Assembly (NCBI GenBank): GCA_021373185.1
Contig: JAJFTF010000024.1
Location: 248,001 to 312,000, forward strand
Direction of reading: 5' to 3'
Length of the DNA stretch: 64,000 nucleotides
Source: Betaproteobacteria bacterium
GTDB taxonomy: Bacteria > Pseudomonadota > Gammaproteobacteria > Burkholderiales > Sulfuricellaceae
Shown: positions 1-64,000 of the stretch, piece after piece
Layout of the letters: each line of letters opens with the position of its first letter
Numbering within the stretch: position 1 is the first letter of the stretch
Made by a program: the position numbers and the translations under genes
The notes under the pieces: generated by a model
The model's input: only the letters and a program-made list of their open reading frames with translations
What the model was told of the DNA's origin: nothing
The model's database searches: none

Positions 1-2
1 CG

Positions 3-434
3 CTCAATGTACGGCCGACCATTTCCCGCATCATCCGTTACGTGCAGGATCCGAATCCGGCGCTGGCTCTTGCCAACCCCCCAATAGTCAACAATGTGCC
101 GATTATCCAGGCACGCGAAATGGAATCGATCCTCAAGGTCACCAGCGGGCAAACTGCGGTGATGGGCGGTCTGATGCAGGACTCAGTCAGCAACTTTAGG
201 GATGAAATTCCGGGTATTGGCAAAGCGCCGCTGGTCGGCAACCTGTTCAGCCAGCGTAATGATTTGATCACCAAAACAGAACTGGTTATATTTCTGCGCC
301 CGCTAGTAGTCAGGGATGCCAGCGTCAGCGGTGACTACAAGGCCTATCGCAGCTTCCTGCCCGACGAGAATTATCTTAAGGAGCCGAACCAGAACACGCC
401 AGGATTGACTAAAGAGGAAGCAGTCCGACCATGA
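3..434 (+). CDS. mshL: MSHA-type secretin MshL, C-terminal part (5' end outside window)
   Basis: Outer-membrane secretin that would form the channel for an MSHA-like pilus or type II secretion-like machine. The frame is open from the window edge and only about the last 143 residues are present. They carry typical secretin-core features: a VxPTIS-like stretch at the edge, an ESILKV strand, the GGLMQDSV segment, and IPGIGKAPLVGNLF followed by KTELVIFLRP, the hallmark end of the secretin domain. A hydrophilic tail follows. The stop overlaps the start of the next gene by ATGA, which indicates translational coupling with the MshN-like gene. The exact name depends on the missing N-terminus; PilQ or GspD are alternatives, but the mshN/E/G neighbours favour MshL. 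Confidence 0.85.
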   Translation, partial: LNVRPTISRIIRYVQDPNPALALANPPIVNNVPIIQAREMESILKVTSGQTAVMGGLMQDSVSNFRDEIPGIGKAPLVGNLFSQRNDLITKTELVIFLRPLVVRDASVSGDYKAYRSFLPDENYLKEPNQNTPGLTKEEAVRP

Positions 435-1849
435 GCCTGCTAATGGAAGCGCTAAAGAAGGCCGAGCGCGCCAAGCAGGGGCAAATACCCGCATCCGATC
501 AGGGTGCGGCAGAACAAAAGCCTCAACCCGGCATTGAGCAAGAAATTCCGACCTTGCTTGCCTCGGATTTTGAACTGGAACCGCCGCAGAAGGGGCCGAT
601 CCCTACGGCAAAATCCGGGCCCGGCACCGCCGCTGCTCCAGCCCGTCCGGAACCCGCCTTGGCCGCGCCGAATCCGCGCCAAGCTGAAGCCCGTGCACAA
701 TCATATGCGCCACAAGGAGATACCGACTTTCAACGCACAGAGGCCCGCGAAAGATCGCATGCCAGATCGGTATTTACCGCCAAGCAGCCTGCCGGCAGCC
801 GTAAAATACAGATCGCCGGCGTATCCCTGATCGTCGTAGCCGGTATCGCTGGCGCCGTGGCCTTTTATTGGCCGACCTTCCTGGCCCTGATTCCCGGTCT
901 GGCCCCACAAGCCGCATTGACAACACCACGAGCCACTCCAGCGCCACAGGCCACTGCTCCCGCAATGCCTCCCACCCCAGTTCCTGCACCTGCACCAAGC
1001 GCTCCCGATGAGAATGGCGCCCAAACGAAAACCGCATCGGCCACCGTCGCGCCCGCTATAGAGAAAAACACGCCCCAACCAGAATCCAAAAAGAAGGCCG
1101 TCCGCAGGCCCCAGCCAAGCCACCCTTCGGCAACTGACGCGCAAATTGCCGCTGGCGACGAGCTGGAACCCGCTAGGGCGGACGATTCCACGAGACCTCC
1201 AGCCCGCCGCAGGTCAAAATCATCCAGAGAAAACCCGGACATTCAATTCCGGCAGAGCATCGCAGCCATACAGGTTAATCCGACACTCAGTGGAGCCTAT
1301 CAGGCCTTCATTTCCGGCAATCTCGAAATGGCGCAGCAGCAATACCAGAAATTTCTGCGGCAGGAACCACACAGCCGCGACGCCCTGCTGGGCTTGGCTG
1401 CCATCGCTGCAAAACAGCAACAGCTCGGGCAAGCAGGCGCTTATTACAACAAACTGCTTGAACTCGACCCTGCCGATCCCGATGCCATGGCCGGGTTGAC
1501 CGGAGTACAGGGACAAGCCGATCCGATGCAAAGTGAAAGCCGACTGAAAAAGATGCTGCTGCAGAACCCCCAGGCCGGCGCCCTTTATTTCACCTTGGGA
1601 AACTTATATTCTCAGCAATCGCGCTGGGCCGACGCCCAGCAGGCTTACTTCCGAGCCTATAGCTGCACGCCGGGCAATGCGGACTACGCATTCAATCTCG
1701 CCATCAGTCTTGAACACCTGAACCAAGGCAAACTGGCACTAGACTACTATCAGCGTGCCCTCGCTTTGTCCCAGTCCGGCCCCGCAAACTTCGACAAAAT
1801 TTCAGTTCAGAACCGCGCCAAGGAACTACAGCAATCGGCGGACAAATAA
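431..1849 (+). CDS. mshN: MshN-like TPR protein, pilus biogenesis
   Basis: 472 residues. The N-terminus (MSLLMEALKKAERAK) is typical of MshN/PulB-type accessory proteins. A Pro/Ala-rich linker leads to one membrane span at about residues 125-150. A second, very Pro/Ala-rich periplasmic linker follows, then a C-terminal run of tetratricopeptide-like repeats from about residue 285 to 465 (for example YQKFLRQEPHSRDALLGLAA and YYNKLLELDPADPDAMAGL). Proteins of this kind connect the inner-membrane ATPase complex with periplasmic or outer-membrane parts. The start overlaps the mshL stop and the mshE start lies 4 bases after its stop. In the Vibrio msh operon an AAA ATPase gene, mshM, sits between mshL and mshN; it is absent here. 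Confidence 0.8.
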   Translation: MSLLMEALKKAERAKQGQIPASDQGAAEQKPQPGIEQEIPTLLASDFELEPPQKGPIPTAKSGPGTAAAPARPEPALAAPNPRQAEARAQSYAPQGDTDFQRTEARERSHARSVFTAKQPAGSRKIQIAGVSLIVVAGIAGAVAFYWPTFLALIPGLAPQAALTTPRATPAPQATAPAMPPTPVPAPAPSAPDENGAQTKTASATVAPAIEKNTPQPESKKKAVRRPQPSHPSATDAQIAAGDELEPARADDSTRPPARRRSKSSRENPDIQFRQSIAAIQVNPTLSGAYQAFISGNLEMAQQQYQKFLRQEPHSRDALLGLAAIAAKQQQLGQAGAYYNKLLELDPADPDAMAGLTGVQGQADPMQSESRLKKMLLQNPQAGALYFTLGNLYSQQSRWADAQQAYFRAYSCTPGNADYAFNLAISLEHLNQGKLALDYYQRALALSQSGPANFDKISVQNRAKELQQSADK

Positions 1850-1853
1850 AGCC

Positions 1854-3560
1854 ATGGCAGAACAACGGAACCTCCCCCTAGGCAAACTGCTGGTCCAGAA
1901 GGGCGTTATCAGCGAAGACCAGTTGCGCATTGCCCAACTCGAGCAAGACCGCACTGGCGAATCGCTGAGCAAACTGTTCGTCATTCTCGGTTTTGCTACC
2001 GAGGCCACGGTGCGTGAAGGTCTGTCCGAAAATCTCAACCAGCAGATCGTGGATCTGTCCCACATGATGGTGGACGCTGCTGCGCTAGAACGCATCCCGA
2101 AAGAGATCGCCAAGCGCTACCAGGTTTTTCCGCTTGAATTCGACAAGCAGCGCAACACGATGGTTCTGGCGATGGCCGATACCAACAATATCGTCGCGCT
2201 GGACCAAATCGGCGCCATGCTCGGCAAAGGCATCAGCATCACGCCAATGTTGGCGGTTGGTTCGGAAATCATGCGGGCCATCGACCAATATTATGGGTAC
2301 AAACTATCCATCGACGGCATCCTGCATGAAATTGAAACCGGTGAAGTGGATTACCAGAGCATCAGCACCGTTTCCGACGAATACAGCCACCCGATGGTGC
2401 GATTGATAGACGCGCTACTGGCCGATGCCGTTCAGCACAACGCATCCGACATCCACTTCGAGCCGGAACAAATTTTCCTGCGCATCCGCTACCGTATCGA
2501 CGGCGTACTGCGGCAGATACGCAGCTTGCACAAAATCTACTGGCCGGCAATGGTGGGACGGCTGAAAGTCATGAGCGGCATGAACATTGCGGAGGTTCGC
2601 GCACCCCAGGACGGACGAATGTCGCTCACCTTTTCCGGGCGATCGGTGGATTTCCGCGTCTCGGCGCAACCCACCACCCACGGCGAAAATATCGTGCTGC
2701 GTATCCTCGACCGGCAAAAGGGCATCTTATCCCTGGACAACCTCGGCCTGGTTGAAGAAGATCTGGACCTGCTCAAGCTCATGATCGCCCGACCCAATGG
2801 CATCATCCTGGTCACCGGCCCGACCGGTAGCGGCAAAACCACCACCCTGTATTCCATCCTGAGCCACATCAACACAGAACATGTCAACATCATGACACTG
2901 GAAGACCCGGTGGAATACCCGATGAACATGATACGCCAGACCTCGATCAGCGAATCCAGCAAAATGGAGTTTGGCAACGGCATCCGCTCGATGATGCGAC
3001 AAGACCCGGACATCATTCTGGTAGGTGAAGTGCGCGATACCGAAACTGCGGAGATGGCCTTCCGCGCCGCCATGACGGGCCATCAGGTCTATACCACCCT
3101 GCACACCAACTCGGCGATTGGCGCTTTTCCCCGTCTGCTGGACATCGGCATTACGCCCGAAATCATGACCAGCAATATCATCGGCGTAATTGCCCAACGC
3201 CTGATCCGCAAACTGTGTCCCCACTGCAAGCAACCGACCCGACCCGATGCGCTGGAACGGCGATTACTCGGCATGAATGAAAAAAGCCCGGACGTCACAA
3301 TTTACCATGCAACCGGCTGCGATCACTGCGAGCATCACGGTTACAAAGGCCGTATGGCCATTATGGAACTGCTCAAGATGAACGCCGAGCTGGATGAACT
3401 GATTGCCCACCGCGCCACCGCCCGCGAAATCCAGAATGTGGCTTTGAAATCAGGATTCCGTCCCCTGATGGACAGCGGTATCCGCCTCGTACTCGATGGC
3501 ACCACCTCGCTCGATGAAATGTCGCGTGTGGTGGATTTCACCGACAAGCTTGCCAGATGA
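1854..3560 (+). CDS. mshE: MshE-like pilus extension ATPase (GspE/PilB family)
   Basis: 568-residue cytoplasmic hexameric ATPase that powers pilin polymerisation. The N-terminal T2SSE domain (GKLLVQKGVISEDQL) is followed by the ATPase core. The Walker A motif GPTGSGKT is at residues 322-329, an Asp-box region lies near residue 350, and the Walker B motif ILVGEVRD is near residues 388-395. A C-terminal zinc-binding tetracysteine site has C455/C458 and C489/C492. ATG at 1854 was chosen because MAEQRNLPLGKLL matches the family start and it sits just after the mshN stop; an open frame upstream only reads through mshN. N-terminal MshE domains in this family can bind c-di-GMP, which is family knowledge and not shown here. 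Confidence 0.9.
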   Translation: MAEQRNLPLGKLLVQKGVISEDQLRIAQLEQDRTGESLSKLFVILGFATEATVREGLSENLNQQIVDLSHMMVDAAALERIPKEIAKRYQVFPLEFDKQRNTMVLAMADTNNIVALDQIGAMLGKGISITPMLAVGSEIMRAIDQYYGYKLSIDGILHEIETGEVDYQSISTVSDEYSHPMVRLIDALLADAVQHNASDIHFEPEQIFLRIRYRIDGVLRQIRSLHKIYWPAMVGRLKVMSGMNIAEVRAPQDGRMSLTFSGRSVDFRVSAQPTTHGENIVLRILDRQKGILSLDNLGLVEEDLDLLKLMIARPNGIILVTGPTGSGKTTTLYSILSHINTEHVNIMTLEDPVEYPMNMIRQTSISESSKMEFGNGIRSMMRQDPDIILVGEVRDTETAEMAFRAAMTGHQVYTTLHTNSAIGAFPRLLDIGITPEIMTSNIIGVIAQRLIRKLCPHCKQPTRPDALERRLLGMNEKSPDVTIYHATGCDHCEHHGYKGRMAIMELLKMNAELDELIAHRATAREIQNVALKSGFRPLMDSGIRLVLDGTTSLDEMSRVVDFTDKLAR

Positions 3561-4759
3561 CCGCATTCACCTACCAGGCCATGGATGCCGAAGGGAAGAT
3601 GATCAACGGCAACATGAATGCCGACAACCTTCCCGACCTGGAAATACGCCTGAGACGCATGGGACTGGATCTGATCGACTACAAAACGGGGCAGCGAACC
3701 CTCTCCCTGCTCAAGCGCCCGATCAAGCGCCAGGACCTAATCAATTTCTGCTTCCACATCGAGCAGCTCAGCGGTGCCGGCGTTCCGCTGCTGGAAGGTT
3801 TGGCCGATTTACGCGACAGCGTCGATCATCCACGCTTTCGCGACATCATCGCCGACCTGATTGAAGAAATCGAAAGCGGCTTGCCTCTATCCGAAGCGCT
3901 GGCACGCCACCCGCTGGTTTTTGACAGCACCTTCGTCAACCTGGTCAAGGTGGGCGAAAATAGCGGCAAAGTCACGGAGATATTCAAGAGCTTGGGCGAA
4001 AACCTGAAATGGCAGGATGAGCTACTCTCGCAGACCAAAAAACTGATCATGTATCCGGCATTTGTCGCTATCGTCGTACTCGGGGTCACCATCTTCCTGA
4101 TGATCTACCTGGTGCCGCAAATCGTCGGATTCCTGAAAAACATGGGGCAGGAACTACCGCTCAACACCAGGATACTCATCTTCGTCTCGGATATTGTCGT
4201 CAATTACTGGTATGTAATTCTTGCCATTCCATTGCTTATCTGGATCAGCATCGCCACTCTGATCAAGATAAGCCCCAGAGCCAGTTACAAGGTGGATGAA
4301 TACAAACTGCGCATCTGGTTTTTCGGGCCGATCCTGCAAAAAATTATCCTTGCCCGCTTTACCACTTTTTTCGCCTTGATGTACGCCTCTGGCATCCCTA
4401 TTCTCGATGGCATCCTGCTGGCGGAGAAGATCGTCAGCAATCAGGTTGTCGCCAGTGGACTGCGCCGCGCTCATCAGCTCATCTCGGAAGGGCAAGGCGT
4501 GACCAATGGCTTTCAAAACACCGGCCTGTTCCCGCCCTTGGTAATCCGCATGCTCAAGATTGGAGAAGCGACCGGCGCCCTGGATACGGCGTTGCGCAAT
4601 GTCAGCTATTTTTACAACCGCGAAGTCAAGGAACTGATCGAAAAAGTGCAGACCATGATCGAACCGGTCATGACCGTGATTCTCGGCGCCATTCTGGGGT
4701 GGATCATGCTGGCCGTACTTGGGCCGATCTACGAAACCATTAGCAAAATAAAAACCTGA
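3557..4759 (+). CDS. mshG: MshG-like inner-membrane platform protein (GspF/PilC family)
   Basis: 400 residues, the normal length for GspF/PilC. There are two T2SSF domains, at about residues 65-190 and 270-392. The first carries the family pattern FCFHIEQLSGAGVPLLEGL and the second FTTFFALMYASGIPILDGI. Membrane spans lie near residues 165-190 and 212-235 and at the C-terminus. The protein forms the inner-membrane platform on which the MshE ATPase acts. The start overlaps the mshE stop by ATGA, so the two are co-translated. A 91-base gap before the next gene contains no clear terminator. Confidence 0.9.
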   Translation: MTAFTYQAMDAEGKMINGNMNADNLPDLEIRLRRMGLDLIDYKTGQRTLSLLKRPIKRQDLINFCFHIEQLSGAGVPLLEGLADLRDSVDHPRFRDIIADLIEEIESGLPLSEALARHPLVFDSTFVNLVKVGENSGKVTEIFKSLGENLKWQDELLSQTKKLIMYPAFVAIVVLGVTIFLMIYLVPQIVGFLKNMGQELPLNTRILIFVSDIVVNYWYVILAIPLLIWISIATLIKISPRASYKVDEYKLRIWFFGPILQKIILARFTTFFALMYASGIPILDGILLAEKIVSNQVVASGLRRAHQLISEGQGVTNGFQNTGLFPPLVIRMLKIGEATGALDTALRNVSYFYNREVKELIEKVQTMIEPVMTVILGAILGWIMLAVLGPIYETISKIKT

Positions 4760-4850
4760 GAAGCGGTCTCGATAAATATCATGAGATACGTTGCGCCCGT
4801 AAAGCCCGGCAACCAGAACATTCAACCAGGCAGCAATCCAGAGCCCCGCC

Positions 4851-6431
4851 ATGTTTAGTAAGCTTCTTGCCTATCACACTGGTACTCATACCGAAGTTTA
4901 TACTTGGCGAAGCGGCACCCTGTCTGCAAAAATCATCTTCAATGCCGATGTGGATGGTTTCGCCAAATTTGCCGCATACCTGAAGAAGAATAGTGGATCG
5001 CCTTTATATTTCCTGGTGGATATCGTCGAGGAAAACTTCCGGCTCGACACCATCCCCCACGTACTTGGTCAATCCCGCACCACCTTGATCGACCGCAAAC
5101 TGGAACAACTGTTCCGCAACGAACCCCACCGCTATGCCGAGATTCAGGGGCGCACGACAGAAGGGCGGCGAGATGACCAACTCCTGCTCTCCGCCCTAAC
5201 CAACAACGAATCAATCAATCCCTGGATCAATGTCGTCCTGGAATGCAGAATACTGCTCGTGGGCATCTACTCTGTCCCGCTGCTAAGCCAGGAGGTCATC
5301 CCCAAGCTTGGCTTGGTGGATCTGCCACACCTACTGTTGCTAACCCGCCAGAACAGTGCCGGACTGCGCCAAAGCTACTTTCAGAACGGTCGGCTCAAAT
5401 TCAGTCGTCTGGTTTTCGTTGATGACAATGGCACAGATTCCCTGATTCAGGTGATCAATGAAGAAAGCACCAAAACTCAGCAATATCTCAGTAACCAGCG
5501 CCTGCTACCGCAAGATCAACCACTGGAAATTCATTTCCTTTGCCGCGACAATGAATGCAGAACACTCCTTGATCGAGACTCCGACACCGCATTGCGCTAC
5601 CAGTGCACGCTCCACGAGCTGAGCAATGTTGCCACCGCCCTCAAACTCCGCTATTTGCCGACCACCGATGTTGCAACCCTGCTCCTGCAATTTCTGGCTC
5701 ACCATCGCGTTAAAAACCAATATGCCAGCACGTTTGAAACCAACTCATGGCGGTTGAACCAGATTAAATTTTCAATCAAATCCAGCAGCATCGCCCTCTT
5801 TCTCCTTGGCGCCCTTTCCACCGCCTACAATATTGCCAGTGTGCCCAACCTCGCCGTACAGGCCAATCAAGCACGCAACGAAGCAACGCTGCTGGAGGCG
5901 CAAACACAGGCAATGGAAAAATTGCGACCGGCAAGCCAGGCGCAATCCCTGCCTGCAGAGCCCGATGTTTTAAAAGAAACCGTGGAACTGGTGAGAGACC
6001 TTATCGCCCACCCTCGTACTCCGGAAGTGCTGATGACACATATCAGCCAGGCACTGGAAGAGCAGCCGCAGATTCGACTGAACCACTTCCAGTGGACAGC
6101 TACAGCCAGCATCGAGAAAAAACCTCTGACGGGCACCGCCACACCAGACACAGACAACTCGATTTTCGAAGAAACACTGCTTGAAGGAGAAGTTGGTCCT
6201 TTTATTGATGACCGCGATGCGCAGGCAGCAGTTGAGCATCTGATCTCGAAACTAAGAGAAATTCACGACATGCAGGTCACGCCGATCACGCAACCGATCC
6301 AGCCAATTCTAGCTACCCCACAGACCTCGCTCAAAGGTCGCATCTCTGCAGATCTACAAACACAGGTGCAACCACAGCCGCATCTCTCCAATTTTTCACT
6401 CAAGCTGAAATTCCGGATAACAAAACCATGA
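4851..6431 (+). CDS. MshI-like pilus assembly membrane protein (PilM/PilN-like)
   Basis: 526 residues without a strong motif. The N-terminal 300 residues look like a soluble, degenerate PilM/actin-fold-like domain. A membrane segment follows at about residues 310-335 (SSSIALFLLGALSTAYNIA), then a coiled-coil-like stretch and a periplasmic domain that resembles PilN in layout. Its position after mshG and before PilO-like and PilP-like genes matches mshI in msh operons, and this context is the main reason for the call. The start ATG has a poor ribosome site. The stop overlaps the next start by ATGA. The function as part of the inner-membrane alignment complex is inferred. Confidence 0.55.
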   Translation: MFSKLLAYHTGTHTEVYTWRSGTLSAKIIFNADVDGFAKFAAYLKKNSGSPLYFLVDIVEENFRLDTIPHVLGQSRTTLIDRKLEQLFRNEPHRYAEIQGRTTEGRRDDQLLLSALTNNESINPWINVVLECRILLVGIYSVPLLSQEVIPKLGLVDLPHLLLLTRQNSAGLRQSYFQNGRLKFSRLVFVDDNGTDSLIQVINEESTKTQQYLSNQRLLPQDQPLEIHFLCRDNECRTLLDRDSDTALRYQCTLHELSNVATALKLRYLPTTDVATLLLQFLAHHRVKNQYASTFETNSWRLNQIKFSIKSSSIALFLLGALSTAYNIASVPNLAVQANQARNEATLLEAQTQAMEKLRPASQAQSLPAEPDVLKETVELVRDLIAHPRTPEVLMTHISQALEEQPQIRLNHFQWTATASIEKKPLTGTATPDTDNSIFEETLLEGEVGPFIDDRDAQAAVEHLISKLREIHDMQVTPITQPIQPILATPQTSLKGRISADLQTQVQPQPHLSNFSLKLKFRITKP

Positions 6432-7081
6432 TCCGCATCCGGCTCCCAAAATCCATCAAGGGAAACTTGCAGTTCCTGGGAATGCCGCTGATCCTGCTAG
6501 GACTGAGCATCATCACCGGCGTGGGCCTGTTTTTTGGCAGCATGGCTTATGAGCGCCACAATCTGGCGCGCTATGCCGAAGCCAATCAACAGCTCAGCAC
6601 TGCGCGCCAAAGCAACACGCTCGCCCGCGCTAGACAGGAAAATATCAACCGCTACCTTACCGCTTACCAATCCCTGATGGCCGAAAAACAAATCAATGGT
6701 GAAAGGCGGCAGGACTGGATCGACACCCTGAGCCACATTCGCGAACAGCGCAAATTATTCCCCGTGGAATATGATCTTGCGGCACGACGCCCCTATAAAT
6801 TTACCGACATTCCCTCCTCTAGCGCCCTGAATCTCTTTGCCAGCCGAATGAATGTCCGACTCCCTCTGCTCCATGAAGGCGATATCGTCACTTTGCTGGA
6901 TGACTTACGCTCTCGGAAAGTCGGCCTGTTTGTCGTAGATCACTGCAACATTGTTCGCGACCCAAAGGCCAATGACACCCCCCCCCAGTTCGTCCAAAAC
7001 CTCTCTGCAGAATGCGCCGTCGACTGGATCACGGTAGAAACCACCAGTCCGTCGCCGACAACCAAGCCATCCGGCAAGTAG
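6428..7081 (+). CDS. MshJ-like (PilO-like) inner-membrane protein
   Basis: 217 residues. A short cytoplasmic N-terminus is followed by one membrane span (about residues 18-38, LILLGLSIITGVGLFFGSMAY). Next come a charged coiled-coil region (about residues 40-95) and a small periplasmic domain containing LAARRPYKF. This is the layout of PilO/MshJ proteins, which pair with PilN-like partners. It is translationally coupled to the preceding gene by ATGA. No catalytic motif is present. The assignment rests on topology and order; a lineage-specific accessory protein is the alternative. Confidence 0.5.
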   Translation: MIRIRLPKSIKGNLQFLGMPLILLGLSIITGVGLFFGSMAYERHNLARYAEANQQLSTARQSNTLARARQENINRYLTAYQSLMAEKQINGERRQDWIDTLSHIREQRKLFPVEYDLAARRPYKFTDIPSSSALNLFASRMNVRLPLLHEGDIVTLLDDLRSRKVGLFVVDHCNIVRDPKANDTPPQFVQNLSAECAVDWITVETTSPSPTTKPSGK

Positions 7082-7304
7082 CAATTAAAGAAGCTCCTTT
7101 CGACAATTCCGTCGCCCACCTACTTGTAAAACCCATAAAATCACCATTTACATTCCTAATAATCAGTGGTTTAATGGTGTTTGTTAAATCATTGTCTAAA
7201 CTTTGTACGAATTGTGCCGTTAGTAGGTTTGATGGCAGGGATACGCCAAGCTTTCATCAAATGGCAAATCCCTCTCTTGCCCCCAATTGCAAAACAAGAA
7301 ATTC

Positions 7305-7727
7305 ATGCGCACACGCATTGTTTACCTACTTGTCGCAACAGCGCTTCTGGCGCAATCGCCCGGCTTATGCATGGCGGATCCCATCGGACGCCTGTTTTTT
7401 ACGCCAGAGCAACGCCACGCCCTTGACATACTGCGCAATTCTGGCGGGATACGAACGGAAAATGCAGCAGATATTCAACCCGACGAAATCACCTTGAACG
7501 GTATCGTCAAACGCACTGGCGGCAAATCTACGGTGTGGATAAATCGGGTCGCACAGACCGAAACTGATCTGGTCTTCGGTCCCAAGGCGCAGCCGAGCCA
7601 TGCTCGCTTGCCGGACATTCCGGTCAACGTGCCCAGCTTAAAGAAAACGATCAACCTCAAGGTCGGACAAACCTTGGACGCCAATAGCGGAGAAATCCGT
7701 GAAGGTTACCAACCCGCTACTATCTAG
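7305..7727 (+). CDS. MshK-like (PilP-like) exported protein
   Basis: 140 residues with a Sec signal peptide (about residues 1-24, cleavage near LCMA-DP). The mature part contains an FTPEQRHALD segment and an ITLNGIVKR...STVWIN segment, characteristic of the small MshK/PilP-like periplasmic proteins encoded beside MSHA genes. It may bridge the inner-membrane complex to the secretin. ATG at 7305 was preferred over an in-frame TTG at 7287 because it gives a normal signal peptide. An AT-rich 223-base gap separates it from the MshJ-like gene, so it may have its own promoter. Confidence 0.55.
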   Translation: MRTRIVYLLVATALLAQSPGLCMADPIGRLFFTPEQRHALDILRNSGGIRTENAADIQPDEITLNGIVKRTGGKSTVWINRVAQTETDLVFGPKAQPSHARLPDIPVNVPSLKKTINLKVGQTLDANSGEIREGYQPATI

Positions 7728-7830
7728 AAACCGGCTTCACTCGCCGCTCCTAACACAGCCGTCCTCCAACATTTGACTGCCGATCCACGGCGAAACGGCG
7801 ACGAGTCCCAGCCAATTCTGGCACCAAGTT

Positions 7831-7839
7831 TGTTATAGT
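7831..7839 (+). promoter_or_regulatory. Extended -10 element, candidate leaderless promoter
   Basis: TG-T-TATAGT, an extended -10 hexamer with 5 of 6 consensus bases. It ends 6 bases before the ATG at 7846, so transcription would begin at or very near the start codon. No Shine-Dalgarno sequence is visible before that ATG. No clear -35 box is seen, which an extended -10 can tolerate. Confidence 0.35.
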
Positions 7840-7845
7840 TACGCC

Positions 7846-9165
7846 ATGCGAAATCCGACTACCGCCCAGCAACAAAAAGGCTCTGCCGTCCTGCTTATCC
7901 TGCTCGTCGTTGGGATCGGGGCAGTTGCCTTACTGGTGAACGCGCTCAACAAGGCTAACATGCAGATTGAGCGGGACAAAATCACGGCTGCGGCATTGGC
8001 GCAGGCAAAAGAGGCGCTGATCGGGTATGCCGCCGGCGTTTCCCTGAATCTAACAAGCGCCCCCCGCCCAGGCGATTTGCCATGTCCCGACCTGCATGCG
8101 CTCGGCGACGCACTGGAAGGCTCCTCTTCCACCCCCTGCAATGGCCAAGCCCTTGGCCGCTTGCCATGGAAAACACTGAAATTGCCGGATTTGCGCGATA
8201 GCAGCGGAGAACGCTTATGGTATGCGGTTTCCGTCAATTTCAAGAACTCCACACGGGCGGGAACGCTCAACAGCGACACTGCCGGCACGATTACCGTACG
8301 CGACCCCAGTGGCACCATCGCCTTCGATGGCAGCGGCACCACTGGCGCAATCGCCGTCATTATCTCGCCAGGCGCCGCGCTTACCCGACAGGACAGCGTT
8401 GTCCAATCGCGTGCCAGCGCCGGCTATAACACCGCGACCAATTACCTGGATATCGGCAACGGTGAAGACAATGCCGACTTTATCAACAGCGGCACTAACG
8501 GTTTTATTCAAGGATCGATCCAGGCCTCCGGCGTTACGATCCTGAACGACAAAATCATCACAATTTCCCCCACCGACCTGATGCCCGCAATCGAGAAAAG
8601 AGTGGCGGGCGAGGCGAGGCAGTGCCTGACCGAATATGCCGCTGAGACCGCCCCCTTCAACAATCAAGGCCGCTTTCCCTGGGCTGCATCGCTCAATCCA
8701 GCCCTCGCCCCAAGCTACGCCGATGTATCACTCAGCCGCTTCGGGCGCATACCCGACACGCCGTTTACCAACACCAATACTGATAGCGGCGGTTTGATGG
8801 GCGACATTTGGCATGGCAACTGCAACATTGCTTCGACTTCAGGCTGGTGGTTCGACAATAACTGGAAAGAAATGGTTTTCTATGCGTTGGCCGATGCTTA
8901 CAAGCCTGTGGATCCAATGACGGCACCAAGCTGCGGCACTTGCCTGACCGTCAACGCACCCACCGCCACCGCGAATAAACAAATAGTGGTATTCGTGGCA
9001 GGCCGACGCCTTGCCGGTGTTGCTGGAGGACAGCCGCGCACCACCGACGCCGACAAAGGCGCGATCGCCAATTATCTGGAAAACGAAAATGCGAACGGCG
9101 ATGATATCTTTGAACGCAGCGCCATTACCTCAACCTTCAACGATACAACTGCATTTTCACCATAA
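7846..9165 (+). CDS. Prepilin-like exported protein of the pilus locus
   Basis: 439 residues. The N-terminus has a pilin-like hydrophobic helix (KGSAVLLILLVVGIGAVALL) preceded by a polar leader but lacks the canonical G|FTLLE cleavage site, as in PilX-type minor pilins. The soluble part contains AKEALIGYA, then LPCPDL, GRLPW and LRDSSGERLWYAV. A second half (about residues 255-400) repeats the pattern CLTEYA...GRFPW. The same LIGxA/LPCP/LPW pattern occurs in the next pilin gene, so the two proteins probably share a fold and may interact at the pilus tip. No RBS is visible and the promoter suggests a leaderless message. Function is inferred. Confidence 0.6.
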   Translation: MRNPTTAQQQKGSAVLLILLVVGIGAVALLVNALNKANMQIERDKITAAALAQAKEALIGYAAGVSLNLTSAPRPGDLPCPDLHALGDALEGSSSTPCNGQALGRLPWKTLKLPDLRDSSGERLWYAVSVNFKNSTRAGTLNSDTAGTITVRDPSGTIAFDGSGTTGAIAVIISPGAALTRQDSVVQSRASAGYNTATNYLDIGNGEDNADFINSGTNGFIQGSIQASGVTILNDKIITISPTDLMPAIEKRVAGEARQCLTEYAAETAPFNNQGRFPWAASLNPALAPSYADVSLSRFGRIPDTPFTNTNTDSGGLMGDIWHGNCNIASTSGWWFDNNWKEMVFYALADAYKPVDPMTAPSCGTCLTVNAPTATANKQIVVFVAGRRLAGVAGGQPRTTDADKGAIANYLENENANGDDIFERSAITSTFNDTTAFSP

Positions 9166-9202
9166 ACCCGGTAAAATGTTCAAACATTATCAGAGGCAAG
9201 CA

Positions 9203-9886
9203 ATGAAAACCTCCGCCGGTTTCACCCTGCTCGAAATGGCCATCGTGCTGGTCATCATCGGCGTATTGCTCGGTGGACTGCTGATGCCGCTTTCGGCACA
9301 AGTCGAAGCCAGCCGGATCAACGAAACCAAAAAAGCACTGGACGAGATCAATCAGGCATTGATCGGTTTCGCCGTGACCAACGGCTACTTGCCCTGCCCA
9401 GCGGTCTCATCCAGCGATGGCGCCGAACAAACCAGAGTCGCCGGCGCCTGCCCCAGCCGCATCGGCTTCCTGCCTTGGAGCGCTCTCGGCGTATCGCAAG
9501 TCGATGCATGGGGACGTCTGTATCGCTACAGCGCCGCTCCGGCCTTCACTGATTCAGTCACAAAATTTACCTTGGCTTCAACCGGCGACATCACTATCAA
9601 GAACGATAACTCCGTGGCCAATATCGCCACCAGCATCCCCGCGCTCGTCATGTCGCACGGCGTGAACGGCTATTACGCCACCGTGGCTGGCGGCGGCGCG
9701 CCCATCGCGGACGGCTCTGCCACCAACACCGACGAAGACACTAACGGCTCGGGCGGCACCACCTTTGTCAGCAAGGGTATTACCCGCAGCACCGCAGCAG
9801 TTGGCGGCGATTACGACGATATCGTCGTCTGGGTTTCCCCCAACATCCTGTTCAACCGCATGGTTGCCGCCCAGAAACTGCCCTGA
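9203..9886 (+). CDS. Type IV prepilin (pseudopilin) with short leader
   Basis: 227 residues. It has a classical class III signal: MKTSAG followed by FTLLEMAIVLVIIG, with prepilin peptidase cleavage expected between G6 and F7 and the conserved Glu at mature position 5. The globular part carries ALIGFAVTNGYLPCPA, a GFLPWSALGV segment and AWGRLYRY, shared with the preceding gene. ATG at 9203 was chosen because the leader matches the prepilin rule and an AGAGG ribosome site lies just upstream. Upstream in-frame ATGs would bury the leader. It is a minor or major pilin of the MSHA-like system; which one cannot be told. Confidence 0.85.
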   Translation: MKTSAGFTLLEMAIVLVIIGVLLGGLLMPLSAQVEASRINETKKALDEINQALIGFAVTNGYLPCPAVSSSDGAEQTRVAGACPSRIGFLPWSALGVSQVDAWGRLYRYSAAPAFTDSVTKFTLASTGDITIKNDNSVANIATSIPALVMSHGVNGYYATVAGGGAPIADGSATNTDEDTNGSGGTTFVSKGITRSTAAVGGDYDDIVVWVSPNILFNRMVAAQKLP

Positions 9887-9897
9887 TTGCCCATGCC

Positions 9898-10104
9898 ATG
9901 AGCGAACCCCTTTCAGAAATCCATATCCCCTACAAAAAAATCGTTGGCTATATTGGCATTGCGATGATCCTGGCCGGCTACCTTAGCCTTGCCATTGACC
10001 CGGATGCGCAACCCGCCATGGCGATTGTCAGGGCTTTTATCGGCATGGGTCTCGTTATTGCAGGGGCCATTTTAAGCTTGGGCGCATTCCTCTTTATAAA
10101 ATAA
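9898..10104 (+). CDS. Small two-span membrane protein of unknown function
   Basis: 68 residues. Two hydrophobic helices lie at about residues 15-33 and 45-66, separated by a short polar loop containing DPDAQPAM. It begins 11 bases after the pilin gene and may be the last gene of that transcript. No family was recognised. The even hydrophobic pattern and the coherent codon use favour a real gene over a chance frame, but its small size keeps confidence moderate. Confidence 0.5.
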   Translation: MSEPLSEIHIPYKKIVGYIGIAMILAGYLSLAIDPDAQPAMAIVRAFIGMGLVIAGAILSLGAFLFIK

Positions 10105-10165
10105 AACTTCAAGCGCAGGCGATCGCTTCACGCAATCGCGTTGCGCCTGTAAAGCGCATTGTGTC

Positions 10166-10194
10166 TTGACTAATTCCCATTTTAAGGCTCTAAT
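10166..10194 (+). promoter_or_regulatory. Sigma-70 promoter for tRNA-Phe
   Basis: TTGACT (-35), a 17-base spacer and TCTAAT (-10), a near-consensus arrangement about 68 bases upstream of the tRNA. The leader between promoter and tRNA contains a 7-bp inverted repeat (10213-10219 with 10233-10239). Confidence 0.6.
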
Positions 10195-10261
10195 AGCGAG
10201 CTTCGATTTTGGCCGGTTTGGTCAGCGTCATTAAACCGGTTGTTGCAAAATCAATTAATAT

Positions 10262-10337
10262 GGCCCGGTAGCTCAGTCGGTAGAGCAGAGGATTGAAAAT
10301 CCTTGTGTCGGTGGTTCGATTCCGCCCCGGGCCACCA
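10262..10337 (+). tRNA. tRNA-Phe (anticodon GAA)
   Basis: 76 bases with a complete cloverleaf. The acceptor GGCCCGG pairs with CCGGGCC, the D stem is GCTC/GAGC, the anticodon stem is GAGGA/TCCTT with loop TTGAAAA, and the T arm contains GGTTCGATTCC. The anticodon GAA is at 10295-10297. The 3' CCA is encoded (10335-10337). It stands alone upstream of hemA. Confidence 0.97.
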
Positions 10338-10434
10338 AATTTCCGCAAACGGAGTGTCTCCATTTTCGGCGCGCCATCTTTCTGGTTTGCGCCGCTCCTT
10401 GCCAAGCCCACGGCGAAAAGTGCACAATTGATCC

Positions 10435-11685
10435 ATGCAATTATTCACTCTCGGCATCAACCATCAAACCGCGCCGCTTTCGGTGCGGGAACAGGTCGCC
10501 TTCCACGCTGAAACCCTGGAACAGGCCCTGCAGGACCTGGTTGGGCATCGCTCGGTAAAAGAAGCAGCGATTCTTTCCACCTGCAATCGCACCGAAATCT
10601 ACTGCAACACCGAGAATCCCAAACAGACCGTAGAATGGCTGGCAGATTACCATCACGTCCAGAAACAGGTGATCGAGCCGCACCTTTATACCCTGCCGCA
10701 GAACGAGGCGGTCAAGCACGCCTTCCGCGTCGCCAGCGGGCTGGACTCGATGGTGCTGGGTGAAACCCAAATCCTCGGCCAGATGAAGCAGGCGGTGACC
10801 ACCGCCGAGCACGCCGGCACGCTCGGCACGTTGCTGCACAAGCTGTTCCAGCGCACCTTCTCGGTCGCCAAGGAAGTGCGCACCCAGACCGAGATCGGCG
10901 CGAACAGCGTTTCCATGGCGGCCGCTTCGGTACGCCTGGCCGAGCGCATTTTCTCCTCGATCAGCGAACAGAATGTGTTGTTCATCGGCGCGGGAGAAAT
11001 GATCGAGCTGTGCGCCAACCATTTTGCGGCGCAACACCCCAAGCACATCACCGTCGCCAACCGCACCGTCGAGCGCGCACAAGCACTGGCTTTGCGGTTG
11101 GGCGGCAGCGCCATCTCGCTGAACGAATTGCCGGATTACCTTGCTGCCCAGGACATCATCATCACCTCAACCGCCAGCCCGCTGCCGATCCTGGGCAAGG
11201 GACTGATCGAGCGCGTCATCAAGCAGCGCAAGCACCGCCCGATGTTCATGGTGGATCTCGCCGTGCCGCGCGACATCGAAGCCGAAGTGGGCGAACTCGA
11301 CGACGTATTCCTCTATACCGTGGACGATCTCGCGCAAGTCATCGAGGCCGGCATTGGCAACCGCCAACTGGCTGCCGAAGAGGCTGAGGCAATCATCGAA
11401 ATCCAGGTCGGTGATTTCATGCACTGGATGGACACACGCAGCATCGTGCCGACCATTCGCGGCCTGCGCGACCATGCCGAACGGCTGCGGCGGCACGAAC
11501 TGGCGCGCGCCGAACGCCTGCTCGTCAAGGGGGGAGATCCGCGCGAGGTGATCGACCAAATGAGCCGCGCACTGTCCAATAAATTCCTGCACCACCCGAG
11601 CCACGCCCTCAGCCACGCCACCGGCGAAGATCGCGCCCAGCTTGAGGCATTACTGCGCCGGCTATATAACATCCATCCAGAATGA
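10435..11685 (+). CDS. hemA: Glutamyl-tRNA reductase HemA
   Basis: 416 residues. It reduces glutamyl-tRNA(Glu) to glutamate-1-semialdehyde with NADPH, the first committed step of C5-pathway tetrapyrrole synthesis, and so supplies haem and haem d1 for the nir and nor enzymes in this window. The N-terminal catalytic domain contains the STCNRTEIY motif with the nucleophile C50 and the GLDSMVLGE substrate motif. A Rossmann segment (LFIGAGEM) and the C-terminal dimerisation helix domain follow. It is full length for the family. The stop overlaps the prfA start (ATGA), giving the common proteobacterial order hemA-prfA-prmC. Confidence 0.97.
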
Positions 11686-12761
11686 AACCATCGATTCAAT
11701 CCAAACTCGACCAGCTCGCCGAGCGTTTGGTCGAGCTGACCCAGTTGCTCTCCAGCACCGGTGCGACTTCGGATATGGAAAACTACCGCAAGCTGACGCG
11801 AGAACACGCCGAGATCACGCCGGTCGTCGAGCTCTATCAGCACTTCCAGCAAGCCGAGCAGGACCTGAAAACCGCGCAGGAAATGCTGTCCGACCCGGAA
11901 ATGAAGGCGTTCGCGGAGGAGGAGGCGCAACACGCCAAGGATCGGCTGGCACAAATCGAGATCGACCTGCAAAAACTGCTGCTCCCCAAGGACGCCAACG
12001 ACGAACGCAACATCTTCCTGGAAATCCGCGCCGGTACTGGCGGAGACGAATCCGCGCTATTCGCCGGCGATTTGTTCCGCATGTACATGCGCTACGCCGA
12101 GCGCCAGCGCTGGCAAATCGAAATCCTGTCGGAGAGCCTGGGCGAGATGGGCGGCTACAAGGAAATCATCGCCAAGATCATCGGCCAGGGCGTTTATTCC
12201 AAGCTCAAGTTCGAATCCGGCGGCCACCGCGTGCAACGGGTGCCGGAAACCGAAACCCAGGGCCGCATCCACACCTCCGCCTGCACCGTCGCCATCCTGC
12301 CGGAAGCCGATGCCGTCGCCGAGGTGGCGCTGAACCCGGCCGACCTGCGCATCGACACCTTCCGCGCCTCGGGCGCCGGCGGCCAGCACATCAACAAGAC
12401 CGACTCGGCGGTGCGCATCACCCACCTGCCCACCGGCATTGTGGTGGAATGCCAAGACGACCGCTCGCAGCACAAGAATAAGGCGCAAGCCATGTCGGTG
12501 CTGGCGGCACGCATCATGGACGCACAGGTGCGCGCACAGCAATCCAAGGAAGCGGCCACGCGCAAATCCCTGATCGGCAGCGGCGACCGCTCCGAGCGCA
12601 TCCGCACCTACAATTTCCCGCAGGGCCGGATCACCGACCACCGCATCAACCTCACCCTGTACAAGATCGAGCAGATCATGGACGGCGACCTCGACGAACT
12701 GGTCGGCGCGCTGATGGCGGAGCACCAGGCGGAACAGTTGGCTAGCTTGGGCGGGGAGTAG
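11682..12761 (+). CDS. prfA: Peptide chain release factor 1
   Basis: 359 residues, the usual length. It terminates translation at UAA and UAG. The codon-recognition motif has the PxT form P188-E189-T190, which marks RF1 over RF2, and the catalytic GGQ is at 233-235 in a [10 protein letters not shown] context. The N-terminal coiled region spans about residues 5-110. It is translationally coupled to hemA. The methyltransferase that modifies the GGQ glutamine, prmC, follows directly. Confidence 0.97.
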
Positions 12762-12803
12762 GATGGGCACAAAGGCGTGCCCGCTCTACATGGGGCTGGC
12801 AAT

Positions 12804-13661
12804 ATGGCTGCATCCCTGAACGAAATTGTGCAGTGCAGCGCCCTCGCGCTCACCCGTACGCTCGGCCTGGACACGTCGGAAGCCCGCATAGAGGCGCAAG
12901 TCCTGCTCGGCCAAGCCCTCGGCCAGTCGCGTGCATGGCTGATCGCCCATGGCCGCGACCCGCTCGACACTGAGCAGACTGCCGCCTTCGCCGACCTGTT
13001 CGAACGCCGCTGGAGCGGCGAACCGATCGCTTACATTCTCGGCGAACGCGAATTCTTCAGTCTCAATTTCAAGATCACACCGGACGTGCTGATTCCGCGC
13101 CCGGAAACCGAACTGCTGGTTGAGCTGGCATTGGCGCGCCTGCCTGTTGGGCTGCCGCGCCGGGTTCTCGATCTGGGCACCGGCAGCGGCGCGGTGGCTA
13201 TCGCCGTGGCGCACCACCGTCCTGAGGCAGAGGTGCTGGCGGTCGATCAATCCGCCGCCGCACTGGAGATTGCGCGGGAAAATGCGCGACAGCTTGGCGC
13301 CAACAATCTCCGCTTCGCCCTAAGCGACTGGTATGGCGCGCTAGCCGAAGAAAAATTCGACTTGATCGTTTCCAATCCGCCCTACATCGCCGCAGCCGAC
13401 CCGCACCTGGCGCAAGGCGACTTGCGTTTCGAGCCCGCTACCGCGCTGGAGGCGGGCAGCGACGGTCTCGACGATATCCGCGTCATCGTGCAGAACGCCC
13501 CCGCGCATCTCAACCCATCCGGCTGGCTGTTGTTCGAGCACGGCTACGATCAGGCCGAGGCCTGTCGGCAATTGCTGATGCAAGCCGGATTTTCACAAGT
13601 TTCCTCAAGCAATGATCTGGCTGGAATCCCTCGCGTCACTTATGGCCAACTAATTCCATAA
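12804..13661 (+). CDS. prmC: Release factor glutamine methyltransferase PrmC
   Basis: 285 residues. It transfers a methyl group from S-adenosylmethionine to the glutamine of the GGQ motif in RF1 and RF2. The SAM-binding glycine motif (VLDLGTGSGAVAIA) lies near residue 120, and the substrate-binding NPPY is at about residues 191-194 followed by EPATALEAGSDGL. ATG at 12804 was preferred over an in-frame GTG at 12777 because homologues begin near this point. It completes the hemA-prfA-prmC unit. Confidence 0.94.
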   Translation: MAASLNEIVQCSALALTRTLGLDTSEARIEAQVLLGQALGQSRAWLIAHGRDPLDTEQTAAFADLFERRWSGEPIAYILGEREFFSLNFKITPDVLIPRPETELLVELALARLPVGLPRRVLDLGTGSGAVAIAVAHHRPEAEVLAVDQSAAALEIARENARQLGANNLRFALSDWYGALAEEKFDLIVSNPPYIAAADPHLAQGDLRFEPATALEAGSDGLDDIRVIVQNAPAHLNPSGWLLFEHGYDQAEACRQLLMQAGFSQVSSSNDLAGIPRVTYGQLIP

Positions 13662-13743
13662 AATTGAACTTGCATTTCCCATATATCTTATTAAAATAGT
13701 CGGACTTTATTCGTCCGATCAATTTCACACCAAGGAAGCCGAA

Positions 13744-14004
13744 ATGAACCACAATTGCGCCAACATCATCTCCCCCGACATGCGCTATCCATTCGACGCC
13801 CGTGGCGTCGCCAAGCGCTTCCGCCATGCCGCCATCTTCGGCGCACTGGATTCCCTGCATCCCGGCGAAACCATGCGCTTCGTCAACGATCACGATCCGC
13901 TGCCGCTGCTCGCGCAACTGATGGAGCGCTACGGCGACAGCATCGAAATCAATTATGTCGCCCGAGAGCCAGGCAGCATCGTCATCGACTTCACGCGCAA
14001 ATAA
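13744..14004 (+). CDS. DUF2249 protein
   Basis: 86-residue cytoplasmic protein with a single DUF2249 domain (FDARGVAKRFRHAAIFGALDSL near the N-terminus, then a PGETMRFVNDHDP loop). Such domains adopt a small SirA/TusA-like alpha/beta fold and recur beside nitric-oxide and denitrification genes; the biochemical role is not established. A good ribosome site (AAGGAAG) precedes the ATG. The 16-base gap to the next membrane protein suggests co-transcription. A second DUF2249 gene lies at 18734-18991 beside another membrane protein of the same kind, so the pair is duplicated in the region. Confidence 0.85.
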   Translation: MNHNCANIISPDMRYPFDARGVAKRFRHAAIFGALDSLHPGETMRFVNDHDPLPLLAQLMERYGDSIEINYVAREPGSIVIDFTRK

Positions 14005-14019
14005 CCCGATAAAAAATCC

Positions 14020-15147
14020 ATGTTGGTCGCCCTGGTGCTGATGGCAGCAGCGAGCTTTGCCGCCGCTGCCATCCTACCCTGGGCATTGCCGCTACTCCCA
14101 TCCGCCCATATCCACCTCGCCTTGGCGGTGGGTGTCATGCCCCTGATCTTCGGCGCAATGGTTCATTTCGTGCCGGTGCTGACGCGCAGCACCTCGCCCC
14201 ATACCGGTATAAAAATTATTCCCCTGATGGCATCAGTCGCAGGCGTGCTGGCTGTTCTTTCTTTCGCGGCAGCAAACCAGCTCTACTATTTCGCCGCGCT
14301 ACTCGCCCTGACCATAGCCGCCACATTTTTCGGCTGGATCATCCCGCGCGCATCGACGCCCTTGACCAAACCGCACCCCTGCCTGCACTGGTATCTCGCC
14401 GCGATTTTCTGCCTGATGCTGGCGCTGACGGCGGTAGCAGCAATGTTCATCTGGCCGGAACAACGCCCGGCGCTGAAGCGCCTGCACCTGCATCTCAATA
14501 CACTGGGATTCATCGGCCTGACCGCCATCGCCACTCTTCAGGTGCTGCTGCCCACTGTGGTCGGACGCCCCGACCCGCTGGCCGCACCCAGATTGCGCCA
14601 GAGTTTGAAATGGGCTCTGGGCGGCACGCTGCTGACCGCTATCGGCGCCGCTTGGTTCCATCCGCTATCCTGGCTGGGTGCGCTGTTATGGATGATTCCC
14701 CTGCTCCGTTTGGGCAAGACATGGCTCACCCTCTACCCTGCTGAAATTCGCCGATTAAGCGGTGCCGCTCCCTCGCTCGCCGCAGCGCTGGCAGGGTTCG
14801 CTGCCGCCCTGATTTTCGGTGCACTGCACGCAACTGGCATCCTGAAAACGACCGATACCGCCCATGCATTCATCCTCGCCTTTCTATTTCCGCTGGTAAC
14901 TGGCGCAGCCAGCCAGTTGCTGCCGGTATGGGCGCGACCCGGCCCGCAGACGGCCTGGCACACCCAAGTGCGGCAGCGACTGGGATTTGCCGGCGGCCTG
15001 CGCGGCACATTGTTCGTCGGCGGCGGCTTGCTGCTCGGGGTTGGTTGGCGCGGAGGATGGGTGTTGGCAATGGCGGCGCTCGCCACATTTCTTCTGCAAC
15101 TGACATACACGGCAATCACAATGCTTAACCGCGATAGCGCGGATTAA
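14020..15147 (+). CDS. Polytopic membrane protein resembling haem-copper oxidase subunit I / NnrS
   Basis: 375 residues, about 10-12 predicted membrane helices. A helix containing LHLNTLGFIGLTAIATLQVL carries His in a setting like haem-ligating helices of NorB-like and NnrS-like proteins. The start MLVALVLMAA directly enters a membrane span. The protein at 17418-18737 has a matching helix (THLMTLGFLSMVMVGAMLQM) and is also next to a DUF2249 gene, so the two are probably distant relatives. A role in nitric-oxide stress or metal/haem handling is inferred from location near nor genes; no catalytic centre can be assigned. Confidence 0.6.
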   Translation: MLVALVLMAAASFAAAAILPWALPLLPSAHIHLALAVGVMPLIFGAMVHFVPVLTRSTSPHTGIKIIPLMASVAGVLAVLSFAAANQLYYFAALLALTIAATFFGWIIPRASTPLTKPHPCLHWYLAAIFCLMLALTAVAAMFIWPEQRPALKRLHLHLNTLGFIGLTAIATLQVLLPTVVGRPDPLAAPRLRQSLKWALGGTLLTAIGAAWFHPLSWLGALLWMIPLLRLGKTWLTLYPAEIRRLSGAAPSLAAALAGFAAALIFGALHATGILKTTDTAHAFILAFLFPLVTGAASQLLPVWARPGPQTAWHTQVRQRLGFAGGLRGTLFVGGGLLLGVGWRGGWVLAMAALATFLLQLTYTAITMLNRDSAD

Positions 15148-15239
15148 GGTAAAATTGCAAGCAAATAATTTATTAAGCCGAACCAAATCGCTGCCCCGCT
15201 TTCCAACCGCAGACTGGTTTCATTAAGGAAGTTTTGACG

Positions 15240-16406
15240 ATGTTGCACACTGATTTTCCCTTGCTCAAGATCAAAGGCAAGGAAGCACTTCCTATCGTGC
15301 AGGGCGGCATGGGCGTTGGCGTTTCGGCGCACCGTCTGGCTGGCGCCGTGGCCAGGGAAGGCGCGGTGGGCACCATCGCCAGCATCGACCTGCGCCGCCA
15401 CCACCCCGACCTGATGGAGCAGTCGACCACGCCAAAAACCAGAGAAGCCATGGATCGCGCCAACCTGACGGCACTCGACCGCGAAATCAAGAGCGCGAAG
15501 GAAATCGCCCAGGGCAACGGCATGATTGCGGTCAACGTCATGAAAGCCGTGACTGAGCACCCCCAACTGGTGCGCCAAGCCTGCGAGAGCGGCGCAGACG
15601 CCATTGTGATGGGCGCCGGATTGCCGTTCGACCTGCCGGAGATGGCGGCAGGCTACCCCAATGTCGCCCTGATCCCGATTCTCTCCGACGTGCGCGGCAT
15701 CAACGTAGTGCTGAAAAAATGGATGCGCAAGCAGAAACTGCCCGACGCTATCGTCATCGAACACCCGCGCTATGCCGGCGGCCACCTCGGCGCGCCCAAA
15801 CCGGAAGATCTGACCGACCCACGCTTCGATTTCCCCGGTGTGCTGGAAGGGGTATTCAAATTGTTCAAGGATTTCGGCATCGAGCGCGAACGTATTCCGC
15901 TGATTCCCGCCGGCGGCATCAACACCTTTGAAAAGGTGCGCGACCTGCTGGCGCTTGGCGCCAGCGCAGTGCAAATCGGCACGCCATTCGCAGTGAGCGA
16001 GGAAAGCGACGCGCACCCCAATTTCAAAAAAGTGCTGGCCGAAGCCAAACCCGAGGACATCGTCACCTTCATGAGCGCCGCCGGCCTGCCCGCGCGCGCG
16101 GTATTGACACCATGGCTGAAGAATTATTTACGCCGTGAAATCAAGCTGATGTCTTTTGCCGACCCGGTACGCTCGAAATGCGCCGCCGTGCTCGACTGCC
16201 TGTCGGAATGCGGCTTGCGTGACGGCGTCGCCAAAGCCGGTCAGTTCTGCATCGACTCGCAGCTTGCCGCTGCATTGCGCGGCGACGTCAACAAGGGGCT
16301 GTTCTTCCGTGGTTCGGAAAGCCTGCCGTTCGGCACGGCCATCCGCCCGGTGCGGGAAATTATTGAATACTTCCTGACCGGCAGGAAGCCGGTGTTTTCC
16401 GCCTGA
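15240..16406 (+). CDS. Nitronate monooxygenase-family flavoprotein
   Basis: 388-residue FMN-dependent TIM-barrel protein of the nitronate monooxygenase/2-nitropropane dioxygenase superfamily. The N-terminal PIVQGGMGVGVS is the flavin-site signature, IVMGAGLPFDLP follows, and the phosphate-binding region IPAGGINTFEKV...GASAVQIGTPFA lies near residues 220-250. An unusual GGHLGAPKPEDL segment and a C-terminal extension with several Cys occur. Family members oxidise alkyl nitronates or act as enoyl reductases; the substrate here is unknown. ATG at 15240 follows a strong AAGGAAG ribosome site. Downstream is a large hairpin. Confidence 0.8.
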   Translation: MLHTDFPLLKIKGKEALPIVQGGMGVGVSAHRLAGAVAREGAVGTIASIDLRRHHPDLMEQSTTPKTREAMDRANLTALDREIKSAKEIAQGNGMIAVNVMKAVTEHPQLVRQACESGADAIVMGAGLPFDLPEMAAGYPNVALIPILSDVRGINVVLKKWMRKQKLPDAIVIEHPRYAGGHLGAPKPEDLTDPRFDFPGVLEGVFKLFKDFGIERERIPLIPAGGINTFEKVRDLLALGASAVQIGTPFAVSEESDAHPNFKKVLAEAKPEDIVTFMSAAGLPARAVLTPWLKNYLRREIKLMSFADPVRSKCAAVLDCLSECGLRDGVAKAGQFCIDSQLAAALRGDVNKGLFFRGSESLPFGTAIRPVREIIEYFLTGRKPVFSA

Positions 16407-16431
16407 TCCAGAATCATTCCGCAGTAAAAAA

Positions 16432-16483
16432 CACAGGGGGCGCGAAGGAATCAACTTTGTTGAAAACCTTCGCGCCCCCTGTG
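16432..16483 (+). terminator. Long perfect hairpin between convergent genes
   Basis: A 17-bp perfect stem (16432-16448 with 16467-16483) with an 18-base loop that itself contains a small inverted repeat (CAAC/GTTG). It sits between the convergent ends of the nitronate monooxygenase-like and TauD-like genes. It probably acts as a bidirectional terminator, although there is no T-run. Its GCGCGAAGG core resembles the arms of the intergenic repeat family seen elsewhere in the window. Confidence 0.55.
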
Positions 16484-16505
16484 CGCTTCGCAGCCCATCC
16501 CCTAT

Positions 16506-17408
16506 CTACAAGTCATATACCTCGCCCACCGAAGTACCCGCAATCCGATCGTAATAACGGGCACGATACAGCAAGCGATGATGCGCCTCATCATTGGCGA
16601 AACCAGCGCGGTCGTGCAGCACGTTATTGCCGATCAGCCCCATCCCCGGTTCCAGCCGGGCACGGTAAATATAGGGCAAATCGCTGTCGAGCAGCTTTTC
16701 CAGGAATGCCACCGCAGCCAGCGTAATTGCATCCCGCTTCCAGATGATGCTGCGGGTGCGAGCCGTGTAGCGCATGTGCAGGTCGCCGCTTTTCGGATGA
16801 ACCGAGAACACCGGGCCAGCTTCATCCGGTCGCGCCACGCCATCTTCTTCGACCCGTGCCGGGATGGTCATGGCATCGGGTTGCATCAGCGCGCGAATGA
16901 AGTCGGGGTTCTCGTCGCGCATCAGCAAATAGGCGATCTCGTGATCCATCAGGGCATTTTCGCCGCCGCTCGCAGCGCTCTGCACGCAATGCAGTTGCAA
17001 ACCCCATATTTGCCGGTGCGACGGGTTGTAATAACCATCGGTATGCCATTTGATCGGTCGGTCGGTATAGGGGATAAACCCTTGGCGCGGCGAATCCGCC
17101 ACCACCTTGAGCGAGGTCAGGCCATCTTCATCCGCCAGCACATTGTGATCGAGGCGTTCCAGACCAAGACGCTTTCCCAGCAGGCGTGGAATATCCTTGT
17201 CCGGGTCGGCGCCAGTCTTGCCCGCATACACGACCATGTTGGTCTTGCGGCAACAATCCAGAATAGCCTGGTATTCAACCGCAGACAGATTGCGCGGATC
17301 GTTGACTTCGACGATCAACTGCGCCACGCGGGTCGGATAATTCTTCAGTTTCTGGTCGCGCCATGCCTGGTAGGCTGACTCGTTTTCAAGTAAGAAAGGA
17401 CTATTCAC
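16506..17408 (-). CDS. TauD/TfdA-family Fe(II)/2-oxoglutarate-dependent dioxygenase
   Basis: 300 residues. The iron-binding triad is visible: H122-T-D124 in KWHTDGYYN and H265 in NNVLHDRAGF. A downstream Arg-rich strand (HHRLLYRARYY) could bind 2-oxoglutarate. Family members hydroxylate taurine, other sulfonates or diverse small molecules; the substrate cannot be read from sequence. It is transcribed towards the nitronate monooxygenase-like gene and lies 9 bases downstream of the membrane-protein gene at 17418, so it is likely in the same minus-strand transcript as that gene, DUF2249 and hemerythrin. It needs oxygen, which is odd among anaerobic genes. Confidence 0.8.
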   Translation of the reverse strand: MNSPFLLENESAYQAWRDQKLKNYPTRVAQLIVEVNDPRNLSAVEYQAILDCCRKTNMVVYAGKTGADPDKDIPRLLGKRLGLERLDHNVLADEDGLTSLKVVADSPRQGFIPYTDRPIKWHTDGYYNPSHRQIWGLQLHCVQSAASGGENALMDHEIAYLLMRDENPDFIRALMQPDAMTIPARVEEDGVARPDEAGPVFSVHPKSGDLHMRYTARTRSIIWKRDAITLAAVAFLEKLLDSDLPYIYRARLEPGMGLIGNNVLHDRAGFANDEAHHRLLYRARYYDRIAGTSVGEVYDL

Positions 17409-17417
17409 GAGTGTTCC

Positions 17418-18737
17418 TCAAATTGTTTGCAGATCGTTCTTTGGCGCAAGTTTAGCGTGTTTCCGGTAGACCCGGAATGCGGACAGCAGGTTGAATTCAA
17501 GCAGCACCATGGATACGCCGAACAGCACTGCCGCCGGGTAAATCAGCAGCGGCCACAGCGCGGACAAGCCCAACAAGGGCACCGCCAGAAAATGCAGCCA
17601 CATCTGCCGGCGCATTCCCGCTTCCGGCATGATCTGCCTCATGTTCGGCACTTTCGCCACTCCCATCAACAGACTTTGCAGGTGAAACCAGATCAGGAAC
17701 GGCACGATTTTGTACAGCATGCCATTGACCACCGACACGGCAAAACCCGCGACAAACAGGAATATCGGCATAAAATTTTCGCCGTGCGCATTGTCCGAAA
17801 TTTTCATAGCCTGCCCGACGATACTCAAGGCCAAGGCCAGCAGCAGGCAAACCATGCCAAAACGCCAGAACAGCAAGGTCACATCCGATTGCTTGCGCCG
17901 CCGTTGCGACTGCAGGCGCAGGGTCGCCAGCGCAAACAGCGCAAGGACAGCCACCGTAATCAGAGCCACCACGATGGCAACCTGCTCCTGCATGCCAGAA
18001 TCCGCTAACAGCCATGGAATCGACCCCAGCAGCAACAGCACAAACAGCGCTCGCGGCAACCAGCGCATCAGCAATTTGGGATAAGCCGGAGTCAACTGGA
18101 ACATCGGCACCACCTGATAAGACACGCTGATCACCAACAGCCCGACCCAACCCAGTAATCCCCAGGTTAAATGAAGATTGGTCACCTGTATCCAGCTAAT
18201 CAACCACCATTTCCAGCCGAAATTGCTGGCCAGAACCAAGCCAAGGATGGCGGTCACCGTCAGCGAAACAAGCGCAAACCGCATCCCGACCACGGTCGGA
18301 TTGCCGGATGCCGCCCGCGCCAGGCTGAAGCCCACTGCAATGACAAACACCAGCAGACCGCCGCCGAGCAATACCATGGCCAGCAGCATCAGCCAAGGCG
18401 ACGCCAGCAAGAAACCAGCAGCCAAAAATAAAACGCCGGAAACCAGCAGCAGGTGCACTGCGCGCGCCACACCGACCGGATGTGCGACCGGCGAACCGGC
18501 GATCACCGGCAGCATCTGCAACATGGCGCCGACCATCACCATGCTGAGAAAGCCCAGCGTCATCAGGTGCGTCAACGCCAGCACCGATGGCTGCCAGCGG
18601 CTTTCCAGCAAAGAAGGGCCGAACCACAGGGCGAGCAATGCGACCAGCAAAGCAAACAGGGGGGCGCTCAGGAAGAACCGGAACGGCACCATGATCGGTG
18701 GTGCCTGGGCAAACGACAGGCCCGGCGGCAGGCTCAT
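17418..18737 (-). CDS. Polytopic membrane protein resembling haem-copper oxidase subunit I
   Basis: 439 residues with about 12 predicted membrane helices and short polar loops. Conserved His residues lie in helices (ALTHLMTLGFLSMVMVGAML near residue 58; NLHLTWGLLGWVGLL near residue 205; LIWFHLQSLL near residue 345), a pattern like NorB-like or NnrS-like haem proteins, but the full set of NorB haem/FeB ligands is not apparent. It overlaps the DUF2249 gene (stop/start overlap near 18734-18737), indicating coupled translation. Related in layout to the protein at 14020-15147. A role linked to NO is inferred from neighbours only. Confidence 0.6.
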   Translation of the reverse strand: MSLPPGLSFAQAPPIMVPFRFFLSAPLFALLVALLALWFGPSLLESRWQPSVLALTHLMTLGFLSMVMVGAMLQMLPVIAGSPVAHPVGVARAVHLLLVSGVLFLAAGFLLASPWLMLLAMVLLGGGLLVFVIAVGFSLARAASGNPTVVGMRFALVSLTVTAILGLVLASNFGWKWWLISWIQVTNLHLTWGLLGWVGLLVISVSYQVVPMFQLTPAYPKLLMRWLPRALFVLLLLGSIPWLLADSGMQEQVAIVVALITVAVLALFALATLRLQSQRRRKQSDVTLLFWRFGMVCLLLALALSIVGQAMKISDNAHGENFMPIFLFVAGFAVSVVNGMLYKIVPFLIWFHLQSLLMGVAKVPNMRQIMPEAGMRRQMWLHFLAVPLLGLSALWPLLIYPAAVLFGVSMVLLEFNLLSAFRVYRKHAKLAPKNDLQTI

Positions 18738-18991
18738 TGGCTCAAGCCATACGGCGCAGCCTCGGCATCGCCAGTGCGCCAGATCAGAATCTCATGATGA
18801 TCTTCGGCCTTGGCCTCGGCCAAGTGCTGAAAGCCGCGTTTTGCCAGCAGCGGATACAACAAGCACGGCTCGCGATGATGGATCATGCGCAAACGCTCGC
18901 CCGGCTGCAAGACTGCAACGGCATCCAGGGTCTTTTCCAACGGCTCGGGAGGTTCCAACCCGCGTACATCCAATATGCGTTCGCTACCCAT
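18734..18991 (-). CDS. DUF2249 protein, second copy
   Basis: 85 residues. It carries the DUF2249 pattern: ILDVRGLEPPEPLEKTLDAV near the N-terminus, LQPGERLRMIHHREPCLLYPLL, and a C-terminal ILIWR strand. Start ATG at 18991. Its stop overlaps the following membrane-protein start, and the hemerythrin gene ends 12 bases upstream, so hemerythrin, DUF2249, the membrane protein and the TauD-like gene probably form one transcript divergent from norCB. Its exact role is unknown. Confidence 0.82.
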   Translation of the reverse strand: MGSERILDVRGLEPPEPLEKTLDAVAVLQPGERLRMIHHREPCLLYPLLAKRGFQHLAEAKAEDHHEILIWRTGDAEAAPYGLSQ

Positions 18992-19002
18992 GCGGCTATC
19001 CG

Positions 19003-19443
19003 TTACGCACCGACCGCGCGCATTTTCTGCAGCGTCTCTGCCGTTTCGCCGGCCAAAGCCTGGTCGGCCATATGGTAGAGCATCTGCTCTTCCTTCATAT
19101 TGTGCTGCTGCATCATCACCAGCAGCGTTTCCGCCTGGCCGAGGAACTCATCCCGGTCTTGCTGCTTCACCGCATCCGCCATGGCATCGAACAGCTCGCG
19201 CATCTGCACGTGCTCCATCCGCATCACCTGGGTCGGCCCCATGGTCATGCCGGTGCGCTGCTCGAATGCGGGAAACAGCACTTCTTCTTCCATTTTGAAA
19301 TGATGATGCATGGAATCGAGAAAAGCGTGCAGGTCGGTGGCGATAGCTGCCCAATCCTGGCCGGAAGCGGCGGCTTCCGCTTGCGCGAATAGCTCGTCGC
19401 AGCGATGGTGATCGCCGCTCATATAACTGCTGATGGTTTCCAT
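19003..19443 (-). CDS. Hemerythrin-like HHE-domain protein
   Basis: 146-residue four-helix di-iron protein. Metal-ligand His/Glu residues recur in GDHHRCDELF, DSMHHHFKMEEEVLFP, MRMEHVQMREL and MMQQHNMKEEQMLYH, which matches the hemerythrin/HHE pattern. Such proteins bind O2 or NO or repair damaged iron centres (compare YtfE/DnrN), and a role in NO protection fits its place divergent from norCB with an FNR/Dnr-type box between. The ATG at 19443 has AGGA 7 bases upstream; a longer in-frame reading starting at 19650 runs back over the regulatory box and was not used. Confidence 0.85.
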   Translation of the reverse strand: METISSYMSGDHHRCDELFAQAEAAASGQDWAAIATDLHAFLDSMHHHFKMEEEVLFPAFEQRTGMTMGPTQVMRMEHVQMRELFDAMADAVKQQDRDEFLGQAETLLVMMQQHNMKEEQMLYHMADQALAGETAETLQKMRAVGA

Positions 19444-19876
19444 CAAAAAATCCTGTCGAAATTTAAGGGGCGCAAAAAACGGCAGATTGTAGCAAAAATC
19501 AGAGATGCCAGAATCCCTATCATAGTCACGGTCAAATAAAATACCGCCAACCCGAAATGGAACCATCCGAAACCAGATTCTGCGTGAAAACCTGCGGGAT
19601 TCAGGATGAGCCCATTCTTGTTTAAGTCCTGATTTGAATCCTTGACCCAAATCAAGGTATGATCCGTCGCGATCCTCTAAATTGCATGCTGCCGTAATGG
19701 AGAGTGACAGCTCTATCCTTGCAATCCCAGCAGGATCACAAAGCAGAAGAAGTTAAATCAGAAGCAATCCATAGAAACACTCGGTGGGGAGGGCCATGCA
19801 AATCGGAACAAATGTACGCATGGTTGAGCAAAAGAAGCAAAAAAACGGTTTATTGGATTAATTTTAGGAGGTAAAC
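19444..19876. other. Intergenic control region between hemerythrin and norC
   Basis: 433 bases without a gene. It is AT-richer than its surroundings, contains an FNR/Dnr palindrome (19642-19655), and leaves norC a leader of roughly 190 bases if a class II promoter is used. The leader ends in a strong AGGAGG ribosome site (19867-19872). No further hairpin of note was found. Confidence 0.7.
19642..19655. promoter_or_regulatory. FNR/Dnr-type binding site upstream of norCB
   Basis: TTGACCCAAATCAA, which fits TTGAx-N4-ATCAA with one change (C for T) in the left half. Lying 222 bases before norC and 199 before the hemerythrin gene, it could serve either or both. A -10-like TCTAAA follows at the distance expected for an activated promoter towards norC. 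Confidence 0.75.
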
Positions 19877-20302
19877 ATGAGCCAAACATTTACCAAGTCA
19901 ATGGCGAGAAACATTTTTTTCGGGGGGTCAGCATTTTTCTTCCTGCTCCTCGTCGCTCTGACTTTTGACACCATGCAAGTCCTGCCGAAGCGGGATCACC
20001 GTGAGAACATCACCCCCGCAGTCGAACGCGGCAAAATGGTCTGGGAAAAGAACGACTGTATCGGTTGCCACACCCTGTTGGGTGAGGGCGCCTACTTCGC
20101 CCCCGAACTCGGCAACGTCTACAAGCGTCGCGGCGGTGAATTCGTCAAATCATGGATCAAGTCCATGCCTACCAAGGTTCCAGGCCGTCGCCAAATGCCG
20201 CAATTCAACCTGACCGACCAGGAGTTGGACGATATGGTGGCATTCCTGAAATGGACTGGCGAAATCAATACTTCAAAATGGCCGCCGAACATTGAAGGTT
20301 AA
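19877..20302 (+). CDS. norC: Nitric oxide reductase cytochrome c subunit NorC
   Basis: 141 residues. An uncleaved N-terminal membrane anchor (about residues 12-30) is followed by a periplasmic monohaem domain with CIGCH at residues 61-65 and a likely Met axial ligand in GRRQMPQF near residue 110. It passes electrons from periplasmic donors to NorB for 2 NO + 2 e- + 2 H+ to N2O + H2O. A strong AGGAGG precedes the ATG. norB begins 42 bases downstream with its own AGGAGG. This is the cNOR type, not the quinol-dependent qNOR. Confidence 0.96.
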   Translation: MSQTFTKSMARNIFFGGSAFFFLLLVALTFDTMQVLPKRDHRENITPAVERGKMVWEKNDCIGCHTLLGEGAYFAPELGNVYKRRGGEFVKSWIKSMPTKVPGRRQMPQFNLTDQELDDMVAFLKWTGEINTSKWPPNIEG

Positions 20303-20317
20303 TTTCAGCCACCCTGA

Positions 20318-21721
<1,404 letters not shown>

Positions 21722-21730
21722 AGCTTGAAA

Positions 21731-21756
21731 GGGAGGGGTTCGCCCCTCCCTTTTTT
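21731..21756 (+). terminator. Rho-independent terminator after norB
   Basis: 8-bp GC stem GGGAGGGG/CCCCTCCC with a TTCG tetraloop followed by six T. It lies 10 bases after the norB stop, before the norE-like gene. Confidence 0.93.
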
Positions 21757-21849
21757 AGCGCCATATACCCGACTGTTTTCATATACTATTAACCTCGGGC
21801 GACAAACGCTAGAATGAGGCGTGTTGCACCACACCGATTAGACCGAACC

Positions 21850-22440
21850 ATGCCCACACCAAGCATTACCCTACACAACCACAAGCCGGGTGCACCACCG
21901 GGCGATCTGGTAATTTGGCTTTTTATTTTTGCCGAGCTGCTGGCCTTCGGCATATTTTTCGGCGCCTATGCCTTTTCCCGATCCCACCACGTCGAACTGT
22001 ACAACCAGTCGCAACTTTTGCTTAACCGCGAATCCGGTGCGATCAACGCCCTGGTGCTGATTACCAGCAGCTACTTCGTGGTGCGCGCCGTCGCGGCGAT
22101 CAAACAGGGATTCTCGCGCGAATGCGCCAACTGGATAGCCGGCGCCATCGGCCTCGGCGGCGTATTCATCGTGATCAAGCTGCTCGAGTTCAACGCCAAG
22201 TTTTCTGCGGGAATTTCACTCAGCACCAATACTTTCTACATGTTCTACCTGTCGCTCACCGTTTTCCATTTCATGCACGTCATCCTCGGCATGGTGATCC
22301 TGACTGCGGTGATGCTTAAAGCAAGGCGCGGCGGCTACACGCCGGAGGATCATACCGGCGTTGAAACCGGCGCCTCCTACTGGCACATGGTAGATCTGGT
22401 CTGGATCATTCTTTTTCCACTGGTTTATGTCATCAGATAG
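21850..22440 (+). CDS. norE: NorE-like cytochrome c oxidase subunit III-family protein
   Basis: 196 residues with five membrane helices. It shows the CoxIII-like signature GDLVIWLFIFAELLAFGIFF, a FMHVILGMVILT helix, and the end GASYWHMVDLVWIILFPLVY. NorE-like proteins accompany nor genes and are needed for full NOR activity in some denitrifiers but are not catalytic. ATG at 21850 was chosen; an in-frame ATG at 21814 would add 12 residues and cannot be excluded, since neither has a good ribosome site. The next gene starts 7 bases after the stop. Confidence 0.85.
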   Translation: MPTPSITLHNHKPGAPPGDLVIWLFIFAELLAFGIFFGAYAFSRSHHVELYNQSQLLLNRESGAINALVLITSSYFVVRAVAAIKQGFSRECANWIAGAIGLGGVFIVIKLLEFNAKFSAGISLSTNTFYMFYLSLTVFHFMHVILGMVILTAVMLKARRGGYTPEDHTGVETGASYWHMVDLVWIILFPLVYVIR

Positions 22441-22447
22441 GACTCAC

Positions 22448-22729
22448 ATGAATCACCCACCCCAACCCCATTTCGTCCGTCCCTGCACCCGCATCTGGCT
22501 AGTGCTGGTAGTGCTGACCGCAGTTACCTACTCCATCGGCGAAGCCGGTTTAGGCGGCAAGAATGTCATGCTGTTCGTGCTGGCCATTACACTGATCAAA
22601 AGCCAGATGATCGCCAGCTACTTCATGGGCCTGCGCAAGACCAGCCCGATGTGGCGGATCATCATGGGTTCCTGGCTGGTAATCGTGGGAGGCATGATTG
22701 CATCCGCCTACCTGATGGGACTCCAATAA
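22448..22729 (+). CDS. norF: NorF-like small membrane protein (cytochrome oxidase subunit IV-like)
   Basis: 93 residues, three predicted membrane helices (about 18-35, 40-60, 70-90). It contains LIKSQMIASYFMGLRK, a pattern shared by NorF and prokaryotic cytochrome oxidase subunit IV proteins. It follows the NorE-like gene closely, with AGGA before the ATG at 22448. It is probably an accessory subunit for maturation or stability of NorCB. The name is based on family resemblance and order. Confidence 0.75.
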   Translation: MNHPPQPHFVRPCTRIWLVLVVLTAVTYSIGEAGLGGKNVMLFVLAITLIKSQMIASYFMGLRKTSPMWRIIMGSWLVIVGGMIASAYLMGLQ

Positions 22730-22763
22730 AACGCCGACTATCCGTCAAAGAAAGAACCAGATC

Positions 22764-23546
22764 ATGAGCACCCTGCCTTTTTACAAGCCCCACAGCAACG
22801 AAATAGAGCTGTTCGAGCACGCCTATCGCAACCAGTTGCCGCTGCTGATCAAGGGCCCGACCGGCTGCGGCAAGACGCGCTTCGTCGCGCACATGGCCGA
22901 AAAGCTCAATCGACCGCTCTATACCGTCGCCTGCCACGACGACCTGACTGCCGCCGACCTGGTCGGTCGCCACCTGATCGGCGACGGCGTCACTTACTGG
23001 AGCGACGGCCCGCTATCGCGCGCGGTGCGCGAAGGCGGCATCTGCTACCTGGACGAAGTGGTCGAGGCGCGCAAGGACACCACGGTGGTGCTGCACCCGC
23101 TGTCCGACGACCGGCGCATTCTGCCGATCGAGCGCACCGGCGAGATTCTGCAGGCCCCGCCCGAATTCATGCTGGTGGTGTCGTACAACCCCGGCTACCA
23201 GAATTTCTTGAAAGGCATGAAACCGAGCACGCGCCAGCGCTTCGTCTCGCTGCGCTTCGACTTCCCGAATAGCGCACTGGAACAGGAAATCCTGATCGGC
23301 GAAACCAATATCGACGCCATGCTGTCAAAACGATTGGTAAATCTTGCCAATGCCCTGCGCGCACTCAAGGAACACGACCTGGAAGAAGCCGCCAGCACAC
23401 GCCTGCTGGTCTATGCTGCGACCCTGATCAAGAGCGGCTTCGATCCGGTGGATGCCTGCCGCGCGGCAATGGTCGAAACCCTGACCGACGACATTGAAAC
23501 CGCTGAGGCGCTGATGGAGATCGTCCATGCCAGTTTCGGCAGATAG
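22764..23546 (+). CDS. norQ: NorQ AAA+ ATPase (MoxR family)
   Basis: 260 residues. Walker A GPTGCGKT is at residues 31-38, Walker B-type ICYLDEV near residue 96, and a sensor region LMVVSYNPGYQN follows. NorQ works with the von Willebrand factor A protein NorD to insert the non-haem iron of NorB. norD lies further downstream, here separated from norQ by two inserted genes instead of being adjacent. Its last 20 bases overlap the next gene. Confidence 0.93.
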   Translation: MSTLPFYKPHSNEIELFEHAYRNQLPLLIKGPTGCGKTRFVAHMAEKLNRPLYTVACHDDLTAADLVGRHLIGDGVTYWSDGPLSRAVREGGICYLDEVVEARKDTTVVLHPLSDDRRILPIERTGEILQAPPEFMLVVSYNPGYQNFLKGMKPSTRQRFVSLRFDFPNSALEQEILIGETNIDAMLSKRLVNLANALRALKEHDLEEAASTRLLVYAATLIKSGFDPVDACRAAMVETLTDDIETAEALMEIVHASFGR

Positions 23547-23925
23547 CGAACAGGAAATTCCCGGCCAATCCCTCGCGGTTTGGGCGGAAACACTGTACTT
23601 GAGCAACCTGCTGATTGTGCCGGGGCTAGCCTTTGCCGCCCTGCTCTGGCTGTATTTCAAACGCCCCACCGACATGCCCATGCTGGCGCTCTGCCACCTG
23701 CGCCAGACCATCAGCGCCAGCCTGTGGGCCGGCGCGCTGCTGGTCATCGCCAACGCCGCAATCATCCTGCTCGGGGGCTACTCCGCGGCCAACACCTGGG
23801 TCATCGTCATCATCTATTTCACCACCTGCCACTCCACGTTGGTGCTGCTCGGCGTGCTCGGCCTAGCCAAGGCGATGGCCGGCCAGAAATACGTATTCCC
23901 ATTGCTGGGCAGGCCATGCGAATAA
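23527..23925 (+). CDS. Three-span membrane protein within the nor cluster
   Basis: 132 residues with three or four hydrophobic helices (about 22-42, 65-85, 92-115) and a conserved-looking LCHLRQTISASLWAG loop. It overlaps norQ by 20 bases, so it is translated from the same message. No named family was recognised. The position between NorQ and a polyferredoxin suggests a role in NOR assembly or electron supply, but this is inference. Confidence 0.65.
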   Translation: MPVSADSEQEIPGQSLAVWAETLYLSNLLIVPGLAFAALLWLYFKRPTDMPMLALCHLRQTISASLWAGALLVIANAAIILLGGYSAANTWVIVIIYFTTCHSTLVLLGVLGLAKAMAGQKYVFPLLGRPCE

Positions 23926-23936
23926 TGCAACCCTTT

Positions 23937-24030
23937 AACCGCAAAGACGCAAAGGCGCAAAGACGCAACGCAAAGATTTATTTCTCATTTCCTTTGCCGT
24001 TCCTTCGCGCCTTTGCGTCTTTGCGGTAAA
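23937..24030. repeat. Intergenic inverted repeat with GCAAAGAC-type units
   Basis: Left arm 23937-23975 is built from short units of the type CGCAAAGAC/GCAAAGG. The right arm 23992-24028 is its imperfect complement (CGCGCCTTTGCGTCTTTGCGG). It sits in the 122-base gap between the three-span protein and the polyferredoxin and would form a long hairpin in the message. Related elements are at 48549-48640 and 63939-64000. Confidence 0.8.
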
Positions 24031-24047
24031 TCGCCTTTACGCCCGCC

Positions 24048-25088
24048 ATGCAACACATCCAACAAAAACGACTGTTATTCCAGGCCGGCTTCTTCATCCT
24101 GTTCCTGTTCGCGCCGGTATTCGACCTGTTCCGCTTCGACCTCAACGTCAAGCATTTCTATTTTCTCGGCATGAACTGGACGCTGGGGCTGGACGACTTC
24201 CTGGCGCACCGCATCGGCCCCGTTCAGGCCGCATTCAACATCATCCTGCGCGGCGGATTGCCGATTCTCGGCGTCATCGCCACCGGCGTCTGGGTGTCGT
24301 ACAAATACGGTCGTCTTTACTGCGGCTGGCTGTGCCCCCATTTTTCCGTGGTGGAAACCATAAACGGCATGCTGCGCCGCGCCATCGGCAAGCAAAGCAT
24401 CTGGGACCAGCACGTCCTGCCCGAACGCAACGCCGACGGCAGCATCACCCGACCCAACCCCTGGTACTGGCTGGCGGTGGTGCCGCTGGCTTTGCTCTTC
24501 GCCTTCAGTTGGGCGACTGCGCTGCTGACTTACATGCTGCCCCCGGCGGAAATCTACGGTAATTTGTGGAACGCGACGCTGACCGGCAATCAGGCGCGAT
24601 TCATCGGCATCGGCACCTTTTTGTTCTTTATTGAGTTCATGTTTGCGCGCCACCTGTTCTGCCGTTTCGGTTGCGCCATCGGCCTGTTCCAGTCGCTGGC
24701 CTGGATGGCCAATCGCAAAGCGCTGGTGATCGGTTTCAACCGCAAGCGCACCGATGCCTGCGTCGATTGCAACGCTGCCTGCGACAACGTTTGCCCGATG
24801 CGGATCAAGCCGCGCTCGACCAAGCGCCACATGTTCACCTGCACCCAATGCAATCAGTGCGTCGATGCCTGCACCAAGGTCAATACCGGCAATCCCCAGG
24901 GTACGCTGCTGAAATGGGTGGACAATGAATGCGCGCTGGACAAATCGACGCGCGACTTCGGCCATCACGACGAGATTCCCGACCATTGCTTTAAAATCCA
25001 AAAAACAACCACAGAGACACAGAGGCACAGAGAACTTCTTGACCGCGCCTCACTAAAACATGTTTCTTTGCCCTCAAACAAGGATTGA
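24048..25088 (+). CDS. NapH/CcoG-like membrane polyferredoxin
   Basis: 346 residues. About five membrane helices carry the NapH/FixG signatures YCGWLCPHFSVVE and FCRFGCAIGLFQS. Two 4Fe-4S motifs follow near residues 240-280 (CVDCNAACDNVCP and CTQCNQCVDACTK). Such proteins move electrons from quinol towards periplasmic reductases or assist metal-centre assembly. Its location between norQ and norD suggests a supporting role in NOR maturation or supply. The last 27 or so residues (from TTTETQRHRE) are translated from an intergenic repeat element and do not look like native protein. Confidence 0.8.
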   Translation: MQHIQQKRLLFQAGFFILFLFAPVFDLFRFDLNVKHFYFLGMNWTLGLDDFLAHRIGPVQAAFNIILRGGLPILGVIATGVWVSYKYGRLYCGWLCPHFSVVETINGMLRRAIGKQSIWDQHVLPERNADGSITRPNPWYWLAVVPLALLFAFSWATALLTYMLPPAEIYGNLWNATLTGNQARFIGIGTFLFFIEFMFARHLFCRFGCAIGLFQSLAWMANRKALVIGFNRKRTDACVDCNAACDNVCPMRIKPRSTKRHMFTCTQCNQCVDACTKVNTGNPQGTLLKWVDNECALDKSTRDFGHHDEIPDHCFKIQKTTTETQRHRELLDRASLKHVSLPSNKD

Positions 25089-25140
25089 CATGCCGACAGT
25101 CAACTTCTCGCTTTCCTCTGTGTCTCTGTGCCTCTGTGGT
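25008..25140. repeat. Inverted repeat with CACAGAG-type units, overlapping the polyferredoxin 3' end
   Basis: Left arm 25008-25032 (ACCACAGAGACACAGAGGCACAGAG order) and right arm 25115-25140 (complement, units shuffled), separated by about 80 bases. The left arm lies inside the coding frame of the upstream gene, whose stop (25086-25088) falls within the element. The right arm ends 14 bases before norD. Confidence 0.8.
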
Positions 25141-25154
25141 GAAAGTATCTAGTT

Positions 25155-26993
25155 ATGGAAGAGACAGTCGGCGCTCTTTGGCACAAAATCATCACGCGCG
25201 CGGCGGAAAAACGCTATCCGCAGGAAGCGGTCACGCTTGAAAGCATGGGCAAGGTCGCCGGCATCTTCTTCCGCGCCTTGGGCGGCGACAGCGGCCTGGA
25301 CGTCAAGGCCAGCACGGCGACCGAGCATGGCGCGCGGCGCAGCCTGCTCGCCCGCATCGCCGGCAGCGGCGAAAAAACCGCGCTGACCTGGCTCGACGAA
25401 GACACCCTGCGCCTGCCCGCCGTGCTCGACCTGCTGCCGCAGCGCAGCCTCAACCGCGACCTCTATCTGTGGCTGATCGCACTGGCGGCGGTGGAAGAAT
25501 CGGCTGGCGCATCCTGGGTGGTGCGCAACCAGCAATCGACCCTGACGGTGTTCGAACGCTTCCCCGGCATCCGCTCGCGCTACCAGCGCCTGCTGGAAGC
25601 CACACTGGCGTTGCGTCCCGACCCGACTCGCATGCCCGACGACGAAGCCGCGCTGGAACAGGCGATCCGTGCCGCACTGACCGATCCCGGCAGCGTCGAC
25701 TGCCTGCCGCGCGGCGCCAGCAGGCCGCCCCATCCGGTGCACCTGTGGCTGCATCCGAACCCGCCGCACGCCAAGCCTGCCGCTGCCTCGACCAGGCAAA
25801 CCGGCGAACCGCAGCAGGAAGGCGACGGCAACAGCAAGAAGAACAACGATTCGCGCCGGCTCCAGGCCGAGCGGGTGGACATGCCCGACGAGAAAAATCC
25901 GCTGATGATGTTCTTCCGCGCCGAAAGCATTTTCAGTTGGTCCGAGTACATCAAGGCCAACCGCCCCACCGAGGAAAACGACGATATCGGCGCCGACGAG
26001 GCCAAGGAAGACCTCGATCACCTGAGTGTGGCGCAGGACGGCAAAAGCGTCGCCTCGCGCCTGCGCTTCGATCTCGACCTGCCCTCTGCGGCGCAGGACG
26101 ACATGCCGCTCGGCGCCGGCATCCTGTTGCCGGAATGGCATTACAAGAAACAGATACTGCAGCCCAATCATTGCTGTTTGCAACCGATGGTCGCGCGCCA
26201 GGCCGAACCCTGCCAGTTGCCGCACCATCTCGCCGCCACCGCGCGCCGCATCCGCAGCCAGTTCGAGGCGCTGACGCCGGCCCGGGTATGGGTCAGGGGC
26301 CAGTTCGACGGCACCGAGCCCGATCTCGACGCCTGCGTCCAGTTCACCGCCGACCGCATGACCGGCCATGCCGCCGAGCGCGGCCTGTACCGCGCCCACC
26401 ATTACCGCGACCGCGACCTGGCCTGTTTGATGCTGGCCGACCTGTCGCTGTCGACCGATGCCTGGGTCAGCGATTCCGCCCGCGTCATCGACGTCATCCG
26501 CGACAGCCTGTTCCTGTTCGCCGAGGCGCTTTCCGCCACCGGCGACCGCTTCAGCCTGTACGGCTTCTCCTCGCTCAAGCGCGACAATGTGCGCTTCCAC
26601 GTGCTCAAGGAATTCAGCGAGAAATACAACGCCAACGTGCGTGGCCGCATCAATGCCATCAAGCCCGGCTACTACACCCGCATGGGCGCCGCCATCCGCC
26701 ATGCCAGCCAGTTGCTCGCAAAGCAGCCCGCCACGCAACGCATTCTGTTCATCCTCACCGACGGCAAGCCCAACGACCTGGATCAATACGAAGGCCGCTA
26801 CGGCATCGAGGATACCCGCGTCGCTCTGGTCGAAGCACGCCAAATGGGCCTGCGCCCGTTCTGCGTCACCATCGACGAAAAAGCCGGCAGCTACCTGCCC
26901 CACTTGTTCGGCATCGGCGGTTATGTTGTAATTCGGAAACCTTCTGAACTGCCAAAACAACTACCGCTGCTTTATGCACAGTTGACGCGCTAA
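25155..26993 (+). CDS. norD: NorD von Willebrand factor A protein
   Basis: 612 residues. The N-terminal region is helical and the middle is low-complexity and charged (about 215-265). A C-terminal VWA domain starts near residue 420 with the MIDAS motif D-L-S-L-S at about 429-433, later IRHASQLLAKQPATQRILFILTDG split by ordinary loops, then GIEDTR. NorD and NorQ act together to activate NorCB. The length agrees with NorD of other denitrifiers. An NsrR-like gene follows 15 bases on. Opposite-strand open frames over this gene are by-products of GC-rich codon use. Confidence 0.93.
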   Translation: MEETVGALWHKIITRAAEKRYPQEAVTLESMGKVAGIFFRALGGDSGLDVKASTATEHGARRSLLARIAGSGEKTALTWLDEDTLRLPAVLDLLPQRSLNRDLYLWLIALAAVEESAGASWVVRNQQSTLTVFERFPGIRSRYQRLLEATLALRPDPTRMPDDEAALEQAIRAALTDPGSVDCLPRGASRPPHPVHLWLHPNPPHAKPAAASTRQTGEPQQEGDGNSKKNNDSRRLQAERVDMPDEKNPLMMFFRAESIFSWSEYIKANRPTEENDDIGADEAKEDLDHLSVAQDGKSVASRLRFDLDLPSAAQDDMPLGAGILLPEWHYKKQILQPNHCCLQPMVARQAEPCQLPHHLAATARRIRSQFEALTPARVWVRGQFDGTEPDLDACVQFTADRMTGHAAERGLYRAHHYRDRDLACLMLADLSLSTDAWVSDSARVIDVIRDSLFLFAEALSATGDRFSLYGFSSLKRDNVRFHVLKEFSEKYNANVRGRINAIKPGYYTRMGAAIRHASQLLAKQPATQRILFILTDGKPNDLDQYEGRYGIEDTRVALVEARQMGLRPFCVTIDEKAGSYLPHLFGIGGYVVIRKPSELPKQLPLLYAQLTR

Positions 26994-27008
26994 CCGACCA
27001 GACCTCCC

Positions 27009-27425
27009 ATGCACCTGACACGCTATACCGATTATTCACTGCGAGTACTGATCTATCTTGGGAGCCGGCAAGACAAACTTGCCACCATCGGCGAAATCGC
27101 CGCCCACTACGGCATCTCGCGCAACCACCTGATGAAGGTCGTGCACCAGCTCGGCGCCAACGGCTATATCGACACCCTGCGCGGCAAGGGCGGCGGCATC
27201 CGGCTAGCGCGCCCGCCCGAGCAAATCGTGGTGGGCAAAGTGGTGCGCAGCATGGAAGAAAACATGGCCATCGTCGAATGCTTTACCCCCAACACCTGCG
27301 ACTGCATCCTCGCTCCGGCCTGCCTGCTGAAGAATGCGCTGGACGAGGCGACGCAGAGCTTTCTCGCCACCCTCGACCTTTACACCCTGGCCGACCTGGT
27401 CGGCGGGCAGCCCATTGGACTTTGA
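27009..27425 (+). CDS. nsrR: NsrR-like Rrf2-family NO-sensing repressor
   Basis: 138 residues. A winged helix-turn-helix (about residues 25-65, IGEIAAHYGISRNHLMKVV) is followed by a cysteine cluster C91, C97, C99 and C105 suitable for a [4Fe-4S] or [2Fe-2S] cluster. MHLTRYTDYSLRVLIYL and the C-x5-C...C spacing are close to NsrR and distinguish it from IscR. NsrR loses DNA binding when its cluster is nitrosylated and then derepresses NO-detoxification genes, which fits its place at the end of the nor locus. The slyX gene follows at once. Confidence 0.88.
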   Translation: MHLTRYTDYSLRVLIYLGSRQDKLATIGEIAAHYGISRNHLMKVVHQLGANGYIDTLRGKGGGIRLARPPEQIVVGKVVRSMEENMAIVECFTPNTCDCILAPACLLKNALDEATQSFLATLDLYTLADLVGGQPIGL

Positions 27426-27430
27426 ATGCG

Positions 27431-27640
27431 ATGATCGATGACCGCCTGATCGATATCGAGATCAAACTCACCCAGCAGGAAGATGCCGTCGAGGAATTGA
27501 ACAAGGTGATCTGCGAACAGCAGAAAAGGATAGAGCAACTGGAAGCCATCTGCACCGCCCTGATCAACCACGTCAAAGGGCTGTCGGAAGCGGCGGGCGA
27601 AGAGAATCAGGCCCAGAACGAAACACCGCCGCATTATTAA
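27431..27640 (+). CDS. slyX: SlyX family protein
   Basis: 69 residues. It is a coiled-coil protein beginning MIDDRLIDIEIKLTQQEDAVEELN, with a proline-ended tail (ETPPHY) typical of SlyX. The function is unknown. It starts 5 bases after the nsrR stop and is probably co-transcribed. ATG at 27431 was chosen because upstream in-frame sequence is out-of-frame translation of nsrR. Confidence 0.85.
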   Translation: MIDDRLIDIEIKLTQQEDAVEELNKVICEQQKRIEQLEAICTALINHVKGLSEAAGEENQAQNETPPHY

Positions 27641-27718
27641 ACGGCACGTCAACGTGACAAATCCACGCCAACGGTATAATTCAACAACGATCTATTCAAC
27701 GATTCCGGATTCAGAGCA

Positions 27719-28090
27719 ATGACTAAAAAATTGACTGGCATGATTCTGTTACTGGCGCTCACCGCCTGCGATGCCAACCTACCCAAACCGCCCCGGCTGG
27801 AAGGCCAATGGCAGTGCCAGAACAGCCTCTCGCTCGCCTTCAAAGGCCCGAAAAATTACACGCTCACCAGCGCTGCGGGCGAAGAATCAACCGGCGCATA
27901 CAAATTGACCGTGGGGGAAAACAACCAGCACCGCATCGAATGGCATCCGAATCTCGCCGCCAACGACAGCGAAACACCGCCCCCTTCGCTGCCTACCCGC
28001 TTCCGCTACTTCGAAACCGGCAAGCTGGCTCGCCTGCTTTTCTACACCCACGTCGCCGATGAATCCATCCCCTGCGAGCGCAGGCTCTGA
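27719..28090 (+). CDS. Small lipoprotein of unknown function
   Basis: 123 residues. The N-terminus MTKKLTGMILLLALTACDAN carries a lipobox (LTAC, Cys about residue 17), so the mature protein would be lipid-anchored, likely in the outer membrane. The remainder includes LEGQWQCQNSLSLAF and GAYKLTVGENNQHRIEW, suggesting a small beta-rich domain. No family was recognised. It lies between slyX and the toxin-antitoxin pair. Confidence 0.75.
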   Translation: MTKKLTGMILLLALTACDANLPKPPRLEGQWQCQNSLSLAFKGPKNYTLTSAAGEESTGAYKLTVGENNQHRIEWHPNLAANDSETPPPSLPTRFRYFETGKLARLLFYTHVADESIPCERRL

Positions 28091-28104
28091 TGTTCCGGGT
28101 TACC

Positions 28105-28425
28105 CTATTTGTCGCTTTCAAGCAGGGGTAGCGCACCCTCGGCTTGGCCTTTTGACCGCTTCAAATCACGGTAGAAATTCTCATGTGGGCCAACCGCCAA
28201 AAGCACCCGTTTGCATTCATCCCACTGGTAAGCCAGTAAAAATTGCTGATTGACGCAATCGAACTTGTAGACAAAGACGCCGGAGAGATCGCCTTTCTTT
28301 TCCTCGCCCATAGTCGGATCAGCGATCACAATTCGAATAGCCGCATGGATGGCATTGCGCTGGTTTGCGTGTAGTTTCTTGTAGGCACGCTTGAACGCTG
28401 GCTTTTGTTCAAGCGAGATACTCAT
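28105..28425 (-). CDS. RelE/ParE-superfamily toxin
   Basis: 106 residues. The sequence pattern EQKPAFKRAYKKLHANQRNA, then YKFDCVNQQFLLAYQW and VLLAVGPHENFYRDLKR, is that of RelE/ParE toxins, probably ribosome-dependent mRNA interferases. The start overlaps the antitoxin stop (ATGA in reverse), the usual antitoxin-first arrangement. The C-terminal tail after FYRDLKR (about 17 residues) is longer than usual. Confidence 0.85.
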   Translation of the reverse strand: MSISLEQKPAFKRAYKKLHANQRNAIHAAIRIVIADPTMGEEKKGDLSGVFVYKFDCVNQQFLLAYQWDECKRVLLAVGPHENFYRDLKRSKGQAEGALPLLESDK

Positions 28426-28634
28426 GCTTCCGGCAGTTCGAAAGGCTCGGATTCCTCATCCATGGCAACCAGCACATCGCGAACGAATTCGACAGATAAA
28501 TCCGGATTATCCAGCGCCGCACGTCCTACCTTGGCCCAATAGGCAACCTGCTGCGGGATCGAGCGCATCTCGGCATTGGCCCGAACCTTGGCTGTCTGAT
28601 AAAGCGCATCGTCAATACGAATGGAAACGCTCAT
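28422..28634 (-). CDS. ParD-like antitoxin
   Basis: 70 residues. It begins MSVSIRIDDALYQTAKVRA, with a ribbon-helix-helix-type N-terminus (ParD-like family) and an acidic C-terminal toxin-binding tail (MDEESEPFELPEA). ATG at 28634 follows an AGGGGTGG ribosome site. An upstream in-frame start at 28733 would add an unrelated hydrophobic stretch. It would bind and neutralise the RelE-like toxin encoded directly downstream and repress its own promoter. Confidence 0.82.
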   Translation of the reverse strand: MSVSIRIDDALYQTAKVRANAEMRSIPQQVAYWAKVGRAALDNPDLSVEFVRDVLVAMDEESEPFELPEA

Positions 28635-28866
28635 TTTTGCCACCCCTGTAGTTAATTGCCACAATTGTAGCGTAGTCGAATACAAGAAAAACCACAAGTC
28701 TGCCTCACGACTGACAATTGACGGACGCTTCATAGCATCGACCAGAAAACCGTAATTTTTCCCTGCTGTTCCGGGGTTAGGCTTTTAATTTGAACCCGAC
28801 CCCTTTAATCCATTAGCCAGTACGGCTTTATTGCACAGTGTCCGATTGAGTGTAAGTTTAGTTGAA

Positions 28867-29592
28867 CTAGTCAATCTTGACCTTTCCCGAGCCGCCGCAG
28901 GCTGGATGCAATATTCTGCGATTGGCCTCGTCGATACCACGGTCAAGATTTAGAGTGAAGCCAGGGGGGCCGAAGCTCATTAAGAAGCGGCCTTCACCTT
29001 GTTTTGCGTTCTTTGTTTTTCGGATGTCGAAAGCTTTGTATCGTTCAGCGAGTTGATCTCGAACCTCAGACTGCTGCTCATCAGAAATTGCAGCCGGGAA
29101 GCTACGTGTAATTTTAACCACTCTCCATTGCTGCTTCGACGTATCGGCTTGGTTCGGTATCAATGCGATAGTGACGCGGGTTGGGTTTCCAACCTGCGTG
29201 GTGTAAGCACCAATAAGTTCGCCCTTTGGGCCACTAAATGGGTTTGTAGAACAGACCGCAGCAACACGAGCAAGTATTGACAAGGTGCTCCCATCAAAGG
29301 AATTCTCATACAAATATGGCGCAGCTTGCATGACATCGCCGCGGAACTGAGACTGCACCATTTTTAATTCCTCTGGTCGCAATTTCCGTGTCGAGGTGAG
29401 GTGCGGAGCGCGTCCAATCGGTAGGTCTGGGTTTTGGGCTCGGCTCCATTGTATTTTTCCGAGTTCGCCAAGGCCGTCTCCAAGGCAGACTTCTGCCACG
29501 CAGGGGAGACCGTTCTTCTCGAACTCAGCGGCTATACATACGGATGGTATTGCTATGGCAGAGATGGCAATTAGAACAGCCCTTAATGACAT
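28867..29592 (-). CDS. Orphan exported protein of unknown function
   Basis: 241 residues. A Sec signal peptide (about residues 1-22, MSLRAVLIAISAIAIPSVCIAA) is followed by a domain with several Cys (CVAEVCLGDGLGELGKI, AAVCSTNPFSG, HPACGGSG). No family was recognised. Base composition is lower in GC than its neighbours. It sits with the toxin-antitoxin pair between the nor and nnrS regions, so recent acquisition is plausible. There is no operon partner. Confidence 0.65.
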   Translation of the reverse strand: MSLRAVLIAISAIAIPSVCIAAEFEKNGLPCVAEVCLGDGLGELGKIQWSRAQNPDLPIGRAPHLTSTRKLRPEELKMVQSQFRGDVMQAAPYLYENSFDGSTLSILARVAAVCSTNPFSGPKGELIGAYTTQVGNPTRVTIALIPNQADTSKQQWRVVKITRSFPAAISDEQQSEVRDQLAERYKAFDIRKTKNAKQGEGRFLMSFGPPGFTLNLDRGIDEANRRILHPACGGSGKVKID

Positions 29593-29752
29593 AATAGGTT
29601 TCTCCCTTGATTGGACTCAGGCATACGTGATCTTAAAGAGGTATAACGCAGAGTCGGCTCCAATAAAATACCTATCGTCTTAATTCGGGTTGAATTATAA
29701 ACAAGTCACTGACTTTAAACTCAATTTAAAACCAAGACAACCGAATATTTAT

Positions 29753-29767
29753 CCGGCATTTTGCCGG
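29753..29767. terminator. Short hairpin downstream of nnrS
   Basis: CCGGCA/TGCCGG stem with a 3-base loop, 21 bases after the nnrS stop (minus strand). There is no clear T-run in that direction, so terminator activity is uncertain. The stretch to 29593 is AT-rich and shows nothing else. Confidence 0.3.
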
Positions 29768-29787
29768 CTTTTAACACCATACTATGC

Positions 29788-31014
29788 CTATCCCGGCTGC
29801 CCATCCGACCGTGGCCGCCAGAACTTCGGCGCATATTTGACGAACCAGGGCACATAACACGCCAGCCAGATCGCCGCCGCCAGCAGGTAGAAATGCCCCG
29901 CCACGCCGCCGGCCAGCGGCAAATCGCCGCCGATACGCGCCAGCGTGGCGAACTGGAACCCCAGGAACAACCCCCAGGTAACGCCATCCGCCTTGAGCTC
30001 GCCGCCGGAGTGGCCGAGCGTAACGCGCGAGGCCATGCCCAGCACCATCGAGGCGAACAGGCCAACCGTCAAGGCGTGAAGCGGTGCAAAACCGAGAATC
30101 GGGTGATCCATCAGCAGCGCCAGGCTCTGCACCGCATACAGCGCCAGTGCAACGGAAAGCCAGGCGAAGGCGATTTGCAGCACCGCCAGCAAGCGCACTT
30201 CAAGGCTGCGGCGCAACTGCCAGTGCCAGCTCAGGTAGAGCGTCTGCGCCAGCAGGGGCAGGTCGAACAGCCACAGCCAGATGTTGCCGCCAAATATCTC
30301 CAGCACGCCATGTCCGCAACTGCACACCAGCATCACCCACAAGGCATTCTGCGGACGGACAATGCGGTAGTTGTCCAACACCCGGCTGGAGAAAAACGGG
30401 ATCATGCGATGGGCGACGGTAAAGAAAATCGGCAGCAGGAAAAACCAGATCCCGGCCTTGAAAGCGAACACCACGAACAGCGCATTGCCGGTGATCAGCC
30501 ACCACAGGTAAGCCAGCATGCCGAGCCAGCCCGCCGTCAGGGCGGCGCTGGTGATTTTCGGGTGCAGCTTGTCGGGGTGGCGCGAGGTGATCAGCACGTG
30601 GAACAAGGCGTAAAGTGCGATGCCCCAACCGCCCAGCATCAGTGCGACTCCGGCGATCAGCAGCGGCTTGCCCGCCAGCAGGCCGAGGTAATACAGCAGC
30701 ACGCCAGCCGCCGACAGCAAGAAGGCTGGCACATAATGGCGCGGCGGCACTTTTTCGCCGTTCATCCAACTAGGGTAAGTGGTCATCAGGAAGCCGAAGA
30801 TGAAGAACGGGAAGAAGCCGTAAATCATCAGGAATCCGTGCGCCCAGGTCGCGGGAACTTCCCAGGCAGGGAGCTGCCACACAGAGGTGTAGCGGCCCAG
30901 CAATTCGACCAGCCACCAGGCGATCACAGCCACGCCCTGCGTGGCGCCGGCGAGGAACATCATGCGGTGCGGCGCGGCGGAGAATGCGCGCCAGGTAGCG
31001 GAAAATTGGGGCAT
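29788..31014 (-). CDS. nnrS: NnrS family haem-copper membrane protein
   Basis: 408 residues with about 12 membrane helices. Family signatures are WAHGFLMIYGFFPFFIFGFL near the N-terminus, VFAFKAGIWFFLLPIFFTVAHRMIPFF in the middle and LHALTVGLFASMVLGMASRVTLGHSG near the end. NnrS proteins contain haem and copper and lessen nitrosative stress; they are expressed with nir/nor regulons. It is divergent from the first kinase gene with a 176-base gap that shows no FNR-type palindrome. Confidence 0.92.
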   Translation of the reverse strand: MPQFSATWRAFSAAPHRMMFLAGATQGVAVIAWWLVELLGRYTSVWQLPAWEVPATWAHGFLMIYGFFPFFIFGFLMTTYPSWMNGEKVPPRHYVPAFLLSAAGVLLYYLGLLAGKPLLIAGVALMLGGWGIALYALFHVLITSRHPDKLHPKITSAALTAGWLGMLAYLWWLITGNALFVVFAFKAGIWFFLLPIFFTVAHRMIPFFSSRVLDNYRIVRPQNALWVMLVCSCGHGVLEIFGGNIWLWLFDLPLLAQTLYLSWHWQLRRSLEVRLLAVLQIAFAWLSVALALYAVQSLALLMDHPILGFAPLHALTVGLFASMVLGMASRVTLGHSGGELKADGVTWGLFLGFQFATLARIGGDLPLAGGVAGHFYLLAAAIWLACYVPWFVKYAPKFWRPRSDGQPG

Positions 31015-31190
31015 ATGGCGAACCTGAATCTACTGTCGAAGCGTTATTTTAACCCGGTTCGCCCTGCCGGCTGCGCCAGACTATTAACTTTCTGTAATAT
31101 CTATTGCACAATGGCGCTATATTCAAGCGCGGCTCAGGCATATATCGCCTTCACCGGCACCAGACAGCGAGCGCCTTCAGAAAAGAACAC

Positions 31191-33590
31191 GTGAATCAAA
31201 CCATAAAAAACATCGGTCGCTTCGAGATCATCCGGATTCTGGGCCGGGGCGCGCAAAGCGTGGTCTATCTGGCCTTCGACCCGAACCTGCAACGCCAGGT
31301 GGCGATCAAGACCCTGCATTTTTCCGGGGTGGCAAACCGGGAGGACAAGGTTCAGGCCCTGATTCAGGAATCGCGCACCGTCAGCCAGTTGCGCCATCCC
31401 AACATCGTTCCGATTTTCGAGGCCGGGGAACACGAAGGCGACCCCTACCTGGTATTCGAATATGTCGAAGGCCAGACCCTGGCCGAATTGCTGCGCGAGC
31501 AGGGAGCGCTGCGCGCCAGCGAGGCGGTTGAGATCATGATCGCCGTGCTGGAAGCCACCGCCCATGCGCACCGCAACGGCATCATCCACCGCGACCTGAA
31601 GCCCTCCAACATCCTGATCGGCCCGGAAGGCACCCCGCGAGTGATGGATTTCGGCATTGCCGCCCGCATCTCCGACGACCCGGAGGAAGATTCAGGACTG
31701 ACCGGCACGCCGGCCTACATGGCGCCGGAATACATCCAGTCGAAAACCGTCAGCGAGAAAACCGACATTTTCGCCGCCGGCCTGATCCTCTGCGAAATCG
31801 TCGCCGGTCGCAAGGCGGTGCCGGGCAAGGACATCTACCAGATCATGCACCACATCGCGTCGGAGGCGATTGAACTGCCCCCCGGCAGCGAAACCGCCAT
31901 CGACGAAAAGTTGGGCGATATCATCCTCAAAGCGCTGGCGCGCGACCCGCTCGACCGCTATGCCAGCGCCCAGGAAATGCGCGATGCACTGCACGCCTAC
32001 CTGATGGCCGGCGACCAGGAAGCGCATCCAAACCCTTCCGAGAAAGCGACGCAAAGCACGCTGGAATTTCTGGTGCGGCGGATGCGCCACAAGAGTGATT
32101 TCCCCGCGCTGTCGGAATCGGTCAGCGCCATCAACCGCATCGCCGCCTCTGAAACGGAAAGCATCAATAAACTTTCCAACTTGATCCTGAGGGATTTCGC
32201 GCTCACCTACAAAATCCTGAAAATGGTCAACACCGCCTTCTACAAATCGTATGGCGGCGGCACCATCAGCACCATTTCGCGCGCCGTGATCATTCTCGGT
32301 TTCGATGCGGTGCGCAACATCGCCATCACCCTGATTTTGTTCGAGCACCTGCAGAACAAATCCCATGCGGCGCAGTTGAAGGATGAATTCCTCCGCAACC
32401 TGTTCAGCGCCATCCTGGCCCGAAATATCGCCGCCCGGCAAGGCGAGAAAGACCCGGAAGAGGTTTTCGTCTGCGCCTTGTTTCACAATCTGGGACGGTT
32501 GCTGTCGATGTTCTATTTCCCGGAAGAGGCGAACGCCGTGATCAAGATCATGGCGCAGAAGGAATGCAGCGAAGATGTCGCATCCGCCCAGGTGCTGGAC
32601 ATTTCCTATGAAGAGATGGGCATTGGCATCGCCAGGATGTGGGGGTTCCCGGAACAGATATCCAACAGCATGCGCAAGCTGACATCCGATATTGTTCGCG
32701 CCCCCAAAACCGCCATGGACAAGCTGCGCATCATCGCCGGGTTCTCCAGCGAATTATGCGACAGCATCGCCCGCACCCCGCTCAGCGACAAAAACAAAGC
32801 GGTCAGGAAAATCACCGCACACTTCGGCGACCATATGCCGATTGCGGAAAAACACCTGCACCCGGTGCTGGAAAAATCTCTCGACGAAATCACCCAGTAC
32901 GCCAGCACCGTCCGAACGAGTTTGCAGCAGAGCCAGTTCGGCAAGCAAGTCGCGCTCTGGGTCGGGCGGGATGTCAGGACGGAAGTCGAAACGGCGCCGC
33001 TGGACGACATCACGGAAGGCGTAGTACTGGCCCAGGCAACCCTGCTGGAGCCGGCGGAAAGCAGGCCGAACGCCGACGATGCGCGGGCCATTCTCACAGC
33101 CGGCATTCAGGATATCAGCAATTCGCTGGTGGACAACTGTTCGCTCAACGACATCCTGCGCATGATCCTGGAAACCATGTATCGGAGCATGGGGTTCCAG
33201 CATGTCCTGTTGTGCATCAAGGACGGCAAACAGAACGTCATGCAGGGACGCTTCGGCTTCGGCGCGGACATCAACCCGATGGCAAAGAATTTCAAGTTTC
33301 CGCTGAGCTACTCGGCGGACGTGTTCCACGCCGCCATCTCCAAAGGCGTGGACATCCTGATTTCCGATATCAACGACCCGAAAATCAAGCCGCACATTCC
33401 GGACTGGTATCGCAAGACCATTGCATCCCAGACTTTTTTGCTGTTCCCGCTCAACATCAAGAACGTGCCGGTGGCCCTGATCTACGCCGACAAGGAACGC
33501 GCTGGCGATATCGTCATGCCCGAAAATGAATTGAGCCTGCTGAGAACCCTGCGCAACCAGGCTATTCTGGCAATCCGGCAGTCACTCTGA
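31191..33590 (+). CDS. Ser/Thr protein kinase-HDOD-GAF protein, copy 1
   Basis: 799 residues. The Hanks-type kinase domain (about 10-275) has a Gly loop LGRGAQSVVYLA, K40 in VAIKTL, H133-R-D135 in HRDLKPSN, D153-F-G and APE, so it looks catalytically complete. A HDOD domain follows (about 300-500; DFPALSESVSAINRI, FYKSYGGGTISTISRAVIILG). A GAF-like sensor domain is at the C-terminus (about 635-799; SLNDILRMILETMYRSMGF). GTG at 31191 gives MNQTIKNIGRFEII, which aligns with the start of the paralogue at 34092. The role is unknown; HDOD proteins often control signalling or motility, and the GAF suggests a small-ligand or redox input. Confidence 0.88.
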   Translation: MNQTIKNIGRFEIIRILGRGAQSVVYLAFDPNLQRQVAIKTLHFSGVANREDKVQALIQESRTVSQLRHPNIVPIFEAGEHEGDPYLVFEYVEGQTLAELLREQGALRASEAVEIMIAVLEATAHAHRNGIIHRDLKPSNILIGPEGTPRVMDFGIAARISDDPEEDSGLTGTPAYMAPEYIQSKTVSEKTDIFAAGLILCEIVAGRKAVPGKDIYQIMHHIASEAIELPPGSETAIDEKLGDIILKALARDPLDRYASAQEMRDALHAYLMAGDQEAHPNPSEKATQSTLEFLVRRMRHKSDFPALSESVSAINRIAASETESINKLSNLILRDFALTYKILKMVNTAFYKSYGGGTISTISRAVIILGFDAVRNIAITLILFEHLQNKSHAAQLKDEFLRNLFSAILARNIAARQGEKDPEEVFVCALFHNLGRLLSMFYFPEEANAVIKIMAQKECSEDVASAQVLDISYEEMGIGIARMWGFPEQISNSMRKLTSDIVRAPKTAMDKLRIIAGFSSELCDSIARTPLSDKNKAVRKITAHFGDHMPIAEKHLHPVLEKSLDEITQYASTVRTSLQQSQFGKQVALWVGRDVRTEVETAPLDDITEGVVLAQATLLEPAESRPNADDARAILTAGIQDISNSLVDNCSLNDILRMILETMYRSMGFQHVLLCIKDGKQNVMQGRFGFGADINPMAKNFKFPLSYSADVFHAAISKGVDILISDINDPKIKPHIPDWYRKTIASQTFLLFPLNIKNVPVALIYADKERAGDIVMPENELSLLRTLRNQAILAIRQSL

Positions 33591-33611
33591 GAACCGGGAG
33601 GATATCTTCTC

Positions 33612-34010
33612 ATGATGGAATATATATTTTTCGATGAAACGTTATGCGCCCGCTTTATCGAATTCGCACACCGACTCGATGTGCCCTGCCAGCAGAAACA
33701 GGACGACATGGGCATCACCGTGGCCGTGCCGGAGGATCTGGATGACAGCGTGGCCAATAGCCTGGAAACTCATTACGACCTGTTGCTGGAAGAGCAGGCC
33801 GAGCTGACGGACGAAACCGAACCCGACCAGAAGCATGCAGCGGCAATCTGTATCAACCTTGCCGACGGGCGCCCCTGTACCATCCGCATCGAACCGGCCA
33901 TAATGGGACGACTGATGGGTTGCCTGAGCATCGAGGAAATTCATGCGCTCGCAACCACCATCGCTCGCAACGTGGAAAACCCGAACGACAAGCCGCTATG
34001 CCACACCTGA
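33612..34010 (+). CDS. Small acidic protein between the two kinases, unknown function
   Basis: 132 residues, acidic, no signal peptide or membrane span. It has IFFDETLCARFIEFAHRLDV and EEQAELTDETEPDQKHAAA, then a GRPCTIRIEPAIMGRLMGCLS segment. A GGGAGG ribosome site lies about 10 bases before the ATG at 33612. No family was recognised. Being sandwiched between two nearly identical kinase genes, it may be a substrate or regulator of them; this is inference from position only. Confidence 0.7.
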   Translation: MMEYIFFDETLCARFIEFAHRLDVPCQQKQDDMGITVAVPEDLDDSVANSLETHYDLLLEEQAELTDETEPDQKHAAAICINLADGRPCTIRIEPAIMGRLMGCLSIEEIHALATTIARNVENPNDKPLCHT

Positions 34011-34091
34011 CCGGTTTCACGCTTGTTTCGGCGGCTTGCAAGATAGCGTATTTTAGAAAATCACCTGGCAAGAATATCGTTCAAAAAACAT

Positions 34092-36512
34092 ATGGAACCA
34101 GTTTCACAAAATATCGATAGATTCGAAATCATCCGAAATCTGGGCGGGGACGCGCAGAGTCGGGTTTATCTCGCTTATGATCCGAACCTGCAGCGCGAGG
34201 TGGCGATCAAGACCCTGCATGTCGCCGAAACAACCAACCGCCAGGACGAGATTCAGGCATTGATCCGTGAATCGCGCACCGTCAGCCAGTTGCGCCATCC
34301 CAACATCGTCCCGATTTTCGAGGCCGGGGAATATGAGGGCGACCCCTATCTGGTATTCGAATACATCAAGGGCCAGACCCTGGCCGACCTGCTGGAAAAA
34401 AGGAAGGCACTGCCCGTCAGCGAGGCGCTCGACATCATCGGCCCGGTGCTGGACGCCCTCGCACATGCGCACCAGAACGGCATCATCCACCGCGATCTCA
34501 AGCCTTCCAACATTCTGATTCCCCAGGACGAGCCGCCCCGTGTGATGGATTTCGGCATTGCCGAACACATCGACAGCCCCGATGGGGAAAACCCCCTGAT
34601 GGGCACGCCGGCCTATATGGCGCCGGAATACATCAATAGCCGGACAATCAGCGAGAAGAACGACATCTTCGCCGCCGGCCTGATTCTCTACGAAATGCTC
34701 GTCGGCCATCAAGCCGTGCGCGGCGACGATATCAACGAAATCATGCAGCGCATCGCCGCCGGCCCCATCGCGCCGCCGATAAACGACGAAGCGCCCATTG
34801 ACGACAAACTCGCCAACATCATCCTCAAGGCAATCGCCTTCGATCCGCTGGATCGCTACGCCAGCGCCGGGGAGATGGAAGAGGCATTGCACGCCTATTC
34901 GCAGGCGGAGGAGGATGAGGATCTGCACCCTTCTGGAGAGTCGAGGCAGGGTACCCTGGATTTCCTGCTGCGGCGCATGCGCCACAAGAGCGATTTCCCC
35001 GCATTGTCGGAATCGGTCAGCGCCATCAACCGCATCACCTCCTCCGAAATGGAAAGCGCCAGCAAGCTCGCCAATTCGATTCTGCGGGATGTCGCCCTCA
35101 CCAACAAGATACTGAAACTGGTCAACGCCGCCTTCTACAAATCCTACGGCGGCGGCACCATCAGCACCATCTCGCGCGCCGTGATCATTCTCGGTTTCGA
35201 CGCGGTGCGCAACATCGCCATCACCCTGATCCTGTTCGAGCACTTGCAGAACAAGTCCCATGCAGAACAATTGAAGGATGAGTTTGTCCGCGCCCTGTTC
35301 AGCGCCATCCTGGCCAAAAGAATTTCTGCCGGCCAAGGGGCGAAAGACCCGGAAGAGGCGTTTATCTGCGCCATGTTTCACAATCTCGGACGGCTCTTGG
35401 CAATGTTCTATTTTCCCGAGGAGGCCATCGCCGTCACCAGGGTCATGGAGCAGAAAGGGTGCAGCGAGGATGCCGCCTCCAACCAGGTGCTGGGCATTTC
35501 CTATCAGGATTTGGGTATCGGTATTGCCAAGGTTTGGGGATTCCCGGAACAGATCGTGCACAGCATGCGCAAACTGCCGCCCGATTCCGTCCCCCGTCCA
35601 AGATCACCGATGGATCAACTGCGAATCATTTCCGGTTTCTCCAGCGAACTTTGCACGACTATCGCCAATACTCCGCGCGAGAACCGACTCAAGGAAATCA
35701 GGAAGCTCTCCGGTCGCTTCGGCGACCATATGCCGGTTGCGGAGAAGCAGGTACCCCATACGCTGGATAAATCTCTTGAAGAAATCACCCAATACGCCAG
35801 CACGGTAAGGGTAAGCCTGACGCAAAGCCAATTCGGCAAGCAGCTCGCGATCTGGGCGGGTCACCCCGAAATTGAGGAAAAGGTCGAAGAGACCGCTGCG
35901 CTGGATCTGAACACTCTGGTGCTCAGCACCGTGCAGGAATTCAAATCGAAGCCCACCACGTCACTGGATATGGATGAAGCCAGTGCGGAACCGGTCACCC
36001 CGCAAACACGCCTGACCGCCGGCATTCAGGACATCAGCAATTCGCTGGTAATCGACGGTTGCTCGCTCAACGACATCCTGCGCATGATCCTCGAAACCAT
36101 GTACCGCGGCATGGGCTTCCAGCGCGTGATGCTGTGCATCAAGGACGGCAAGCAGAACGTCATGCAGGGACGCTTCGGCTTCGGCCTGGAGATCACCCAG
36201 ACCGCCAAAAATTTCAGGATTCCGCTCGCTTACACGCCGGATGTCTTCCACGCTGCCATGTCCAGGGGCGTGGACATCCTGATTTCCGACATCAACGACC
36301 CGAAAATCAGGCCGCACATCCCGGACTGGTATCGCAAGAACATCGCTGCCCAGACTTTCGCGCTGTTCCCGCTCAACATCAAGAATGTGCCGGTCGCGCT
36401 GATCTATGTCGACAAGGCGCAGGCCGGCGACATCCGCATCCCGGATGCCGAACTGAACCTGTTGAGAACCCTGCGCAACCAGGCCATCATGGCGATCAAG
36501 CAGGCACTCTGA
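34092..36512 (+). CDS. Ser/Thr protein kinase-HDOD-GAF protein, copy 2
   Basis: 806 residues with the same three domains as copy 1 and the same motif numbering (K40, H133-R-D135). The Gly-rich loop is degenerate (LGGDAQSRVYLA), whereas HRDLKPSN, DFG and APE are intact. HDOD (about 300-500) and C-terminal GAF (about 640-806) are very similar to copy 1, with long identical stretches such as NKSHA in a matching context. This indicates tandem duplication with divergence mainly in the linker between HDOD and GAF. Function unknown. Confidence 0.87.
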   Translation: MEPVSQNIDRFEIIRNLGGDAQSRVYLAYDPNLQREVAIKTLHVAETTNRQDEIQALIRESRTVSQLRHPNIVPIFEAGEYEGDPYLVFEYIKGQTLADLLEKRKALPVSEALDIIGPVLDALAHAHQNGIIHRDLKPSNILIPQDEPPRVMDFGIAEHIDSPDGENPLMGTPAYMAPEYINSRTISEKNDIFAAGLILYEMLVGHQAVRGDDINEIMQRIAAGPIAPPINDEAPIDDKLANIILKAIAFDPLDRYASAGEMEEALHAYSQAEEDEDLHPSGESRQGTLDFLLRRMRHKSDFPALSESVSAINRITSSEMESASKLANSILRDVALTNKILKLVNAAFYKSYGGGTISTISRAVIILGFDAVRNIAITLILFEHLQNKSHAEQLKDEFVRALFSAILAKRISAGQGAKDPEEAFICAMFHNLGRLLAMFYFPEEAIAVTRVMEQKGCSEDAASNQVLGISYQDLGIGIAKVWGFPEQIVHSMRKLPPDSVPRPRSPMDQLRIISGFSSELCTTIANTPRENRLKEIRKLSGRFGDHMPVAEKQVPHTLDKSLEEITQYASTVRVSLTQSQFGKQLAIWAGHPEIEEKVEETAALDLNTLVLSTVQEFKSKPTTSLDMDEASAEPVTPQTRLTAGIQDISNSLVIDGCSLNDILRMILETMYRGMGFQRVMLCIKDGKQNVMQGRFGFGLEITQTAKNFRIPLAYTPDVFHAAMSRGVDILISDINDPKIRPHIPDWYRKNIAAQTFALFPLNIKNVPVALIYVDKAQAGDIRIPDAELNLLRTLRNQAIMAIKQAL

Positions 36513-36623
36513 CAGCCATCATGGCGACTTCTGTTGTTGAAGATTTGGGCATGGCATGCTAGCCTTACCGACCTTGCCGAATCCTGAATTTCAGTTTTTT
36601 CCGAATAGCCACCCTGACGCCAA

Positions 36624-37604
36624 ATGGTTCTTTCCGACCGCATCAACACCTTTGGGCAACTCCTGCTGCGACGCCACGGCGAGCGCGTGCACAAGATCGC
36701 GCTCGACGCCGGTCTGACCTGCCCCAACCGCGACGGCAGCAAGGGTATCGGCGGCTGCACCTTTTGCAACAACGAGTCGTTCAGCCCGAACGGTCACCAG
36801 CCGCCCACCTTGCAGCAGCAACTGGATTCGGGCCGGAACTCGATCCTCAAGCGCACGCGGGCGACAAAATTCATCGCCTATTTTCAGGCCTATACCAACA
36901 CCTACGGCAAGGTCGAGCAATTGCGCGCCATGTACGAGCAAGCGCTGGCCGCACCGGACATGATCGGGCTGTCCATCGGCACCCGTCCCGACTGCGTGCC
37001 GCCGGAAGTGCTCGACCTGCTGGCCGGATACTGCGAGCGCGGCCTCGAAGTGGTGCTTGAACTCGGCCTGCAATCGTCTTTCGACGAAACCCTGAATCGG
37101 GTCAATCGCGGCCATGGCCTAGCGGAATACATTACCACCGTCACCGCTGCGCGCGCGCGCGGCATCCCGGTCTGCACCCACCTGATCGTCGGCCTGCCCG
37201 GCGAAACCGAGGAGCACTACCACGCCAGCCTGGATACCGTGCTGGAATATGGCGTCGACGGTCTCAAACTGCATCCGCTGCACGTCGTCAAGCATACAGC
37301 GCTGGCCAACGAATGGCGGCGCGGCGAATACCAGCCGCTCAGCCAACCGGACTACACCCGGATTGTTGCCGACCTGATTGAACGAACGCCGGAAGATATT
37401 GTCTACCACCGGGTTACCGGCACGGCATCCAGGGATATCCTGCTTGCTCCCGACTGGTGCTCGAAAAAATGGGACGTGCTGAATGGCATCGAACGCGAAC
37501 TGCGGGGGCGCAACAGCCGCCAGGGCGCAGCCGCCCGCCCCGCAACGAAACACGACGAGCTCGCCCGCTCAGTAATCGAGGAGAAATTAAGACATGTCGC
37601 CTAA
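36624..37604 (+). CDS. YhcC-like radical SAM protein (TIGR01212 family)
   Basis: 326 residues. The cluster cysteines are C33, C45 and C48 in CPNRDGSKGIGGCTFC, the unusual long-spaced radical SAM motif of this family. IGTRPDCVPPEVLDLL and CTHLIVGLPGETEEH follow. The C-terminus contains ILLAPDWCSKKW. The reaction is unknown. The start codon of ubiU lies inside its 3' end (11-base overlap), so the two are co-translated, linking it to anaerobic ubiquinone synthesis genes. Confidence 0.87.
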   Translation: MVLSDRINTFGQLLLRRHGERVHKIALDAGLTCPNRDGSKGIGGCTFCNNESFSPNGHQPPTLQQQLDSGRNSILKRTRATKFIAYFQAYTNTYGKVEQLRAMYEQALAAPDMIGLSIGTRPDCVPPEVLDLLAGYCERGLEVVLELGLQSSFDETLNRVNRGHGLAEYITTVTAARARGIPVCTHLIVGLPGETEEHYHASLDTVLEYGVDGLKLHPLHVVKHTALANEWRRGEYQPLSQPDYTRIVADLIERTPEDIVYHRVTGTASRDILLAPDWCSKKWDVLNGIERELRGRNSRQGAAARPATKHDELARSVIEEKLRHVA

Positions 37605-38607
37605 AGCTGCTCTGGAACTGGTTTGCCCGGCGGGCAACCTGCCCGCCCTGAAGGTCGCCGTCGACCACGGCGCCGACTGCGTCTACATGGGTTTCAAGGA
37701 CAACACCAACGCGCGCGCCTTCCCCGGCCTGAATTTCGACAAGGCCAGCGCCGCTGAAGGCGTGCGCTATGCCCATGCCAAGGGTGCCAAGGTGCTGCTG
37801 GCGCTCAACACCTTCCCCCAGTCCGACAAGTGGGAGCGCTGGCAGGGCGCAGTGGATAACGCCGCAGAACTGGGCATCGACGCCGTTATCCTGGCCGATC
37901 CCGGCCTGATGCGCTACGCGGCAAAAACCTATCCGAACCTGCGCCTGCATTTATCGGTTCAGGGCTCCGCCACCAATTACGAAGCGATCAACTTCTACCA
38001 TGAGCATTTCGGCATCCAGCGCGCCGTGATCCCGCGCGTGCTGTCGCTGGCGCAGGTCGAGCAGGTAGTGAAAAATACCCCGGTGGAAATCGAACTGTTC
38101 GGCTTCGGCGGCTTGTGCGTCATGGTCGAGGGACGTTGCGCGCTGTCTTCCTACGCCACCGGCGAATCGCCCAATACCTGCGGCGTATGCTCACCGGCCA
38201 AGGCGGTACGCTGGGAACAAACTCCGAAGGGCCTGGAATCGCGCCTCAACGGCATTCTGCTTGACCGCTACGACAAGGAAGAAAACGCCGGCTACCCGAC
38301 CCTGTGCAAGGGCCGTTTCGAGGTCAACAACGAAACCTACTACGCCATCGAGGAGCCGACCAGCCTCAACACCCTGGAGATGCTGCCGGAAATGCTTGAT
38401 ATCGGCATCGCCGCGATCAAGATCGAAGGCCGCCAGCGCAGCCCGGCCTATGTCGAGCAAGTCACCAAGGTATGGCGCACCGCCATCGATTCCGCCAAGC
38501 GCGCACCGCAAAGCTACTCGGTCAATCCGGCATGGATGGCGCAACTCAACAACGTCGCCGAAGGCCAGCAGAATACGCTGGGCGCATATAACCGTCCGTG
38601 GAAATAG
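37594..38607 (+). CDS. ubiU: UbiU, O2-independent ubiquinone hydroxylation protein (U32 family)
   Basis: 337 residues, peptidase-U32-like fold. Four conserved Cys that hold a [4Fe-4S] cluster are visible: GLCVMVEGRC, SPNTCGVC and PTLCKGRFE. ELVCPAGNLPALKVAVDHGAD is the typical start. With UbiV it forms a complex that, with prephenate as oxygen source in E. coli, hydroxylates ubiquinone precursors without O2 (family knowledge). Overlaps the YhcC-like gene. Downstream is an inverted-repeat element, then ubiV. Confidence 0.93.
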   Translation: MSPKAALELVCPAGNLPALKVAVDHGADCVYMGFKDNTNARAFPGLNFDKASAAEGVRYAHAKGAKVLLALNTFPQSDKWERWQGAVDNAAELGIDAVILADPGLMRYAAKTYPNLRLHLSVQGSATNYEAINFYHEHFGIQRAVIPRVLSLAQVEQVVKNTPVEIELFGFGGLCVMVEGRCALSSYATGESPNTCGVCSPAKAVRWEQTPKGLESRLNGILLDRYDKEENAGYPTLCKGRFEVNNETYYAIEEPTSLNTLEMLPEMLDIGIAAIKIEGRQRSPAYVEQVTKVWRTAIDSAKRAPQSYSVNPAWMAQLNNVAEGQQNTLGAYNRPWK

Positions 38608-38610
38608 GCT

Positions 38611-38707
38611 TTTTCCACGGATTAACACGGATGTACACAGAGAAAACAGCAAACCGTTTCCTGTGATGGGAAATCATCCGTGTAAATCTGTGTCAATCCG
38701 TGGATGA
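38611..38707. repeat. Inverted repeat with ACACGGAT-type units between ubiU and ubiV
   Basis: Left arm 38611-38642 (TTCCACGGATTAACACGGAT...) and right arm 38674-38707 (CATCCGTGTAAATCTGTGTC...CCGTGG), imperfectly complementary. The architecture matches the other intergenic repeats though the unit differs. It separates two genes whose products form one complex. Confidence 0.78.
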
Positions 38708-38727
38708 ATTGATTTGAAAGTTAGATT

Positions 38728-39642
38728 ATGAAATTAGCCCTAGGCCCCATCCTCTTTTACTGGGAACGCGACACCACTTTCAGTTTTTACGACGAAGTCG
38801 CCGCTTCGTCGGTGGATATCGTCTATCTTGGCGAAGCCGTCTGCTCGCGCCGCCACACCCTGCGCACCGAAGACTGGCTTGAGCTTGCCGACAAGCTCGC
38901 CGCCGCCGGCAAGGAAGTCGTGCTCTCCACCCTGGCGTTGATCGAATCCGAATCCGACCTGAAGACCCTGCGCAGGATCACCGGCAACGGCAAGTTCATG
39001 GTGGAAGCCAACGACATGGGCGCGGTGCACCAGCTTTCCGCCGCCAAAATTCCCTTTGTCGCCGGCCCGCACATCAACACCTACAACCCGCAGACCTTGG
39101 GCCTTCTGGCTGAACTCGGCGCCAAGCGCTGGGTCATGCCGGTGGAAATGTCGCGCGAGGCGCTAACCCACATGCAAGCCACGCGCCCAGCCGGGATGGA
39201 AACCGAAGTGTTCGCTTACGGACGCCTGCCGCTGGCGTTCTCGGCGCGCTGCTTCACCGCCCGCCACTACAATTTGCCCAAGGACGACTGCCAGTTCCGC
39301 TGCATGGACTTCGCCAACGGCCTCACCCTGAAAACCCGCGAAGGTCAGCCTTTCCTCGCGCTGAACGGCATCCAGACGATGTCTGCCAGCATCTACAACC
39401 TGATCGGCGAACTCGACTCGATGCGCGCCACCGGCGTCGATGTGGTGCGCGTCAGTCCGCAGGCGTTCCACACCGACAAGATCATCAAGCTATACCGCGA
39501 CACGCTGGACGGCAAGCTCACCGCGCAGGCCGCCGCACAGCAAATGACCAAGCTGATGTTCGACCAACCCTGCGACGGCTACTGGCACGGCAAGCCGGGA
39601 ATCGAACAGAGCTACCTCGCTGCCGCCAAGGACACGGCTTAG
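38728..39642 (+). CDS. ubiV: UbiV, partner of UbiU (U32 family)
   Basis: 304 residues. Conserved Cys for a [4Fe-4S] cluster are present: one near residue 32 (GEAVCSRRHTL), then SARCFTARH and DDCQFRCMDF near 171-191. It begins MKLALGPILFYWERDT, as in UbiV. It forms the heterodimer with UbiU. The small cupin gene follows 18 bases downstream, then ubiT. Confidence 0.93.
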   Translation: MKLALGPILFYWERDTTFSFYDEVAASSVDIVYLGEAVCSRRHTLRTEDWLELADKLAAAGKEVVLSTLALIESESDLKTLRRITGNGKFMVEANDMGAVHQLSAAKIPFVAGPHINTYNPQTLGLLAELGAKRWVMPVEMSREALTHMQATRPAGMETEVFAYGRLPLAFSARCFTARHYNLPKDDCQFRCMDFANGLTLKTREGQPFLALNGIQTMSASIYNLIGELDSMRATGVDVVRVSPQAFHTDKIIKLYRDTLDGKLTAQAAAQQMTKLMFDQPCDGYWHGKPGIEQSYLAAAKDTA

Positions 39643-39660
39643 CTCTCCGATCAAATCACG

Positions 39661-40155
39661 ATGGAACACATGAAACGAATCGATCCCTCATTGCTGGAAA
39701 CCCTCACCGGCCAGGCCGCCATTTCACCCCGGATGCGGGCACACCACAACCTGCACCCGAAACTGGACGACCCGGTTCAACGGCTGTGCATCGCCATGGA
39801 GCCCGGCACCTATGTCCGTCCGCACCGCCACGCCGAGCCGGAAACCTGGGAAATTCTCCTAGTGTTGCGCGGCGCAGTGGCATTGCTGATGTTCGACGAC
39901 AAGGGACAGGTGCAGGAACGCATCGAACTGACGACCGATAAAGAGGCTGGCGCAGTGGAGATACCCGCCAATGCTTGGCATGCGGTCGCTTCGCTGGTAC
40001 CGGGCACGGTAGTGTTCGAGGTAAAACAAGGGCCGTATGTGCCGACCGCCGAGATTAATTATGCGCCATGGTCGCCTGCCGATGGCGAAGCGGCGCAACG
40101 GCTCGAGGCCTGGTACCATCATGCCCAGACCGGGGACATCTGGCCGGAAGTCTAA
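39661..40155 (+). CDS. WbuC-type cupin metalloprotein
   Basis: 164 residues. A single cupin barrel with metal ligands in RPHRHAEPETWEIL (two His and a Glu) and a later AWHAVASL His, with the long N-terminal and C-terminal extensions of the WbuC family. Its presence between ubiV and ubiT suggests co-regulation with anaerobic ubiquinone synthesis, although the family is best known from O-antigen clusters; no such genes are here. Start at 39661 or at the second Met (39670). Confidence 0.78.
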   Translation: MEHMKRIDPSLLETLTGQAAISPRMRAHHNLHPKLDDPVQRLCIAMEPGTYVRPHRHAEPETWEILLVLRGAVALLMFDDKGQVQERIELTTDKEAGAVEIPANAWHAVASLVPGTVVFEVKQGPYVPTAEINYAPWSPADGEAAQRLEAWYHHAQTGDIWPEV

Positions 40156-40238
40156 GCGGGGAGCCATGCATTGGCCTGCGCAATTAAACCGGATAAAATG
40201 GTGCTCAACCCTGTAACAATGAAGAAAGAATCCCCGCC

Positions 40239-40739
40239 ATGAACATCCCCGCTTTCAAATTCCCCAAACCACTTGGCGTGGCGCTCTCTTTATTGCCGAC
40301 ATACCCTAATTCGCTGTTTTTCAGCCAGGCGCTGAATATGGCGCTGGGGCGGATTATCAAGCCCGAACTGCTGGAACCGCTGCATGGCAAGCTGATCAAT
40401 ATCCGCGTCACCGATGCGGAAATCGGGTTTTTCTTCACCATCAACAGTAGCGGCTTCGTTGCCTGCAAGGCCGGCAAAACGCCCGACCTGACCATCAGCG
40501 CCACCGCCCATGATTTTCTGCTGCTCGGCATGCGCAAGGAAGACCCGGACACGTTGTTCTTCAGCCGCCGCCTAGTGGTGGAAGGCGACACCGAACTCGG
40601 ACTGATTGCCAAGAACACCCTCGACGCGGTGGAACTGCCCAAACTGGACTTTTCCTTACTGCTGCCCGGCAAGCTGGTAGAAAAAGTCGCCGCTCGCCTG
40701 CTCGCCACCACCAAGACCGCAGCCACCCCTCATCATTAA
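40239..40739 (+). CDS. ubiT: UbiT, SCP2-domain lipid carrier for anaerobic ubiquinone synthesis
   Basis: 166 residues, single SCP2 sterol-carrier domain (about 30-140; MALGRIIKPELLEPLHGK, DLTISATAHDFLLL, LVVEGDTELGL). This matches UbiT, the accessory factor that replaces UbiJ under anoxia. Together with UbiU and UbiV it completes the O2-independent pathway set. It is the last gene before the nrdD control region. Confidence 0.9.
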   Translation: MNIPAFKFPKPLGVALSLLPTYPNSLFFSQALNMALGRIIKPELLEPLHGKLINIRVTDAEIGFFFTINSSGFVACKAGKTPDLTISATAHDFLLLGMRKEDPDTLFFSRRLVVEGDTELGLIAKNTLDAVELPKLDFSLLLPGKLVEKVAARLLATTKTAATPHH

Positions 40740-40773
40740 ATTCTTCAGATAGTTTGGATTAGCCGTGAAAATC

Positions 40774-40795
40774 CCGCGGAAATATTTTTCCGTGG
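40774..40795. terminator. Hairpin downstream of ubiT
   Basis: 9-bp stem with one G-T pair (CCGCGGAAA/TTTCCGTGG), loop TATT, 35 bases after the ubiT stop. No T-run follows. It may end the ubi transcript. The rest of 40740-41036 is AT-rich upstream region of nrdD with the NrdR-like palindrome; a further 6-bp inverted repeat lies at 40872-40888. Confidence 0.35.
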
Positions 40796-40928
40796 CCGAC
40801 AACCTACGGCATGCCATTGTATTTTCTTGATAGTCTTGAATAGTTACGGAATCTTCATTCTTTTTGTAGCGGTGAAATTCGCTTTCACACTTGACGCACC
40901 ACTACAGAGGGGGTAACTTACGAACTCA

Positions 40929-40948
40929 GACCACAACATGTTGTGGTC
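40929..40948. promoter_or_regulatory. NrdR-box-like perfect palindrome upstream of nrdD
   Basis: A perfect 20-base palindrome, GACCACAACATGTTGTGGTC. Its core fits the NrdR box pattern (CwAtATaTwG) except at the two flexible positions. It lies about 90 bases before the nrdD ATG. A second box, as usual for NrdR, was not clearly found. Confidence 0.6.
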
Positions 40949-41036
40949 AATGATTTTTGTCAACCAAGCCAGAATGCGCTCATCGCAGGCTCGGTTCGAA
41001 ACCAAGGCATCCATAAAAATAGCTCAGGAGGCAACA

Positions 41037-43082
41037 ATGGCGACCAGCCAACCGGAAAGCGGCAATATCAGTCTAATCTCCCTCTCCAAGGGAGTCATCA
41101 AACGCGACGGAACGCTGGCGCCCTTCGATTCAGAAAAAATCCGCTCCGCCATCCAGCGCGCCGGTGCGGCCAGCGGCGAATTCGATGCCAACGAAGCGAT
41201 CCTGCTCACGGCCCAAGTCGTCAAGGTTCTGGTTCACAAGTTCCGCACCGAACCGCCCCACATCGAGAAAATCCAGGATGCCGTCGAGCAGGTGCTGATC
41301 ACCGCCAACCATCTCAAGACCGCCCGCTCCTACATCGTCTACCGCGAACAGCACACCAAACTGCGCCAGGATCGCAAGACGGTCGTGGACGTGGAAAGCT
41401 CGATCAACGAATACCTCAACCAGATGGACTGGCGCGTCAACGCCAACGCCAACCAGGGCTATAGCCTGGGCGGCCTGATCCTGAACGTATCGGGCAAAGT
41501 GGTGGCGAACTACTGGCTCAACCATGTCTACCCGCCGGAAGTGGGCGTGGCGCACCGTGAGGGCGACATTCACGTCCACGATCTCGACATGCTGGCGGGC
41601 TACTGCGCCGGCTGGTCGCTGCGCACCCTGCTGCATGAAGGCCTCAATGGCGTCCCCGGCAAGGTCGAGGCCGGTCCGCCCAAGCACATGTCCTCCGCCG
41701 TCGGGCAGATCGTCAACTTTCTCGGCACCTTGCAGAACGAGTGGGCTGGCGCGCAGGCGTTCAGTTCCTTCGACACCTACATGGCGGCGTTCATCCGCAA
41801 GGACAATCTGCCTTACGCCTATGTCAAGCAGTACATCCAGGAACTGATTTATAACCTCAACGTGCCATCGCGCTGGGGCACGCAGACTCCGTTCACCAAC
41901 CTGACCTTCGACTGGGTTTGCCCGGAAGACCTGCGCGAACAGATCCCGATCGTCGGCGGCGTGGAAATGCCGTTCACCTACGGCGACCTGCAGGTTGAAA
42001 TGGACATGATCAACCGCGCCTACATCGAGGTGATGACGACCGGCGATGCCAAGGGTCGGGTGTTCACCTTCCCCATCCCGACCTATAACATGACGCCGGA
42101 TTTCCCGTGGGAATCCGAGAACGCCACGCTGTTGTTCGAGATGACGGCGAAGTATGGCCTGCCTTACTTCCAGAATTTCATCAATTCGGAACTCAAGCCG
42201 AACATGATCCGTTCGATGTGCTGCCGCCTGCAACTCGACCTGCGCGAACTGCTCAAGCGCGGCAACGGTCTGTTCGGCAGCGCCGAGCAAACCGGCTCGG
42301 TCGGCGTGGTCACGATCAATTGCGCACGCCTCGGCTACCTCTACGCCGGCAATGAAGAAGCCTTGCTCAACCGCCTCAGCGAGCTGATGGAAATCGGCAA
42401 GAACAGCCTGGAGATCAAGCGCAAGGTGATTCAGCGCCATATGGACGCCGGGCTGTTCCCCTACACCAAGCGCTACCTCGGCACGCTGCGGAACCATTTC
42501 TCCACGCTGGGGGTCAATGGTATCAATGAAATGGTGCGCAACTTCACCCATGACGAGCACGACATCACCAGCGAATTCGGCCACCAGTTGGCGGTGCGCC
42601 TGCTCGACCATGTGCGCGCCAGGATGCTGGCGTTCCAGGAAGAAACCGGCCACATGTACAATCTGGAGGCCACACCAGCGGAAGGCACCACTTACCGTTT
42701 CGCCAAGGAAGACCGCAAGCGCTTTGCCGACATCATCCAGGCCGGCCCCAAGGACATGCCCTACTACACCAATTCCTCGCAACTGCCGGTCGGCTTCACC
42801 GACGACCCGTTCGAGGCGCTGGAACGGCAGGAGGAATTACAGCGCAAGTACACCGGCGGTACCGTGCTGCACCTTTACATGTCCGAGCGCATTACCAGCG
42901 CGGAAGCCTGCAAAACGCTGGTGCGCCGCTCACTGGAACGGTTCAGCCAGCCCTACATCACCATCACGCCGACTTTCTCGATCTGCCCGAAACACGGCTA
43001 TCTTGAAGGCGAAAACAAATTCTGCCCGAAATGCGACCAGGAACTGCTGGCCGAAAAACGCAGAAAGCAAGCAACCGCCTGA
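41037..43082 (+). CDS. nrdD: Class III anaerobic ribonucleoside-triphosphate reductase NrdD, main part without glycyl-radical tail
   Basis: 681 residues. An N-terminal ATP-cone (VIKRDGTLAPFDSEKIRSAIQ) is followed by the barrel with TNLTFDW, RSMCCRLQLDLREL and GSVGVVTINCARLGYL. A zinc-site region near the end has C650, H653, C663 and C666. It then stops after QELLAEKRRKQATA with no RVxGY glycyl-radical motif, which is instead on the next gene. ATG at 41037 follows AGGAGG; an in-frame ATG at 40938 would lie inside the NrdR-like palindrome. It reduces NTPs to dNTPs under anoxia once activated by NrdG. Confidence 0.92.
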   Translation: MATSQPESGNISLISLSKGVIKRDGTLAPFDSEKIRSAIQRAGAASGEFDANEAILLTAQVVKVLVHKFRTEPPHIEKIQDAVEQVLITANHLKTARSYIVYREQHTKLRQDRKTVVDVESSINEYLNQMDWRVNANANQGYSLGGLILNVSGKVVANYWLNHVYPPEVGVAHREGDIHVHDLDMLAGYCAGWSLRTLLHEGLNGVPGKVEAGPPKHMSSAVGQIVNFLGTLQNEWAGAQAFSSFDTYMAAFIRKDNLPYAYVKQYIQELIYNLNVPSRWGTQTPFTNLTFDWVCPEDLREQIPIVGGVEMPFTYGDLQVEMDMINRAYIEVMTTGDAKGRVFTFPIPTYNMTPDFPWESENATLLFEMTAKYGLPYFQNFINSELKPNMIRSMCCRLQLDLRELLKRGNGLFGSAEQTGSVGVVTINCARLGYLYAGNEEALLNRLSELMEIGKNSLEIKRKVIQRHMDAGLFPYTKRYLGTLRNHFSTLGVNGINEMVRNFTHDEHDITSEFGHQLAVRLLDHVRARMLAFQEETGHMYNLEATPAEGTTYRFAKEDRKRFADIIQAGPKDMPYYTNSSQLPVGFTDDPFEALERQEELQRKYTGGTVLHLYMSERITSAEACKTLVRRSLERFSQPYITITPTFSICPKHGYLEGENKFCPKCDQELLAEKRRKQATA

Positions 43083-43117
43083 TTTCCCACCTATAATATG
43101 ACCAAAAGGAGATAACC

Positions 43118-43312
43118 ATGACCGACCTGTCCAACCAGACCAATCTTAAAACCGACAACATCGTTTTGACCGATGAAGAACGCCAGCCTTGCGAAGTATG
43201 GACCCGCGTAATGGGCTACCATCGACCGGTCGCTTCGTTCAATATCGGCAAAAAAGGCGAACACTACGACCGCAAGCACTTCACCGAGTGCAGCGCCAAG
43301 CTGGCTGCCTAA
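43118..43312 (+). CDS. Separate glycyl-radical domain of class III ribonucleotide reductase
   Basis: 64 residues. The stretch EVWTRVMGYHRPV, followed by FNIGKKGEHYDRKHF, is the C-terminal glycyl-radical signature of NrdD (RVxGYxRPV...NxGK...RKxF), with the radical Gly at residue 33. It has its own strong AGGAG ribosome site 9 bases before the ATG and is separated from nrdD by 35 bases with a stop codon. A single base slip does not explain the split, because an independent start and a non-homologous N-terminal leader (MTDLSNQTNLK) are present. It would have to bind NrdD to rebuild the active site. Confidence 0.85.
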   Translation: MTDLSNQTNLKTDNIVLTDEERQPCEVWTRVMGYHRPVASFNIGKKGEHYDRKHFTECSAKLAA

Positions 43313-43453
43313 ACTCATTTCGATCAACGGCGGAAGACACCCAAGCGCTTTACCCTGGATCTTCCGCCGCTCCACTTCCCTCTTGTCTACCTTGTCCGCA
43401 AGTAGCGCTTCGACTTTTCATCCGCTGGGAACCACCAGCGAACGAAAGGTCGT

Positions 43454-44146
43454 ATGCAAATAGGCGGCTTGACGCCGCTGACCAGTACCGATTTTCCCGG
43501 CTGCCTGGCAGCAGTAGTATTTTGCCAGGGCTGCCCCTGGCGTTGCGGCTACTGCCACAATCCCCACCTGATTCCCCGCCACAGCGCAGAAATGCTCGAC
43601 TGGTTCGATGTGACGGCCTTCCTGCGTCGCCGCCAAGGGTTGTTGGATGCAGTGGTATTCAGCGGCGGCGAACCGACCTTGCAGGACGGAATCGATACAG
43701 CCATCGATGAAGTCAAGGAACTCGGCTTCAAGATTGGGTTACACACCGGCGGCACCTACCCAGCGCGCCTGCAAGATCTTTTGCCGAAGCTGGATTGGGT
43801 GGGCATGGACATCAAAGCCAGCGCTCAAGATTACGCCGGGGTAACCGGCACGCCGAATAGCGGCGGCAAAGCCTGGGAAAGCGCCCGGCTGCTGCTGGCA
43901 AGCGGCGTTCCCCATGAGTTCCGCACCACCGTCCACCCCTTGTATCACACCCCGGATTCATTGCTGCGGCTGGCGAGCGAACTGCAGGCGATAGGCGCGC
44001 GACACTACATCCTGCAGGAATTTCGCCCGCAGGGATGTGCCGATGGCATCGTCAGCTCCTTTTCCGCCCAGGCGTTGCTGGACGACGATGACCTGTGCTC
44101 CCGCATCGGCGCTATGTTCGAAACGTTCTCGCTGCGGCGGGCATAA
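43454..44146 (+). CDS. nrdG: NrdG anaerobic ribonucleotide reductase activase
   Basis: 230 residues, radical SAM enzyme. C27-x3-C31-x2-C34 in CPWRCGYC bind the 4Fe-4S cluster and VVFSGGEPTLQ is the SAM motif. It generates the glycyl radical, here on the small 64-residue partner. The length and ADFPG-like start (TSTDFPGCLAAVVFCQG) match the NrdG form of P. denitrificans-like bacteria and archaeal NrdG2 more than the 154-residue E. coli enzyme. The ribosome site is GAAAGG. A bidirectional terminator follows. Confidence 0.92.
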   Translation: MQIGGLTPLTSTDFPGCLAAVVFCQGCPWRCGYCHNPHLIPRHSAEMLDWFDVTAFLRRRQGLLDAVVFSGGEPTLQDGIDTAIDEVKELGFKIGLHTGGTYPARLQDLLPKLDWVGMDIKASAQDYAGVTGTPNSGGKAWESARLLLASGVPHEFRTTVHPLYHTPDSLLRLASELQAIGARHYILQEFRPQGCADGIVSSFSAQALLDDDDLCSRIGAMFETFSLRRA

Positions 44147-44173
44147 AAAAAGCCCCGCAAGCGGGGCTTTTTC
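44144..44173. terminator. Bidirectional terminator between nrdG and fccB
   Basis: AGCCCCGC/GCGGGGCT hairpin with A-run on the left and T-run on the right, between the convergent ends of nrdG and fccB. It should work for both. Confidence 0.93.
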
Positions 44174-44188
44174 TTGACGCTTTGCTTC

Positions 44189-45463
44189 TCAGGACGACAT
44201 CTCGGCCAGGATGTTCTTGATCCAGCTCTTGCCGTAAATCGCTTCCAACTCGGACAAGTCCGGTGATACGCCACCGGAATTCGGCACGGCGATGGTCTTG
44301 CCGCCCGCTTCCTTGTACACGGCGGAAACCGTGACTGCTTCCTTATCGGTGATGTAGCTGTAGCACACGTTGACATGCGATGGCGGAATCAGATCCTTGC
44401 CGTTCATCAATTGCACAACGTTAAGCGCACACACCTTGGCCTGCGAGTTGGCGGCGTAACCAGATTTCGGCATCGGCGCGGCACTGCAAGCATCGCCGAT
44501 AACGTGGACGTCCTTGACGAGGGTCGATTCGAAGGAAATCTGGTTAACCGGACACCATTTCTTGTCTTCGCCCACTACGCCAGCCTTGTGCGCGATCGCG
44601 CCGGCCTTTTGCGGCGGGATGACGTTGATCACATCGCCATGAAGCGTCTCGACGCCGTTGTCCACGGTCATCGCAGTGGTGTCTACCTTAGCCAGCTTGT
44701 GCCCGTTATGGTACTCGATCATCCCTTCATAGTGCTTGGCCCAGCCCTTGCGGAACAGCTTCGGCTTGGAGACGATGTCTTCGTTGGCATCCCAGGCGAC
44801 GATCTTGGACTTGGGCTTGTGGTTCTTCAGGTAGAACGCGATCATGTTGATGCGCTCGTAAGGTCCAGGCGGGCAGCGGAACGGAGTCGGCGGAACGGTC
44901 AACACCACGGTGCCGCCATCCTTCATCGATTCCAACTGCTTTTTCAGCAGCAGGGTCTGCGGGCCGGCCTTCCAGGCGTGAGGCATGATTTCCGGCGTCT
45001 TGACCGGATCGTAGCCCTCAATTTCATCGAAACGGAAGTCGATGCCGGGAGAAAGCACCAGTCGGTCATAGGCGATGGTGCCGCCGGTAACGACCACTTT
45101 CTTGGCTGCGGTATCGATCGCGGTAACTTCATCGTAAACCAGCTTGACGCCATAATTGGTGGCCAGCTTGTCGTGAGTAATGGTGTTTTCTTCCAGTGTA
45201 CGGAAACCGCCGATCACCAGATTGCTGAACGGGCAGGCAATGAATTTCTTGTCGCGGTCGATCAGCACCACTTCGATAGTTGGGTCGGTCATGCGAATGT
45301 ACTTGGCGACGATACTGCCGCCAAAACCGGCGCCCACCACCACCACGCGACGGCCAGTCTTCGACATCATTTCAGCCGCGCTCGAAATGTAAGGAACCCC
45401 TGCCAGGCTAACGCCCGTGGCAGCGCCCATCAGCTTCATAAAACTTCTGCGATTCATAGTCAT
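44189..45463 (-). CDS. fccB: Flavocytochrome c sulfide dehydrogenase, flavoprotein subunit
   Basis: 424 residues. A Tat signal (NRRSFMKLMGAATG) gives periplasmic export. The FAD-binding Rossmann motif VVVVGAGFGGS is near residues 40-50, the redox Cys of FCSD are in FIACPFSN and near the C-terminal half, and a C-terminal FCSD-flavin binding domain follows (about 350-420, SHVNVCYSYI). It oxidises sulfide to sulfur and passes electrons to the cytochrome partner. A GGAGGA ribosome site precedes ATG 45463. It is cotranscribed with the cytochrome gene 21 bases upstream. Sulfide:quinone reductase is a relative but lacks this cytochrome partner. Confidence 0.92.
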   Translation of the reverse strand: MTMNRRSFMKLMGAATGVSLAGVPYISSAAEMMSKTGRRVVVVGAGFGGSIVAKYIRMTDPTIEVVLIDRDKKFIACPFSNLVIGGFRTLEENTITHDKLATNYGVKLVYDEVTAIDTAAKKVVVTGGTIAYDRLVLSPGIDFRFDEIEGYDPVKTPEIMPHAWKAGPQTLLLKKQLESMKDGGTVVLTVPPTPFRCPPGPYERINMIAFYLKNHKPKSKIVAWDANEDIVSKPKLFRKGWAKHYEGMIEYHNGHKLAKVDTTAMTVDNGVETLHGDVINVIPPQKAGAIAHKAGVVGEDKKWCPVNQISFESTLVKDVHVIGDACSAAPMPKSGYAANSQAKVCALNVVQLMNGKDLIPPSHVNVCYSYITDKEAVTVSAVYKEAGGKTIAVPNSGGVSPDLSELEAIYGKSWIKNILAEMSS

Positions 45464-45484
45464 GTTGTTATCCTCCAGATCCCG

Positions 45485-46075
45485 TTATCGCTGGCTAGCG
45501 TAGAAATGAATCAAGGCATCGACATCATCCTTGCTCAGGCCTTCGAGTTTTGCCGCCATTTTCTTCGGCATCGGCCGCGTCTTCGCCTGGAAGTCATTCA
45601 TGTTGATCTGCAGATATTCGCTCCACTGACCGGCAAGCACGCCGCCATCGTCAGGCTTGCGGCCATTGTCTTCATGGCATTTTTCGCAGTTATTGGCATG
45701 TATTTTCTTGCCCTTGGCTACCTTGGCAGCATCGGTTGGCTGCTTGGTGCGCCCGAATTTCTGCTCGCCGAAGTAGGTGGCTATTGCCTTGATATCCTCG
45801 TCGGAATAAGCCTTGGCCAGTCTTCCCATAATGGAAGATGGGCGCTCGCCGCTCTTGAATTGCTTCATGGAATCTTCAATATACGCCGTAGGCTGTCCGG
45901 CGATAGTTGGATTGCTCGGGCCGGCGCTAACGCCGTTGGTGCCGTGACAACCATTACAGGTATTGGATAACATCGCAGCAGAAGTTGCCGTAGAGGTTGC
46001 ACCGGCAGCCCACAACGACGAGCTGACAGCGAGCCCCCCAGCGAGTATGGCAAGATTCAATAATTTAAGCTTCAT
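45485..46075 (-). CDS. fccA: Dihaem cytochrome c, FccA-like subunit
   Basis: 196 residues. A Sec signal peptide (about 1-24) precedes two haem c motifs, CNGCH near residue 40 and CEKCH near residue 135, each in a cytochrome c4-like half. It sits immediately upstream of fccB with an AGGAGG ribosome site, so it is the electron acceptor of the sulfide dehydrogenase. A paralogous dihaem cytochrome occurs in the nir cluster at 54243-54872. Confidence 0.88.
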
Positions 46076-46259
46076 TGCTCCTCCTCAGTTCTTTGGTTTT
46101 TTGGATTGTTCAAAACAACAATTTCACCCACACCTTTTTTATGGTGTTAGGCACGAGTGTACTACACAAAACCGCTTCTGCAACAGAGGTACGTTACAAC
46201 CATTGCGACAAAAACAGAAATTAAAAAGGCCAGGAGCAAAACCTGTATTTGGCACCGAC

Positions 46260-46273
46260 TTGAGATAGATCAA
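46260..46273. promoter_or_regulatory. FNR/Dnr-type site between fccAB and dnr
   Basis: TTGAGATAGATCAA, matching TTGAx-N4-ATCAA with one change. It lies 94 bases before the dnr start and 185 bases before fccA, in an AT-rich intergenic region of 291 bases. It is suited to autoregulation of dnr and possibly to control of fccAB. Confidence 0.7.
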
Positions 46274-46366
46274 ATATCTTTGCATTTCAAAGCGCAAATG
46301 GGTACCATTTTTGCGCATGTATTCTTCAGTAAAGAAATAATACCGCCCTTATAGGAGACAGGTAAT

Positions 46367-47062
46367 TTGAGCAGCATTAAAGTTCACGCAATTTTGGCAA
46401 CCCTCCCCCTGTTCAAGGAAATGGGCCCGGAAGAAATTGACCGGATTGCGCAGAACACCCGAGAATCGCACGTCTCCCGTGGTGAAATCATATTCCAACG
46501 CGGAGACCCCTCGCATGGCTTCTATGTAGTAATCCATGGCCAACTGAAACTGGCGTTTTCCTCGCCGCAAGGGGTGGAAAAAGTGGTGCACCTGGTCGGC
46601 CCCGGCAAAACCTTCGGCGAAGCCGTGATGTTCATGGACATGCCCTACCCCGTTTATGCCCAGGCGATTGCCGATTCGGCGCTGCTGCACATTGCCCGTT
46701 CGGCAGTATTCGAAGGTATTGAGCGCGATCCGGTATTTTGCCGGAAAATGCTCGCAGGCCTAAGCTCCAGGCTGCACAGCCTGATCGGCGATGTCGAAGC
46801 CTATTCCCTGCGTTCCTGCACCCAGAGAGTCATCGGCTATTTGTTGCAGCATGACTGCGGCTGCGGCGCTACCGACAACTGCGCTGGCATTCACGTCAAC
46901 CTGCCTGCCAGCAAGACAGTCATCGCCTCTCGCCTCAACATCTCCCCCGAGACTTTTTCCCGCATCCTGCATGATCTGTCCGCATCCGGCATGATCAGCG
47001 TCAAGGGCAAGGATGTGACCATCCTCGACATGAATAAACTACGCGAATACGGCCAGCAGTAG
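46367..47062 (+). CDS. dnr: Dnr-like Crp/Fnr-family transcriptional regulator
   Basis: 231 residues. An N-terminal cyclic-nucleotide-binding-like beta barrel (about 15-130) leads to a dimerisation helix and a winged helix-turn-helix near 175-215 (ASRLNISPETFSRILHDL). It lacks the N-terminal Cys cluster of FNR, so it resembles Dnr/NnrR, haem-based NO sensors that activate nir and nor genes. The start is TTG at 46367 after AGGAGA. Its position between fccAB and the nir cluster and the FNR-type boxes upstream of nirS and norC make it the best local regulator candidate. Confidence 0.87.
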   Translation: MSSIKVHAILATLPLFKEMGPEEIDRIAQNTRESHVSRGEIIFQRGDPSHGFYVVIHGQLKLAFSSPQGVEKVVHLVGPGKTFGEAVMFMDMPYPVYAQAIADSALLHIARSAVFEGIERDPVFCRKMLAGLSSRLHSLIGDVEAYSLRSCTQRVIGYLLQHDCGCGATDNCAGIHVNLPASKTVIASRLNISPETFSRILHDLSASGMISVKGKDVTILDMNKLREYGQQ

Positions 47063-47070
47063 CCCGCCGT

Positions 47071-48654
47071 TTAGTGGCTGGTGCCAGCCGAGTGCGTGAT
47101 CTTGTTGTAAACGTTGTATTTGCCGGACGGCTTGTTCATCGGCAGGCGCTTGATCTCCTCAAGCGTTGCCGCATCATAGACGATCAGTGCGCCGTCATTT
47201 TCCCAGATGCTCACCAGCACATATTTTCCGTCGCGCGTAAATTCGACATGCGCCGCTGTTTTGCCCGGCATCGGTCGCAGTATTTTCACGATTTCAAGCG
47301 TGCGCTTGTCGATCAGGGTCATCGCATCGCGGCTCGCCTGGCTGTTGCTGGAAAAACCGTCAGTCCACGCATAAGGGGTGTTCTCGTGGCTGCGCATGAA
47401 AAAGCCCGGGCCGATGGTTTCTATCTGTTTTATCGTCTGCCAGGTCGTCATGTCGATCACGCTCACCAGCGCCTCCTTCAGGTTGGGCGTGGCCATCACC
47501 GGGCGGCCCTGATACTCCCAGGTAATGCCTGAACCCAGATGAGGCATTCCCGGCAAGTCGATTTCCGCCACCTTCCTGCCGCTATCGAGGTCGATCACCT
47601 GCCCCTTCTTGCCATCACGGGCGGCGCCGATCAGATGGCGGTAGGACTGGTCGAAGAAGAAATCATCGAGATAATTGTCCACCGCAATGCGGCGCACCAG
47701 GAAATCTTTCGTCGCATAAGGGATCTCCCATACTTCTTTCGCATCCTTCAAGGCGGCCACAAAGCTGCCGCGCGGCTCGGCCTGGTAGACGGCAGACACC
47801 CGCGAGCTGGTTCCATCCTGACCTGCCGTCGGGATCACCTTGATCAGCGAAAGATCCAGCGCATCCAGCAACACCAGGGAATGGGGCAGGTAATTGCCCA
47901 CCAGCACCGTCTTGCCGTCGCCCGACACGGCCAGGTTCCGGGTGTTGATGCCGGCACGCACCTCGGCCACCACCTTCAGGTTGTAAATATCAAACTTGCT
48001 GACCCAGCCATCGCGCGAGGCAAAATACACGAAGCGCCCATCCGGGCTGAACTTCGGCCCGCCGTGCAAAGCATAGCGGGTAGGGAAGCGATAAACCGGC
48101 TCGAACTTGTCGCCGTCCAGAATGGTCGCATGGTGGTCGCCCAACTCAACCACCACAAAGAGGTTCAGCGGGTCGGCGGTGAACACCGGCTTGTCCGGCA
48201 GGCTGCCGGTCGGCACATGCTGCAGGTGGGAAGTAATGATTTCGTTCGCGCCCCATACCGGCATGGTGGGTAGCGGCTTGTAAATCAGATCCGCCAGGGC
48301 CTGAATCTCCTCCTTGCCAAGCTTGGCGGAGAAACCCGCCATCTGGGTGGCGGTGCGTCCATCGGCGATGGTTTTGACCGCCTCCGGGCGGCGCAAGCGC
48401 GCCAGGTTCTCCGGCAGCAGGGCCGGGCCGCTGCCGCCCAGCCGCTCGGCACCATGGCAGGAAGCGCAATGCTCGGCGTAGAGCTTCTGCACGTCGGGCG
48501 CAGCCTGGACAGCCGCCGAAAGCAATGCCGACAACAAAACAAAACCCTTAACCGCGAAGGACGCGAAGGAACGCGAAGGAACCACAGTGAAATCACTAAA
48601 GAATCGGGTTGTTTTCCTTTGCGTACCTTCGCGGTAAAAATAAATCTTATCCAT
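47071..48654 (-). CDS. nirN: NirN, cytochrome c / d1-type haem d1 biosynthesis enzyme
   Basis: 527 residues if started at ATG 48654. A haem c domain with C63-A-S-C66-H67 is followed by an eight-bladed D1-type propeller. Motifs such as GGPKFSPDGRFVYFASRDGW and GMPHLGSGITWEY and a final KPSGKYNVYNK are found. NirN binds dihydro-haem d1 and completes haem d1 (family knowledge). The start is uncertain: the first 37 or so residues are translated from an inverted-repeat element (48549-48640), and the natural signal peptide GFVLLSALLSAAVQA begins after it. ATG 48654 overlaps the nirJ stop by 8 bases. Confidence 0.87.
   Translation of the reverse strand: MDKIYFYREGTQRKTTRFFSDFTVVPSRSFASFAVKGFVLLSALLSAAVQAAPDVQKLYAEHCASCHGAERLGGSGPALLPENLARLRRPEAVKTIADGRTATQMAGFSAKLGKEEIQALADLIYKPLPTMPVWGANEIITSHLQHVPTGSLPDKPVFTADPLNLFVVVELGDHHATILDGDKFEPVYRFPTRYALHGGPKFSPDGRFVYFASRDGWVSKFDIYNLKVVAEVRAGINTRNLAVSGDGKTVLVGNYLPHSLVLLDALDLSLIKVIPTAGQDGTSSRVSAVYQAEPRGSFVAALKDAKEVWEIPYATKDFLVRRIAVDNYLDDFFFDQSYRHLIGAARDGKKGQVIDLDSGRKVAEIDLPGMPHLGSGITWEYQGRPVMATPNLKEALVSVIDMTTWQTIKQIETIGPGFFMRSHENTPYAWTDGFSSNSQASRDAMTLIDKRTLEIVKILRPMPGKTAAHVEFTRDGKYVLVSIWENDGALIVYDAATLEEIKRLPMNKPSGKYNVYNKITHSAGTSH
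48549..48640. repeat. Inverted repeat with GCGAAGGA-type units at the nirN 5' end
   Basis: Left arm 48549-48584 (ACCGCGAAGGACGCGAAGGAACGCGAAGG order) and right arm 48612-48638 (CTTTGCGTACCTTCGCGGTA). It lies between the nirJ stop and the nirN signal peptide and is open in the nirN frame. It belongs to the same family as 23937-24030 and 63939-64000. Confidence 0.8.
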
Positions 48655-49810
48655 TTGCCGTTTTAACTCCATCAATGCCAATTTCCTCATCATCCAGATA
48701 GCACGCCGGGTCTTCCGCCCAAGGGTCGCCACTCACCTGCCAAGCGCGCACACGGGTATTGCCGCCGCAGATATCGAAATACCGGCACTGCCCGCAGCGC
48801 CCGCCGACTTGGCGCGGCTGCGCCTTCAAGCCGGCCATGATGGGGTCGGAAATATCCATCCAGATTTCGGAAAAATTCCGCTCGCGCACATTCCCCAGCG
48901 TGTAGTTCCACCACATGGTGTCGGGATGAACATTGCCCAGATTGTCGATATTGGCAACGTTCACACCTGAGGAATTGCCGCCCCATTGCACCAGTTTGGC
49001 GCGAACATGCTCCTCCAGATGCGGGAAGTTCCGCCGCACCCAGAACAGCAGATAGACGCCGTCGGCATCATTGTTGCCGCTGACGAATTCCTTGTGCCTG
49101 CCCGCCTGCTGGTCGCGCCAGCAGGTATCGAACAGCAGGTCCATCGCCGCCCGCGTGGCCTGGTGGAACACGTCGTTCTTGCGGTTCTTGTTGCCGCGCC
49201 CGGCGTAGTTGAGATGCGACAGATAAAACTTGTCCAGCCCCTCTTCTTCCATCAGGCGCAGCAATCCCGGCAAGTCGTGGGCGTTATCCTGGGTCAGGGT
49301 GAAACGGATGCCGACCTTGATGCCGCGCGCCTTGCACAAGCGGATGCCGCGCATCGAGGCGTCGAACGCGCCATCCATGCGGCGAAACTTGTCATGGGTT
49401 GCCGCGATGCCATCAAGGCTGACGCCGACATAATCGAAACCCACCGCCGCGATTTTTTCGATATTGGATTCGTCGATCAGGGTGCCGTTGCTCGACAGGC
49501 CGACATAAAACCCCATCGCCTTGGCACGGTGGGCGATCTCAAAAATATCCGGGCGCAACAACGGCTCGCCGCCCGACAAAATCAACACCGGCACACGGAA
49601 GCACTTGAGGTCGTCCATCACGGCGAACACCTCTTCGGTCGACAGCTCGCCGGGAAAATCCTTGTCCGCCGAAATCGAATAGCAATGCTTGCAAGTCAGG
49701 TTGCAGCGCCGGATCAGGTTCCAGATCACTACCGGGCCGGGCGGATTGCGCTTCGGCCCGAGCGGCGTCGGCTGGGCGATTTCTTGCATGAATTGGGAAA
49801 TACGGAACAC
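48647..49810 (-). CDS. nirJ: NirJ radical SAM haem d1 biosynthesis protein
   Basis: 387 residues. The radical SAM cluster C36-x3-C40-x2-C43 is in RCNLTCKHC. The C-terminus has a SPASM-type auxiliary cluster region (GRCGQCRYFDICGG, then DPACYLDDE). NirJ removes propionate side chains and introduces the oxo groups during haem d1 synthesis (family knowledge). GTG at 49810 has AGGGG upstream. Next upstream is nirH, separated by 82 bases. Confidence 0.93.
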   Translation of the reverse strand: MFRISQFMQEIAQPTPLGPKRNPPGPVVIWNLIRRCNLTCKHCYSISADKDFPGELSTEEVFAVMDDLKCFRVPVLILSGGEPLLRPDIFEIAHRAKAMGFYVGLSSNGTLIDESNIEKIAAVGFDYVGVSLDGIAATHDKFRRMDGAFDASMRGIRLCKARGIKVGIRFTLTQDNAHDLPGLLRLMEEEGLDKFYLSHLNYAGRGNKNRKNDVFHQATRAAMDLLFDTCWRDQQAGRHKEFVSGNNDADGVYLLFWVRRNFPHLEEHVRAKLVQWGGNSSGVNVANIDNLGNVHPDTMWWNYTLGNVRERNFSEIWMDISDPIMAGLKAQPRQVGGRCGQCRYFDICGGNTRVRAWQVSGDPWAEDPACYLDDEEIGIDGVKTANG

Positions 49811-49892
49811 TATTAACCCCTGGTAATGGGTAATGGGTAAGGGGCGATGGATACAAACCGCCCTTCACGCATCACTCTTGACTCATTACTCC

Positions 49893-50384
49893 TCACCCGC
49901 TTATCCGCAATCCGGTTTTCTTCAGGATGCGGGTACTGTAAAGAATATCGTGGCCGCGATCAGCGTCGCCAAGCAATGCGGCGATCTGCTGCGCCTGTTG
50001 CTCCACTTCGCTGTGGTCATGGCCATGCACCATGGCAAAAAAATTGTAAGGCCATTCCGGCAAATAACGCGGGCGCTGGTAACAGTGGCTGACAAATTCC
50101 AGAGCGCCGATTTTTTTCCCCAGATCATCCACCTGATCATCCGGCACATCCCACACCGTCATGCCGTTTGCCTTGTAGCCCAACGCATAATGGTTGGGCA
50201 CTACGCCAATGCGGCGAATCATGCCGGTTTCAAGCATGCGTTGCATGCGAGACATCACCTCTTGCGGAGAAATGTCGGCCTCGCTGGCGACTGCATGGTA
50301 AGGCTGCGGCACCAACGGCAGGCCCGACTGGGTGGCGCGGATAATCCGCCGGTCAATATCGTCGATCAAGGTTTCCGCTTTCAT
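49893..50384 (-). CDS. nirH: NirH, siroheme decarboxylase subunit
   Basis: 163 residues, AsnC/Lrp-like helix-turn-helix plus RAM-like domain. It contains DDIDRRIIRATQSGLPLV, MIRRIGVVPNHYALGYKANGM and a YQRPRYLPEWPYNFFAMVHG segment. The family's active-site His residues lie in HCYQRP and MVHGHDH. ATG 50384 was chosen because it overlaps the nirG stop and matches family length. It decarboxylates sirohaem to didecarboxysirohaem together with NirDL and NirG. The name NirH versus NirL-type follows order and similarity. Confidence 0.85.
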   Translation of the reverse strand: MKAETLIDDIDRRIIRATQSGLPLVPQPYHAVASEADISPQEVMSRMQRMLETGMIRRIGVVPNHYALGYKANGMTVWDVPDDQVDDLGKKIGALEFVSHCYQRPRYLPEWPYNFFAMVHGHDHSEVEQQAQQIAALLGDADRGHDILYSTRILKKTGLRISG

Positions 50385-50824
50385 GCCTTGAAGTGCAGCC
50401 CCACGAAATACTCCTTGATCTTCGGCATGTCGTAGACGGGATAGCCGGTTTCGCGCTCGATTTTTTTCAGCGCATCGACATGGGCCTGGGGCGTTTCGGT
50501 CGCCAGCACGAACCACATGTTGAACTGGTGGTCTCGCGCGTAGTTGTGCGCAACTTCCGGCATCGCGTTGACGATCTCCGCCACGCGCTCAAAATCTTCC
50601 TGTGGAATTTTCATGGCCGAAAGGCTCAGGCTGCCGCCCATGCGCTCGGCGTGATACATCGGGCCGAAACGGGATAATATTTTCCGCTGCAGGAGGCTGT
50701 CGATGCGCTCAATCAGCTCCTGTTCGGCGATGCCGAAGCGCGCCGCAACCTCGGCAAAGGGGTGATCGCCGATGGGGAAACCACCCTGCAATTCGTTGAC
50801 GATAGTCCGGTCAAGCTCATCCAT
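50381..50824 (-). CDS. nirG: NirG, siroheme decarboxylase subunit
   Basis: 147 residues of the AsnC/Lrp-like family. It begins MDELDRTIVNELQGGFPIGDHP and contains YHAERMGGSLSLSAMKIP and HNYARDHQFNMWFVLAT, the conserved His/Arg stretch of the NirDLGH proteins. It partners NirH and NirDL. Its stop overlaps the nirH start (ATGA in reverse). An in-frame TTG one codon earlier (50827) is the only alternative start nearby. Confidence 0.85.
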   Translation of the reverse strand: MDELDRTIVNELQGGFPIGDHPFAEVAARFGIAEQELIERIDSLLQRKILSRFGPMYHAERMGGSLSLSAMKIPQEDFERVAEIVNAMPEVAHNYARDHQFNMWFVLATETPQAHVDALKKIERETGYPVYDMPKIKEYFVGLHFKA

Positions 50825-50836
50825 CAAGCGGCCACT

Positions 50837-51889
50837 TCAACCCCGACCCGCGCCGCTGTGCAGGGCACCCGTGGCGGGCACCCCATCTGCCACATAGCGC
50901 GCACCGCATTGCTTGAAACGGCGGCAGCTAAACAGCACTTCGTGGGAGATACCTTCAAGACCGCATTGATCCTTCAATTGCGCGACGTGGCTCAACACTT
51001 CATCACGGTCGCGGCCATGGATCATGCAGAACAGATTGTAGCGCCAGTCCGGCAAGCGCCGTGGCCGCCGGTAGCACAGGGTGACGAAATCGAACTTGCC
51101 GATGCATTGGCCCTGCGCGCTGACCCGGTCATCGGGGATATCCCACACCACCATCGCATTGGCGCGGTAGCCGAGTTCGCGATGCCGTACCACCACCCCC
51201 ATACGCTTGATAATCCCCTGCTCCAGCAATTGTCCCAAACCGGCAATCACCTCGCTCTCGGACAGGCCGATGCCGGCGCCGATCTCGGCAAATGGACGCG
51301 AAACCAGCGGCAATCCTTGCTGAACGGCGCCGATCAACGCTGTTTCCGAGGCCTGCGGCACTGCGGCGGCAGCCGATCGGCGCAACACGTCCCGGCCTGT
51401 TGGATTCGGCACGGCTGCTGCCGCAATGCGTTGCCCTTGATGTGACTGCAACAGGTCGAAGCCGAGGTCGATATGGTAATCCTCAAGCATCGGCAAATGC
51501 AGCACCGGATAACCGGCTCTATGCTCGATCTCGGCCAGCACTTCGCGCAACCGGGTTTCCTCGGCGGCGGCGACCACAAACCAAAGATTGTAATGATGCT
51601 CGCGTTCGTAATTGTGATTGACTTCAGTGTAGCTGCTGATCAGTTGCGCCACCTCTTCCAGCCTGGCGGCAGGAACCGCCATTGCGGCAAGGGAACTGGC
51701 GCCGATGCTGTGCGGCTTGAATACCGCCCCGACCCGGCTGACCGCGCCCTGCGTCTGAAGCTGCGCAAACATTTCCAGCACCTGCGCCTCGCTCACGCCC
51801 AAACGTCCGGCAATGACGCCAAAGGGCGCCGGCACCAGCGGAAAATCGCGCTGGAAATCGTTAAGCAGATGAAGTTCGAATTCAGTCAT
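50837..51889 (-). CDS. nirDL: NirDL, fused siroheme decarboxylase
   Basis: 350 residues with two AsnC/Lrp-like halves. The first (about 1-150) has HNYEREHHYNLWFVVAA. The second (about 175-340) has LLEQGIIKRMGVVVRHRELGY and YRRPRRLPDWRYNLFCMIHG. The halves correspond to separate NirD and NirL of Pseudomonas, joined here through a short linker that includes IAAAAVPNPTGRDVLRR. It would work with NirG and NirH to decarboxylate sirohaem. 12 bases separate it from nirG. Confidence 0.9.
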   Translation of the reverse strand: MTEFELHLLNDFQRDFPLVPAPFGVIAGRLGVSEAQVLEMFAQLQTQGAVSRVGAVFKPHSIGASSLAAMAVPAARLEEVAQLISSYTEVNHNYEREHHYNLWFVVAAAEETRLREVLAEIEHRAGYPVLHLPMLEDYHIDLGFDLLQSHQGQRIAAAAVPNPTGRDVLRRSAAAAVPQASETALIGAVQQGLPLVSRPFAEIGAGIGLSESEVIAGLGQLLEQGIIKRMGVVVRHRELGYRANAMVVWDIPDDRVSAQGQCIGKFDFVTLCYRRPRRLPDWRYNLFCMIHGRDRDEVLSHVAQLKDQCGLEGISHEVLFSCRRFKQCGARYVADGVPATGALHSGAGRG

Positions 51890-51979
51890 GGCATGGCCTC
51901 TGGTTGTTTACCAGTGTGCCCCACCCGCAACTTGCGAACCTTGCTCTGGATCAAGTTTATTTTTGCCCGGATTTTCAGT

Positions 51980-53158
51980 TCACAAACCGGTGCGATGAGC
52001 ACGCGGGGTAAAAAATATTCCGCTGGGTTTGTCGGCATGCAATTCGCTGATCTTCTCGAAGGTTTCGGCATCGTAAATTTCAACCCGGTCATCGTCGCGC
52101 ACCGACACCCATACCTGCTCCCCGCGCGGAGTGAATTCCATGTGCAGCACAGCCTTGCCGGGCTTGAGCGTTTTCACGATGGCGCGGCTCGCAATGTCGA
52201 TGATCTGTACCGTGTCGTTATCCGGGAACGCAAAATTCACCCAGACCTGACGGTTATCGGGGCGCGCCACCACGAAAACTGGCTGTCCATGAACCGGGAT
52301 GCGACCGGCCTCCGACCATTTATTCTGGTCGATCACCAGAACTTCATGTCGCCCTACTGCCGGCACCAGCAACTCGTTACCGGTCGTCGCCCAGCCTTCG
52401 AGATGCGGCATCTTGTAAACCGGCAGCTTTTGCTCGCCCTTGCCATAGCCGTTCAACACTCGTTTCACGCCGGCAGGCATGTTCCATAAATCGAGCAGCG
52501 CCAAGCCGTCTTCGCCGAACAGTCCGGCCAGGTAGTAGCGCCCATCGGCGGTAATCATGGCGTCGTAAGGCTCCTTGCCGACACTCTTGAATTTCGTCAC
52601 CACCGGCCTGGCGGGAACGCGCATGTCGGCTATCCAGATTTCCCCGGCTTCGAACAGGCTGAACACGAAGCGGTTGCCGGGCGCATCCACCAGCCCGATT
52701 ACCTTGGATGACTTGCCGGCATCGTCGATGGCGGGAATATCGGCAACCAGCTCAAGCGTTCCGGAGTCGAACACCTTCACCCCGCCCGGCGTGTAGTTAG
52801 CCACCGCGATCAATTTTCCATCCTGGGAAATCGCGCCACCGATGCTGTTGCCCGATTGCATCACGCGCCTGACGATGCGCATTTCGAGCATGTCCACCTT
52901 GGTCAAGCCGCCATCCCGGCCAAACACATAGGCGTAGCGCTCATCGCGCGAATAATTGACCGACGCGTGGGACAAATCGCCCAGACCAGGAATCTGCCCG
53001 AGCCGGGTGCGATGCGTGGTTTCCACGATCTGGACGCTGCCCGCAGCGCGCTCGATGATCACGCCCATGTCGCCGGTACCGCGCAACGGCGTCGAAGCGC
53101 AACCTGACAACAACAGAGGAAAGAAGAGAAAAAAAGCGGGGATTAATTTACGGCGCAT
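51980..53158 (-). CDS. nirF: NirF haem d1 biosynthesis lipoprotein
   Basis: 392 residues. The signal peptide ends in a lipobox (LLLSGC, Cys about residue 20), so the protein is exported and lipid-anchored. The rest is a D1-like beta-propeller without a haem c motif (for example GLGDLSHASVNYSRDERYAYV, YKMPHLEGWATTG, GKAVLHMEFTPRGEQVW). NirF acts in a late step before NirN. The nirDL start lies 90 bases downstream. Confidence 0.92.
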   Translation of the reverse strand: MRRKLIPAFFLFFPLLLSGCASTPLRGTGDMGVIIERAAGSVQIVETTHRTRLGQIPGLGDLSHASVNYSRDERYAYVFGRDGGLTKVDMLEMRIVRRVMQSGNSIGGAISQDGKLIAVANYTPGGVKVFDSGTLELVADIPAIDDAGKSSKVIGLVDAPGNRFVFSLFEAGEIWIADMRVPARPVVTKFKSVGKEPYDAMITADGRYYLAGLFGEDGLALLDLWNMPAGVKRVLNGYGKGEQKLPVYKMPHLEGWATTGNELLVPAVGRHEVLVIDQNKWSEAGRIPVHGQPVFVVARPDNRQVWVNFAFPDNDTVQIIDIASRAIVKTLKPGKAVLHMEFTPRGEQVWVSVRDDDRVEIYDAETFEKISELHADKPSGIFFTPRAHRTGL

Positions 53159-53159
53159 C

Positions 53160-53483
53160 TCAGGGTAATCCTTTCAGCAGAGTATCGACGATCCAGGCGG
53201 CTTCGTCTTCAGTCAGAAATGGCTTCCACGGCGGCATAGGCGTACCGCCGCGACCATGCAGGATGGTTTCCGCCAATGCCTCGGGAGATTTGTCTTTGAT
53301 CGCTTCGGGAGTGAGCGGCAGGCCGAGGCCGCCAGCAAGGGTAAGACCATGGCAGGAGCCGCAATCCTGGCGCACCAGATTAAGCAGTTCTGCCTGGCGC
53401 GCAAGCGCAGGAACGGCAAACGAGTCTGCCTGCGACAGGCAGGAATGAAATATCGCAACAAGCAGCAAGCTGCGGATGGCCAT
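53160..53483 (-). CDS. nirC: NirC-like monohaem cytochrome c
   Basis: 107 residues from ATG 53483 (a TTG six codons upstream at 53501 is an alternative). A Sec signal peptide (about 1-20) precedes one haem motif, CGSCH, with a C-terminal Met in GGTPMPPWKPFL as likely axial ligand. NirC cytochromes donate or accept electrons for NirS or for haem d1 maturation. It sits directly before nirF, 1 base apart, as in other nir clusters. Confidence 0.85.
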   Translation of the reverse strand: MAIRSLLLVAIFHSCLSQADSFAVPALARQAELLNLVRQDCGSCHGLTLAGGLGLPLTPEAIKDKSPEALAETILHGRGGTPMPPWKPFLTEDEAAWIVDTLLKGLP

Positions 53484-53535
53484 TTGCAAAAGCTTATTCA
53501 ACTATTCCGACCAATCGAGTACAAACCAATAACAA

Positions 53536-53555
53536 GGGGTGCCCGCAGGCACCCC
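53536..53555. terminator. Hairpin between the NirT-like gene and nirC
   Basis: GGGGTGCC/GGCACCCC stem with loop CGCA, in the 111-base gap between the second NirT-like gene and nirC (minus strand). The T-content after it is weak, so it may act as an attenuator that lowers downstream expression rather than a full terminator. Confidence 0.5.
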
Positions 53556-53594
53556 CCAGATTTGCCAACTCATCACAAAGCCAGTATTTCAATC

Positions 53595-54188
53595 TTAGCG
53601 TTCATCCTCTGGCAGTTTATGAGCGATACCCTGGTGACAGTCGATGCATGACTTCCCGGAATCGGGCTTCGCTGCCTGCAAGTGTTTTTTCTGTGCGCTA
53701 TTGCCCTGCTTCTCCGGATCCATGCCGTCATAGTTGTGGCAATTGCGACATTCCTGGGAGCCATTGGCTCGCATCCGAGCACGCTCACTCTCCGCCATGG
53801 TTTTCCGGTGAGCCTCAAACTTCGCCGGTGTATCGATAACCCCGGTGATTCTTCCCCACACTTCCTGGCTCGCCTGGATCTTGCGCTTCATCTTGTGCAC
53901 AAAGTTTTTCGGCACATGGCAATCGGAACAGACGGCGCGCACGCCGGTACGGTTGGAGTAATGGACAGTTTCCTTGTATTCCTTATACACATTATCCTTC
54001 ATTTCATGACACGAAATGCAGAACTCCATTTTATTGGTCGCTTCCAGAGCAGTGTTAAAACCGCTCCAGAATATAATGCCGGCGACGAATCCCCCGCCCA
54101 GTAGAGTCAGAAGCGAATAACGGGCGCTTGGGCTGCGTAGCGCCCGCCAGAAACCGCCGGATTTTTTTTCTTCAGTCGGATTCGACAT
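53595..54188 (-). CDS. nirT: NapC/NirT-family tetrahaem quinol dehydrogenase, copy 2
   Basis: 197 residues. An N-terminal membrane anchor (about 27-47) is followed by four haem c motifs: CISCH, CSDCH, CRNCH and CIDCH. This is the NapC/NirT plan for oxidising quinol and delivering electrons to periplasmic reductases. It is similar throughout to the protein at 56168-56734 in the same cluster. The N-terminus has an added polar stretch (MSNPTEEKKSGGF). The dihaem cytochrome gene lies 54 bases upstream. Confidence 0.9.
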   Translation of the reverse strand: MSNPTEEKKSGGFWRALRSPSARYSLLTLLGGGFVAGIIFWSGFNTALEATNKMEFCISCHEMKDNVYKEYKETVHYSNRTGVRAVCSDCHVPKNFVHKMKRKIQASQEVWGRITGVIDTPAKFEAHRKTMAESERARMRANGSQECRNCHNYDGMDPEKQGNSAQKKHLQAAKPDSGKSCIDCHQGIAHKLPEDER

Positions 54189-54242
54189 GGTTTTATCTCT
54201 CTTTGATTTCCCGGTGCAGGGGCGTTAACAAACAAAATAGCT

Positions 54243-54872
54243 TTATTTGATGCTGCCGTAATAATGCACCAGCGCGTCAATTCCCGCTTTATCGATGCTT
54301 TCCAGCTTCTCTTTCATTTTCTTTTCTGCATAGGGACGCTTGCCGGCAAGGAAGAACTCGGTTTGCTCCTTCAAGTAGGCCATTTTCTGGCCGGCAAGAA
54401 TGCCCGCATCGTCACTGGCAAGGGTAGCGCCCTCAGAATGGCATTTTTCGCATTTTTTGTCGTGAATTTCCTTGCCCTTTTTTGCCAGAGCGCCATCAAA
54501 TTTCTGCGTGGCGCGCACGAATTTTTTTTCTGAAAAATTCTTGGCCAACAGTTTGACATCGGCTTCGCTAATATCCTTGGCCAGTTGACACATGTCGGTC
54601 TTGGTTCCCTTCTTGTCGCCGGAACGGACTTTGGTCTCGACGCAAGGGCGTTCCTTGGCTTTATAGGCTTTCATGGCGCCGGAAAAATAGTCGGCGGATA
54701 AGCCACTGATGTTCGGCACATCGCTCTCAGCGCTGGCGCCATCTTTGCCATGACAGCTAACACAGTTGCCAACCAGCTTATCGATATCGGCCGCCCAAGC
54801 GCTCGCAGCACATGAAAATCCCAGCAGCGCAACAGACGCCAACATCGTGAACCTCTTATTCCCCTTCATCAT
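54243..54872 (-). CDS. Dihaem cytochrome c4-like protein of the nir cluster
   Basis: 209 residues. A Sec signal peptide (about 1-28, ending SAWA-AD) precedes haem motifs CVSCH near 38 and CEKCH near 142. The two halves resemble cytochrome c4 and the FccA subunit here. It is likely the periplasmic carrier between the NirT-like quinol dehydrogenases and NirS (inference). An insert between the halves adds two further Cys (RPCVETKV and DMCQLAKD). The start is either of two adjacent ATGs. Confidence 0.82.
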   Translation of the reverse strand: MMKGNKRFTMLASVALLGFSCAASAWAADIDKLVGNCVSCHGKDGASAESDVPNISGLSADYFSGAMKAYKAKERPCVETKVRSGDKKGTKTDMCQLAKDISEADVKLLAKNFSEKKFVRATQKFDGALAKKGKEIHDKKCEKCHSEGATLASDDAGILAGQKMAYLKEQTEFFLAGKRPYAEKKMKEKLESIDKAGIDALVHYYGSIK

Positions 54873-55017
54873 TATCTTATTCCCCCAAGTTATCGCCGCG
54901 AGCCTGCTTATCCCATTCCAGGAATTGCATGGGAACCACGGGCCCGGCGCAGATTGTTTTATTTAAGATACCGCCAGCCCTGACGGATTATTCAGGGGCG
55001 ATATGAACTGAAAATCG

Positions 55018-55052
55018 ATTATATGATGCGCCTCAGAATAATTCCATATCAA
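55018..55052 (-). promoter_or_regulatory. Candidate promoter for the downstream nir subcluster
   Basis: On the minus strand, TATAAT at 55018-55023 lies about 145 bases before the dihaem cytochrome ATG. Upstream is TTGATATGGAATTA (55039-55052), one good FNR half-site and one poor half. The region 54873-55173 otherwise contains only the terminator at 55097-55130. Confidence 0.35.
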
Positions 55053-55096
55053 AAGAAGTTCACCATATTACTGATTGCTGAAATACCTTGGCTACA

Positions 55097-55130
55097 AACA
55101 AACAAGGGGGCTCGCGCCCCCTTGTTTGTT
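55097..55130. terminator. Terminator downstream of the ethylbenzene-dehydrogenase-like gene
   Basis: 15-bp perfect stem (55097-55111 with 55116-55130) with a 4-base loop, rich in T on the minus-strand 3' side. It lies 44 bases after the stop of the gene at 55174 and probably splits the nir cluster into two transcripts. Confidence 0.8.
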
Positions 55131-55173
55131 CTTAACAACTCAATTCAACCAATACAAAATCCGAGATCAAAAT

Positions 55174-56082
55174 TTACTGTTTTACCGCGTTAATATTGGC
55201 TTTGGCATTGTCCAGGCCCAGTGTATAGCCAAACGAGACGTAATGGTAACGGCCGCTGGTGTGATCGTCGTGAATGGCAAAACCAAAGTTATATAGCTTG
55301 CCCGGCTCAAGTTTGACATCACCTTCGCCACCGGCCAGTTTACGGGTGAACGTCACCGTCCAGGTGCCGCCCTTCAGTTCGCCTTTGGCCTCAGTCAGCG
55401 CCTTGCCACCTTCCATCACGCGCTTGTCGGCGATGTAGCCGTCCACTGGCTTCTGCCCCTTGCCACTGCGAAACTGGATGAGATCGTAAAACTTGCCCGA
55501 AGCCAGGTTGCCGTCCTTGATGTACTTGGTTTTCTTGTCATCCTTGACGCCAGGCATGGTGCGCACATCGTTGTGGCAGGTCGCCCAGCAACCGCCGACA
55601 GTGTCATTTTCAACCTTGCCAGCTTCTTCCAACATGACGCCGACTTTAATCGGATTGTCGGCATCCATCTTCTTGCCGCTGTTAAAGCCGGTATCTTTCC
55701 AGCTAAAGCGCAGGTACAGGTTGCCTGCGTCATGGGCGGCCTGAACGGTAACCGGGATGCTGCCCGGCTTGCCCTTGATAGGCGCAGGCTCCAGTGCGGC
55801 ATCCTTGGATTTTTCGCCAGCGACAATCTTCCTGCCGAATTCAGCCGACTCCTCGTTACCGGTTTTCTCATCGAGATGGCAGGAGATGCAAGCTTCGCCC
55901 TTCTTAATGCCCTTGGCGCCGCTATGCTCGAGGCCTTTCAGAATCCATTCCATGCCCGAAGCGCCCGGGTAGAACACGGTGATTTTATGAGTTGGTGCAT
56001 GACTCGCGTCGGCAAAGACCACGCCAGCGCCACCCGCCATTACCAAACCTAGTGCCGAAACGGCAATCAGAGACTTGTTCAT
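55174..56082 (-). CDS. Ethylbenzene-dehydrogenase-related cytochrome
   Basis: 302 residues. A Sec signal peptide (about 1-24) is followed by a haem motif CISCH near residue 64, and later GGCWATCHND, a possible CxxxCH site. The C-terminal domain (about 100-300) matches the haem-binding gamma-subunit fold of ethylbenzene/DMSO dehydrogenases (AHDAGNLYLRFSWKDTGF; FGFAIHDDHTSGRYHYVSFG). It is likely a periplasmic electron carrier or haem-handling protein for NirS. ATG 56082 follows GAAGGGAAA; ten further codons upstream (56112) are open. Confidence 0.8.
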   Translation of the reverse strand: MNKSLIAVSALGLVMAGGAGVVFADASHAPTHKITVFYPGASGMEWILKGLEHSGAKGIKKGEACISCHLDEKTGNEESAEFGRKIVAGEKSKDAALEPAPIKGKPGSIPVTVQAAHDAGNLYLRFSWKDTGFNSGKKMDADNPIKVGVMLEEAGKVENDTVGGCWATCHNDVRTMPGVKDDKKTKYIKDGNLASGKFYDLIQFRSGKGQKPVDGYIADKRVMEGGKALTEAKGELKGGTWTVTFTRKLAGGEGDVKLEPGKLYNFGFAIHDDHTSGRYHYVSFGYTLGLDNAKANINAVKQ

Positions 56083-56167
56083 CGATTTCCCTTCAACTTT
56101 ATGGTTAATCACTCATTAAATAATTTCACAAAGCAGTTGCCGCGTTTACCGGGCGCTTACTCTGATT

Positions 56168-56734
56168 TCACGACTCCTCGTCCTGCTCGGTCATGCCCTT
56201 GGGTTTGTGGTGAGCAATGCCCTTATGGCACTCAATACAGGTCTGCTTGTCTTTTTGCGCATTCGCGTGCTGCTTGCTGGCGCGCGTCTTCTGTTTTTCT
56301 GCATCCATACCTTCGAAGCTGTGGCAATTACGGCATTCGCGCGAATCAGATCCCTTCATGCGAGCCCACTCGTGCCTTGCCAACTCCAGTCGATGCGACT
56401 CGAATTTTTCCTTGGTATCAATATACCCGGTAATCTTCCCCCAGACTTCCTGGCTTGCCTGGATCTTGCGCTGCATCTTGTGAACCCAATCCTTGGGCAC
56501 ATGACAATCGGAGCAGATCGCGCGCACGCCGGTGCGGTTGGAGTAATGAATGGTTTGTTTGTATTCCTGATAAACGGTGTCCTTCATTTCGTGGCAGGAA
56601 ATGCAGAACTCCAGGGTATTGGTCGCCTCCATGGCGGTGTTGAATCCACCCCAGAAAACAATGCCGGCCACAAAGAAAAGTGCAGCGAATCCCAACGATA
56701 CGCCAAAAATTTTCTTTTGGGATAAGCTCGCCAT
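56168..56734 (-). CDS. nirT: NapC/NirT-family tetrahaem quinol dehydrogenase, copy 1
   Basis: 188 residues. A membrane anchor (about 10-30) and four haem c motifs: CISCH (C44), CSDCH, CRNCH and CIECH. It is closely related to the second copy at 53595-54188. It lies directly downstream of nirS, so it is the likeliest immediate electron supplier from the quinol pool to the periplasmic nitrite reductase pathway. Confidence 0.92.
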   Translation of the reverse strand: MASLSQKKIFGVSLGFAALFFVAGIVFWGGFNTAMEATNTLEFCISCHEMKDTVYQEYKQTIHYSNRTGVRAICSDCHVPKDWVHKMQRKIQASQEVWGKITGYIDTKEKFESHRLELARHEWARMKGSDSRECRNCHSFEGMDAEKQKTRASKQHANAQKDKQTCIECHKGIAHHKPKGMTEQDEES

Positions 56735-56779
56735 GCCACTTCTCCTAAAATATCACCTGAATGTGATGTTACGAAATGA

Positions 56780-56811
56780 ATGGGCTGACAGAAACCACCT
56801 GCCAGCCCATT
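56780..56811. terminator. Hairpin between nirS and NirT-like gene
   Basis: AATGGGCTG/CAGCCCATT-type inverted repeat with a loop of about 15 bases in the 89-base gap after nirS (minus strand). There is no strong T-run. It may stabilise the nirS message or attenuate downstream expression. Confidence 0.45.
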
Positions 56812-56823
56812 TTCTAGCTGAAG

Positions 56824-58503
<1,680 letters not shown>

Positions 58504-58591
58504 TTATAAAAAATAACGCGAATCCCTACCGTCGCCATGTTATTTCGCACGATCGATGGAACGATATTCCTGCATTTTTTTACGGGAGACC

Positions 58592-58605
58592 TTGATACAA
58601 ATCAA
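58592..58605. promoter_or_regulatory. FNR/Dnr-type site upstream of nirS
   Basis: TTGATACAAATCAA, a perfect TTGAT-N4-ATCAA palindrome, centred 114 bases before the nirS ATG. A class II promoter start would lie near 58557. It is the strongest of the three boxes seen. The 215-base nirS/menD gap contains nothing else convincing. Confidence 0.85.
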
Positions 58606-58700
58606 TATATCCATATAAAACATGTATTCATTAAGAGGCTTTAATGGGGTCAAATCGGCACCGCCTTGATCACGGCGCACCCAATATGAATCGCATAGAT

Positions 58701-60401
58701 TCAATCGTTTACCACCGCCCAATAAGCACGATGGCGTGCCGCACTACCCTCGCGATCAACCGACACCTCAATCATATCCGGCCCATTATGAGCCAGCGCT
58801 TCTGCATAGGCCACATCAAAATCCGCGCCGTTTTCCACTCGCCGATAATTCAGCCCGTACATTCTGGCGGCCAAAGAAAAATCCAAGCCGGTCGGCGTCA
58901 GCCAGGCGCGCTCGAAATCCGCCAGTCCAGCTTGCGGCAGATAGCCGAAAATGCCGCCGCCGTCATTGTTTACCACAACCAGGGTGATGTTCATGCCTCG
59001 CGCCGCCAGCAGACCGTTCATGTCATGATAAAACGCCAGATCTCCGAACAACGCCGTCACCGGCTTCCCCAGCCCGGCAGCCAGCCCGAGCGCTGTGGAC
59101 ACATTGCCGTCGATGCCGCTGGCGCCTCGATTGCCGACAATCCGCAATGCGGTATTGCCGCCTGTCGCAAAACTGTCCAGATCGCGAATCGCCATGGAAT
59201 TGCTGCTGAACAAACAACTTCCCGAGTCCATCCGCTTGAGCAGCGACTCGATGATCTCGGCCTCCAACGGCCTCTCGACATCTCCCAGCAATGCCACAGC
59301 GCGTCGTTCCTGCTCAAGGAAAGATGCCAGCCACGAGGAAGGTGCAGAGCGCAACGGCTGTGCCAGTAGCATCGAACACACCGATGTCGGGTCGGCGCGC
59401 AGCAGACGGCGGGTCTGATGCAAAGGGTCGGGCCAGCGCCCGTAAGGCTCCACTAAAATAGTGGTAGCCGCGGTGCAATCGGCAAGGTATCGCTGCAATT
59501 GTTTGGAAACCGGCATTGCGCCGAAACGCAGCACCCACTCGGGACGATGGTTTTCTGTAAAGCCGTCTCGCCGCAGAAAGGCATCGTAGCCACCCAAAAC
59601 ATGCGAGCGGTCATGCGAACCGAAGCGCAGATTGGCGAGCGGATCGGCCAGCACCGGGCACGACAACGCCTCGGCCAACCGCGCCAACACTCCAGAAAAA
59701 TCCTCGCCGTAAACATCCTCGCCGCAAACGATCAACCCCGGCCTGCCAGATAACTCTTTTACCAAGACAGATATTTCCGACTGCGGCGGCAACATGGCAG
59801 GATAACTCACCGACACCGGCGCGGTCGCGGACTCCCATTCCGGCAAATCACCGGCGGGCACCAGCGGCTCATGCAAGGGCACGTTAATGTGTACCGGCCC
59901 CGGCAGCGGCCAACGACTTTGATCGGTTACACGTGCTGCCAGCCGGCGCACGGCGGCCAAGGCCGGCACGGTTGCCGACGCGGCTGGCAGTTCGTGGCTG
60001 GCGCGCACATGGCTGCCGAACAACCCAACCTGATCGATGGTCTGGTTGGCGCCGCAATCGCGCAGATCCGGCGGACGGTCAGCCGTGAGCAGAATCAGCG
60101 GGGTCTTGCCATAGCCGGCCTCAATCACGGCGGGAAACCAGTTCGCCGGCGCCGAACCGGAAGTGCAGACCAGCGCGACCGGCTGGCGATCCGCCTTGGC
60201 CAGGCCGAGAGCAAAAAAAGCGGCGCTGCGCTCATCCACCTGAACCCAAGTGCGTACCAGCGGGTGATGCAGGAAGGCCAGCGCCAATGGCGTCGAGCGC
60301 GACCCCGGCGAGAGTACCGCGCGGGTGACACCCGAGCCAACCAGCCCCTCCACCAGCGCCATGGCCCAGCGCAGGTTGACGATGGCGATATCGCCACTCA
60401 T
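58701..60401 (-). CDS. menD: MenD, SEPHCHC synthase
   Basis: 566 residues, a thiamine-diphosphate enzyme that joins isochorismate and 2-oxoglutarate in menaquinone synthesis. The N-terminal domain has SPGSRSTPLALAFLHHPLV and LVCTSGSAPANWFPAV. The ThDP/Mg motif is GDLAFYHDMNGLLAARG...NNDGGGIF near residues 440-475. The start overlaps the menF stop by 4 bases (ATGA in reverse), so both are co-translated. Confidence 0.95.
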   Translation of the reverse strand: MSGDIAIVNLRWAMALVEGLVGSGVTRAVLSPGSRSTPLALAFLHHPLVRTWVQVDERSAAFFALGLAKADRQPVALVCTSGSAPANWFPAVIEAGYGKTPLILLTADRPPDLRDCGANQTIDQVGLFGSHVRASHELPAASATVPALAAVRRLAARVTDQSRWPLPGPVHINVPLHEPLVPAGDLPEWESATAPVSVSYPAMLPPQSEISVLVKELSGRPGLIVCGEDVYGEDFSGVLARLAEALSCPVLADPLANLRFGSHDRSHVLGGYDAFLRRDGFTENHRPEWVLRFGAMPVSKQLQRYLADCTAATTILVEPYGRWPDPLHQTRRLLRADPTSVCSMLLAQPLRSAPSSWLASFLEQERRAVALLGDVERPLEAEIIESLLKRMDSGSCLFSSNSMAIRDLDSFATGGNTALRIVGNRGASGIDGNVSTALGLAAGLGKPVTALFGDLAFYHDMNGLLAARGMNITLVVVNNDGGGIFGYLPQAGLADFERAWLTPTGLDFSLAARMYGLNYRRVENGADFDVAYAEALAHNGPDMIEVSVDREGSAARHRAYWAVVND

Positions 60402-61759
60402 CGCCGCCCCCCCAGCACGCCAAGCATTGCGTTCAGCTTGGCCTCGGTCTCTTCCAGTTCGTTCTGCGGATCGGAGCCTGCGACGATGCCGGCGCCCGCG
60501 AACAGCTCGGCCTCGGTGCCGTTCAACCAGGCGCAGCGCAGCGCCACCGCAAATTCGCCATCGCCATTAAAGCCGATCCAGCCTGTTGCGCCGCTGTACC
60601 AGCCGCGCCGCGCTTCGCCATGGCGCGCCAGCCATTCCAGCGCATGCCAGGTCGGAGCGCCGCCAACCGCCGGGGTAGGGTGCAGCCGCTCGACCAGATC
60701 GAACAGCGTGATACCAGGATGAGCCGTGCCGCGAATGACGCTGCGCAAATGGCGCAATTCCTGAAGCCTGAACACATTCGGGCGCGAGGGGATTTCCAGA
60801 AAAGCGCAGGCGGGCTCGAGGGCGCGCACAATCGCGCTGACCACCAGCCGATGTTCATGCAGGTTTTTGTCATCGTCCAGCAGGCCTTCGCGCCAGTCGG
60901 TGCCCGCCAGCGCATCGCTCGCCACTTGGCCATCGGCAAGCGACACCAGCGACTCCGGCGTCGCTCCGAGCAATACGCCGCCCTGGGGAAAAGCGTGGGC
61001 AAAATGGATGCAACCAGGATAGCGCGCCGCCAGTGCCGCCATCAGCGCAGCGGGAGCGAATGGGCGAGCCGAACGCACCTGGACGCTGCGCGCCAGCACC
61101 ACTTTGTCCAGCGCGCCGATTCGAATGTCGGCCAACGCATGTGCCGCCTGTTTCAGCCAGACGGCATCGTCGGGTTGGCTGGAAAACCTTTCGATAGAGC
61201 CAGTGGAAATTGGCGCGGAATCGCGGCCCAAAGCTTCCAGCACCTCACCGACCAGCGCCAGCCAACCCGCTAGAACGACATCCGGCGAGCTTTCCCGGTT
61301 GCAGGTAAAAGTCAGCGCACATTTTCCGCCTTTCTGCTGCACCAGCAGAACCGGGATGGTCAGACGGGCATTGGGCAGCCCTTCGCCCTGCCCTTCCTGA
61401 GCGAAAGCGAATCCGGCCAAGGCCAGCGGCTGCAGCCCGATGCCGTCGGCATCCACCACCCGCCACAGGCGACGGTATTCGGCAAAGGCGACATCCAGCG
61501 CGCGAAAACGGCCTTCACCCTGAACCTCAATGCTGGCCGCCACATCCAGGCCCAACAGAAAAAAACCTTCTGCTGGCCGAGAGAAATAATTGTAGTCGCC
61601 CAATCCATCAGGCAGATGATTGAAAGCCAAGCCCGGCATTGCCACCGTCAGGCTGAGCAAACCCTTGCCGCGCTCGTCGCCATGACAGTGCAGAAGCCCT
61701 GCGAGGCGGGACTCCAAGGCTTGCAATAATGAAAGTGAACGATATGCCGGTTGAGCCAT
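60398..61759 (-). CDS. menF: MenF isochorismate synthase
   Basis: 453 residues, chorismate-binding family. The C-terminal catalytic domain has KVVLARSVQVRS, DALAGTDWREGLLDDDKN and HLRSVIRGTAHPG, followed by LHPTPAVGGAP and GWYSGATGWIGF. A lysine in the DKVVLA segment fits the menaquinone-type isochorismate synthase. It converts chorismate to isochorismate for MenD. It lies between menE and menD in a single minus-strand unit. Confidence 0.92.
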   Translation of the reverse strand: MAQPAYRSLSLLQALESRLAGLLHCHGDERGKGLLSLTVAMPGLAFNHLPDGLGDYNYFSRPAEGFFLLGLDVAASIEVQGEGRFRALDVAFAEYRRLWRVVDADGIGLQPLALAGFAFAQEGQGEGLPNARLTIPVLLVQQKGGKCALTFTCNRESSPDVVLAGWLALVGEVLEALGRDSAPISTGSIERFSSQPDDAVWLKQAAHALADIRIGALDKVVLARSVQVRSARPFAPAALMAALAARYPGCIHFAHAFPQGGVLLGATPESLVSLADGQVASDALAGTDWREGLLDDDKNLHEHRLVVSAIVRALEPACAFLEIPSRPNVFRLQELRHLRSVIRGTAHPGITLFDLVERLHPTPAVGGAPTWHALEWLARHGEARRGWYSGATGWIGFNGDGEFAVALRCAWLNGTEAELFAGAGIVAGSDPQNELEETEAKLNAMLGVLGGRR

Positions 61760-61770
61760 GATTCTTAATT

Positions 61771-63180
61771 CTACGCCAATTTATCCTGCAGCAAACTGCG
61801 CAAGGCCATGCGATCGAGCTTGCCCATGGCATTGCGCGGCAAAGCCTGAACATGCACGAACCGCCTGGGCCGCATGGCGCTCGGCAACTCATCGCGGCAC
61901 CATTTGCCCAGCATTTCGCTATCGGCTTCGCCCACCACGAGAGCGACCAGAAAATCGCCCCATACCTCGTCGGCCATCGCGCTCAATGCCGCCGCCGCAA
62001 CACCCGGACAACGCTCCAGCACCGCCTCCACCGCTTGCGGATGAACATTGACGCCGCCGCTGACCAGCATGTCGTCATGACGGCCCAACACGTTCAAGCG
62101 CCCCTGCTCGTCCAGACAACCAAAATCGCCGCTGACAAACCAGCCACTGTCCAATCCTTGCCCAGGCCGATGCTGCGGATTGGCATAGCCCGCCATGACT
62201 GCGCCGCCCCGGATGCGGATGCGACCGATACCGGAAGTGAGCTGGCCATCCTCGGCCACGATTTCCACATCAAACCCCGGCAAGGGCGCACCGACCTGGC
62301 CGGGAATCCAGTCGCCGGTCAGCCCGCACAAAGTGGCGACCTGCGAACCGGTCTCTGACATGCCATAAGTGGCGCACAGCGGCCAGCCGGCAGCACGGGC
62401 GCGCGCCGCCAGCGCTGCCGACAGCGGCCCGCCGCCGATCAGCGCATATTTGAGCGAAGGCGGCGGTGGCGAATCGCCACACGTATCCAGCAGCCGCGCC
62501 AGCATGGCCGGCACCAGGGAGATATGGCTGATGCGATACGCCGCCAGATCCTGCCATACCCGCTGCGGATCGAAGCTTTCGTGCAGCACGGCGCTTGCAC
62601 CTGCTTCCGCGCAGCGATATAAAATCGCCATGCCGCCGATGTGATAAAGCGGCAGGCAGGCCAGCCAGGCATCGCCCGCCGACAGCGGCAGGCTGCGGTT
62701 AGAAGCCAGCGCGCCTGCCTCGAGGTTGGCGCCGCTCAGCATTACCGCTTTGGGCTCGCCCTGAGTACCGCTGGTGGCGATGAACAGTTCAATAACGCTC
62801 TTCGTCCATGGCTCCGGCTCCGAGTTACCATCCGCCACGCAAGAAATGGCTTCGAGCAGCAACGCACTCGCATCCTCCCGCGCACCGGCGAGCCGAATCA
62901 ACGTAGCGCGTCGCTCCGAGGCTAATGCGGGATTAAGCGGGAACAGGGCGCAACCGAGCCACGAAGCGACGTAAGCGGACAACGCCACCACCTCCGTCGA
63001 GTCGGACTGCAACGCCAGAACCTCTCCAGTCCGCACGCCGCGGCTTTGCAAATAACCGGCCAGCGCGGCAACACGCTCAAGCAGTTCGCGGCAAATATAG
63101 GTGTGGTGTACGGCAACCAGCGCCACCGCCCCGGGGTGCCGAGCGGCAGAACGAATCAGCCGGGAAGCGAGCAGGTTCAA
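61771..63180 (-). CDS. menE: MenE, o-succinylbenzoate-CoA ligase
   Basis: 469 residues of the ANL adenylating family. The P-loop-like IATSGTQGEPKAVML is near residue 135 and YGMSETGSQVA near 275. The C-terminal domain has SGDFGCLDEQGRLNVLGRHDDM and the catalytic Lys in NAMGKLDRM near residue 460. It activates o-succinylbenzoate with ATP and CoA. It is located between ubiE and menF. Confidence 0.9.
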   Translation of the reverse strand: MNLLASRLIRSAARHPGAVALVAVHHTYICRELLERVAALAGYLQSRGVRTGEVLALQSDSTEVVALSAYVASWLGCALFPLNPALASERRATLIRLAGAREDASALLLEAISCVADGNSEPEPWTKSVIELFIATSGTQGEPKAVMLSGANLEAGALASNRSLPLSAGDAWLACLPLYHIGGMAILYRCAEAGASAVLHESFDPQRVWQDLAAYRISHISLVPAMLARLLDTCGDSPPPPSLKYALIGGGPLSAALAARARAAGWPLCATYGMSETGSQVATLCGLTGDWIPGQVGAPLPGFDVEIVAEDGQLTSGIGRIRIRGGAVMAGYANPQHRPGQGLDSGWFVSGDFGCLDEQGRLNVLGRHDDMLVSGGVNVHPQAVEAVLERCPGVAAAALSAMADEVWGDFLVALVVGEADSEMLGKWCRDELPSAMRPRRFVHVQALPRNAMGKLDRMALRSLLQDKLA

Positions 63181-63200
63181 GGCGGGGAAGGGGGCCGGGG

Positions 63201-63923
63201 CTATGCAGCCTTGGTGCCGCTATGCAGGCAGGCAATGCCGAAGGTCAGGTTACGGTAATGCACCTCGGCAAAACCGGCCTGTTCCATGGCCAATTTGAAG
63301 GCTTTCTGATCCGGGAAACGGCGGATCGATTCGACCAGATAAGTGTAGGCCTCGGGTTCGCGCGCGATCCATGCGCCGAGACGGGGAATCACCGCGAAAG
63401 AAAACAGGTCGTAAAACGGCTTGACCGGCGCCCATGGGCGGGAAAATTCCAGGCAAAGGAAACGACCGCCCGGCTTGAGGACGCGCCGGATTTCGGTCAG
63501 CGCAGCTTCCAGGCTGGTGACGTTGCGGATGCCGAAAGCGATGGTCAGAGTATCCACCGAAGCAGAATCCAGCGGGATATTTTCGCCGCTGCCGGCGATC
63601 CATTCGACGTGGCGAATACCTCTTTCGCGACCGACGCCCATCATTGCCATGCTCGGATCGCACACCAACACATGACGGTCATCACCCGCCATCAGATTGG
63701 CGACATCGCCAGTGCCGCCAGCCAGGTCAACGATGACCTGGCCCGCCTGCGGATTGGCCGCATGCACCAGGGTGCGTTTCCACAACCGGTGAATGCCGAA
63801 GCTCATGACGTCGTTCATCAGGTCGTAGCGGCGGGCAACGCCGGTGAACACCCGACGGATGCGTGCCCGCCTTTCGTCTTGCTCTACTTGCTGGTAACCG
63901 AAGGTATGGGATAGATCGGGCAT
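63201..63923 (-). CDS. ubiE: UbiE/MenG quinone C-methyltransferase
   Basis: 240 residues. It has the class I SAM motif VIVDLAGGTGDVANLM and the UbiE signatures YDLMNDVMSFGIHRLWK and TIAFGIRNVTSLEAALTEIRRVLKPGG. It methylates both demethylmenaquinone and a ubiquinone precursor, which fits a bacterium making both quinones. ATG 63923 has no good ribosome site on its strand. It heads the men unit, just downstream of a repeat at the window edge. Confidence 0.93.
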   Translation of the reverse strand: MPDLSHTFGYQQVEQDERRARIRRVFTGVARRYDLMNDVMSFGIHRLWKRTLVHAANPQAGQVIVDLAGGTGDVANLMAGDDRHVLVCDPSMAMMGVGRERGIRHVEWIAGSGENIPLDSASVDTLTIAFGIRNVTSLEAALTEIRRVLKPGGRFLCLEFSRPWAPVKPFYDLFSFAVIPRLGAWIAREPEAYTYLVESIRRFPDQKAFKLAMEQAGFAEVHYRNLTFGIACLHSGTKAA

Positions 63924-63938
63924 GGAGGAAAAATCCTT

Positions 63939-64000
63939 ACCGCAAAGGCGCGAAGAAAAACCAAACTCTTGCGCTTCCTTTGCGTCTTCGCGCCTTTGCG
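63939..64000. repeat. Inverted repeat with GCAAAGGC-type units at the window end
   Basis: Left arm 63939-63956 (ACCGCAAAGGCGCGAAGA) and right arm 63978-64000 (CTTTGCGTCTTCGCGCCTTTGCG), cut off by the window edge. It lies 15 bases before the ubiE start, in the likely promoter/leader of the men unit. Confidence 0.75.

Follow-up and report, generated by a model that had tools for sequence, protein, structure and literature searches.

Within the window (the whole 64,000-nucleotide stretch of DNA analysed here), the norCB genes stand beside two gene sets in which a small DUF2249 protein adjoins a large membrane protein, named here MemA and MemB (Table 1). The gene content and coordinates given by the initial annotation hold for this region, as does the divergence of the hemerythrin gene from norC and norB, and its estimate of 10-12 spans per membrane protein is matched by 12 main helices in each of the AlphaFold models. 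Both membrane proteins also carry the H-x-x-T-L-G-F ... L-x-x-L-P motif that it described, beginning at H57 in MemB and at H158 in MemA. The DUF2249b stop and the MemB start overlap by 4 nt, and the TauD dioxygenase gene is probably the operon's fourth gene in this lineage; it is rarely kept, with a match in 3/80 MemB loci (best 80 of 447 relatives). A PF10006 search of the assembly returns two DUF2249 genes only, DUF2249a and DUF2249b.

Table 1 Genes and other features around norCB, with positions counted from the first nucleotide of the window
Feature	Position	Strand	Remarks
DUF2249a, 86 aa	13744..14004	+	Pfam PF10006, 95.4 bits (cut-off 29.5); upstream of MemA; NDHDPLPLL motif
MemA, 375 aa	14020..15147	+	12 predicted main helices; predicted haem-copper-oxidase fold
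TauD-family Fe/2-oxoglutarate dioxygenase	16506..17408	-	Pfam TauD, 78.6 bits; 9 nt after MemB
MemB, 439 aa	17418..18737	-	12 predicted main helices; predicted haem-copper-oxidase fold
DUF2249b, 85 aa	18734..18991	-	PF10006, 62.1 bits (cut-off 29.5); TusA-like (TusA 37.2 bits)
Hemerythrin (HHE), 146 aa	19003..19443	-	Pfam PF01814, 78.6 bits (cut-off 25.3); first gene of the operon
FNR/DNR-type box TTGACCCAAATCAA	19642..19655		Divergent hemerythrin/norC promoter region; 1 mismatch to TTGAT-N4-ATCAA
norC	19877-20302	+	Pfam Cytochrom_C; transcribed away from hemerythrin–DUF2249b–MemB
norB	20345-21721	+	Pfam COX1; NorB alignment A6; transcribed away from hemerythrin–DUF2249b–MemB
NnrS, true (PF05940)	29809-30984	-	Found by search of the own genome; outside the region initially annotated

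The repeated pairing had been taken as a sign of a functional unit, and for hemerythrin–DUF2249–MemB the neighbourhood survey strongly supports a recurrent unit. Hemerythrin lies upstream of MemB on the same strand in 79 of 80 loci (the best 80 of 447 confirmed relatives), and DUF2249 lies upstream in 69 of these 80 when all ORFs and both models are used, or in 55 by selected ORFs and one model; since these loci are closest relatives with shared ancestry, the counts and p-values drawn from them do not come from independent cases. At the level of the class, MemB is present in 29/229 genomes (E 1e-5; own genome included), of which 27 possess a DUF2249 gene no more than 400 nt upstream and two have none adjacent, counting the 50 of 56 DUF2249 rows that exceeded the family cut-off. 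In wide regions from the same survey, both partners are recognised by custom models in 23/27 cases, and one or both are missed in 4/27. Across the phylum, MemB occurs in 57/299 genomes (E 1e-10), and partners were read by hand in 20 of the 57. Seven of these 20 loci, from distant relatives, encode a DUF2249–hemerythrin fusion protein divergent from MemB, while two have separate hemerythrin and DUF2249 genes, one hemerythrin only, and four DUF2249 only. The DUF2249 domains of the fusions score above the cut-off in four cases (35.9, 36.9, 32.5 and 45.7) and below it in three (18.1, 24.5 and 28.6).

The pairing of DUF2249a with MemA holds only within a clade, being found in 10 of the 11 MemA-containing loci within the MemB set. 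Four other MemA homologues were recovered in the class survey (one on a 4.2-kb contig), and none has a DUF2249 match beside it, which weakens the case for DUF2249a–MemA as a general unit. In an alignment of DUF2249a with 10 further sequences of its kind, the NDHDPLPLL motif is conserved. At up to 1 mismatch, the MemA module is preceded by an FNR/DNR box in 2/11 loci, both with MemA divergent from norC, and none is found upstream of the window's own MemA module even at 3 mismatches. We regard DUF2249a–MemA as a second, more narrowly spread module that shares the general design of the MemB unit. To call the modules duplicated, as was initially done, is too strong, given that the similarity between them sits at the edge of detection. 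DUF2249a and DUF2249b have 14 residues in common over an alignment of 45 (E 8e-5), and MemA and MemB match by BLASTP at E 0.001 over 27 residues and by hhalign at E 0.003 (probability 10%), the first repeat of one falling on the second of the other. In repeat-level hhalign comparisons, the first repeat of MemB pairs best with the second of MemA (E 1.2e-5) and all other matches are weak, a result that supports an equivalence of MemB H57 and MemA H158 and not a full symmetric alignment. That one module arose recently from the other by duplication was rejected because sequence similarity is barely detectable; judged by sequence, these are two different modules of one general kind. The 374-aa proteins with eight transmembrane helices that follow DUF2249 in loci L065 and L067 were also considered as MemA kin (20-23% identity; alignment A4), yet lack MemA H32 and H158, and were set aside.

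Searches of Pfam and NCBIfam profiles, among them COX1 (PF00115) and NnrS (PF05940), yield no match for MemA or MemB at E<1, and routine annotation may consequently well leave the window's MemB unnamed. Sequence searches for solved relatives likewise returned none for MemB, DUF2249a or DUF2249b. The proposed likeness to haem-copper oxidases is borne out for both membrane proteins by predicted fold. Along their length, the AF2 models of MemB (pLDDT 93.8, pTM 0.93) and MemA (pLDDT 89.7, pTM 0.89) resemble subunits of haem-copper oxidases and NO reductases (Z 31-34), but both proteins lack the majority of the metal ligands; against cbb3 CcoN, these models, as distinct from solved structures, reach Z 34.4 over 400 residues for MemB and Z 31.5 over 361 residues for MemA. 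In profile comparisons, MemB aligns with NnrS in register (E 1.8e-4, probability 49%), its match to NorB is unconvincing by sequence (E 0.006, probability 6%), and that of MemA to NnrS is not significant (E 0.058).

Conservation of histidines, proposed as a check on the family, is evident in both proteins. H57 (TM2) and H189 (TM6) of MemB are invariant in three overlapping alignments (23/23, 64/64 and 47/47 sequences), all of which include the window sequence, and the last of which repeats the class-survey relatives of the 23-sequence set together with 19 phylum-level loci. Q74 is also invariant, and in TM10 K343 and H352 are each present in 42/47 sequences. In MemA, H32 (TM2), H119, H156 and H158 (both TM6) and H314 are invariant in 11/11 sequences (alignment A3). 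The invariant histidine pair of MemB suggests that this protein may bind haem.

Conserved ligands are also apparent in the hemerythrin, whose H12, H48, E52, H78, H114 and E118 are each kept in 79 or 80 of 80 sequences (window included), with C15 conserved in addition. Its nearest solved relative is YtfE (E 8e-7), although it does not reach the RIC/YtfE equivalogs of NCBIfam (TIGR03652, 23.7 vs 204.7; YtfE, 34 vs 254). It shares the HHE di-iron ligands of the NorA/YtfE/RIC hemerythrins, but differs from them in that it is a single HHE domain whose gene is coupled to DUF2249 and MemB. DUF2249b, for its part, lacks the cysteine of TusA.

The HCOH proteins of Pei et al. 2014 are said to be oxidase-fold homologues with two conserved histidines and a link to denitrification, a description that MemB fits in its predicted fold, its two conserved histidines and its denitrification context. 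NnrS is a further oxidase-fold relative, and shares with MemB the conservation of a histidine in the first repeat. Its H49, H303 and H325 are invariant (alignment A5, 14 sequences), but its second histidine falls in the third repeat (H303), whereas that of MemB falls in the second (H189). NnrS is described as a membrane protein of nitrogen-oxide regulons, and the same source (Rodionov 2005) ties COG4309/DUF2249 to NO reductase and suggests that COG4309 matters for its function (PMC1274295). A link between DUF2249 and the haem-copper oxidase superfamily is likewise in print, credited to Pei et al. 2014 (PMC11218638). Both associations of DUF2249 are thus already known (PMC1274295, PMC11218638), and within the literature searched the statement that the unit has no assigned role stands. 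The DUF2249 proteins DrpA and DrpB of Thermus also belong to a nitrogen-oxide regulon; DrpB, however, combines DUF1858 with two DUF2249 domains, and the available portion of the source reports no oxidase-fold partner (PMC6282519).

An FNR/DNR box at up to 1 mismatch lies upstream of the hemerythrin–DUF2249–MemB operon in 46/77 loci (the 80 minus three dropped for lack of an anchor or a short upstream region), compared with 63/734 control upstream regions and 36/305 intergenic regions (p 3e-17), where hemerythrin upstream regions were measured from the domain start and control regions from the longest-ORF start. Perfect boxes are present at 15/77 operon loci against 11/305 intergenic controls. 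All seven fusion loci possess a box with 0-1 mismatch in promoter stretches chosen by hand, which partly overlap longest-ORF starts; the same kind of search found a box at L187 (1 mismatch) and at L188 (0 mismatches), and none at L186. In the class survey, 19/29 MemB genomes contain NorB (p 3.5e-7) and 18/29 contain cytochrome d1 (p 3.1e-7). Cytochrome d1 and NnrS are also among the clusters neighbouring MemB in the best 80 of 447 loci, together with Crp/Fnr, HemN, NrdD, UbiU and UbiV, clusters being named through identified representatives; this neighbourhood, too, speaks for the reading that follows.

A potential explanation for these patterns, which we favour tentatively and place somewhat short of probable, is that the genes for hemerythrin, DUF2249b and MemB form a module, induced anaerobically under FNR/DNR-type control, which protects iron enzymes from NO and related stress. 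An FNR/DNR-type regulator would induce the operon anaerobically, MemB would bind one haem between TM2 and TM6, and DUF2249 would dock the cytosolic di-iron hemerythrin onto MemB, so forming a complex that might capture NO or NO-damaged iron, with electrons exchanged between the MemB haem and the hemerythrin di-iron site. The role in NO or nitrite handling that was first suggested is thus in part sustained, being consistent with the FNR/DNR boxes and with the co-occurrence of NorB and cytochrome d1, but 6/29 MemB genomes have neither protein at the thresholds used. Given this, and given that NorB is found at only 11/80 loci (best 80 of 447), the target need not be NO from denitrification. Also counting against protection from NO are the 31/77 loci with no box within 1 mismatch, the 11/80 loci (best 80 of 447 relatives) in which DUF2249 was not found, the 6/20 phylum loci in which custom models recognised neither partner beside MemB, and the use of FNR boxes by anaerobic genes in general. 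A precedent for such protection is provided by the di-iron hemerythrin NorA in Ralstonia (PMC9045102), whereas, according to a review, the related di-iron protein YtfE has negligible NO reductase activity (PMC9268430). It is conceivable, if quite improbable, that the complex is a split NO reductase, in which a MemB haem housed in the third pseudo-symmetric pore would pass membrane-derived electrons on to the di-iron site of a docked cytosolic DUF2249–hemerythrin, where NO would be reduced; the oxidase fold of MemB would then be non-catalytic, and its only haem would lie between TM2 and TM6. To our knowledge, this third pore (TM2/TM6) is left empty in known oxidases and NO reductases.

Several alternative hypotheses merit consideration. 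Haem-copper oxidases and NO reductases draw their ligands from histidines in TM2, TM6, TM7 (two) and TM10 (two). The likeness of the predicted MemB fold to the CcoN/NorB catalytic subunits over about 400 residues, and the full-length match of the models to the cbb3 and cNOR catalytic subunits, might suggest that MemB and MemA act as oxidases or NO reductases in their own right. However, unlike CcoN and NorB, neither protein has a COX1 Pfam match, and the TM7 His-His pair and TM10 His-x-His are absent from the conserved positions of alignments A2 (MemB) and A3 (MemA); with these metal ligands missing, a catalytic role can hardly be correct, and we reject it. A sensory role, which we consider unlikely, would have DUF2249 and hemerythrin detect NO, O2, nitrate or nitrite, with MemB as anchor or transducer, as proposed for DrpA/DrpB. 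In the absence of both Drp proteins, nar and dnr expression is nitrate-independent (PMC6282519), denitrifying conditions induce DUF2249 genes in Haloferax mediterranei (PMC11218638), and a Crp/Fnr cluster neighbours MemB in 22/80 loci and a second such cluster in five (best 80 of 447). Yet none of hemerythrin, DUF2249b and MemB contains a Pfam output domain, at a full 12 helices and with conserved histidines, the oxidase fold is larger than an anchor would be expected to be, and a MemB-type partner goes unreported in the available account of DrpB, with its DUF1858 and two DUF2249 domains (PMC6282519).

Protection from O2 or redox stress, in which the di-iron protein would scavenge O2 with electrons supplied by MemB and so shield enzymes of the NrdD and HemN type, appears distinctly unlikely to us, even though an FNR-type box precedes the operon, NrdD (8/80), HemN (9), UbiV (6) and UbiU (5) are among the neighbour clusters (best 80 of 447 loci), and some MemB genomes, as noted, have neither NorB nor cytochrome d1. 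The co-occurrence of MemB with these two proteins argues against it, as does the proximity of the unit to norCB (11/80 loci) or nnrS (9/80) in the window and some relatives (best 80 of 447). cNOR contains a non-haem iron, a point in favour of another, improbable proposal, in which hemerythrin would be the iron carrier and MemB would handle haem so that NO or nitrite reductase can mature. This would accord with the position of the unit beside norCB in the window and some relatives, and with the suggested importance of COG4309 for NO reductase function (Rodionov 2005; PMC1274295); against it, a NorB match is missing in 10/29 MemB genomes of the class survey, NorB is unseen in 69/80 loci, some of them short (best 80 of 447), and iron insertion is already the task of NorQ and NorD (PMC9976466).

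In bacteria and archaea alike, denitrification has been linked to DUF2249, a domain of unknown function to which the unit gives defined partners, namely a di-iron protein and a membrane protein of predicted oxidase fold, and a likely type of regulator. If the TM2/TM6 haem proves real, it would represent a new use of the haem-copper oxidase fold. Beyond the window, the hemerythrin–DUF2249–MemB unit is also carried by other denitrifying and low-oxygen bacteria.

Two DUF2249 genes in the window each adjoin a gene for a 12-helix membrane protein, DUF2249a standing with MemA and DUF2249b with MemB, and the hemerythrin–DUF2249b–MemB operon is transcribed divergently from norC and norB. Our gene calls bear out the positions given for these genes in the initial annotation. 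We found no further DUF2249 genes in the assembly, and searches of Pfam and NCBIfam gave no match at E<1 for MemA or MemB. The genes that follow norCB (COX3-like and caa3 subunit IV-like) are probably norE and norF.

Features of the window discussed in the text (window positions)
Feature	Position	Strand	Remarks
DUF2249a	13744-14004	+	15 nt ahead of MemA; Pfam score well above cut-off
MemA	14020-15147	+	3' of DUF2249a
Nitronate monooxygenase-family gene	15234-16406	+	between MemA and MemB modules
TauD-family dioxygenase gene	16506-17408	-	9 nt 3' of MemB
MemB	17418-18737	-	3' of DUF2249b
DUF2249b	18734-18991	-	4-nt overlap with MemB; Pfam score well above cut-off
Hemerythrin	19003-19443	-	11-nt gap, then DUF2249b
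FNR/DNR-type box TTGACCCAAATCAA	19642-19655		between hemerythrin and norC
COX3-like and caa3 subunit IV-like genes	21814-22729	+	directly 3' of norCB
True NnrS gene	29809-30984	-	PF05940, 233 bits
First cytochrome d1 domain gene	47101-48174	-	
Second cytochrome d1 domain gene	52004-53080	-	
Third cytochrome d1 domain gene	56842-58023	-	

A scan of genome contigs with a profile of the MemB alignment yielded at least 447 confirmed relatives, and among the best 80 of these 447 a hemerythrin gene lies upstream of MemB on the same strand in 79 loci and a DUF2249 gene in 69 (hemerythrin without DUF2249 in 10, neither partner in 1). The strains found to carry the operon include the isolates Noviherbaspirillum autotrophicum TSA66 and Sedimenticola selenatireducens BK-1. 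In a class draw of 229 genomes, the present genome included, MemB occurs in 29 and DUF2249 in 40 (35 of them above cut-off), with DUF2249 at most 400 nt upstream in 27 of the 29 MemB genomes. Across 27 wide regions from this draw, our own models recognised both partners in 23, hemerythrin only in 1, DUF2249 only in 1 and neither in 2.

MemB is present in 57 of the 299 genomes of a phylum-wide draw. Seven of 20 phylum loci encode a 222-255 aa fusion, divergent from MemB, that joins an N-terminal DUF2249 (above the Pfam cut-off in 4 of the 7) to a C-terminal hemerythrin, and this joining argues that the two proteins work together. The other 13 comprise 2 loci with separate hemerythrin and DUF2249 genes, 1 that has just the hemerythrin, 4 that have just DUF2249, and 6 in which our own models recognised neither partner beside MemB; MemB can therefore occur without either partner, or with partners of an unrecognised kind. 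In the DUF2249-only loci L194, L196 and L197 no hemerythrin was recognised beside the MemB relative, and a neighbouring protein carries two tandem DUF2249 domains, the second of which is TusA-like in L194 and L196.

Of 80 hemerythrin sequences, 79 or all 80 retain each of the residues H12, H48, E52, H78, H114 and E118. C15, which stands close to the first of the conserved histidines and is possibly a redox or NO-reactive thiol, is retained in 78 of 80. The nearest solved relative is YtfE, but the protein falls far below the cut-offs for RIC and YtfE. DUF2249b matches TusA as well, with a proline at what we take to be the place of the TusA cysteine.

AlphaFold2 gave confident models with twelve main helices for both MemB (pLDDT 93.8, pTM 0.93; 64 sequences) and MemA (pLDDT 89.7, pTM 0.89; 11 sequences). 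Their top solved match in Foldseek is the cbb3 oxidase subunit CcoN (E 3.9e-8 for MemB, 7.7e-4 for MemA), with NO reductase and other oxidases ranking below it, and VIA-align 2 superposes them on 9g6b_A with Z 34.4 over 400 residues at 3.3 A (MemB) and Z 31.5 over 361 residues at 3.1 A (MemA). As far as the predicted fold goes, these matches bear out the earlier description of the proteins as haem-copper-oxidase-like.

The TM7 His-His and TM10 His-x-His motifs, which supply the histidines used by oxidases and NO reductases, are conserved in neither MemB nor MemA; the window's NorB has both pairs (H251/H252 and H340/H342). Invariant in MemB are H57 (TM2) and H189 (TM6), in 23/23, 64/64 and 47/47 sequences of three alignments that each contain the window sequence and of which the first shares sequences with the third. 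All three also have an invariant Q74, and K343 and H352 (TM10) are each found in 42/47. MemA keeps H32 (TM2) and H156/H158 (TM6), plus H119 and H314. By pseudo-threefold symmetry, the TM2/TM6 pair would line the third pore, which to our knowledge oxidases leave empty. The profile of NnrS matches that of MemB in register (E 1.8e-4, probability 49%), and NnrS keeps H49 in its first repeat and H303 in its third.

Among the 229 class genomes, NorB accompanies MemB in 19/29 against 36/200 without MemB (p 3.5e-7) and cytochrome d1 in 18/29 against 31/200 (p 3.1e-7), the p-values being too small since the genomes are related; one or the other occurs in 23/29 against 51/200. Near the best 80 of the 447 relatives, NorB is found in 11 loci and an NnrS relative in 9, and neighbour clusters, each named through one representative, include Crp/Fnr (22 loci, with a second such cluster in 5), cytochrome d1 (10), HemN (9), NrdD (8), universal stress protein (8), UbiV (6), UbiU (5), PhaC (5) and NnrS (4). 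The setting of MemB is thus largely anaerobic and denitrifying, not NOR-only.

An FNR/DNR-type box (TTGAT-N4-ATCAA, at most one mismatch, at most 350 nt upstream of the hemerythrin domain) was found in 46/77 loci, compared with 63/734 control upstream regions of the same loci, 36/305 controls with an upstream gap of at least 100 nt (p 3e-17) and 15/1540 single-base shuffles. Perfect boxes occur in 15/77 loci versus 19/734 and 11/305 controls, and in each of the 7 fusion loci a promoter stretch chosen by hand contains a box with 0-1 mismatch. As the window's box sits between hemerythrin and norC, it may serve either gene or both. The window lacks such a box for the MemA module, and 2/11 of the module's relatives have one. 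The ORF that contains the third cytochrome d1 domain gene (56824-58491) is preceded, at a distance of about 100 nt, by a perfect box, TTGATACAAATCAA, at 58592.

Our computations show the three-gene unit, its fused form, the predicted fold, the conservation of ligands and the box; haem, NO, electron transfer and the target we infer. Our tentative preference, at somewhat less than an even chance, is for an anaerobically induced NO/iron-protection module, in which MemB would be a membrane partner with one putative haem, DUF2249 a docking piece, and hemerythrin would offer a di-iron site meeting NO or damaged iron. A review's description of the NO reductase activity of YtfE as negligible (PMC9268430) speaks against a hemerythrin that itself reduces NO. 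Sensing, the role proposed for DrpA/DrpB (PMC6282519), seems unlikely here; protection from O2 is a little less probable again, and a role in assembly the most doubtful of these.

Links of DUF2249 to NO reductase and to the haem-copper oxidase superfamily are already published: Rodionov 2005 predicted COG4309/DUF2249 to be relevant to NO reductase and placed it in NnrR- and NsrR-regulated gene groups (PMC1274295), and PMC11218638 cites Pei et al. 2014 for the link to the superfamily. Pei et al. 2014 aside, the literature searched contained no hemerythrin–DUF2249–MemB unit with the fusion, the box and the TM2/TM6 pair.

Proteins of 374 aa with 8 TM helices lie directly 3' of a DUF2249 gene in L065 (8459-9583) and L067 (8445-9569); they have no Pfam match and are possibly a third kind of DUF2249-linked membrane protein. 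The TauD-family dioxygenase, which uses O2, is an odd member of an anaerobic operon; a TauD match also adjoins hemerythrin in L045 and L046 and lies 3' of MemB in L080 and L093. Matches to the nitronate monooxygenase model likewise occur in 14 of the best 80 of 447 MemB loci.

Follow-up and report, generated by a model that had tools for sequence, protein, structure and literature searches.

Tandem Ser/Thr kinases with HDOD and GAF domains belong to a widespread, seemingly undescribed family and lie beside a conserved small acidic protein in Sulfuricella

In a Sulfuricella-type genome, we analysed a stretch of 64,000 nucleotides, here called the window, which carries two genes for proteins that join a kinase, an HDOD and a GAF domain (KHG1 and KHG2) and a small gene, S132, between them. 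The reading frames of all three are open and intact, and the locus is laid out as follows.

29788..31014, minus strand: nnrS (PF05940, 7.5e-69), the divergent neighbour of KHG1
31015..31190, plus strand: nnrS-KHG1 intergenic region; visual inspection of the alignment shows a conserved block around TATCTATTGCAnAAT compatible with a sigma-70-type promoter
31191..33590, plus strand: KHG1, GTG start, 799 aa; kinase at ~11-261, HDOD at 305-495, a helical linker and GAF at ~640-799
33612..34010, plus strand: S132, 132 aa, acidic (calculated pI 4.34), member of a conserved family without a name
34092..36512, plus strand: KHG2, 806 aa, a paralogue of KHG1 with the same domains
36624..37604, plus strand: mnmL/ytqA, tRNA-modification radical SAM protein (TIGR01212, 358 bits, cut-off 180), the first gene 3′ of KHG2
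37594..38607, plus strand: ubiU (with ubiV, NCBIfam pair NF047963/NF047965, above cut-off)
38728..39642, plus strand: ubiV (same NCBIfam pair, above cut-off)

The initial annotation had set the group next to nnrS, which it does adjoin, and before the anaerobic ubiquinone genes ubiU and ubiV, which do lie downstream but with mnmL/ytqA in between. Because the spacing is only 21 nt between KHG1 and S132 and 81 nt between S132 and KHG2, we infer that the three genes are transcribed as one operon; a GGAGG-like site precedes S132. The block at TATCTATTGCAnAAT fits a putative sigma-70-type promoter for the KHG operon, and the scan with promoter and terminator consensus sequences, whose matches were not above chance, missed this block. 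An Rfam scan returned no match near the KHG/S132 locus, and no FNR/DNR-like box was found between the divergent nnrS and KHG1. Across the whole window, near-matches to such a box numbered 38 vs 23 expected, and a perfect one, TTGATACAAATCAA, lies at 58592-58605, shortly upstream of an ORF at 58644 (241 aa, no Pfam match).

In line with the initial annotation, both proteins of about 800 residues gave Pfam matches to a kinase, an HDOD and a GAF domain, with the GAF matches weaker than the others. KHG1 and KHG2 are ~70% identical over their full length. The Pfam kinase domain was matched with E-values of 1.9e-53 (KHG1) and 2.6e-51 (KHG2), and HDOD (PF08668, cut-off 22.9 bits) scored 132.8 and 131.8 bits, respectively (E 1.4e-38 and 2.9e-38). 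The best GAF/GAF_2 matches reached 1.2e-4 in KHG1 and 3.3e-5 in KHG2; for PF01590, with a cut-off of 22.4 bits, KHG2 passes with 24.9 and KHG1 falls below with 18.7, and the GAF_2 score of KHG1 (22.8 bits) is also below cut-off. We take the KHG proteins to be soluble and cytoplasmic; no transmembrane segment was found in them outside the HDOD core. The structure model comprises the kinase, the HDOD helices, a helix (628-647) that runs into the GAF domain and a terminal helix (778-798), with low confidence at HDOD residues 303-386, and its GAF region has a GAF-like alpha/beta layout. A Foldseek search with the whole model returned only kinases in the top rows. The only Cys and His residues common in the GAF domain are C675 (33/35) and H713 (31/35), neither of them invariant.

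The catalytic Lys, the alpha-C Glu, HRD, the Asn and DFG are present in both KHG1 and KHG2. Among 35 aligned homologues, Lys40, Glu60, His133, Asp135, Asn140, Asp153 and Phe154 are essentially invariant, and the first five of these never vary among 76 distinct KHG kinases. The Gly-rich loop of KHG1 (LGRGAQS) keeps both glycines, whereas that of KHG2 (LGGDAQS) has an Asp at the second one (G20D), which is rare among the 76 kinases; at nine scored core positions, deviations occur only in KHG2 of the window, in the downstream copy of G140 and in L087. KHG1 is likely an active kinase. KHG2, with G20D in its nucleotide loop, is probably weaker or differently regulated, but it keeps Lys, HRD and DFG and may instead be fully active. 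The HDOD motif FHNLGR is devoid of the metal-binding Asp: KHG1, KHG2 and most members read HN in place of HD, and the rest have other residues there, with Asp in 2 of 76. Neither KHG1 nor KHG2 has the intact HD metal motif of HD-GYP proteins or catalytic HD phosphodiesterases. HDOD domains have been described as non-catalytic, with their mechanism not established (PMC6543031).

Among solved structures, Hanks kinases of the PknB/Stk1 type come closest both in sequence (PknB 6b2p, E 6.7e-45) and in fold, and KHG shares their catalytic motifs, apart from the Gly-rich loop of KHG2. KHG differs from these kinases in having HDOD and GAF domains instead of a transmembrane segment and PASTA repeats, and the NCBIfam PASTA-kinase model NF033483 matched the kinase part only, with a score of 262.6 vs a cut-off of 450. 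KHG resembles HDOD proteins (SadB, GsmR, MmoQ-like) in that its HDOD domain scores above the cut-off and has no intact HD metal motif, and the solved HDOD homologues 3hc1 and 3p3q (MmoQ) were matched with E-values of 1e-11 to 1e-14. Among known HDOD proteins, however, the domain stands with a YbaK-like domain (SadB), in the familiar receiver-HDOD combination or alone, whereas in KHG it is fused behind a Ser/Thr kinase. Further relatives are HDOD-GAF proteins of Desulfobulbaceae and some Betaproteobacteria that are ~32-50% identical over the HDOD-GAF half and have no kinase domain. Four such genes of Desulfobulbaceae/Desulfocapsaceae (L094 950-2533, L095 9010-10590, L096 2634-4217 and L100 7038-8621; ~527 aa) have no constant neighbour. 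One relative (L187 7800-9539) has the kinase and HDOD domains without GAF; its genome, G026, carries a full-length KHG as well. Similarly truncated matches were seen in G059, G075, G144 and G158.

Strong matches to KHG were found in 89 of the 300 sampled genomes of the order (~30%), covering 40 of 134 genera, and in 15 of 229 genomes of the class sample. No paper describing the kinase-HDOD-GAF architecture was found in the literature searched, and KHG seems to be a widespread, undescribed kinase family. To our knowledge, soluble Ser/Thr kinases with a ligand-sensing domain of their own have been little studied in Proteobacteria, and the KHG family, by joining a kinase to HDOD, allows a direct test of what HDOD does, namely whether it passes the signal from GAF on to the kinase. 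An anti-phage role was considered and rejected, as the PADLOC matches (PD-T4-6, mad6 and others) fall on the kinase domain and extend at most into the HDOD region; no defence genes were noted near KHG among the genes examined. A dedicated phosphatase was likewise rejected because both PP2C genes detected (PF13672) sit at other places in the genome, one beside each of two other kinase-like genes (C54:25214-26664 and C49:30644-31977), whereas KHG has none beside it.

Most KHG genes are single-copy; six lineages with tandem pairs were seen, namely the window, G004/G010, G013/G015, G140, G294 and G465. The pair in the window had initially been taken for a duplication that suggested two inputs or a heteromeric pair. 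A recent tandem duplication is ruled out by the AU test, which rejected KHG1 and KHG2 as one clade (p-AU 1.3e-6); in the tree, KHG1 groups with G008 (100/100) and KHG2 with FK1/FK3 (93/95, short of conclusive). On these phylogenetic grounds, KHG1 and KHG2 are old paralogues. In G013/G015, the kinase of the downstream copy is gone and its HDOD-GAF part is kept (529-534 aa). The downstream copy of G140, a gene inside which the contig stops, has the Gly loop TLASSAQGQ, HGD for HRD and NFG for DFG, which clearly points to a predicted pseudokinase. Counting KHG2 of the window with its one Gly-loop change, three of the six lineages show kinase damage or loss in the downstream tandem copy; this enrichment of lesions in downstream copies (Fisher p = 0.01) is a post hoc observation from three lineages. 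The changed, dead or missing downstream kinases of these lineages give some evidence for divided roles of paired paralogues. Of the initial reading, the domain combination and the conserved small gene hold up, as does an operon-like layout, and the duplication is better read as old paralogy. If the recurrent loss of the kinase in second tandem copies is true, these loci would form a natural series of bacterial kinase-pseudokinase pairs.

Of 61 near genomes, 21 carry homologues of the gene between the two kinases, first described as conserved-looking and acidic; the one in the closest genome is 90% identical, and a dN/dS of ~0.1 against the nearest relative indicates purifying selection. S132 is a true conserved gene and a separate family, found in 27 of the 300 order genomes and 23 of the 229 class genomes. 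Searches for its family gave no Pfam, NCBIfam, PHROG or PADLOC match, and the best sequence-profile match in the PDB (E 0.3) is at chance level; among its relatives, Pfam gave weak matches to HepT-like (0.00099, one member) and prok_STING (0.022, five members), which were discarded as inconsistent across the family. The alignment of 21 sequences has 17 invariant columns, including the C-terminal Cys130, and no invariant Ser or Thr. In a model built from six sequences (mean pLDDT 78), the N-terminal half takes up a ferredoxin-like beta-alpha-beta-beta-alpha arrangement, and the C-terminal half is less certain, with low confidence. In the fold comparison, de novo designed ferredoxin folds came out highest; the N-terminal half resembles PstA and PII-like chains with Z ~7 over 60 residues, although Z of 7-8 may mean a common arrangement only. 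S132 has no sequence match and differs in the C-terminal half, itself of low confidence.

Sulfuricella genomes share the arrangement nnrS - KHG (one or two copies) - S132 - mnmL - ubiU - ubiV, whose counterpart in the sister genus (G013, G015) is nnrS - KHG - HDOD-GAF - S132. Nine genomes of these two genera have both KHG and S132, and in all nine the two are adjacent. The number of copies and their order vary, and S132 between two KHG genes was seen only in the window: the FK1 and FK3 records have KHG directly before mnmL, G006 has S132 beside nnrS and no KHG, and G005 and G009 (the latter only 74% complete) have KHG and no S132 match. Because several genomes are incomplete assemblies, isolated absences such as those in G006 and G009 may reflect gaps; neighbouring genes in the relatives' loci were called with a simple self-trained script, and several were named by eye. 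Outside Sulfuricella and the one sister genus, nnrS, norD, nsrR, ubiU/V and S132 are absent near KHG loci in the flanks read (up to ~9 kb). Counted from the genome lists of the KHG and S132 searches, KHG and S132 co-occur in 14 genomes of the order sample vs 8.0 expected (p 0.0095), in 6 vs 5.2 when the family of the window is left out (p 0.43) and in 3 vs 1.5 in the class sample (p 0.18). S132 itself has no constant partner across genera, and a function derived from its neighbours was therefore rejected; named by eye, these are moaC-like and molybdopterin oxidoreductase-like genes in the other genus of the family (g2), scpA/scpB/rluB-like and crcB-like genes in f34, and different ones in further genera.

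The linkage in Sulfuricella could quite possibly, if tentatively, be the ordinary synteny of close relatives, functionally meaningless for the neighbours, which would fit either reading of the kinases given below. Consistent with this, mnmL and ubiUV stay with the whole block, seven genomes of g2 hold KHG and S132 unlinked, and the surroundings of KHG differ completely between families (rmuC-/bamD-like genes in Rhodocyclaceae; fliW-/hemN-/efp-like genes in g2); against it, the KHG-S132 pair is still adjacent after several local gene gains and losses.

To the domains, conservation, distribution, separability and lesions observed above we add a mechanism, inferred beyond domain presence, in ligand sensing, relay, partner role and operon alike. 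With a probability of roughly one half, we propose that KHG is a family of GAF-sensing Hanks kinases whose tandem copies are partners, with KHG1 active and KHG2 weaker or otherwise regulated. The C-terminal GAF domain would bind a small ligand, and the signal would pass through the flanking helices to the non-catalytic HDOD domain (HD changed to HN) and on to the N-terminal Ser/Thr kinase, of the PknB type, which would then phosphorylate its targets. In tandem pairs, complete kinase chemistry would come from the upstream copy, and the downstream copy could serve mainly through its HDOD-GAF sensor part. This part would also work without a kinase of its own, probably as a partner subunit; kinase-less HDOD-GAF proteins also stand alone in Desulfobulbaceae. 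S132 would be a separate ferredoxin-like protein that entered the operon in a common ancestor of Sulfuricella and its sister genus, perhaps as a partner or substrate of local importance, but not as a required part. The weaknesses of this explanation are that KHG neighbourhoods show no consistent pathway, that the GAF scores are weak, that KHG2 may be fully active, that the lesion statistic is post hoc and that a dead partner is no rule, since the pairs of G004/G010, G294 and G465 each have two kinases whose core motifs look intact.

Rather unlikely in our view are independent homodimeric kinases that serve two inputs, with the tandem arrangement due to dosage or chance and S132 a bystander: KHG genes are mostly single, KHG1 and KHG2 are old lineages and some pairs have two intact kinases, as this would predict, but kinase decay recurs and is limited to downstream tandem copies, and the HDOD-GAF half is retained where the kinase is lost. 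A further reading, in which several independent events paired an active kinase-HDOD-GAF protein with a tandem pseudokinase or kinase-less HDOD-GAF paralogue that it strictly needs for regulation, is improbable.

Least probable, and highly doubtful, is a dedicated three-gene module that responds to NO or anaerobiosis with S132 as the kinase substrate, since, although gene order is kept through ubiV in Sulfuricella and from nnrS to S132 in the sister genus across ~56-60% identity, S132 and KHG are adjacent in 9/9 genomes and S132 follows KHG1 at 21 nt with a GGAGG-like site, KHG and S132 are each common without the other and without NO genes, co-occur at chance beyond the family and are lost singly inside the genus, S132 has no Ser/Thr that is invariant in its family, the GAF domain has no invariant His/Cys set for a NorR-like iron centre, and an upstream FNR-like box is absent, with nnrS divergent. 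The tie to NO or anaerobic metabolism drawn in the initial annotation fails in the comparison of neighbourhoods among relatives, where linkage to nnrS, norD, nsrR, ubiUV and S132 is limited, in the loci read, to Sulfuricella and one sister genus and KHG is otherwise scattered without S132 or denitrification neighbours, the very outcome that the annotation had named as refuting it. Any link of KHG to NO or anaerobic life reflects no more than the chance gene order of this genus.

On the far side of the locus, the minus strand at 28867-29592 encodes a 241-aa protein of no Pfam family with a signal-peptide-like start. Between the norD/nsrR cluster and nnrS, a ParE-like toxin (PF15781) and a ParD-like antitoxin (PF11903) are encoded at 28105-28733 on the minus strand, and related genes lie at the matching place in G004 (L042 18323-18819).
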